Assembly: GCA_905182775.1 (NCBI GenBank)
Contig: CAJJCU010000150.1
Span: forward strand, 1-33,171
Origin: an uncultured Flavobacteriales bacterium
Lineage (GTDB): Bacteria > Bacteroidota > Bacteroidia > Flavobacteriales_D > Crocinitomicaceae
DNA length: 33,171 bases
Reading direction: 5' to 3'
Shown: positions 1 through 33,171 of the stretch, in pieces
Numbering within the stretch: the first letter of the stretch is position 1
Layout: each line of letters begins with the position of its first letter
The notes under the pieces: model-generated
Database searches by the model: none
The model's input: only the letters and a program-made list of their open reading frames with translations
Told to the model about the DNA's origin: nothing
Position numbers and translations under genes: made by a program

Positions 1-69
1 GAAAAAGAAAAGTTTTTTCATTGTGATTCTCATGGAGAAGTAGGGGAGACTAAAACGAATTTACATTGA
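1..69 (+). CDS. 3' end of an unidentified upstream gene (partial)
   Basis: Frame 1 is open from the window edge for 22 codons and ends at a TGA (67-69) that overlaps the ATG of the next gene as TGATG, a pattern typical of translationally coupled genes. The tail contains a short Cys/His stretch (FHCDSHGE). In Bacteroidota, amidohydrolase-like genes of the kind that follows are often paired with a larger amidohydrolase, so this could be that partner, but the visible tail is too short to identify. It could also be a chance open frame. Confidence 0.45.
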   Translation, partial: EKEKFFHCDSHGEVGETKTNLH

Positions 70-1340
70 TGATGAAATATTTTATTCTTTCAATCTTTGG
101 ACTTTGGAGTTTATTTGGATTTACTCAAAAGGTACTATACACGGATTGTTTTTTACATGTTGGTAATGGTGTGGTTATTGAAAATGCCTTGGTAGGTGTT
201 GAAGACGATCGTTTTTCCTTGGTAAAAAATGCCCTGGTGTCAAGTATTGATTCAAAAAAATGGGATACAATTATTTCAATTGAGGGACAGCATTTGTATC
301 CCTCTTTTGTGTCTACAAATTCCACGCTTGGCCTCACAGAAATAGATGCGGTAAGAGCAACCCGTGATTTTGATGATGTTGGAGAATACAATCCACATGT
401 TCGCACTCAGATTGCTTTTAACGTTGAATCTAAAGTTGCGGAAACCGTTAGGACTAACGGTGTTCTTATGACGCAGGCGACTCCTAGAGGAGGTCGTATA
501 TCAGGTACATCATCCGTAATGAGTTTATTCGGATGGAACTGGGAAGATGCGACCCTTAGTAAAGACGACGGAATTCATCTCAATTGGCCAAGCAGTACAG
601 AAGGTGGTGGTTGGTGGGCTGAACCTAAACCTAAAACGAGGAACAAAAAATACGACACCCAAAAACAAGAGATCGTTCAGTTTTTTGAATTGGCAAAGGC
701 TTACTCCGAAAGCACTCTTGGTTTTGATCAAAGACTTGAAGCTGTTAGAAGCTGTTTCTCTGGTTCGAAACGAGTTTATATTCATGCGAATGAATTGCAG
801 CAGCTGTATGATGTTATTGATTTTGTTGCGGCTTTTGAATTTGAAAACCCGGTTATTGTAGGGGGCTATGATGCTTATCTCATCGGTCGGAAATTGAAAG
901 ATTCAAAAATACCTATTATGCTAGATCGAATCCATAGCCTTCCTAATATTGAGGATGAGGCTATTGACCTTCCTTACCGTCTTCCGTATTTATTGCAAGG
1001 GCAAGGCATTCAGTATTGTCTGCAAGGTTCGGGAGATATGGAGGCGATGAATTCCCGAAACCTTCCTTTTCTTGCAGGAACAGCAATGGCATACGGTCTT
1101 TCAGAGGAAGAAGCGGTGCGTTCTATTTCATTATCACCTTGTGAAATAATGGGTATTGAAAAGGACTATGGTTCAATCGAAAAAGGAAAGAAAGCTAGTT
1201 TTTTTGTTTCAAAAGGGAATGCCTTGGATATGATGACCAATCAAGTTACACTTATTAGTATTGATGGAGTGGTGCAATCGACATCAAATTTCCAGTATGA
1301 ACTTTACTTGAAATATAGAAAAAAGTATACAACCAATTAG
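69..1340 (+). CDS. amidohydrolase family protein (imidazolonepropionase-like), metal motif degenerate
   Basis: About 423 residues with a probable N-terminal signal peptide (MKYFILSIFGLWSLFGFTQ), so it should act in the periplasm. The fold is suggested by the amidohydrolase entry strand (HLYPSFVSTNSTLGLTEID) and by the C-terminal block LSPCEIMGIEKDYGSIEKGKKASF, which matches the usual segment closing the barrel in imidazolonepropionase/dihydroorotase relatives. The normal HxH zinc motif after the first barrel strand is absent; the residues there are STNST. It may be non-hydrolytic or use another site. Substrate unknown. The ORF track starts at a TTG (66); ATG at 69 or 72 is more likely, and ATG 69 overlaps the upstream stop. 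It converges on miaE with an 18-base gap. Confidence 0.8.
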   Translation: MMKYFILSIFGLWSLFGFTQKVLYTDCFLHVGNGVVIENALVGVEDDRFSLVKNALVSSIDSKKWDTIISIEGQHLYPSFVSTNSTLGLTEIDAVRATRDFDDVGEYNPHVRTQIAFNVESKVAETVRTNGVLMTQATPRGGRISGTSSVMSLFGWNWEDATLSKDDGIHLNWPSSTEGGGWWAEPKPKTRNKKYDTQKQEIVQFFELAKAYSESTLGFDQRLEAVRSCFSGSKRVYIHANELQQLYDVIDFVAAFEFENPVIVGGYDAYLIGRKLKDSKIPIMLDRIHSLPNIEDEAIDLPYRLPYLLQGQGIQYCLQGSGDMEAMNSRNLPFLAGTAMAYGLSEEEAVRSISLSPCEIMGIEKDYGSIEKGKKASFFVSKGNALDMMTNQVTLISIDGVVQSTSNFQYELYLKYRKKYTTN

Positions 1341-1358
1341 CGATTTACGTTTATGGGT

Positions 1359-1949
1359 TTAGCCATGAATACTTTGCTCTTTTCCATACTTTTTCATTAA
1401 ATCGGCTTCAAAAGACAGGAATGATAACCATCTTTTTTCAACATCAATTTTGGTGCTGTATTTTTTTGCAAATTTCAGAAACGTCATGAAGTGTCGGGCT
1501 TCACTTTCCATTAGCATTCTATAAAATTCTTTTAAATCTGGATCTTTTAAGCTTTCTGATAGTAATTTAAAACGCTCACAGCTTCTTGCTTCAATCATTG
1601 CGGCAAATAGCATTTGATTTACAAAATGACTCTCTCTAGAGTTATTTCCATACTCCGTTTTTAGGTGCTGGGATAAATCCTTGACATAAGGATCCTTTCT
1701 TTCAAACCCTAGGTTCATTCCTCTGTCAAGTATTTTTTTGTGAACCATTTCGAAATGATCCATTTCTTCTTTACAAATTTCAATCATTGCTGTTACGAGG
1801 TCCGCGCGATGGGGATATTGAACAATAATGGAAATTGCATTACTGGCTGCTTTTTGTTCGCAAAAAGCGTGGTCGATTAATATTTCTTCGATATTTCGTT
1901 CAGCTATGTCGATCCATCTCGGGTCGGTTTCCATCTTTAATCCTAGCAT
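1359..1949 (-). CDS. miaE: tRNA-(ms2io6A)-hydroxylase
   Basis: 196 residues, close to the usual MiaE length. MiaE is a ferritin-like diiron monooxygenase that hydroxylates the isopentenyl group of the modified adenosine at position 37 of tRNAs reading UNN codons. Likely iron ligands are visible in the expected helical order: E31 (AFCEQKAA), E62 and H65 (EEMDH), E120 or E125 (EARSCERF), and E150 with H153 (ESEARHF). The start at 1949 gives MLGLKMETDPRW; an internal Met at codon 6 is also possible. It is transcribed away from the E1 gene across a 112-base intergenic region. It is cytosolic, with no functional link to its neighbours apparent. Confidence 0.9.
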   Translation of the reverse strand: MLGLKMETDPRWIDIAERNIEEILIDHAFCEQKAASNAISIIVQYPHRADLVTAMIEICKEEMDHFEMVHKKILDRGMNLGFERKDPYVKDLSQHLKTEYGNNSRESHFVNQMLFAAMIEARSCERFKLLSESLKDPDLKEFYRMLMESEARHFMTFLKFAKKYSTKIDVEKRWLSFLSFEADLMKKYGKEQSIHG

Positions 1950-2037
1950 AAGACTTGTTTTCGATAAAAATACGCTTTAATTGCAAATACCTCATGACTC
2001 TTTAATCGTCTATGCTCGCTCTTTTTGGTACTTTTTG

Positions 2038-2045
2038 TATATTTG
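2038..2045 (+). promoter_or_regulatory. -7 element candidate upstream of the E1 gene
   Basis: TATATTTG matches the Bacteroidota -7 consensus TAnnTTTG exactly and lies 16 bases before the ATG at 2062, giving a leader of about 10-12 bases. No TTG is present 17-23 bases upstream, so the -33 half is missing and the call is tentative. Confidence 0.35.
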
Positions 2046-2061
2046 AAACTCATTCAAAACG

Positions 2062-4146
2062 ATGTCTAAAATAAAGGCTCAATCAAAGCAAAATATATTG
2101 AAAAAAGAAACCCTTGAAGAGGCTTTTTATTTTATGTGCACAGCTAAAACACTAGCGGAGAAGTACGAGGAAAATAAAGAAGCTACATCTAAGTATGTAC
2201 ACGCCACCTCTAGGGGGCACGAGGCGATTCAGGTTGCCCTTGGTATGCAGCTAAAACCACAAGATTGGGTATCTCCATACTACAGAGATGATTCTATTTT
2301 ACTATCCATGGGCATTACTCCTAAGGAGTTGATGCTTCAGGTTTTCGCTAAGAAAGACGACCCATTTTCTGGAGGTAGAACGTATTATTCTCATCCATCT
2401 CTTGATAGGCCGGATATGGCAAAGATTATTCATCAGTCTTCCGCTACGGGAATGCAAGCAATACCGACTACGGGAATTGCTATGGGTGTGCAGTATAAGG
2501 AGCATCAAGGTTTAAGCGATGATACTGTCAGTCCATCTGTAGTTGTTTGCTCTTTAGGTGACGCATCTTGCACTGAGGGAGAAGTGTCAGAAGCGCTTCA
2601 AATGGCTGCATTGAAGCAGTTTCCAATAGTCTTTTTAGTACAGGATAACGGTTGGGATATCTCAGCCAATGCAGAAGAGACAAGAGCACAAGATATAAGT
2701 AAGTATGCACAAGGTTTTAACGGTATTGAACTCAAAACGATTGATGGTAGTGATTTCGCATCATCTTATGAAACCGTTCAGGAAGTTTTTGAAAAAGTTA
2801 GAAAGGAACGCCGGCCTTTTATTATACATGCTCATGTCCCTCTCTTAGGGCATCATACTTCCGGTGTTCGCATGGAGTGGTACCGTGATGACTTAGAAGA
2901 AGAACGCAAAAAAGACCCCTATCCAAAATTACTCGAATTATTGCGCCAATCAGGTTTGACCAATGAGGCTATTAAAACGAAAGAAGCAGCGGTTAGAAAA
3001 GAAATAGATATTCAATATGATCTTGCGTTTCAAGCTGAAGATCCTTCATTGGATAGTTTAACGGATCATATTTTTGCTCCATCACCAATTACTGAGGAGA
3101 AAGGAGATCGGGCACCAAAGGGTAAGAAGAAAACCGTCATGGTTGATGCTGCACTTTTTGCAATGAGAGAAATACTTAAAGAACATCCAGAAGCCTTATT
3201 GTATGGTCAAGATGTTGGTGGCCGGCTAGGAGGCGTTTTTCGAGAAGCAGCCACTCTAGCACAAAGCTTTGGTGATGCTCGTGTGTTTAATACTCCAATT
3301 CAAGAAGCTTTTATTATCGGTTCTACCGTCGGGATGTCAGCTGTGGGCTTAAAACCGATTGTTGAGGTTCAATTTGCAGATTATATATGGCCTGGTCTAA
3401 ACCAGCTTTTTACAGAGGTATCGCGGTCTTGCTATTTGTCTAATGGTAAATGGCCTGTAAGTTGTGTTATTCGTGTTCCTATTGGCGCCTATGGTTCTGG
3501 TGGGCCATACCATTCATCAAGTGTTGAGTCTGTTTTGACAAATATTCGAGGAGTGAAAGTTGTCTATCCATCTACTGGTGCTGATTTAAAAGGTTTGCTC
3601 AAGGCAGCTTATTACGACCCTAATCCAGTAGTTATTTTGGAGCATAAGGGGCTGTATTGGTCAAAAATTAAGGGTACTGAAGAATCAATGTCTATTGAAC
3701 CTAGTGCGGACTATGTTATTCCTATTGGAAAGGCAAGGACCGTTCGTGATGCTTCGCCTGCGGAAGTTTCAAAGGGGAATAGCATTGGAGTGATTGCATA
3801 TGGAAGAGGTGTTTATTGGTCTTTAGAGGCGATGAAAGATTATGAAGGTAGGGTAGAGTTGCTTGATTTACGTTCCTTACACCCCCTTGATCATGATGCT
3901 ATGAATTCACTTTGTCAAAGACACGGTCGGGTCCTTCTTATTACGGAAGAATCTATAGAGTGTAATTTTATGCTTGGAATTGCAGGGAGGTTACAGCGTG
4001 ATAATTTTAATTATTTAGACGCACCCATTGAAATAGTAGGTTCGGTAGACACACCTGCTATTCCTTTAAATTCAGATCTTGAGTTTTCCCTTCTGCCTAA
4101 TGCTGAAAAGGTTCGCGAGAAAATTGATAAATTATTTAAATATTAG
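2062..4146 (+). CDS. 2-oxoacid dehydrogenase E1, fused alpha and beta subunits
   Basis: 694 residues carrying both halves of a thiamine-diphosphate-dependent E1 enzyme in one chain. The alpha half (about 1-345) has the TPP/Mg motif GDASCTEGE (from residue 166) ending in QDNGW. The beta half starts after a charged linker (about 350, APKGKKK) with VDAALFAMREIL, contains the conserved active-site segment NTPIQEAF (Glu near 415) and the PIVEVQFADY and PYHSSSVE blocks. Such fused E1 proteins are common in Bacteroidota and are usually annotated as branched-chain 2-oxoacid or pyruvate dehydrogenase E1; sequence alone does not settle the substrate. No E2 or E3 gene is adjacent, so these must be encoded elsewhere. 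The next gene begins 3 bases after the stop, so the two are probably cotranscribed. Confidence 0.88.
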   Translation: MSKIKAQSKQNILKKETLEEAFYFMCTAKTLAEKYEENKEATSKYVHATSRGHEAIQVALGMQLKPQDWVSPYYRDDSILLSMGITPKELMLQVFAKKDDPFSGGRTYYSHPSLDRPDMAKIIHQSSATGMQAIPTTGIAMGVQYKEHQGLSDDTVSPSVVVCSLGDASCTEGEVSEALQMAALKQFPIVFLVQDNGWDISANAEETRAQDISKYAQGFNGIELKTIDGSDFASSYETVQEVFEKVRKERRPFIIHAHVPLLGHHTSGVRMEWYRDDLEEERKKDPYPKLLELLRQSGLTNEAIKTKEAAVRKEIDIQYDLAFQAEDPSLDSLTDHIFAPSPITEEKGDRAPKGKKKTVMVDAALFAMREILKEHPEALLYGQDVGGRLGGVFREAATLAQSFGDARVFNTPIQEAFIIGSTVGMSAVGLKPIVEVQFADYIWPGLNQLFTEVSRSCYLSNGKWPVSCVIRVPIGAYGSGGPYHSSSVESVLTNIRGVKVVYPSTGADLKGLLKAAYYDPNPVVILEHKGLYWSKIKGTEESMSIEPSADYVIPIGKARTVRDASPAEVSKGNSIGVIAYGRGVYWSLEAMKDYEGRVELLDLRSLHPLDHDAMNSLCQRHGRVLLITEESIECNFMLGIAGRLQRDNFNYLDAPIEIVGSVDTPAIPLNSDLEFSLLPNAEKVREKIDKLFKY

Positions 4147-4149
4147 ACA

Positions 4150-4545
4150 ATGACGATAAAGGAAACCATTGAAATGGTCGAAACATTTCATAATGCATTT
4201 GGCATTGAAAACAGACAAGAACCAACAGCAGAATTATCAGTTTCTGAACAAGAGCTTAGATATAGGCTTATGGCAGAGGAAAACGATGAGTACCGCGAAG
4301 CTGTTAAAAACGAAGACCTTATTGAGATTGCTGATGCATTAGGTGACCAGCTATACATTCTCTGCGGTACGATTCTTAAGCATGGCTTACAACATAAGAT
4401 TTCAGAGGTCTTCAAGGAGATACAAAGGTCCAATATGAGTAAGCTTGATGAGGATGGTAAGCCTATTTATAGAGCGGATGGAAAAGTGCTGAAATCTGAG
4501 CTCTATTTCAAGCCGGATATCAAATCAATTTTAGACAAGAACTAA
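4150..4545 (+). CDS. MazG-like nucleotide pyrophosphohydrolase
   Basis: 131 residues of the all-alpha NTP pyrophosphohydrolase superfamily (MazG/PRA-PH type), which cleaves nucleoside triphosphates or similar compounds to monophosphate and pyrophosphate. The metal-binding pattern is visible: EENDE (E43, E44, E47) followed by EIAD (E59, D62) and D66. The C-terminal part (SNMSKLDEDGKPIYRADGK) is typical of short phage- and bacteria-type family members that act alone. It begins 3 bases after the E1 stop, indicating cotranscription, though no metabolic link to E1 is obvious. The substrate may be a house-cleaning target such as a non-canonical nucleotide. Confidence 0.82.
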   Translation: MTIKETIEMVETFHNAFGIENRQEPTAELSVSEQELRYRLMAEENDEYREAVKNEDLIEIADALGDQLYILCGTILKHGLQHKISEVFKEIQRSNMSKLDEDGKPIYRADGKVLKSELYFKPDIKSILDKN

Positions 4546-4584
4546 GTTATTCACTTTAGGTTCTTTATTTCTTTTCTTTATTTA

Positions 4585-4616
4585 TTGCTTCAGCTTCATT
4601 TTCTAGAATAGATTTG
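4585..4616 (+). promoter_or_regulatory. Bacteroidota-type promoter for the arginase-like gene
   Basis: TTG (4585-4587), a 21-base spacer, then TAGATTTG (4609-4616), a full match to TTG-N-TAnnTTTG. The G of the -7 box is only 4 bases before the ATG at 4621, so the expected transcription start falls on or next to the start codon and the message could be leaderless. It separates the arginase-like gene from the E1-mazG pair. Confidence 0.5.
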
Positions 4617-4620
4617 ATGC

Positions 4621-5769
4621 ATGATTGACCTGTCTATATACTTCACTCCGTTAGCTCTTGATGAACGCGAATTTCAAGATGAACAGATGGGGCAAGTTTT
4701 AAACTGTAATTATGGAGATTTCCCAGAAATAGAACCGGGTTCAATTGCAATTTTCTCTGTTCCAGAATACAGAGGAGCAGTCAATGAGGTTTCTATTCAA
4801 AAGCAGTCAGAATTCAGACAGGAGTTGCGTAAGCTTTCTAGGTCTAAAAATTGGAAAAATAATATTTATGATTTAGGATCAATCTCTCCAGGGAATGAGC
4901 TAAAAGATACTTCTTTTGCGATATCAAACGTCGTAAGTGAGCTTATTAAGCATCGTGTGGTGCCTATATTAATCGGTGGTTCTCAAGACCTTATTTTAGC
5001 TGCGTATGATGCCTATGAGAAACTAGAGCAGCTCGTAAATATTTGTTCTATAGATTACAGTCTTGATTTGGGAGCACCTGATAGTCCCGTTTTCTCGGAT
5101 TCTTACCTAACTTCCATTATGCTAAAGAGGCCGTGTTATCTGTTTAATCATGCGAACATTGGGCTTCAGATACCCCATACCCAGCCTAAGGAATTGAAAT
5201 TAATCGAGAGCCTTTATTTCGATGTCTGCCGATTAGGTGAGTTTAATGCCGATTTTAAACGTGCTGAACCCCATTTAAGGAATGCAGACATTATTAATAT
5301 AGATTTCAATAGTATCAAGGCATCAGAAGTTTTTTCTCATGGCGCAAATCCAAACGGCTTTCAAGCCCAGCAAATGTGTCAAATGGCTCGGTATGCTGGC
5401 ATTTCTGATAAGGTTAATTTTTTAGGTATCTTCAATTACACTGATTACAATCAAATCTCAGATAAATTACTGGCTGAGGTTCTTTGGTATTTTATCGACG
5501 GATATCAGGCGCGTTGGGGAGATTTTCCGATGGGCAGCAAAGCAGCATATTATAAGTTCAATGTGGAGCTCGAAACAGGCAATCACTCGATAATATTTTA
5601 TAAAAGTCATAAGTCTGACAGGTGGTGGATGGAGGTTCCTTATCCTCCTAAAAATGGCTCTAGATATGAGAGACACCATCTTGTTCCATGTAATAAAGAA
5701 GATTATGATCAAGCAATGCAAAACGAAATGCCTGATTTATGGTGGAAGACCTATCAAAAGCTTACTTAG
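4621..5769 (+). CDS. arginase/formimidoylglutamase-like protein, metal site lost
   Basis: 382 residues with the ureohydrolase fold, recognisable from VVPILIGGSQDL (113-124), ICSIDYSLDLG (141-151) and DIINIDFNSIKAS (223-235). These align with the canonical manganese motifs GG(D/G)H, DAHxD and DxDxxD, but most ligands are changed: the His of the first is Gln122, the second reads DYSLD, and the third keeps D228 but has Asn and Lys at the other positions. Binuclear arginase or formimidoylglutamase chemistry is therefore unlikely. The last 70 residues (SDRWWMEVPYP, RYERHHLVPC, WWKTYQKL) are Trp- and charge-rich and not part of classical arginases. It lies directly upstream of porP-gldKLMN; I recall similar arginase-like genes near gldK in other Bacteroidota. 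The function is unknown. Confidence 0.78.
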   Translation: MIDLSIYFTPLALDEREFQDEQMGQVLNCNYGDFPEIEPGSIAIFSVPEYRGAVNEVSIQKQSEFRQELRKLSRSKNWKNNIYDLGSISPGNELKDTSFAISNVVSELIKHRVVPILIGGSQDLILAAYDAYEKLEQLVNICSIDYSLDLGAPDSPVFSDSYLTSIMLKRPCYLFNHANIGLQIPHTQPKELKLIESLYFDVCRLGEFNADFKRAEPHLRNADIINIDFNSIKASEVFSHGANPNGFQAQQMCQMARYAGISDKVNFLGIFNYTDYNQISDKLLAEVLWYFIDGYQARWGDFPMGSKAAYYKFNVELETGNHSIIFYKSHKSDRWWMEVPYPPKNGSRYERHHLVPCNKEDYDQAMQNEMPDLWWKTYQKLT

Positions 5770-5887
5770 ATAGAAAACCAACAATTTCTTTGTTTTGTTT
5801 TTATTATCGATAAAATTAATTATTTTAGCATCTTGAATATTATAGTTAATGATGAATTACCTGTGATATTTGTGTTAAAAAAACTCT

Positions 5888-6841
5888 ATGCAACTCAAAA
5901 AATGCTCACTAGGCCTACTCCTATTTATGGTCTCCTTTACGGCCATTGCTCAGCAAGATAAACTGGTTACACATTTTATTTATGATAAAATGAGTATCAA
6001 TCCAGGGAAAACTGGTTTAGGGTTATTCAACTCTGTTTGTGTTACGTCTATTTATAGAAACCAATGGGATAGAGTTAATGGAGCTCCTAACTCTGCAGTT
6101 TTGAACTTAGAAGCTGATTTAAGTCGTTTCTTCCCTGGAGGTATCGGACTTTCTTTTTACCATGATGCGATAGGATTTGCAATTCAAAATAATCTAGCTC
6201 TTAATTATTCTTACCCAATAACAATAGGGAATGTTGGGACTTTAGGCTTAGGTGTTGGTTTAGGTTTGATTAATTACGGTATGAATCCAGTATGGGTTCC
6301 GCCAACAACAAACACTGACCCAGATTTACCTATAGGCTTTGCAGCAACTAATCTAGACGTCAATTTTGGTGCATATTTTAATGGTAAAGATTTTTATGTT
6401 GGTATTTCTTCTACGCATTTAACGGAGTCCTTGTTGAAGTCTCAGGATGTCGCTGGTTTTGAACAATCGTACCAGACAGCAAGACATTATTATTTAATGG
6501 GAGGTAAGAAATTCGCTAATATGTTTGGTGGTACAATTGATGCTCAGGTTTTGATGCGTACTGATTTAATTAAATTCTCTGCCGATTTCAATACAAGATA
6601 CATATATGATTTTGGTAATTCCAAGCAAGGATATGCAGGACTTACTATTAGAACATCAGATGCCGTAGCTTTGATGCTTGGGTATACGCCTTTAGAAAAC
6701 TTAACCGTTGGTTACTCTTATGATTTAACTGTTAATAGACTATCAAGTATTTCAAGAGGTTCTCACGAGATCTTCTTTAAATATTGTTATGATTTACCTG
6801 AACCACCTAAGCAAAGTGCAAGGCACCCGCTGTGGCTTTAG
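5888..6841 (+). CDS. PorP/SprF family type IX secretion membrane protein
   Basis: 317 residues with a signal peptide (MQLKKCSLGLLLFMVSFTAIAQ) and alternating beta-strand patterns, consistent with an outer-membrane barrel. The N-terminal FIYDKMSINPGKTG segment and YRNQWDRVNGAPNSAVLN are family hallmarks (QY-x-NP-A and R-x-QW). Members of this family (PorP in Porphyromonas gingivalis, SprF in Flavobacterium johnsoniae) are needed for secretion or surface anchoring of particular T9SS substrates, notably type B cargo. It is the first gene of the porP-gldK-gldL-gldM-gldN block and is 94 bases from gldK. The arrangement with PorP directly before gldK is common. I leave the symbol empty because several paralogues usually exist per genome. 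Confidence 0.9.
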   Translation: MQLKKCSLGLLLFMVSFTAIAQQDKLVTHFIYDKMSINPGKTGLGLFNSVCVTSIYRNQWDRVNGAPNSAVLNLEADLSRFFPGGIGLSFYHDAIGFAIQNNLALNYSYPITIGNVGTLGLGVGLGLINYGMNPVWVPPTTNTDPDLPIGFAATNLDVNFGAYFNGKDFYVGISSTHLTESLLKSQDVAGFEQSYQTARHYYLMGGKKFANMFGGTIDAQVLMRTDLIKFSADFNTRYIYDFGNSKQGYAGLTIRTSDAVALMLGYTPLENLTVGYSYDLTVNRLSSISRGSHEIFFKYCYDLPEPPKQSARHPLWL

Positions 6842-6935
6842 AAAAAAGATGTAACTATTTTATCAGTTCATACGTTATATCCAAACTATAACCTGTAGCA
6901 AGTTAATTTGGAAACGCTGAACCAAAAAATATAAA

Positions 6936-9026
6936 ATGAAGAAGTTATTTTGTTTGATTGCTTTACTGTCGTTCTTCTCCTCATGTAATGAGGTAGAGGG
7001 TAATTTGGTGGGAGTAAAAGGAAGAGACGTTTTTTACCCAGATGTTCTTGGACCAGGTAAATTACCGATAGGAATGAATTACGTTCCTTCTGGGGCTTAT
7101 CAGTCTGGAGAGGATGACGAAGATATTATGGGCTTACATACCGCTCGTAAGAAAACCGTTTCTACTCAAGCCTTCTATATGGATGCTACAGAGATTTCAA
7201 ACAACGAGTACAGACAGTTCGTTGATTGGGTTCGGGATTCTATCGCTAGAGAAAAGCTTTACAGAAGAAGTTATGCTGAAGATGCAGAGCAATGGGTTCA
7301 AATACCAGATGATTTTTGGTTAATGATGGGGCCTTACGGCGAAATTTATGATGCAGGTTCTGATGTTCAGGGTGGAAATACCCCTTTTGAATTGTTCATG
7401 GATTCAGCAAATAATTCCAAAGTAGATCAATCCATGCTTTTAATAGGGTCTCCATACATGAAAGGAGCTGAAGGTGATGGTCCAAATAAAAAATTATTTG
7501 GAAAAAACGTAACGCTTGTCAATGGCCTTGAAATTAGACCAAAAGATCTTAAAGGGGTTTTAGGTATAAAGAATTGGGCAAATGAAGAAGCATTCGTTTT
7601 CGAGAACTATACCAAGAACAGTACGTTTAAAGGTGATAAGACTCAGAAAAAAGGATATACAACCCAGCTTACCAAAAAAGCAAAGAAGTATCAATTAGGT
7701 CGACTTGAAGCGAGGAAATATCTTACTCTCGACTGGGAAATGCCTTTAGATTATAAAGATCCAGAGACAAATTTCTTATTGTCCGATATGTTTTATAGTG
7801 AGCAAGAGCGTTTTTATAAAAAAAGAACGATAGATACGCGTCTTTTATATTTTGATTACTATTGGATAGATTATAAAGAGGCTGCTAGAAGAGGTAAGGT
7901 TATAACAACCGCTGTTGATTCTAGAAAAACGTTTTCTTATGATAGCTTAGGTAATGATACCTATCGTTCAGATGATTTGTACAAACGAAATAGACGTGAC
8001 CCATTATCGAAAGATTATAAAAGAGATGATTTGCATAGATCTACGCTTTATACAATGGATCAGAATAACAATAAAGTTTGGGTAGATACGACAGTATTTA
8101 CTTCTCAAGCAACTGATGCATCTGGACAGGTTCTATCTAATAAATCCATTACAGACGCAGACAATTTGTATGGTACTATCTTGGAAAATCCAGGTCAGGA
8201 TTTGGACATGGGTTATTCCAATAGTAAAGGTCAGCACAATGCTATTCGTGGTCATACGGATCGAAGTCGTTTCATTATTAAAGAACGAATCAATGTTTAT
8301 CCAGATACTTTATGCTGGGTTCGTGATTTTACTTATGCATTTCATTCTCCAATGACTAAAAATTATTTTTGGCATAATGCTTATGATAATTACCCTGTTG
8401 TAGGGGTTACTTGGACTCAAGCAAAAGCTTTTTCAGTTTGGAGAACACAAATTTACCATAGCTGGTTAGAGGCAAATGGTGATCTATTTGTAAATGATTT
8501 CCGTTTACCTCTTGAATCAGAATGGGAAAGAGCTGCGCGTGGAGATCTAGAACAATCACAATTCCCATGGGGAGGGCCTTACATTCGTAATGCTAGTGGT
8601 TGTTTCTTAGCCAACTTTAAACCAATGCGAGGACGTTATTTTGAAGATGGTGGTTTTCATACTGTAAAGGTCTATTCATACAACCCAAATGGTTTCGGAT
8701 TGTACTGTATGGCAGGAAACGTTGCTGAGTGGTGTTCAACTGCTTTTGATGAATCCCAATACGAATTTGGTCATGATATGAATTCAGACTATGAGTATGA
8801 GGCAAAAGATGGTGATCATCCAGCTAAAAAACGTAAAGTGATCCGTGGTGGTTCATGGAAAGATATTGGCTATTACCTCAATAATTCTACAAGAACTTTT
8901 GAATATCAAGATACCGCTAAATCTTACATTGGCTTTAGAAATGTGCTGACTCACATGGGCCGTGGTGGTAAAGATTTAGATCTCGAAAATGGTGAAGAAA
9001 TTCAAAGTGATATACAACTTAAATAA
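6936..9026 (+). CDS. gldK: gliding motility/T9SS lipoprotein GldK
   Basis: 696 residues with a lipoprotein signal peptide ending in FFSSC (Cys17). GldK (PorK) is an outer-membrane lipoprotein that forms the periplasmic ring of the type IX secretion system with GldN. The fold is that of formylglycine-generating enzymes, seen in FYMDATEISNNEYRQFV (80-96), VVGVTWTQAKAFSVWRT, FRLPLESEWERAARG (522 onward), GLYCMAGNVAEWC and VIRGGSW (about 635). The paired catalytic Cys of true sulfatase activators are absent after RGGSW, as expected for GldK. It is about 200 residues longer than the 460-490 I recall for F. johnsoniae and P. gingivalis. The extra length sits between residues about 130 and 450, rich in Lys, Asp and Tyr. 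gldL follows after 33 bases. Confidence 0.95.
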   Translation: MKKLFCLIALLSFFSSCNEVEGNLVGVKGRDVFYPDVLGPGKLPIGMNYVPSGAYQSGEDDEDIMGLHTARKKTVSTQAFYMDATEISNNEYRQFVDWVRDSIAREKLYRRSYAEDAEQWVQIPDDFWLMMGPYGEIYDAGSDVQGGNTPFELFMDSANNSKVDQSMLLIGSPYMKGAEGDGPNKKLFGKNVTLVNGLEIRPKDLKGVLGIKNWANEEAFVFENYTKNSTFKGDKTQKKGYTTQLTKKAKKYQLGRLEARKYLTLDWEMPLDYKDPETNFLLSDMFYSEQERFYKKRTIDTRLLYFDYYWIDYKEAARRGKVITTAVDSRKTFSYDSLGNDTYRSDDLYKRNRRDPLSKDYKRDDLHRSTLYTMDQNNNKVWVDTTVFTSQATDASGQVLSNKSITDADNLYGTILENPGQDLDMGYSNSKGQHNAIRGHTDRSRFIIKERINVYPDTLCWVRDFTYAFHSPMTKNYFWHNAYDNYPVVGVTWTQAKAFSVWRTQIYHSWLEANGDLFVNDFRLPLESEWERAARGDLEQSQFPWGGPYIRNASGCFLANFKPMRGRYFEDGGFHTVKVYSYNPNGFGLYCMAGNVAEWCSTAFDESQYEFGHDMNSDYEYEAKDGDHPAKKRKVIRGGSWKDIGYYLNNSTRTFEYQDTAKSYIGFRNVLTHMGRGGKDLDLENGEEIQSDIQLK

Positions 9027-9059
9027 ACCAATACCAGTTAAATAAATAAAATCAAATCT

Positions 9060-9896
9060 ATGAGTGGAAACGGAACTAGCTTTTTTGAAAGCAAGACTTG
9101 GAAGAATATAATGAAATATGTTTACGGCCTTGGAGCAGCGGTTGTAATTATGGGGGCATTGTTTAAAATTATGCACTGGCCTGGAGCATCAGAGATGTTG
9201 ATCGTAGGTCTTAGTACGGAAGCTCTTATATTTATTATGTCCGTAATGGAACCTGTTCATTTGGATTCTGATTGGTCTCGTGTTTTTCCAGAATTGGCGA
9301 ATACCGAAGGTGAAGGTATCGAAGAATTAGAGGGGGTTGGTCTATATGATCTAATTAAGTCTGGTTCTGATGAGCCTGGCTCTCAGGCAGACAGTCTTGC
9401 TAATAAATTGGGTGATGCGGGTATTGATAATGCCTTAATAGGAAGGTTAAAAGACGGTATGTCTAATTTAGCGGATAATGCAACTTCTTTGGGTTCTATG
9501 TCTTCAGCAACTGGAGCAACAGATCAATATGTAAGCAGTTTAGAAAGCGCTTCAAAGAGTTTAGATAACTTGGCAGATCAATATAAAGAATCAGCAACTT
9601 CTATAGCCGCTATTTCAGGTGAAGGAAATAACTTTGGTCCTGAAATGGAACGTTTAAGTTCAAACATCGCAGCCTTAAATAACACTTACGAGCTTCAATT
9701 AAAGAGTTCACAAGATTATATTGAGAGTGCAGGTCAATTGCAAGGACTGCAAGAAAGTATCAAGTCTGTAATGTCAGATTTAGCTGCTTCTGCTGGAGAT
9801 ACTCAGATTTATAGAGAGAACATGGCGACATTGTCTCAAAATTTAGGAGATCTGAACAATGTATATGGCAACATGCTTAAGGCAATGAAGTCGTAA
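9060..9896 (+). CDS. gldL: gliding motility/T9SS inner-membrane motor protein GldL
   Basis: 278 residues. Two transmembrane helices lie near the N terminus (about 18-36 and 44-64), joined by KIMHWPG. The second carries Glu54 (LSTEALIFIM), matching the membrane-embedded glutamate that is essential for proton-driven motor function in characterised GldL. GldL forms a pentamer around two GldM chains and powers type IX secretion and gliding. The cytoplasmic tail from residue 70 is long, polar and low in complexity, with many Ser, Leu and Asn in helical coiled-coil-like spacing. It is somewhat longer than the F. johnsoniae protein (about 215 by memory). It lies between gldK and gldM in one transcription unit. 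Confidence 0.95.
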   Translation: MSGNGTSFFESKTWKNIMKYVYGLGAAVVIMGALFKIMHWPGASEMLIVGLSTEALIFIMSVMEPVHLDSDWSRVFPELANTEGEGIEELEGVGLYDLIKSGSDEPGSQADSLANKLGDAGIDNALIGRLKDGMSNLADNATSLGSMSSATGATDQYVSSLESASKSLDNLADQYKESATSIAAISGEGNNFGPEMERLSSNIAALNNTYELQLKSSQDYIESAGQLQGLQESIKSVMSDLAASAGDTQIYRENMATLSQNLGDLNNVYGNMLKAMKS

Positions 9897-9929
9897 TTTT
9901 AATTAATTATAAATTAAGAACGATAGAAC

Positions 9930-11735
9930 ATGGCAGGAGGCAAGGAATCCCCAAGACAAAAAATGATCGGTATGATGTATTTGGTACTCACGGCCTTATT
10001 GGCTTTGAATGTATCTAAATCTATACTTGATGCGTTTATTAATATTGAAGCAAATATTCAAACTGGAAATAATACCGAAGTACAACGTGGTGATGAAAAG
10101 AAGTCTGACGTTGCAGGTAAACAAACCAATGATGAAGGCAATCCAAATAAAATAGCTGTAGAAATCTTCAAGGTCATGGAGGAAATTGATGCCGAAACAG
10201 CTAAAAAAATTGTTTTAATCGATAAGATTAAGCTCATGATTTTTCAAAAATGTGGTGAGGATTTAAGTCCGGGTGCAGAAAAACCAATTTGTTTAAAAGA
10301 CAGAGCGCAATGGACATTGGATTTTGCAAATGTTACAAAGCCTGGATTAACAAAGAATAGTGAGCCAATCAGGCCTATCAAAATGAATCTAAATCACGTA
10401 GCCAAAAAAGATGCATACGATGAACAAATGTTCATTATGGGTATCAATGAGAATATTTTGGATGTGAATAAAAAAGCCCCGGGCTTTGCGGTTTGGCCTG
10501 CAATGTTCGAGTACAGAAAGATATTATGCGATTTAATCGTTAAGGCTTCTGTAGCCATTGATGATGATGGTAATAAATATGCTTTTAAAGACCCTAATAT
10601 TAAAAAGTTTAAGGACCTTAAAGATTTAGGTGTTCAAATGGAAAAGGCTTTGGATGCTTCAAATGTCAATCGTGATGATAGAGGTATTATTTCTAATATT
10701 TATAGGAGTCTTACAAAAAATGAGTTACAGCCAGATCCGCACAGCGAAGGGGAATTTCGCCATTGGGTTGGTGGTACCTTTGACCATGCGCCATCTGTGG
10801 CAGCTATTGCGGCCTTATCAAGTTTGCAAAGTGAAATATTAACAGCCCGAGCAAATGCAATGGCTTATTTGTCTTCGAAAGTTGGAGGTGGTAATTATGC
10901 ATTTAATAAAGTGATGCCGTTGGCGATTGCTTCTCCATCTGTTTCCGGTGGAGCTTCAGATACATTAAAAGTAATGATGGCTGCGTATGATTCCGAAAAA
11001 CAACCTGAGGTGAAAATAGACGCAGGTAAAGGAACACTAGTAGATACTCGAGATGGTCAAGCTTTTATTGCATACACGGCGCCTAGTGGCGGTGAAATGG
11101 AATTAACTGGGGAAATTGGGATTAAAGACAAATTCGGTGGTGTAAAATGGGCCAAGTATGCGACAACTGTAAAAGTTGTAGAGAAAGGTGGTTCAATAGC
11201 CTTACCAGAAGTATCTGTTTTTTATACTGATTGGCCTAATAAGGTTGTTTATTCAGCAGCCGGTGTTGTATCAACATCAGTTACTTGTACAGGATGTTCT
11301 AAGTCACAGAAAAATAAATCGTGGAAAGATACGGATGGTACTTCTTACAAAGGCGATTGGCTATATGTTAATAGGGGTGTTAGAACAGTTACTGTTTCTC
11401 TTCAGGGGAAAGATAACAATGGAAATACCGTGACCTTTGGTAAAAATATATTTCCCGTTAAAAAGTTTCCAAAACCAGAAGTTAAAACGAAGTCGATCTC
11501 AAAATCGCGTGGTGGTTTCTTGGATGTTGGATTGGGTGATGCCTTTAACTTTAAGGGGATCAAATATAAAGTAACTGGTGGAGAGATTCTTGGAAAAGGA
11601 TTTTCTGGAGATCGTTTGAAGCCAGGTAATTTAGCGAAGGCACGTCCAGGTCAAAAGCTAGGTATCGTATTGTTTACAAAAAGAACAGATACCGGTAAAA
11701 AAGACATTATAGAGGGCGTGATTCAAATTAAATAA
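9930..11735 (+). CDS. gldM: gliding motility/T9SS inner-membrane protein GldM
   Basis: 601 residues. A single N-terminal transmembrane helix (about 11-30, MIGMMYLVLTALLALNVSK) is followed by a helical domain and then beta domains in the periplasm. GldM pairs with GldL to form the rotary motor and spans the periplasm to reach the GldK-GldN ring. The final domain (GGFLDVGLGDAF, FSGDRLKPGNLAKARPGQ) matches the conserved C-terminal part that contacts the ring. A CxxC pair (TCTGCSKS) is present in one beta domain; whether it forms a disulfide is unknown. The length exceeds the roughly 515 residues I recall for reference proteins. gldN starts 7 bases after the stop. Confidence 0.95.
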   Translation: MAGGKESPRQKMIGMMYLVLTALLALNVSKSILDAFINIEANIQTGNNTEVQRGDEKKSDVAGKQTNDEGNPNKIAVEIFKVMEEIDAETAKKIVLIDKIKLMIFQKCGEDLSPGAEKPICLKDRAQWTLDFANVTKPGLTKNSEPIRPIKMNLNHVAKKDAYDEQMFIMGINENILDVNKKAPGFAVWPAMFEYRKILCDLIVKASVAIDDDGNKYAFKDPNIKKFKDLKDLGVQMEKALDASNVNRDDRGIISNIYRSLTKNELQPDPHSEGEFRHWVGGTFDHAPSVAAIAALSSLQSEILTARANAMAYLSSKVGGGNYAFNKVMPLAIASPSVSGGASDTLKVMMAAYDSEKQPEVKIDAGKGTLVDTRDGQAFIAYTAPSGGEMELTGEIGIKDKFGGVKWAKYATTVKVVEKGGSIALPEVSVFYTDWPNKVVYSAAGVVSTSVTCTGCSKSQKNKSWKDTDGTSYKGDWLYVNRGVRTVTVSLQGKDNNGNTVTFGKNIFPVKKFPKPEVKTKSISKSRGGFLDVGLGDAFNFKGIKYKVTGGEILGKGFSGDRLKPGNLAKARPGQKLGIVLFTKRTDTGKKDIIEGVIQIK

Positions 11736-11742
11736 GGAAATT

Positions 11743-13035
11743 ATGAAAAGTACTTCATTTACAATCGTGTTGAGTTTTATTCTTGGAGCATCGGTTTTTG
11801 CACAAGATGTTCCCCCTAGAGGGCCATATAATACTTTAGGTGGAGGTATTGTTGATGGAGTCGTGGTAAAAGATGAAGTGCCGATTCGAAGCGCTGTTCC
11901 GTATGAGCATGTTCGTTATGCCGATTTTGTTTGGTCAAAGAGGGTCTTTTCTAGAATTGATGCAAGAGAGAAATTAAATCATGAGATATTTTTCCCTTTT
12001 GATGAATTTGATTCACAATTTAAGCCGCCGAAATCAGAATCCGATGTTGATGGGCCATTATGGATTAAGCATCAAGAGCGATGGTCATTATGGACCGTTA
12101 TTCTTAGACATATCATGTTAGGAGATCTTCCTGTATATCAAGTGGCGAATCCAATTTACAACGTTAAACAGGTTATCGAAGATGGGTATCAGTTTAAATA
12201 CCCAATAGAAAGGGTGTCTGGAAGTGAAGATTATTTTTTAAATGAAGAGTATCAAAGTGAAATCAACAATGTAATTGCAGCTTTGGGTCAAGGACCTGTT
12301 GTTAAAATTGACATTGATGGAACGGAAGAAGCACTTCAAAATGACCCTTCTGTAACTCAATCTGCTCAGGGACAGACTTTTGAGGTTTGGTTCGATAGTA
12401 TTGTGAATTTAAGTTTCGATCCTACGCGTTCTGATTTATTAAATTTCGACAAAGCAGATTTAGAGCTCCGATGGACTAAATCGATTGAGAATAATGGTTC
12501 AGGTCTACTTCGTGAAGATGGACCGATTTCTTTTCAGTCTTCGGAAGGAATAACCGCATACAATATTAAGGAAGATTGGTTTTTTGACAAAGAGCGCTCC
12601 GTTTTGGATAAAAGAATAATAGCTATAGCTCCTGTTTGTAAATTTACGAAGGTTGCAGAAAAGGAACATAAGGAAATGCGGGGTACAATGGTTGTATTTC
12701 GAGATGGTGTAGAATCTTATTTTAGCATGGAGCAAAGTGAGTTTCAGCCTCTTGAAAATGAGCCAACCATACAACTTGAAATGTTTTGGATGTATTTTCC
12801 AGATTTAAGAAATGTAATGGTTAACTATTATACTTATAATGATAAGTCAGATGCGCAGTGGATGAGCTTTGATGATTTATTTTGGAAAAGGAAATATACT
12901 GCTCAAGTATATCGAACTTCAGATAAATTCGATAGAGAAATTGAGGATTATAGATTTGGCGTTGATGCCCTCTATGAAGCGGAAAAGGTAAAGAACAATA
13001 TTCGCAAGTGGGAGCATGATGTTTGGAACTATTAG
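11743..13035 (+). CDS. gldN: gliding motility/T9SS periplasmic protein GldN
   Basis: 430 residues with a signal peptide (MKSTSFTIVLSFILGASVFA). GldN (PorN) is a periplasmic partner of GldK in the T9SS ring. Family features include the N-terminal VPIRSAVPYEHVRYADFVWSKRV block (GldN proteins typically carry a DxxWSKxVWR-like segment), LWTVILRH, and the later block KEDWFFDKERSVLDKRIIAIAPV, followed by LEMFWMYFPDLRNVM. Its last residues (IRKWEHDVWNY) resemble other GldN ends. It is the last gene of the secretion operon and is followed within 20 bases by a strong terminator. Confidence 0.94.
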   Translation: MKSTSFTIVLSFILGASVFAQDVPPRGPYNTLGGGIVDGVVVKDEVPIRSAVPYEHVRYADFVWSKRVFSRIDAREKLNHEIFFPFDEFDSQFKPPKSESDVDGPLWIKHQERWSLWTVILRHIMLGDLPVYQVANPIYNVKQVIEDGYQFKYPIERVSGSEDYFLNEEYQSEINNVIAALGQGPVVKIDIDGTEEALQNDPSVTQSAQGQTFEVWFDSIVNLSFDPTRSDLLNFDKADLELRWTKSIENNGSGLLREDGPISFQSSEGITAYNIKEDWFFDKERSVLDKRIIAIAPVCKFTKVAEKEHKEMRGTMVVFRDGVESYFSMEQSEFQPLENEPTIQLEMFWMYFPDLRNVMVNYYTYNDKSDAQWMSFDDLFWKRKYTAQVYRTSDKFDREIEDYRFGVDALYEAEKVKNNIRKWEHDVWNY

Positions 13036-13054
13036 AATATTATAATTTTATGTG

Positions 13055-13084
13055 AAACCCCTAAGTATTCTTAGGGGTTTTTTT
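13055..13084 (+). terminator. rho-independent terminator after gldN
   Basis: Perfect 11-base stem AAACCCCTAAG / CTTAGGGGTTT with a TATT loop, running into a T tract. It closes the porP-gldKLMN operon. Confidence 0.92.
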
Positions 13085-13091
13085 ATTTTTG
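13084..13091 (+). promoter_or_regulatory. -7 element candidate overlapping the gldN terminator tail
   Basis: TATTTTTG fits TAnnTTTG and ends 4 bases before the ATG at 13096, the same spacing as at the arginase-like gene. No TTG is found at -33, and T-rich terminator tails create such matches by chance. Confidence 0.25.
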
Positions 13092-13095
13092 TTCC

Positions 13096-13650
13096 ATGAA
13101 AAAAATAGGTGACCGTATTAGTTTTGAAGATTCTAAATTCAAAACAACGGTGGTTATTATTCCCGAAAGAAATCATTTTGTAAATATGCTCATGGGTGCC
13201 TGGTTAGGTATGTGGTATTGTATAGGTGCTGTTGTGATTTGGTCTTTATTTCATTTGGTTCTCTTAGAGCAGGAAAGAATTATACTTTATATTTTTTTAG
13301 TTTTTTGGTGTTATTATGCTTTTAGGATTTCAAAATCATATTTATGGCTTTTATTTGGGAAAGAGTTACTTAAATTGAATAAGGATGCTTTCTTTATCAA
13401 GAAGTCTTTTTTTCGCTACGGCAAACTAACTCCTTATTATTACGATAACATTGCTGATTTACATTTTGAGATCCCTGAGGGAAGAACCATTCAGGCTATT
13501 TGGGAATCGTCGCCATGGGTAAGTGGTGGAGAACGTTTTGAATTCGAGTACTTTGGAAAAGTAAAGAAATTTGGACGTAAATTAAATCAAAGGGATTCAA
13601 AATTACTTTCGAATCTGTTAATTTCAAAAATTAAGTCTTTTAGTAAATAA
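13096..13650 (+). CDS. hypothetical membrane protein, two helices plus possible PH-like domain
   Basis: 184 residues. Two hydrophobic segments are clear (about 29-55 and 62-84), after a short basic N terminus. The C-terminal 95 residues are soluble and mostly beta-patterned, ending in FEFEYFGKVKKFGRKLNQRDSKLLSNLL. That arrangement (two helices followed by a beta domain ending in an amphipathic helix) resembles bacterial PH-domain membrane proteins, but this is inference. No catalytic motif is visible. kbl starts 6 bases after the stop, so the two are probably cotranscribed. The function is not known. Confidence 0.75.
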   Translation: MKKIGDRISFEDSKFKTTVVIIPERNHFVNMLMGAWLGMWYCIGAVVIWSLFHLVLLEQERIILYIFLVFWCYYAFRISKSYLWLLFGKELLKLNKDAFFIKKSFFRYGKLTPYYYDNIADLHFEIPEGRTIQAIWESSPWVSGGERFEFEYFGKVKKFGRKLNQRDSKLLSNLLISKIKSFSK

Positions 13651-13656
13651 ATAATT

Positions 13657-14847
13657 ATGTACGGGAAATTAGAACAACATTTAACATCAGAATTGGCACA
13701 GATCGAGGAAAACGGTTTGTTGAAAAAGGAACGTATTATCACCTCACCTCAGGGTGCAGAAGTGACTATAAGTACTGGAGAAGACGTCGTGATTATGTGT
13801 GCAAATAATTATTTAGGTTTGTCTTCTCACCCTGAAGTCATTCAAGCTTCAAAGGATGCTTTGGATTCTCATGGGTTCGGTATGAGCTCTGTACGGTTTA
13901 TTTGTGGTACGCAAGATTTACATAAAAACCTTGAAAAGAAAATCGCGGAATTTTATGGCACAGAGGATACTATTTTATACGCGGCCGCATTTGATGCGAA
14001 TGGAGGCTTATTTGAGCCCTTATTTGGTAAAGAAGACGCGATTATTTCCGATGCACTTAACCATGCTTCAATAATTGATGGTGTAAGGCTTTGTAAGGCA
14101 CAGCGTTACAGATACCAACATTCTGACATGGCTCATCTCGAAGAGCAGCTTAAACTGGCTCAAGAGCAACGTTTTCGTATTATCGTGACGGATGGTGTGT
14201 TCTCTATGGATGGAGATATTGCTAAAATGGATGAAATTTGTGATTTGGCTGATAAGTACGATGCTTTGGTGATGACAGATGAATGTCATTCTGCCGGTTT
14301 TATTGGTAAGACAGGCCGTGGTGTACCTGAGTATTGCAATGTGCTTGATCGCGTAGATATCATTACAGGGACCTTGGGTAAGGCTTTAGGTGGAGCGATG
14401 GGTGGCTATACTACTGGAAAGAAAGAGGTTATTGAAATGCTACGCCAAAAATCAAGACCTTATTTATTTTCGAATTCATTAGCGCCTTCAATAGTAGGTG
14501 CGTCCTTAAAAGTATTTGAGTTGTTAAGTGAATCAACAGAGTTAAGAGATCTGTTAGAAGAAAACACCAAATATTTTAAAGAGAAAATCATTGCTGCTGG
14601 CTTTGATATAAAGAAAGGAGATTCTCCAATTGTGCCCATCATGCTATATGATGCAGCCTTGTCGCAAAAATTTGCTGATGGTTTATTAGCCGAAGGAATT
14701 TATGCAATCGGATTCTTCTACCCCGTGGTCCCTAAGGGCGCGGCGAGGATTCGAACACAGATCTCAGCAGCGCATTCAAAGGAAGAATTAGACCGCGCCA
14801 TAAACGCTATTATAAAAGTAGGTAAAGACCTTGATGTAATTTCTTGA
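13657..14847 (+). CDS. kbl: glycine C-acetyltransferase (2-amino-3-ketobutyrate CoA ligase)
   Basis: 396 residues, the standard length for the alpha-oxoamine synthase family. Kbl converts 2-amino-3-oxobutyrate and CoA to glycine and acetyl-CoA in threonine breakdown, using PLP. The PLP lysine is K242 in [10 protein letters not shown], with the cofactor-contacting [11 protein letters not shown] and [11 protein letters not shown] segments upstream and [13 protein letters not shown] near the N terminus. The family also includes 8-amino-7-oxononanoate synthase and serine palmitoyltransferase, but the full-length match with Kbl style motifs ([29 protein letters not shown]) favours Kbl. No threonine dehydrogenase gene is adjacent. 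Its last codons overlap a promoter for the next gene set. Confidence 0.9.
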
Positions 14848-14861
14848 TTTTATTATATTTG
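14831..14861 (+). promoter_or_regulatory. Bacteroidota-type promoter inside the end of kbl
   Basis: TTG (14831-14833), a 20-base spacer and TATATTTG (14854-14861) give a full match to TTG-N-TAnnTTTG. Transcription should start near 14866. This makes the TTG at 14844 (the ORF track start) unusable from this promoter and favours GTG 14880 as start codon for the acidic protein, with a leader of about 12-15 bases. Confidence 0.6.
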
Positions 14862-14879
14862 AATCACGAAACTATAACG

Positions 14880-15275
14880 GTGAACCACACGCTTCAAAAA
14901 TTTCTTTCTGTTTTTTATCTGATGCTATTTATCTTTCAAATAGCCCTTACGGATTCTATAACGATAAAGAATTTCTCTATTAATTCTATTCATGCTTTAT
15001 ATGGTGATGGTGATGAGATTGACCACGATTATTTAATTGATTTTGAATCGACTAGTAATGGTGACAGTGGGGAAGGAGATAATGAAGAAGGAGAAAGTGA
15101 TGAAAAAAATGATAAAGAGGAGAATGAAGAACAGGATTTAGAGGATGATTTTCTCAGACAGGTTATTTCTATGTCTAGTTTATCAGCAAGCGAATGCAAT
15201 CATTTTGAATACATTTTAAAATCTTATACCAAAAGGGTTAAAGAACAATTCTCGCCTCCCGATTGTAAAGTTTAA
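14880..15275 (+). CDS. small exported acidic protein of unknown function
   Basis: 131 residues from GTG 14880 (143 from the track's TTG 14844). The GTG start is chosen because a promoter-like -7 box lies between the two and because it gives a compact signal peptide or membrane anchor (residues 1-24, core FLSVFYLMLFIFQIAL). Residues about 43-90 are strongly acidic, mostly Asp, Glu, Gly, Ser and Asn. The C-terminal 40 residues look folded and hold two Cys (106 and 129). I do not recognise a family. It sits 39 bases before a SulP transporter and carbonic anhydrase, so a role with them at the membrane is possible but unproven. Confidence 0.65.
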   Translation: MNHTLQKFLSVFYLMLFIFQIALTDSITIKNFSINSIHALYGDGDEIDHDYLIDFESTSNGDSGEGDNEEGESDEKNDKEENEEQDLEDDFLRQVISMSSLSASECNHFEYILKSYTKRVKEQFSPPDCKV

Positions 15276-15314
15276 TTACAGAATCGATTCTTTTTTAAAC
15301 TTTATATATAATTC

Positions 15315-16838
15315 ATGAATAAATTTTTTAAGCATTGGCAACAAGATTTACCTGCTAGTATTGTTGTCTTTTTTGTTGCTGTCCCACTTTGTTTGGGTAT
15401 AGCATTGGCTAGTGGAGCTCCTCTTTTCTCAGGATTGATTGCTGGAATAGTAGGGGGTATTGTAGTAGGAGTCATAAGTGATTCATCTTTAGGTGTAAGT
15501 GGTCCAGCAGCAGGTTTAGCAATTATAGTTTTGAATGCTATTCAGGATTTAGGAGCGTTTGAAACCTTTTTGTTGGCTGTGTTTATAGGTGGTGTAGTTC
15601 AGATCATTTTAGGACTCGTTCGTGGTGGTTTAATTGGGTTTTATTTTCCATCGTCTGTTATTAAGGGAATGTTGGCGGCTATAGGAATTATTATTTTTAT
15701 TAAACAAATCCCGCATGCCTTTGGTTACGACTCTGATTATGAAGGAGATTTAACCTTTCAGCAAGTTGATGGTCAGAATACTTTTTCTGAATTGATCAAT
15801 ATGTTCGATTACGTTTCGTTAAGTTCAATTCTTGTTGCTTTTGTGTCTTTATTTATTTTGTTGCTTTGGGACCTTGTATTGGTTAATAAAAGTAGATTTT
15901 TCAAAGTTATTCCAGGTCCTCTTGTGGCGGTATTGTTTGGGATTACCTATGAACTTTTGTCTTCAAGTTATTTCCCTAGTATGAGCATTAAGGGGGAGCA
16001 CTTAGTGAGTGTGCCAACTTCAGCGAATGTAGGTGAGTTTTTGTCCAATTTCACAACGCCTGATTTTTCTCAAATCACGAATGCGAATGTGTGGATTACT
16101 GGAGTTACTATTGCAGTAGTTGCGAGTCTTGAGACATTGTTGTGTGCAGATGCGACTGATAAATTGGATCCAGATAAAGGAACGACCAACACAAATAGAG
16201 AGCTCATCGCGCAGGGTACAGGTAATATTGTTTCAGGTCTTATTGGTGGATTGCCAATTACTCAAGTAATCGTAAGGAGTTCAGCAAATATTCAATCCGG
16301 TGGTAAGACAAAATTGGCAGCGATTCTGCATGGGATTTTTATCTTAATTTGTGTAAGTATTATACCTTTTGTTTTGAATCTTATTCCATTAGCCGTTTTA
16401 GCGAGTATCTTATTCGTTGTGGGGTATAAGTTGGCCAAGCCATCTTTGTTTAAATCAATGTATAAGTTAGGCTGGAAACAATTTGTTCCATTTTTGGTAA
16501 CCATATTAGGAGTGGTCTTTATGGACTTGCTTAAAGGGATTTCTCTAGGTATGTTTGTTGCCATACTAACCGTCATCCCTTCAAAATTATCTCAAGCTTT
16601 TTCATTGGTTGAAGAATCTCAAAATGGGGTATCAAAAATCAAAATGGTTTTTGCTGATAAACTAACATTCTTTAATAAGAGATCAGTTTTTAATGCGTTA
16701 GAATCTTTTGAAAGCGGTTCTGAAATCATCCTAGATATGACTCATTCCAAATACGTTGACAATGATGTTTCCGAAATCATTGAGGAATTTACAGTAAAAG
16801 CAAAGGATAAAAACATAAGTGTATCACTGTTAGATTAA
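15315..16838 (+). CDS. SulP family anion transporter, probable bicarbonate uptake
   Basis: 507 residues with 12 or more membrane segments and the SulP family landmarks: an N-terminal DLPASIVVFFVAVPLCLGIA, the GPAAGLAIIV segment, FYFPSSVIKGMLAAIGI, and the conserved LETLLCADATDKLDPDK followed by NRELIAQGTGNIVSGLIGGLP. The C terminus (about 425-507) is a short STAS-like domain (MVFADKLTFFNKRSVF, ILDMTHSKYVDND). SulP proteins carry sulfate, bicarbonate or other anions, often with sodium. The carbonic anhydrase gene 21 bases downstream makes bicarbonate the most likely substrate, as in SulP-CA pairs reported in other marine bacteria. This is inference from context. Confidence 0.88.
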   Translation: MNKFFKHWQQDLPASIVVFFVAVPLCLGIALASGAPLFSGLIAGIVGGIVVGVISDSSLGVSGPAAGLAIIVLNAIQDLGAFETFLLAVFIGGVVQIILGLVRGGLIGFYFPSSVIKGMLAAIGIIIFIKQIPHAFGYDSDYEGDLTFQQVDGQNTFSELINMFDYVSLSSILVAFVSLFILLLWDLVLVNKSRFFKVIPGPLVAVLFGITYELLSSSYFPSMSIKGEHLVSVPTSANVGEFLSNFTTPDFSQITNANVWITGVTIAVVASLETLLCADATDKLDPDKGTTNTNRELIAQGTGNIVSGLIGGLPITQVIVRSSANIQSGGKTKLAAILHGIFILICVSIIPFVLNLIPLAVLASILFVVGYKLAKPSLFKSMYKLGWKQFVPFLVTILGVVFMDLLKGISLGMFVAILTVIPSKLSQAFSLVEESQNGVSKIKMVFADKLTFFNKRSVFNALESFESGSEIILDMTHSKYVDNDVSEIIEEFTVKAKDKNISVSLLD

Positions 16839-16859
16839 TTAATTTAAAACATCAAAATC

Positions 16860-17462
16860 ATGTCATCAATAACAAAAGAAATGCAAGAGAGCATCACACC
16901 AAATAAGGCTATAGAGATGCTTAAGGAAGGAAACCAACGGTTTCTAAATAACAATGCAATAAAGCGTGATTTACATGCACAAGTTCGTGAAACAAGTGGA
17001 GGTCAAAATCCATATGCTGTTGTTTTAAGCTGTATTGATTCAAGGGTGCCTGTAGAGTTGACTTTTGACCAAGGTATTGGAGATGTTTTTAGTGCGAGAG
17101 TTGCTGGAAACATTATAAATGAAGACATCCTTGGGTCCATAGAATATGCGTGCGGTGTCGCAGGCTCAAAAGCTATTCTTGTTCTTGGGCACACTAAATG
17201 TGGTGCGGTAACCTCGGCTTGTAAGGGAGTTGAAGTCGGTAATATTACGGCATTATTGAGTAAAATAAAGCCTGCGATAAGCGAAGTTCAAGAGCGAACA
17301 GGTGTTGTTGATGTGGAGGAGGTAACCAAGTCCAATGTCCGTCAATCAATAATTGAAATGAGATCAAAGAGCACAATGTTATCCGGTCTTGAAAAGGAAG
17401 GAAGTATTAAGATTGTTGGTGCGGTTTATCACGTTGAAGATGGTCGTGTAACATTTTTATAG
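16860..17462 (+). CDS. beta-class carbonic anhydrase
   Basis: 200 residues. Interconverts carbon dioxide and bicarbonate in the cytosol. Zinc ligands are in place: C58 and D60 with R62 (CIDSRVP), and H111 with C114 (GHTKCGAV). The segment DVFSARVAGNI is also typical. No signal peptide is seen. It follows the SulP gene by 21 bases and is followed by a strong terminator, so the acidic protein, transporter and anhydrase probably form one transcript. The pairing suggests inorganic carbon supply for carboxylation reactions or pH balance. Confidence 0.94.
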   Translation: MSSITKEMQESITPNKAIEMLKEGNQRFLNNNAIKRDLHAQVRETSGGQNPYAVVLSCIDSRVPVELTFDQGIGDVFSARVAGNIINEDILGSIEYACGVAGSKAILVLGHTKCGAVTSACKGVEVGNITALLSKIKPAISEVQERTGVVDVEEVTKSNVRQSIIEMRSKSTMLSGLEKEGSIKIVGAVYHVEDGRVTFL

Positions 17463-17484
17463 TTGTTTTTTATATACCCAATGT

Positions 17485-17512
17485 AAAGGAGCTTTCTAGC
17501 TCCTTTTTTTTT
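17485..17512 (+). terminator. rho-independent terminator after carbonic anhydrase
   Basis: AAGGAGCT / AGCTCCTT stem of 8 bases with a TTCT loop, followed by a run of nine T residues. Confidence 0.9.
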
Positions 17513-17620
17513 GATCATAATGGGAGCCTATTTATAAATATTAGAATTTTTTATAACTCTAAGGGATTGATGACTCTAGGCTTTATCAATATTTCTTATA
17601 TTTAAACAACCGAATTAAGA

Positions 17621-20416
17621 ATGAATCCTCTAAAAATGTATACCCTACGATTACTTTGTTTTCTAAGCTTGTTGTTTACCATAAATATCACTGCTCAGGT
17701 ACAGCTTTCCGGAACACTTATTGATGACTATACAAGTACGCCCATTGAAGGAGCGAAAATCAAAGTGAAAGGGATCAATGCGGGTGCATTTACAGATGAA
17801 AAAGGGGCGTTTAAAATTTCTTTAAAAGCCGAGTTACCAGTCACTTTAATTAGTTCATTTTTGGGGTATTCAGATGTAGAAACAGTAATTACTTCTGTTC
17901 TTGATCCCGTTGTCATTAGAATAAAAACAGACAAAACATTAAACCTTGATGAGGTGAAAGTCCGCAGTTTTGCTACGGATAAGGAAAAAGAATCAGCTCT
18001 TTCAATAGAAACCATGTCTCTTTCAGAGATTCAAGAAACGCCATCATCTGATTTTTATGAAGGACTGAGTCACATGAAAGGAGTTGATTTAACTTCGGCA
18101 AGTTTGGGTTTCAAGGTGGTCAATACTAGAGGCTTCAATAGTACTTCTCCTGTAAGAACTTTGCAGATTATAGATGGGGTTGACAATGCCTCTCCAGGTT
18201 TAAATTTTGCTTTGGGAAATTTTCTTGGTGCCTCCGAGTTAGATTTGATGAAGGTTGAAGTTGTGTCAGGTGCGAGTTCGGCTTTTTACGGACCTAATGC
18301 CTTTAATGGCGTTATAAGTATGTATACTAAAAGTCCATTTAAATTTGAGGGTTTTAGTGCGTCGGTGAAAGGCGGAGAGAGATTCTTAACGGAATACGCC
18401 GTTCGTTATGCCAAAGCTTTTCAAAATAAGGAGGGCAAAGACAAGTTCGCCTTTAAGCTCAATTTTTCTTATTTATCGGCAGATGATTGGGTAGCGGATA
18501 ATGCCAATTCTGTTGAGGGACTCGATACTGATGAGAATAATATAGGAGGCTATGATGCCGTGAATAGGTATGGAGATGAGAATCTATCACCCAATATAAA
18601 CAACGCTTTAGATATTCAGTCACGGTGGATGACTCCTGGTTTACGAAGATGGCACCGAACGGGTTACTGGGAAAAAGACATTGTGGATTATGATACGAAG
18701 AACTTAAAGGCTTCAGCAGCTTTTCATTATTTATTTACTGAGGATGTTGAGCTTGTTTTGGCCTCGAATTTAGGGACAGGAACTACCGTGTACCAAGGTG
18801 ACAATCGTTTTAGTTTAAAGGATATTGTATTTATTCAAAATCGATTAGAGCTTAGAAAAAAAGATGATTTTTTTATTCGTGCATACGCGACAAATGAAGA
18901 TGCCGGTAATTCTTATGATGCTGTACTTACCGCCTTTTTAATGCAAGATGCAGCGAGTGATGATTGGGATTGGTACAACCGTTACAGAGGTTATTGGACG
19001 GGAAATATTACAGAGCAGGTTCGGGATTTAGACCCAAATGTAGTTTGGGAACCACAGCTCGGTGCGACTCTTGATATAGGCGCTATTGATTCTGTCGTGA
19101 ATGCGAACCCCGAACAAATGGCAATCTGGCATGATGAAGCTGAAGCTTTTGCAAATGAAGCTTATGGTAATCTAGGGGGAGGCGAGGCTTATTTTCAGCC
19201 CGGAACGGCGCGCTTTGATTCATTACTAACGGATATTACTATGAAGACCTCTTTCTTGGAGGGGGGGTCGCGACTTCAAGACAAGTCAGCTTTGTACCAT
19301 GTTCACGGAGAAAAGATTTTTGATACGGATTTTGCAAAGTATACCGTGGGGGCCAATGGAAGAATTTATACGCCTCGTTCTGATGGTGCTTTATTTAGTG
19401 ATACCGCAGGGATTCGAATTATTAATAGAGAATTTGGATTTTATGCCGGTATTGAAAAACGATTTGCCGAGGATAAGCTTATTTTTAAAGCAACCATGCG
19501 TCTTGATAAGAATGAAAACTTTGATTTCTTGCCTTCTCCTGCGGCATCTCTTATATGGCAGCCAAAAAAAGAGCATACTCTGAGAGGCACCGTGACCTCT
19601 GCTATTCGAAATCCAACGCTATTGAATCAATATATGTATTACAATGTAGGGCGCGCCAAGCTAGTTGGGAATATCAATGGTTATGATTCATTGGTTACGA
19701 TAGAATCTTTAGTAGATTATTATTACACCCAAAACCCAGATACTTTATCTTATTTTAGTCTAGACCCTATTGCTCCTGAGAAAGTAAAGTCCATTGAAGT
19801 TGGATACCGCGGTGTGTTCTTTGATAATCTTTATTTGGATATGAATTATTATTTTAATGTTTATACCAATTTCATAGGCTACGTTACGGGTGCTGATATC
19901 TTGGTTTCACTAGATGGACCTTATGTTAAGGATGTGTATCGGGTCGCAACAAACTCAAAAGAAACCATTACCACCCAAGGCGCAACTATTGGGCTAAATT
20001 ATTATATAGGTGACCACTATGCCGTTAATGGAAATTATTCGTGGAATGTTTTAAATAAGGAGTCCGATGATCCCATCATTCCGTCCTATAATACGCCTGC
20101 CCATAAGTTTAATATAGGATTTCGAGGTAGGGATTTTAGCATTAAGAGAGCGAAGGGGTTTGGCTTTAATGTGAATTATAAATGGGTAGAAGGTTTTATT
20201 TTTGAGGGCTCTCCTCAATTTACAGGAAGTGTTCCTACATACGGATTACTTGACGCTCAAATCAATAAGAAGATTGAAAAAGCCAATCTAACAATTAAGA
20301 TAGGGGCTTCAAATTTATTAAATAATAAAGTTCTGCAAGTTTATGGCGGACCGATTATTGGAAGAATGATTTATACCTCTTTATCCTTTAATTGGAAAGA
20401 TAAAAAGGATAAATAA
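17621..20416 (+). CDS. TonB-dependent outer-membrane receptor
   Basis: 931 residues. After a signal peptide (to about residue 26, ending INITAQ), a carboxypeptidase-regulatory-like beta domain covers about 26-105 (VQLSGTLIDDYTSTPIEGAKI). The plug domain covers about 129-243 (LSHMKGVDLTS, TRGFNSTSPVRTLQIIDGVD, VEVVSGASSAFYGPNAFNGVI), and a 22-strand-type barrel follows. It ends in SLSFNWKDKKDK, so the usual terminal aromatic strand is followed by a short charged tail. Such receptors import ligands using TonB energy; the ligand is unknown. There is no SusD-like partner next to it, so it is not a typical glycan uptake locus. A T9SS-exported hydrolase-like gene follows 50 bases downstream. Confidence 0.92.
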   Translation: MNPLKMYTLRLLCFLSLLFTINITAQVQLSGTLIDDYTSTPIEGAKIKVKGINAGAFTDEKGAFKISLKAELPVTLISSFLGYSDVETVITSVLDPVVIRIKTDKTLNLDEVKVRSFATDKEKESALSIETMSLSEIQETPSSDFYEGLSHMKGVDLTSASLGFKVVNTRGFNSTSPVRTLQIIDGVDNASPGLNFALGNFLGASELDLMKVEVVSGASSAFYGPNAFNGVISMYTKSPFKFEGFSASVKGGERFLTEYAVRYAKAFQNKEGKDKFAFKLNFSYLSADDWVADNANSVEGLDTDENNIGGYDAVNRYGDENLSPNINNALDIQSRWMTPGLRRWHRTGYWEKDIVDYDTKNLKASAAFHYLFTEDVELVLASNLGTGTTVYQGDNRFSLKDIVFIQNRLELRKKDDFFIRAYATNEDAGNSYDAVLTAFLMQDAASDDWDWYNRYRGYWTGNITEQVRDLDPNVVWEPQLGATLDIGAIDSVVNANPEQMAIWHDEAEAFANEAYGNLGGGEAYFQPGTARFDSLLTDITMKTSFLEGGSRLQDKSALYHVHGEKIFDTDFAKYTVGANGRIYTPRSDGALFSDTAGIRIINREFGFYAGIEKRFAEDKLIFKATMRLDKNENFDFLPSPAASLIWQPKKEHTLRGTVTSAIRNPTLLNQYMYYNVGRAKLVGNINGYDSLVTIESLVDYYYTQNPDTLSYFSLDPIAPEKVKSIEVGYRGVFFDNLYLDMNYYFNVYTNFIGYVTGADILVSLDGPYVKDVYRVATNSKETITTQGATIGLNYYIGDHYAVNGNYSWNVLNKESDDPIIPSYNTPAHKFNIGFRGRDFSIKRAKGFGFNVNYKWVEGFIFEGSPQFTGSVPTYGLLDAQINKKIEKANLTIKIGASNLLNNKVLQVYGGPIIGRMIYTSLSFNWKDKKDK

Positions 20417-20466
20417 GCTCCTTTTACCTAATATTCTCTATCTTAGAGCAACTAAAAAATAATAAT

Positions 20467-22077
20467 ATGAAAAAAATACTTCTACCTTTTTTAAGCTGTA
20501 TAGCTATTCTTGGAAGCTCATTTGCCCAAGTACGATATGTTGATGAAGTCTTTACAGACTTTACTGTAGATAATAATATCGAATACGGCATGAATTTTTC
20601 TGTTCTTGCTGCAAGTCAAGGACTTCCATATGCACCAACTGGGCAAGACCTTACAGGAGACGGGAATGCTGATATTCCGCCATTAGAATTTGATTTATAC
20701 CAGCCAGATGGTGATACCGAAACTGAAAGACCATTGGTGATTGTATTGCATACAGGAACTTTCGCACCTATTATATATAATGGAAACCCAACGGGAATGC
20801 GTCAAGATATAGCGACAACATTAATTTGTGAAAGCTATGCAAAACGTGGATACGTTGTTGCAAACTTAGAATATCGTTTGGGATGGAATCCAGGGGCTGA
20901 AACTCCTGCTGAGAGAGGAGCGAGCCTTATGAAGGCTGTTTATCGTGCGATTCAAGATACAAAAGGTGCGGTTCGTTATTTCAGAAGAGATTACGAAAAT
21001 GGCAACACATATGGTATCGATACTTCTCGAATCATCCTTTCCGGACAAGGTTCCGGTGGTTGGGTAGCTTTGGGTTACGCAACTGTTAACAAATATGAAG
21101 AGATTACACTTCCTAAGTTTTTAGATGTAGATGAGATTACAGGAGAAGTTACTGCGCTTATCGATACTTCTGAAATTGGTGACTGGGACGGATATGGTGG
21201 TGAATTTAATAATGTAAATCATCCTGGTTATTCTAATGATGTTCATATGATCTGTAGCATGGGTGGTGGTATTGGCGATTTAAGCTGGCTTGAAGCCGGT
21301 GAGACTCCTATGTGTGCCGTTCATTGTCCTACTGATCCAGTTGCAATTTATACGACTGGTGATGTTTCTGTAGCCGGAGCAGGTCTTATCACTACAGAAA
21401 TTAGTGGTTCTTATGATGTGATGACTAAAGCAAACATGTTAGGTAATAATGATGTTTTGAGCACAGTAAATGCGGGAAGTGATGCCTATACCTTGGGCGC
21501 ACAAGCAGCATCTGCATCTGCAGAGGGTATGGCAGATTTTGGTGGAACTGTTGTTGGTGCACCTGTTGATAATGTGTTCCCTTATGTAACAGCAAATCCA
21601 TTTGAAGCGTCTCCTTGGGACCTTTGGGATCCGGCATTTGTTGAGTATGTAGCGACTGCTGTATTAGGTCTTCCAGCTGGAACAGGTACTGGTGTTTCAA
21701 ATGATGCTTTGGTACAGAATCCTGATATGAGTCCATTAAAAGCGTTTGCATACATCGATACTACATTAGGTTATTTCTGTAGAAGAATTGTGAGAGCAAC
21801 GAACCTTGATGGTTTAGCTTCAATAGAAGCATCTGAGACTATGAATACTTTAGAGGTATATCCAAACCCTGCATCAAATGTATTGGTTTTTAGAGCTCAA
21901 GAAGGGAATATTGAATCTATTGAAATTCATTCTGCTCTTGGAGAGAAAGTACGTTCAGAATTGAACCTTTCATCTAATATGGTTTCTTTTTCTGATTTGA
22001 ATTTAAAGGCTGGTTTGTACTTCTGCTCTGTAGAAGTTGACGGTCATATGTTTACAAAAAAGGTAATCATTAAATAA
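20467..22077 (+). CDS. secreted alpha/beta-hydrolase-like protein with T9SS type A sorting domain
   Basis: 536 residues. A signal peptide (MKKILLPFLSCIAILGSSFAQ) is followed by an esterase-like alpha/beta-hydrolase region, with RPLVIVLHTGTF as the oxyanion-side strand and YAKRGYVVANLEYRLGW. The nucleophile elbow reads SGQGSGGW with Ser195, but Gln replaces the first Gly of the usual GxSxG, so activity needs testing. The last 80 residues (LEVYPNPASN to KKVIIK) form a type A C-terminal domain that directs export through the T9SS and attachment to the cell surface. The product should therefore be surface-bound or released. It follows a TonB receptor and ends at a strong terminator, which suggests a shared substrate for the pair. 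Confidence 0.85.
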   Translation: MKKILLPFLSCIAILGSSFAQVRYVDEVFTDFTVDNNIEYGMNFSVLAASQGLPYAPTGQDLTGDGNADIPPLEFDLYQPDGDTETERPLVIVLHTGTFAPIIYNGNPTGMRQDIATTLICESYAKRGYVVANLEYRLGWNPGAETPAERGASLMKAVYRAIQDTKGAVRYFRRDYENGNTYGIDTSRIILSGQGSGGWVALGYATVNKYEEITLPKFLDVDEITGEVTALIDTSEIGDWDGYGGEFNNVNHPGYSNDVHMICSMGGGIGDLSWLEAGETPMCAVHCPTDPVAIYTTGDVSVAGAGLITTEISGSYDVMTKANMLGNNDVLSTVNAGSDAYTLGAQAASASAEGMADFGGTVVGAPVDNVFPYVTANPFEASPWDLWDPAFVEYVATAVLGLPAGTGTGVSNDALVQNPDMSPLKAFAYIDTTLGYFCRRIVRATNLDGLASIEASETMNTLEVYPNPASNVLVFRAQEGNIESIEIHSALGEKVRSELNLSSNMVSFSDLNLKAGLYFCSVEVDGHMFTKKVIIK

Positions 22078-22096
22078 GTTACTAATTGATGTACAG

Positions 22097-22125
22097 AAAG
22101 CGCTTCCTCGGAAGCGCTTTTTTTT
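22097..22125 (+). terminator. rho-independent terminator after the hydrolase-like gene
   Basis: AAAGCGCTTC / GAAGCGCTTT stem of 10 bases around a CTCG loop, followed by eight T residues in total. It separates the plus-strand pair from the convergent alkB-type gene. Confidence 0.92.
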
Positions 22126-22137
22126 ATGTCTAGTCTT

Positions 22138-23178
22138 TTATGAATTGATTCCATACTTCTTTAGCTGTTTCTCCATAATAGGTATAAACAAAAAAGGCAA
22201 GTATGACAAAATAAGCATCGCTGGATAACCAAAAGGTAGCATAGGGCTTTCTTCTCTAGATTCAAGCAGCTGATAAGGCTTTGCTCCTAAGTAATGATGG
22301 TCAGAGTGCCTTGTTAACTCAAATAAGAGTACGCGTCCAAGTATATGATCAGAATTCCAAGAATGTATGGCTTTTACGCCTTCATAACCACCATCTTCTT
22401 TTTTAGTTCGTCTAAGGCCATAATGAGAAAAATAGTTTTGGGCCTCTAAAATGGAAATACCAAAAATACTGGCTATAAAATAAAATAGGGCAACCTTTGT
22501 TCCGAAAAAAAGAGCGATCAAGAAGACAAACAACCAAGGCAATAGGGTGTAGAGAATCATCGGGTTAAACCATTTATTCCTTCCTTGTTTCTCCAGTTTA
22601 CGGGCTTCTAGTCTCCATGTCTTAAAATACCCTCCAATCTGTGATTTCAAGGCGAAAATATAAAAGATGTCTCCTTTTCTTGCAGAGCTTAGGTCTTTTG
22701 GTGTTGCTACATCCCTATGGTGACCACTGTTATGGTATGTCATGAAATGATTTTGTATAGATGTCGTAAGCAGAACGTGTGCTAAAAAAAGTTTAAATGG
22801 CTGGTCTGTTTTATGTCCGAGTTCATGTCCGCCATTGATTCCGTTGATTCCTAGTAAGGTACCCATCATTAGAATATAGGCGATAAGGTCACTTGTGGGT
22901 TGTGTAGTGTCAATAATGGTATTTAAAAAAATATAAATGACATAAAGATGGAGGGGGACCATCAGATAAAGAATGAGGTCGTAATAGAAATCGTGTTTTG
23001 CAATTTGCTTTTCATTTTTACTGAAGTTATAGGAGTCCTTGGGAATAACGTTTTCTATAACAGGAATAAGGATGTAAAGTGAAAAGAGACCTATATAGGC
23101 AAATAGACCGGAGCTATTGAAGGTTATTAATGCCAGTATAGGGCTTATGAAGGTACCAAAATATTTAAATTTGCCCAT
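22138..23178 (-). CDS. alkane 1-monooxygenase (AlkB-type membrane diiron hydroxylase)
   Basis: 346 residues with about six membrane segments. The histidine boxes of the AlkB family are present in order: HELGHK (118-123), HNSGHHRDVATPKD (149-162), NYFSHYGL (248-255) and LTRHSDHHYLGAKPYQLL (288-305). AlkB hydroxylates the terminal carbon of medium-chain alkanes or related fatty compounds, using electrons from rubredoxin. No rubredoxin or rubredoxin reductase gene is adjacent. The HYG motif and the RHSxHH box favour AlkB over plain fatty acid desaturases, but substrate cannot be read from sequence. It is the most downstream gene of the minus-strand block and appears to have its own promoter. Confidence 0.88.
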   Translation of the reverse strand: MGKFKYFGTFISPILALITFNSSGLFAYIGLFSLYILIPVIENVIPKDSYNFSKNEKQIAKHDFYYDLILYLMVPLHLYVIYIFLNTIIDTTQPTSDLIAYILMMGTLLGINGINGGHELGHKTDQPFKLFLAHVLLTTSIQNHFMTYHNSGHHRDVATPKDLSSARKGDIFYIFALKSQIGGYFKTWRLEARKLEKQGRNKWFNPMILYTLLPWLFVFLIALFFGTKVALFYFIASIFGISILEAQNYFSHYGLRRTKKEDGGYEGVKAIHSWNSDHILGRVLLFELTRHSDHHYLGAKPYQLLESREESPMLPFGYPAMLILSYLPFLFIPIMEKQLKKYGINS

Positions 23179-23194
23179 TGCGTATCGTTTCCAA

Positions 23195-23222
23195 TAAAGT
23201 TAGAGAAAATATCATTAATCAA
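23195..23222 (-). promoter_or_regulatory. possible promoter of the alkB-type gene
   Basis: Read on the minus strand: TTG, 17-base spacer, TAACTTTA (7 of 8 to TAnnTTTG at the -7 box). The box ends 16 bases before the ATG at 23178. Spacing is at the short end for this promoter class. Confidence 0.35.
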
Positions 23223-23311
23223 GTTCTCAATGACCAGGAGGTGATTTTTACAACAATAGGAAAGATTTTGAGTAGCATCCTTAAATATAAATACGTTGGA
23301 TGTTCAATTAG

Positions 23312-23383
23312 TGGCTCCACCAGGAATCGAACCTGGATCTAAAGTTTAGGAAACTTCTATTCTATCCATTGAACTATGGGGCC
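23312..23383 (-). tRNA. tRNA-Arg (anticodon CCU)
   Basis: The minus strand folds into a full cloverleaf of 72 bases. The anticodon loop TTCCTAA gives CCU, reading AGG. The T arm is CCAGG-TTCGATT-CCTGG, the D arm GTTC/GAAT, and the discriminator base is A with no encoded CCA. The acceptor arms GGCCCCA and TGGAGCC pair at six of seven positions, with a C-A mismatch at the fourth pair. Confidence 0.95.
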
Positions 23384-23398
23384 ATAATGCAAAGATAT

Positions 23399-24514
23399 CT
23401 ATTTCTGTAGAAATTTTTCTAGAGTTTCCCAAGTTTTCTTTGCGGCTTGATCCCACGAATAGGAATCACCTTTGATTTTCCCTTTTTCGATAAGCTCTTC
23501 TCGCAGGCTACTTTCAGTACTTATTTTTTCCATTTTTTCAGCCATATCTAATTCATTAAAAGGGTCGAAATAGAGGGCTGCATCTCCTGCAATTTCGGGT
23601 AGGCAGGTTTGGTTGCTCGAAACAATAGGTATGCCCGTTTTCATCGCTTCAACCAAGGGGATTCCAAAGCCTTCAAAGTAGGGTGGGTAAACCAAGGAAA
23701 ACGCGCTTGACATTAGCTGTGTTAGGGTTTTTACTTGAACATGCCCTGTGAAACTAACAGCATTCTTGATTCCCTTAGGGATGGATAGTGTTTGATTTCG
23801 CCACATATTACTCCCAACAATTAATAAATGAAAGCCATTGTTTCTTTTATAAAAAATATCGAAGGCTTTGAGCAGGCGCTCTACATTTTTACGCGGATGA
23901 ATGGAGCCAACAAAAATGAAGTAAGGTTTTCCATTTGAGTATTCTATTTTTATTTGCTGCTGTATTTCCTCTGAAACTTTTTTGAATTGAGAAGAAACAC
24001 CATTGTAAACGACACTTATTTTTTTAGGAGTGATGCCATAGGATTGAACGAGATCTTGTTTTGAATACTCTGATACAGTCAAGATGTGTTGGGCTTTTTC
24101 CGCAAATTTTGGATAGTAGTAGCGGTAATACCAGCTCACTAATTTTGGGGAATCTTCCGGATAGTGTTCGAAATGTAGATCGTGTATAGTAATCACCTGT
24201 GGGATATCAGTTCGCAAGTTGCACAATCCATCGGGAGACCAAAAAAGGTCAATTTTGTTCTTTTTGAGCGCCCTATGTAAAGGGAATCTTGCCCAAAATA
24301 TATTTAGGAATGGGTGCCTTGTTGGCGGCGAAAGGACTATGGTTTTACAATTATCAGCAAAAACAAAAGAAGGATCGAAGTCTCTGTCAAAAATCAGATA
24401 GAAATTATGCTCTGGGTGGTTTTCGCAGATTCTTTTGCTTAGTTCAAAGGTGTAGTTTCCAAAGCCTTCAAGCTTTCCTTTTAATAAGTGTCTGCAATTT
24501 ATTGCTATGTTCAA
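23399..24514 (-). CDS. glycosyltransferase family 4 protein
   Basis: 371 residues in the GT-B fold. The N-terminal half has RHLLKGKLEGFGNYTFEL; the second Rossmann domain has the donor-binding FVGSIHPRKNVERLLKAF (about 199-216) and the family signature EGFGIPLVEAM (about 281-291), followed by GIPIVSSN. Such enzymes transfer a sugar from a nucleotide donor, commonly to lipopolysaccharide, exopolysaccharide or glycoprotein acceptors. The acceptor is unknown. The start is 2 bases after the stop of the MBL-fold gene upstream, so it belongs to that transcript. The tRNA-Arg gene lies 15 bases past its stop. It is cytosolic or peripherally membrane-bound. Confidence 0.88.
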   Translation of the reverse strand: MNIAINCRHLLKGKLEGFGNYTFELSKRICENHPEHNFYLIFDRDFDPSFVFADNCKTIVLSPPTRHPFLNIFWARFPLHRALKKNKIDLFWSPDGLCNLRTDIPQVITIHDLHFEHYPEDSPKLVSWYYRYYYPKFAEKAQHILTVSEYSKQDLVQSYGITPKKISVVYNGVSSQFKKVSEEIQQQIKIEYSNGKPYFIFVGSIHPRKNVERLLKAFDIFYKRNNGFHLLIVGSNMWRNQTLSIPKGIKNAVSFTGHVQVKTLTQLMSSAFSLVYPPYFEGFGIPLVEAMKTGIPIVSSNQTCLPEIAGDAALYFDPFNELDMAEKMEKISTESSLREELIEKGKIKGDSYSWDQAAKKTWETLEKFLQK

Positions 24515-24516
24515 AT

Positions 24517-25164
24517 CTAAAACTGATGAATGTAATTGGTTTTTTTCTCGTTTTCAATGGTTGTTTCAGGCCCGTGTCCACAGTAAACTACTGTTTCTTC
24601 AGGGAGCTTAAACATTATTTCAAAAATAGAACTTTTTAAGACATTCAAGTCCCCTCCCGGTAAATCAACTCGCCCGAAGCTACCATTGAATAAAACATCT
24701 CCATTAATGACGAATTTATTTTCTTTATTATAGAAAACGACATGTCCAGGTGCGTGCCCTGGTGTAAATAAGACCTTAAATGCAATGTCTTCTAAAATAA
24801 GATCACTTCCATCTTCTAAATAAAAATCTGGATCTGGAGAGGTTTTGTATCCTTGAAAGCCATATACACCGGCGTAATTTGTTACAGCATGTAGTGTTGC
24901 AAGGTCCTTTTGATGCAGGTAAAAAGGGATGTTGTACTTTTCTTTTACTGCAGAATTTCCTAGAACGTGGTCAATATGGGCATGTGTATTTAAAAGAGCA
25001 ATTGGCTTTAGCCCTTTGTTCTCAATGAAATCGAAAAGTTCTTTTTCCTCATGTGATTCATAGCATCCCGGATCAATAATGACACAGTTTTTTGATGGAG
25101 CTATAACGATGTAAGTGTTTTCTTGAAAACCATTGAATTGAAACGATGCGACCTCTAAACTCAT
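24517..25164 (-). CDS. MBL-fold metallo-hydrolase (glyoxalase II-like)
   Basis: 215 residues with the metallo-beta-lactamase metal motif THAHIDH (H61, H63, D65, H66), a second His in TPGHAPGHVVFY, Asp in INGDVLFNGSFGR and a His near the end in VYCGHGPETT. The pattern matches the hydroxyacylglutathione hydrolase (glyoxalase II) subgroup, whose members cleave thioesters, though many small bacterial relatives have other or unknown substrates. The start (MSLEVASFQFNGFQENTY) is standard for this subgroup. No signal peptide, so cytosolic. It begins 11 bases after the stop of the large T9SS protein and ends 2 bases before the glycosyltransferase. Confidence 0.88.
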   Translation of the reverse strand: MSLEVASFQFNGFQENTYIVIAPSKNCVIIDPGCYESHEEKELFDFIENKGLKPIALLNTHAHIDHVLGNSAVKEKYNIPFYLHQKDLATLHAVTNYAGVYGFQGYKTSPDPDFYLEDGSDLILEDIAFKVLFTPGHAPGHVVFYNKENKFVINGDVLFNGSFGRVDLPGGDLNVLKSSIFEIMFKLPEETVVYCGHGPETTIENEKKTNYIHQF

Positions 25165-25175
25165 ATCTTTTTCTA

Positions 25176-28100
25176 TTATCTTATGAGGTTAACGTGTCCA
25201 GTCATTTGATATTGTTTATTTGAGAAATCTAAATAGGTTAATTTCCAAATATAAGTTCCATCTTGACATTCTTTCCCGAAAAAGGTACCGTCCCAAGATT
25301 GATAGGGTTCCGTCATCGTGTAAACGATTTCTCCCCATCTATTAAAAATGAGGCATTCCATTTCTTTAATATTTCCTCCCGATATTTGAAAGGTTTCGTT
25401 GAGGCCATTATTGTCAGGTGTGAAGGTATTTGGAATATAAATTACGGCATCGTAATAGATATTGATGAATTCATCGGATTCACATCCATTTAGATCTATA
25501 AAGGTGACCTTGTATGTGATCTCTTGATTTGGGGTCGCAATTGGGTTGTCACAATGAATGCAGCTTAAATATTCGGCTGGAGACCAAATGAAAATACCAT
25601 CTTGATCTGAGTAGGCTTGAAGCTGAATTTCATCTCCATAAAAGGCAAGGACGTCGTTTGATGTTTCAAATGATGGGTATGGGTAGAGCGCTACATTCAC
25701 ATAAGCTGTATCCCTACATTCATTCTCATCAATTCCAATAACGGTATAGTCTGTCGTACCCAATGGAACAACAGTTGCTTGGTTTTCAAATTGATTGATA
25801 ACGGTATTCGCTGGGATCCATTGATAATAATCTGCTCCCTCAGCCCATAAATAGGCTTCTTCTCTAGGGCAGATTATTGTATCGTTTCCAGCTTGAATTT
25901 CAATTTCTATGACACTAGCGTATATTGAATCGATGATTGCACCACAAGCATTTTCGATTTCTACATAAAACCACTGATTGAATTCAGGTGCAATAACGGC
26001 GATGGAACCTTCAGTGTTTAAAATATATGGATCAGGAATCCAAGAATAGGAATCCCCACCACTGGCAATAATCGTGGTTTGTGTTCCAATACAAACCCCT
26101 ACCTCATCATCTAAGTCGGATAAAGGCAAATCGAAGAAAACATTTACAGATGTTGTATCATAGTTCACGCAGCCATTTGTTGTGGTAACTTCCGCGACAT
26201 ATGTTATTGAAGAGTCTGGAGTAGATATAGGAGTGAACGAATTGGGGTCATTTAAGTAGAGTGGGGGGCTCCATGAGATAGTTCCTTCTCCAGTAGCTTC
26301 TAAGGTTATACTTTCTCCCAAGCAGATGCTAGAAGGATCAGAAACTTCAACATCGTTATTAAACACTTCTAAGGTTACTTCTAATGTTTGGGATCCACAT
26401 GTGTCAGAGACAGATACGGTAAATGTAGTTGTTTGTTCTATGGTGGCGATTGGATTAGCAGAATTTGGATTTTCTAAAAGTCCTGCGGGTTCCCATTCAT
26501 AAAAGGCGCCGCCAAAAGCCTCGAGCTCGTAGCTTTCCCCGGGGCAAATTGGCCCTACAGGATCAACGACTCCACCTTCAAAAGCACCGATATCAACTAT
26601 AATCGTCACAGAATCAGCACTAAAGCATCCAGAAGTATCATAGACAACAAGCTGAACCTCATAGGACCCTGGTTCTGTGTATTGGTATATTGGTTCCTCT
26701 TCTGTGGAGGTTCCACCGTCTCCAAATGTCCATAGGTAGGCATTTCCATTTTCACTATCATTTGTAAAAAAAACAGATTGTGGAATGCAAATTAAAGGTG
26801 CTGGTTGCGCGGCTGCAGCCTCTATTGTGCTTAATTCAAATTTAAAGGTTGCCATATTGCAATTGCTACCCTGATTTGTTTCTGCAAAGCTTCCTGATGT
26901 GGTCGTGAAACCAGTAGCATTTCCACCACAAGCCCCGCATACGGCATGGTAAATACGCCCTGACTTATCAAACCGACTTGTACCTCCATCTACATGGTTC
27001 GAACTGCTATTCAATCCGCCCATAAATGTTGCATATTTAAGGTTTGAAGCATCTTGATCTAATACCGCAATATAAAAGTTACTCCCATTTGTCTGCGTCT
27101 GGTGGGCATCTCCGGTCACAATAAACCCATTTGTAGTTGAGCTCGGGACACTTCCATTCGTTGAGCCTCCCCATCCAGCAAGATAAATATCATAGCAATT
27201 TGAGACCAAGAAAGCTGTAGGTGATATTTCTACATTTCCTGTGCCCGCTCCGATCATTGTAGTCCATTCGATGTTATTTAGCGATGCATCATATTTTCTT
27301 ATAAACTGCCCTGAATTTGGAGAACCAAAACATATAGGGCTTATGGGCCAATCAGATGAAGTTTGGCCGTAAACATAAATATTGTGATCAATGTCGTATT
27401 GCACAAAGTAAGTCTGATCGTATTCGCCAAACCCCATATAGGTACCCGATATTATGCTTCCTGTATTCGCATTGAATTTTGCCACAAAACCATCTGATAT
27501 ACCTCCTCCAAAAGAAAGGTCATTTCCTTGGTTAAAAGGGAGGCTATTTGAGCTCGTGCCCCCTGCGATGCAAAGTTCACCAAGCTCGTCATTTACTTGA
27601 ATTGAATTCCCTGACTCAGAACCCGTACCTCCAAAGTAGGTACTCCACAAGAGCTGGTTCAGCTCAGGAGGCATTTTGAATAGAATCGCATCTTGGTTTC
27701 CACCAATATTTGCCTGTTGCGCATTGTTTACTGGGAAATCTGACGAGAGTGTGCTGCTGGCTATGTAAACATTGTTATCGCCATCTAGCATAATTTCCCC
27801 TCGGAATTGGTCTCCATAATTAAAATGAAGCGGTCCCGTGTTGAGACCATCGTTTGCCGTTCCTCCTACGTAGGTAGATGCCAACAAATCCGCACCTGAT
27901 GCACTCAGTCTAGCGATGTATATGTCAGCGCCTGTGAAGCCTAAGCTATTTTCTGTAACTGTCGGCCCGCCATTGAATATATTGTCAAAAGAAGCACCAG
28001 CCATTGGGAAATCTGATGATCCCGTTACGCCATATATAAAAAGTTCCCCATTGTCCGCGCAAACCAGACTGTGCGGGGTTTCATTTCCACTTCCACCCAA

Positions 28101-29039
28101 GTAGGTTGAATACAATAAAGCAGAACCATTGGCAGTGAATTTTGTGATCCCTATGTCTATTGGGTATGGATCTGATCCTCCTTGAAAGCTTAAATCAAAC
28201 GCTCCAGTGGTAGTAGGATACTGCGTGCCCATTGTAATTCCGCCACCAAACAGATTCCCATAAGGATCCGGAGTTGCAGTAAAACCCCAGTTGTCACTTA
28301 TGGAACCGGAGAAAGTTGAAAAAGTAAGGCTTGGGTCTATGTAAAGCTCTTTTGTATGGTCGTGACCTTCGGGTAAATTAAAGGAAATTTCGTTATTAAC
28401 TATTTGATAGGTGATTGCGATTTTGTTTTTAAGGCCATTCTCATCTATTTCCCATGCAATAGGAGCTGTTTGATAGATTTCTCCAAATCTATTTGGAATA
28501 ACTAAAGCTCCGTCTTTGATGACAACATTAGTTGCTCCTTCAAAAGTCCATTTTATTAGCGCTGCATCAGCGCCAGGTTTCACCAAGAAGTTATAACTGA
28601 GCTGTTCGTTTTGCCCCTTATAAATTAGGTCGATATCAGAATAGAAATTTTCATAGTGCACCTCACTAAAAGAGTGAATATTTTTTTTCCATTTTGAAGA
28701 GTCGTTTCCTATGATGTAATTTTTGACATCAATAGATGGATTTATATTTATTTGACGGGCATCAGAATTTGCTTGAATGAACTTTTGATGAATCACATGA
28801 AAACGTTGTTCTTCGTCTTGCTCGTTTTCGTGGGCGTGCTCGTGCCCCTCCCCATGTGACAAAAAATCGGTGAGTAAGAAGCACATACCATCTTCTTTTA
28901 AGTATAATTTTCCCAGGTTTAAGTCTACAGAGTAATGAATGCGATCATCCCATTGCCCAGAATTAGGGGTCATATAGATCTTTTGGGCGGCTACCGACGA
29001 GACGCAAAAAAGAATTGAAAATAAGGAGAATAGTCTCAT
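25176..29039 (-). CDS. large surface protein with SBBP/PKD-like repeats and T9SS type B sorting domain
   Basis: 1287 residues. Order: signal peptide (1-19, ending VAAQ), an N-terminal domain (about 20-232; the NYIIGNDSSKWKKNIHSF region is typical of proteins that precede SBBP repeats), a beta-propeller-like region of SBBP-type repeats (about 233-735, repeated STYLGG/STYFGG strands), a PKD domain (about 745-815, YLWTFGDGGTS), several Ig/PKD-like repeats with recurring W-P and ATP-T-Y patterns (about 820-1195), then the gliding-motility-associated C-terminal domain (from about 1200, YIPNTFTPDNNGLNE). The last is the type B signal for T9SS export. A His/Glu-rich linker (HGEGHEHAHE, 62-71) follows the first strands. 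Probably a cell-surface adhesin or envelope protein. The MBL-fold gene is 11 bases downstream. Confidence 0.9.
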   Translation of the reverse strand: MRLFSLFSILFCVSSVAAQKIYMTPNSGQWDDRIHYSVDLNLGKLYLKEDGMCFLLTDFLSHGEGHEHAHENEQDEEQRFHVIHQKFIQANSDARQININPSIDVKNYIIGNDSSKWKKNIHSFSEVHYENFYSDIDLIYKGQNEQLSYNFLVKPGADAALIKWTFEGATNVVIKDGALVIPNRFGEIYQTAPIAWEIDENGLKNKIAITYQIVNNEISFNLPEGHDHTKELYIDPSLTFSTFSGSISDNWGFTATPDPYGNLFGGGITMGTQYPTTTGAFDLSFQGGSDPYPIDIGITKFTANGSALLYSTYLGGSGNETPHSLVCADNGELFIYGVTGSSDFPMAGASFDNIFNGGPTVTENSLGFTGADIYIARLSASGADLLASTYVGGTANDGLNTGPLHFNYGDQFRGEIMLDGDNNVYIASSTLSSDFPVNNAQQANIGGNQDAILFKMPPELNQLLWSTYFGGTGSESGNSIQVNDELGELCIAGGTSSNSLPFNQGNDLSFGGGISDGFVAKFNANTGSIISGTYMGFGEYDQTYFVQYDIDHNIYVYGQTSSDWPISPICFGSPNSGQFIRKYDASLNNIEWTTMIGAGTGNVEISPTAFLVSNCYDIYLAGWGGSTNGSVPSSTTNGFIVTGDAHQTQTNGSNFYIAVLDQDASNLKYATFMGGLNSSSNHVDGGTSRFDKSGRIYHAVCGACGGNATGFTTTSGSFAETNQGSNCNMATFKFELSTIEAAAAQPAPLICIPQSVFFTNDSENGNAYLWTFGDGGTSTEEEPIYQYTEPGSYEVQLVVYDTSGCFSADSVTIIVDIGAFEGGVVDPVGPICPGESYELEAFGGAFYEWEPAGLLENPNSANPIATIEQTTTFTVSVSDTCGSQTLEVTLEVFNNDVEVSDPSSICLGESITLEATGEGTISWSPPLYLNDPNSFTPISTPDSSITYVAEVTTTNGCVNYDTTSVNVFFDLPLSDLDDEVGVCIGTQTTIIASGGDSYSWIPDPYILNTEGSIAVIAPEFNQWFYVEIENACGAIIDSIYASVIEIEIQAGNDTIICPREEAYLWAEGADYYQWIPANTVINQFENQATVVPLGTTDYTVIGIDENECRDTAYVNVALYPYPSFETSNDVLAFYGDEIQLQAYSDQDGIFIWSPAEYLSCIHCDNPIATPNQEITYKVTFIDLNGCESDEFINIYYDAVIYIPNTFTPDNNGLNETFQISGGNIKEMECLIFNRWGEIVYTMTEPYQSWDGTFFGKECQDGTYIWKLTYLDFSNKQYQMTGHVNLIR

Positions 29040-29088
29040 TTAGTCCAAGTTACAACGAAATTTCAGCTTTCTTGTTATATAGACACTT

Positions 29089-29112
29089 CTCAGGTAACAT
29101 AAGTTGCCTGAG
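29089..29112. repeat. inverted repeat between divergent T9SS cargo genes
   Basis: CTCAGGTAAC, ATAA loop, GTTGCCTGAG: a 10-base stem with one T-G wobble and no T tract. It lies between the start of the minus-strand surface protein (29039) and the plus-strand carboxypeptidase (29207), upstream of the latter's candidate promoter. Could be an operator or a structured leader. Confidence 0.6.
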
Positions 29113-29136
29113 ATTAACCTCAAAATTGCCTCTGGC

Positions 29137-29167
29137 TTGTATGTTAATAGCCTTTTTCGTTTCTTTG
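29137..29167 (+). promoter_or_regulatory. possible promoter of the secreted carboxypeptidase
   Basis: TTG (29137-29139), 20-base spacer, TTTCTTTG (29160-29167), which matches TAnnTTTG at all fixed positions but the A. It predicts a leader of about 35 bases containing a tandem copy of CTATACCAAAA. Confidence 0.35.
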
Positions 29168-29206
29168 TGTACTTCACTATACCAAAACTATACCAAAACT
29201 AAACAA

Positions 29207-32044
29207 ATGAAAATCACCCTTACTTTACTTTTAATATTAGCCATAACACCTTTTGTTTCTGCTCAGAAATACTCGCGTGTCAAGGTGATTGCTAACAACC
29301 AAGAGCTTCATCAAATTTCTAATTTAGGTGTTGCTGTTGATCATGGAATACGCAAAAGCAACACCTTTATAATCACTGATTTATCGGACTTAGAATTGGA
29401 TATTCTTAATCAATATGGTTATTCCTACGAGGTTCAGATTGATGATGTCAAGGCGTTTTATAAAGACCGCTTGAGTAAGCCATCTGAGCACCCTTATACT
29501 AAAAATGAAGATTGCTCTGGAGGTTCTGGAAATACGGGTTCTTTTGAGCCTTCAATACCTTCTAATTTCAATCTTGGCTCTATGGGGGGCTACCTGACCT
29601 ACGATGAAATGCTTGAAGAACTTGATGCGATGCATTTACAATACCCAAATTTAATTAGCGAAAGAAGTCCGATTTCTAACTTTGAAACCTATGAAAATAG
29701 ACCTATTTATCATGCCCGGATTTCTGATAATCCAACTGTGAATGAGTCTGGAGAGCCCAATGTCCTTTATACGGCAATTCATCATGCAAGAGAGCCTATG
29801 AGTTTAATGGAAACGGTCTTTTACATGTGGTATTTGTTAGAAAATTATGGCAGTGATGATGAGGTTACTTACCTAGTGAATCATACTCAAATGTTTTTTG
29901 TTCCTTGTCTTAACCCTGATGGCTATATCTACAACGAAATCACGGATCCTAACGGAGGAGGGATGTGGAGAAAAAACAGAAGAGATCATCCAAATAGTAA
30001 TAATTATGGTGTTGATCTCAATAGAAATTATTCTTATGGTTGGGGAACGACAGGTATTAGTTTTAACACGAATAGCGACGTCTACTGTGGGACTGGAGCT
30101 TTTTCAGAGCCAGAAACTCAAGCGATGAAATGGCTTGCAGAAAATTATGATTTTGAAATGGCCTTTAATGCCCATAGTTATTCTCCAGCAATTCTATTTC
30201 CAATTGGGACAACAGATGAAGAGTTTGCAGACCACCACGATTACATGCAGGACTATACCAATCATATGACCGAACTAAATGGTTATCCTGCTTTTAAAAG
30301 CTCTGGGCTTTATCCTGCTTCAGGAGATTCTGATGATTACATGTACAAAGAGGGTATTGGAACGGGAGAAAAAGATACGATTTTCGCTCATACACCAGAG
30401 GTTGGAACTGCTTTTTGGCCGGGTACAAATGATATAAACCCTACTTGTCAAGAGATGGTTTTTACCAATTTAACGCTCGCCCATCTTGTGCGAAATTATG
30501 TTGTGGTGAAAGATTCAGATCCTTCAATTGTTGCTACTTTGACAGGGGACTTTAGTCATAATTCAAAGCGGTACGGAAGAGAATCAGGTCCTGTAACTGT
30601 TTCCATAGAGCCATTATTAAATATTAGCTCGGTTGGTAATCCAATCATCTATAATTTGAATGTTTCCGAAAGTCAGACAGGAACAATTTCTTATGTTTTA
30701 AATTCGAGTATTCAATTTGGAGATGAGGTAAAATACATTCTTCAAACAGACAACGGTTTGTGGATCAAAAGAGATACGATTGTTAAGACCTACGGGGCTA
30801 TAACGCTTCAGGCTCTGGAAGATGCTACAAATACTGATAACTGGTCAGGTAATTGGGCGACGACAACGGCGACCTATGTCTCTCCTTCAAAGTGCTTTAC
30901 GGATTCTCCAAATGGAAATTATTCCAATAACCAGACTAGAAACCTATATTATGACCCTTCAATTGACCTGACCAATGCGCTTTCGGCAAAAGTTACTTTT
31001 TATGCCAAGTGGGATATTGAAGCAAATTATGATTATGTTCAGTTTCAGGTTTCTACAAATGGCGGGAATTCTTGGACCGCTCAATGTGGTCTATACACTG
31101 TTGATGGAACGGATGACCAGGGTAGTGTTCAGCCTGATGGAGAACCAGTTTATGAGGGTGCGATGTCTGATTGGGTTCTTGAAGACATTAATTTGAGTGA
31201 TTATTTGGGAGAGGTTGTTGATTTTAGGTTTAGATTGAGATCTGATGGTGGCGTTACCGAGGATGGATTTTATTTTGATGATTTCAAAGTTTTCTATAAT
31301 GAGGCTCCACAAGGCACTGCTCCTGAGGCCTCTTTTACACCAACATCTTTTGAACTTTGTACGGGTACAGAGGTCTCGTTTAACGATTTTTCCTCAGAGC
31401 AGCCAACGGATTGGTCTTGGGATTTCGGCGATGGAGCATCTTCATCAGCACAGAATCCATATCATGTCTATACTACCCCAGGTGTATATGTAGTTGAGCT
31501 TTTGGTTTCAAACGAGTTTGGTTCGAACTCTACGGTTCAAACGATTCTTGTAAATGAAAATCCAGTAGTAGAAATGACAACAAGTGACGCTGATAATATT
31601 GTTTGTGTTAGTGATGGCTTCGTGCAGTTATCGGGAACCCCTTCAGGAGTTATCTTTTCAGGTAACGCTGTAGGTGTGTCTATTTTCGACCCCCAAGTTG
31701 CGGGTGCCGGCGTTCATGTAATAACTGGAACCTATACAGATGAGAATGGATGCATTGGACAGAGTACATTAGAAATTACCGTGGAACCGTGCGCTTCCGT
31801 ATCAGATTTTGCTTTTTATAATATCAAGCTATACCCGAACCCCAATGAAGGTTTGTTTTTTATTGAAGGAATGGCAAAAGGAACAAGGTTTGAAGTTTTA
31901 AACCTGCAAGGTCAATCTGTGTACTCCTCTAAAATCGAGAGTCAAACACATGCTCTAGATCTTTCTTTTACCTCTAATGGTGTTTATATTATGCAGGCCA
32001 GAATTGATGGTATGTTGTGCCGATTGAAGTTTACCAAGTATTAA
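29207..32044 (+). CDS. secreted M14 zinc carboxypeptidase with PKD and T9SS type A sorting domain
   Basis: 945 residues from ATG 29207; the track's start (29015) adds 64 residues that lack a sensible signal peptide and would overlap the divergent gene, whereas ATG 29207 opens with MKITLTLLLILAITPFVSAQ. The M14 peptidase domain covers about 120-430. Zinc ligands are H193 and E196 (HHAREP) and H323 (NAHSYS); VDLNRNYSYGW holds the substrate-binding Asn/Arg, and E398 (HTPEVGT) is the likely catalytic Glu. The middle segment (about 570-700) has the pattern of a lectin-like or MAM-type beta domain (YVQFQVSTNGGNSW). A PKD domain follows (about 710-800, WSWDFGDGAS), and the sorting domain is at the end (from about 875, IKLYPNPNEG). 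Exported by the T9SS; trims peptides outside the cell. Confidence 0.92.
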   Translation: MKITLTLLLILAITPFVSAQKYSRVKVIANNQELHQISNLGVAVDHGIRKSNTFIITDLSDLELDILNQYGYSYEVQIDDVKAFYKDRLSKPSEHPYTKNEDCSGGSGNTGSFEPSIPSNFNLGSMGGYLTYDEMLEELDAMHLQYPNLISERSPISNFETYENRPIYHARISDNPTVNESGEPNVLYTAIHHAREPMSLMETVFYMWYLLENYGSDDEVTYLVNHTQMFFVPCLNPDGYIYNEITDPNGGGMWRKNRRDHPNSNNYGVDLNRNYSYGWGTTGISFNTNSDVYCGTGAFSEPETQAMKWLAENYDFEMAFNAHSYSPAILFPIGTTDEEFADHHDYMQDYTNHMTELNGYPAFKSSGLYPASGDSDDYMYKEGIGTGEKDTIFAHTPEVGTAFWPGTNDINPTCQEMVFTNLTLAHLVRNYVVVKDSDPSIVATLTGDFSHNSKRYGRESGPVTVSIEPLLNISSVGNPIIYNLNVSESQTGTISYVLNSSIQFGDEVKYILQTDNGLWIKRDTIVKTYGAITLQALEDATNTDNWSGNWATTTATYVSPSKCFTDSPNGNYSNNQTRNLYYDPSIDLTNALSAKVTFYAKWDIEANYDYVQFQVSTNGGNSWTAQCGLYTVDGTDDQGSVQPDGEPVYEGAMSDWVLEDINLSDYLGEVVDFRFRLRSDGGVTEDGFYFDDFKVFYNEAPQGTAPEASFTPTSFELCTGTEVSFNDFSSEQPTDWSWDFGDGASSSAQNPYHVYTTPGVYVVELLVSNEFGSNSTVQTILVNENPVVEMTTSDADNIVCVSDGFVQLSGTPSGVIFSGNAVGVSIFDPQVAGAGVHVITGTYTDENGCIGQSTLEITVEPCASVSDFAFYNIKLYPNPNEGLFFIEGMAKGTRFEVLNLQGQSVYSSKIESQTHALDLSFTSNGVYIMQARIDGMLCRLKFTKY

Positions 32045-32325
32045 AATCTTTCATTTTTCGCTTTTCACATAGCGTATTTTGGCAACGGTTTAATCCAGGG
32101 CTTATGTCTTCTTGATAAGTATTTTTATTCTTTAGGATTAATTGTTTCATTTTCAGGTTTTTAATTATGAAATAGGTCTATAAATACGGGGCGGATATCT
32201 TTCTTTTTTTGATTGGATAGATTGATTCCATGTTAATTATTGATAATCAAATGGTAATATATGGTGTGTTTTTGAGTTGTCTTTGAATTAGTTTTACAGT
32301 CTATTAAACTCAAACTCAAACTAAA

Positions 32326-32796
32326 ATGCAAACTATTACTCGCTCGTGCTTTGGCGCGATCTTGCTAATTTCCATGATAACTCATGGTTATGGGCAAAAA
32401 TCCTTAGGGCTCCAAAATCAATCAAATCTTAATTCAAGTGAAATTCCTATTTTCTCTTCAGAGAAGGAAAAGACGAATTGGATTCAAGAGCATCCAGAAG
32501 TATACAGTCAATATACTAACGGTAATGTTATAGTTGATCATTCTGTTCAAACAAAACCCGTACGAGAAAAGGCTGTAAAAATTGAAAAAGTTATAATAAG
32601 TAACGATTCGAGCTTCCCTACCTACATCGAAACTGGTAACAAGCAATTAGATGATGCGAATTACGCTACAAAAAAGGCGCAATGGATAGAAAGTAATAAA
32701 GCCAAGTATAATGCTATGTCTGCCACAAAATCTAATGAAGATGCCGAATCTATTCGAGCAAAGGAGCAGAAAGTATTTAACAATCAAAAAAACTAA
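32326..32796 (+). CDS. small secreted protein with a repeated motif, function unknown
   Basis: 156 residues with a signal peptide (to about residue 24, ending THGYGQ). Two copies of one short pattern are visible: EKEKTNWIQEHPEVYSQY (about 45-62) and ATKKAQWIESNKAKYNAM (about 113-130), each a Lys-rich helix followed by W-I and a Tyr. The second is preceded by FPTYIETGNKQLDDANY. I recall similar small proteins in Flavobacteriales but no assigned function. It ends 3 bases before the next secreted protein gene, so the two may be cotranscribed. The A-rich leader has a six-base triplicate repeat next to the ATG. Confidence 0.78.
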   Translation: MQTITRSCFGAILLISMITHGYGQKSLGLQNQSNLNSSEIPIFSSEKEKTNWIQEHPEVYSQYTNGNVIVDHSVQTKPVREKAVKIEKVIISNDSSFPTYIETGNKQLDDANYATKKAQWIESNKAKYNAMSATKSNEDAESIRAKEQKVFNNQKN

Positions 32797-32799
32797 GCC

Positions 32800-33171
32800 A
32801 TGAAAAGAATAATATTTAAACTCACAGCAGTGGCTGTGATGCTTGGCTTTGCATTTAATTCAAAAGCTCAATGTCCTAATTCAAATATACAATACGGAGT
32901 ATCTAACGCGCCATCAACTGTTGGGGTTCTAACGACATTGTCTTCGTGTATGTATGGTGGTGAATACCGACTTGTAAATAATATGCAAGCCGGGTCTCTT
33001 TATTCATTTGAAACATGCGGAGATACAGACTTTGATACTCAAATCACTATTTATGATGCCTTAACTGGCGCAAATGTTGCCTATAATGATGACTTTTGTG
33101 GCGTACAGTCTAAAGTTACTTTTACTTCAAATGGTAACCCTCTTCGAGTTTTAATAAATAAATACTATTGC
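32800..33171 (+). CDS. secreted surface protein, 5' part only (runs off window)
   Basis: 124 codons are open from ATG 32800 to the window end with no stop, which is why the ORF track omits it. A signal peptide (MKRIIFKLTAVAVMLGFAFNSKAQ) is followed by CPNSNIQYGVSNAPSTVG, then YSFETCGDTDFDTQITIYDA and YNDDFCGVQSKVTFTSNG, ending NKYYC. The Cys-bearing strand pattern (TCG...FDTQ...YDA...YNDDxCG) resembles repeat domains in large secreted proteins of this group, which usually end in a T9SS sorting domain. It lies 3 bases after the small secreted protein gene. Confidence 0.8.
   Translation, partial: MKRIIFKLTAVAVMLGFAFNSKAQCPNSNIQYGVSNAPSTVGVLTTLSSCMYGGEYRLVNNMQAGSLYSFETCGDTDFDTQITIYDALTGANVAYNDDFCGVQSKVTFTSNGNPLRVLINKYYC

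Follow-up and report, generated by a model that had tools for sequence, protein, structure and literature searches.

Which function does a protein with arginase-like sequence perform when its gene lies immediately upstream of the core genes of the T9SS? This question arises from a window of 33,171 nucleotides (the whole stretch of DNA that was analysed) from an uncultured Flavobacteriales bacterium of the Crocinitomicaceae, in which the gene is followed in order by porP, gldK, gldL, gldM and gldN (Table 1). The first-pass annotation proposed an arginase-fold protein that has lost its metal site, carries a distinctive Trp-rich tail and plays a non-catalytic role, perhaps in secretion or gliding. 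Compared with L042, its nearest relative at 90% identity, the gene (hereafter designated the pseudo-ureohydrolase gene) shows a dN/dS of approximately 0.02, and it is therefore a functional gene under constraint rather than a chance ORF or a decaying gene. Because no signal peptide or transmembrane segment is evident in the 382-aa protein (maximum Kyte-Doolittle value of 1.25 in a 19-residue window), we take it to be cytosolic. The gap to porP is approximately 125 bp, so that the two genes may or may not be co-transcribed; the flavobacterial promoter motif TAnnTTTG/TTTG was not found above chance in the window.

Table 1. Coordinates of the pseudo-ureohydrolase gene, its parts and the neighbouring T9SS genes in the window.
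Feature	Position	Strand	Remarks
Pseudo-ureohydrolase gene	4621..5769	+	382 aa, ATG start
Predicted ureohydrolase-fold domain, residues 1-299	4621..5517	+	AF2, Foldseek, profile matches
Motif 1, GGSQD	4975..4989	+	ligand His replaced by Gln122
Motif 2, DYSLD	5053..5067	+	D145 and D149 retained, His replaced by Ser147
Motif 3, D-F-N	5302..5310	+	D228 retained, second Asp replaced by Asn230
Asn272, column of substrate-binding Glu	5434..5436	+	
C-terminal tail domain, residues 300-382 (83 residues)	5518..5766	+	four strands, then two helices
W335-W336 of RWW motif	5623..5628	+	126/126 and 123/126 members
C357, invariant	5689..5691	+	126/126 members
porP/sprF family gene	5888..6841	+	PF11751 6e-46, TIGR03519 1e-49
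gldK/porK	6936..9026	+	TIGR03525 512 bits
gldL/porL, motor subunit with cytoplasmic domain	9060..9896	+	TIGR03513 201 bits
gldM/porM	9930..11735	+	TIGR03517 167 bits, just below NCBIfam cut-off 180; PF12081, PF21601
gldN/porN	11743..13035	+	TIGR03523 108 bits, PF19841

The Pfam search of the 382-aa protein gave no family match. Because a plain phmmer search of the PDB also gave no real match, a profile was needed to find relatives of known structure, and it retrieved 3m1r (E 1.4e-7), 2a0m and 1xfk. The AlphaFold2 model, which was computed from an alignment of 63 sequences, has a pLDDT of 89 and a pTM of 0.90. In Foldseek, the structures ranked highest for this model are those of metformin hydrolase and formimidoylglutamases (TMt 0.75-0.77 for 3m1r and 0.79 for 4mxr), and the matches to ureohydrolases range from E 3e-15 to 1e-13 with TMt up to 0.80. 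According to the model and these matches, the protein has the fold of the ureohydrolase (arginase) superfamily, as first proposed from the letters of the DNA.

The metal site within this fold is broken. Reference ureohydrolases hold six metal ligands in the motifs GGDH, DAHxD and SxDxD. In the window protein, D145, D149 and D228 are retained, whereas the two His ligands and one Asp are replaced by Gln122, Ser147 and Asn230, respectively. The claim that most manganese ligands are replaced was right about the loss, but "most" was slightly too strong because three of the six remain. Exactly three ligands are present in 104 of the 126 family members, none has more than four, and a member with intact ligands was not found among the 126. 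Position 122 is Gln in 105/126 members. The column of the substrate-binding Glu is occupied by Asn in 82 members, including the window protein, and by Glu in 29. As controls, we used 24 arginase-family relatives, drawn both from this genome (its own arginase among them) and from others. In these relatives, the motifs GGGH, DxHxD, SxDxD and ExN show few or no changes: 24/24 retain the motif-2 His and the Glu, and two have Asn in place of the motif-1 His. The pseudo-ureohydrolase family forms one side of a 100/100 branch with a length of 1.33. Ligand loss throughout the family supports the earlier label "non-catalytic".

The remaining Asp residues leave room for another reading, in which the protein is an active enzyme of altered chemistry that uses them to hold a single metal and hydrolyses another substrate. 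D145, D149 and D228 are retained in 121, 111 and 115 of the 126 members, respectively, which is above the expectation for pure scaffold residues. However, nearly all members have neither His ligand, most have no Glu, and in family f15 all three Asp residues are gone as well. Moreover, among the f17 members that were read, two (L190 and L192), with approximately 277 residues, lack the N-terminal half of the arginase domain but retain the tail. We therefore regard an active enzyme as improbable.

The closest sequence profile is that of formimidoylglutamase HutG (TIGR01227; PDB 3m1r and 1xfk, and 4mxr from T. cruzi), which shares the fold. Nevertheless, the protein scores only 28.3 bits against the NCBIfam equivalog cut-off of 229.15, lacks both His ligands and one Asp, and carries an 83-residue tail. 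No hut gene was found among the annotated recurrent neighbours of the pseudo-ureohydrolase gene. The identity as HutG was rejected because of the low score, the lost ligands and the missing hut context. A match to hutU was absent from at least 17 genomes that have the gene and present in 6 that lack it; because hutU is so common (208 of the 246 genomes of the class sample described below), this shows only that the two do not track each other. The neighbour of hutU in three genomes (G113, G148 and G231) is another paralogue of the arginase family, the pseudo-ureohydrolase gene being located elsewhere; the motifs of this paralogue are intact where they were read (G113 and G231).

Members of the family may nevertheless carry the formimidoylglutamase label and be taken for a leftover of the histidine degradation pathway, and such misannotation is likely. 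For the flavobacterium Mariniflexile litorale, a formiminoglutamase was reported as the only enzyme of that pathway (PMC11278836); it may be a pseudo-ureohydrolase under a wrong name. We found no paper on the pseudo-ureohydrolase gene in the open PMC literature, although it may be described elsewhere.

Arginase folds that have lost their metal centre occur elsewhere. MetCb of metformin hydrolase has the arginase fold but no longer a binuclear centre, and its role is to bind a partner protein (PMC11271267), so a dead arginase can persist in such a role. An arginase-like protein of Trypanosoma brucei (Hai 2015, cited in PMC10820115) is described as having the arginase fold, no manganese cluster and no assigned function, and to that extent it resembles the pseudo-ureohydrolase. 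It differs from our bacterial protein in being eukaryotic. We know of no tail and no secretion-system link in the trypanosome protein.

On the model of MetCb, the protein might be the pseudo-subunit in a pair like that of MetCb and MetCa, with the arginase of its own genome as the catalytic ureohydrolase. In favour of this are the high rank of metformin hydrolase among the structural matches, the proven role of MetCb as a metal-free partner (PMC11271267) and the intact arginase of the same genome. This arginase is, however, encoded on a different contig (C18). MetCb is encoded beside its active partner MetCa, whereas the pseudo-ureohydrolase gene sits with T9SS genes and its product has a unique tail. 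No catalytic ureohydrolase gene recurs as a neighbour, and the distribution of the gene follows the T9SS. Such a pairing thus appears very improbable.

The shared arginase-like domain stops where HutG stops, and the tail is added after this point. The model of residues 300-382 consists of four strands and two helices (pLDDT 83, pTM 0.70). The Trp-rich tail described earlier is real, with W335 in all 126 members and W336 in 123, and C357 is likewise present in 126/126. The tail occurs in none of the 24 arginase-family controls. In 48 of 49 class genomes, the tail profile matches a single copy, always within the pseudo-ureohydrolase gene; outside the class, it gave only one chance match, which is interrupted by stops. 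In T9SS-positive genomes without the gene, a search for a tail-only protein gave chance matches and no such protein. The two f17 members that keep the tail without the N-terminal half of the arginase domain suggest that the tail is the working part of the protein.

In four weak, partly independent searches, the tail (window 5518-5766; L247-L256) shows a likeness to Pam3_gp18 (PF22479), a phage baseplate plug domain. In the profile search of the PDB, the first half of the tail matched this domain with E 0.034, and in Pfam the match reached E 0.0085 at best, in 2/35 members. The Foldseek search of the PDB with the tail gave no significant match; its top match was a Pam3 baseplate chain, but with E 0.31. 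Comparison of the two by hhalign gave 87% over 46 columns, with a score of 36.9 versus a maximum of 21.7 in 200 column shuffles. The strand motif Y-x-V...F-Y...W-x-M is aligned over approximately 46 residues, whereas the match covers only half of the domain. Because the phage family was picked after the database search, we treat this likeness as a lead and not as membership.

The link to the T9SS was examined in two samples. The class, taken as Bacteroidia as inferred from the named relatives (Crocinitomicaceae and other Flavobacteriales), was sampled evenly with 246 genomes, and the order of genome G455 was sampled with 99 genomes, nearly one per family. In the class sample, the gene is present in 234 genomes and GldL in 238 (both in 231, the gene only in 3, GldL only in 7 and neither in 5; Fisher p 6e-6, a value that ignores shared ancestry, which inflates such co-occurrence statistics). 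One of the three genomes with the gene only, G378, has it at the end of a contig, which would exclude gldL from that contig. In the order sample, the gene is present in 70 genomes and GldL in 93 (both in 70, GldL only in 23, neither in 6 and the gene only in none; Fisher p 4e-4, again ignoring shared ancestry). Outside the class, neither a full-length member nor GldL was found, and the family profile matched only ordinary arginase-family relatives. Three of the genomes with GldL only are common to both samples. Because such T9SS-positive genomes exist, the core machine can work without the gene, and the gene is not universally required for the T9SS.

GldJ was matched in only 2/99 genomes of the order sample, versus 70/99 for the gene. 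The gene therefore follows the secretion core rather than gliding, and the latter half of the first-pass proposal is not upheld.

The gene position supports the link to secretion. Among 164 genomes with coordinates for both genes, the pseudo-ureohydrolase gene precedes gldL on the same strand by no more than 8 kb in 102, which represent 23/33 families, with a median gap of 2.6 kb. The usual order is topA - gene - (porP) - gldK - gldL - gldM - gldN, and the synteny with gldK is conserved in many families. In the order of G455, the gene was likewise upstream of gldL on the same strand within 8 kb in 36 of the 37 genomes found with both on one contig, and in the remaining genomes the two lie on separate contigs. 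In the window, a PRA-PH/MazG-like pyrophosphohydrolase gene (4150-4545) occupies the place that topA has in other families. In a mirror-tree analysis, the correlation was highest with PorP, an outer-membrane protein, and not with GldL, a comparison that is confounded by neighbouring position and rate and on which we do not rely.

The same order could also arise if the gene were an independent housekeeping gene, for stress, RNA or nucleotide metabolism, that lies beside the T9SS genes through an ancestral arrangement topA - gene - gldKLMN. The gene is near-universal in the class, often has topA as a neighbour and miaB beyond it on the upstream side, and is not adjacent to gldL in 10/33 families. 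In contrast, all six GldL-lacking genomes of the order sample, which belong to six different families, lack the gene. Furthermore, the relocated gene of family f17 lies beside, and convergent to, a different T9SS locus, porU-porP-gldJ-murF. We consider a housekeeping gene of this kind a rather unlikely explanation.

Nearly every bacterium of the class with a T9SS has the protein, and the pseudo-ureohydrolase is therefore probably an unrecognised T9SS helper and not a metabolic enzyme. The computed basis comprises a broken metal site in an arginase fold, a conserved tail, strong purifying selection and single-copy inheritance across the class, together with the occurrence of the gene essentially only where GldL occurs and recurrently beside T9SS genes. 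We favour, with a probability of roughly 0.55, a cytosolic non-catalytic accessory of the T9SS, perhaps acting where the GldLM motor faces the cytoplasm; confidence is only moderate because some T9SS-positive genomes lack the gene. In this accessory, the tail would bind proteins and the arginase domain would serve as a scaffold. The most economical partner might be the GldLM motor on its cytoplasmic side, the weakest step of the proposal, since the motor has its cytoplasmic domain in GldL (PMC10202324) and the pseudo-ureohydrolase shows no export signal. For this GldL domain, residues 59-189 were taken in PMC8986121. Little is known about the cytoplasmic control of the T9SS/gliding motor, and knockout would be a direct approach to an unnamed protein that is conserved across the class and linked to the motor operon.

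Two further features of the window concern the surroundings of this locus. A divergent MiaE tRNA hydroxylase gene (1359-1949, reverse strand; 105 bits against a cut-off of 320) lies near the T9SS locus, and other families have miaB in this neighbourhood. Downstream, three genes (20467-22077, 25176-29039 and 29015-32044) encode proteins with T9SS sorting domains (Por_Secre_tail or CHU_C), among them an M14 peptidase and a 1287-aa DUF7948/PKD protein.
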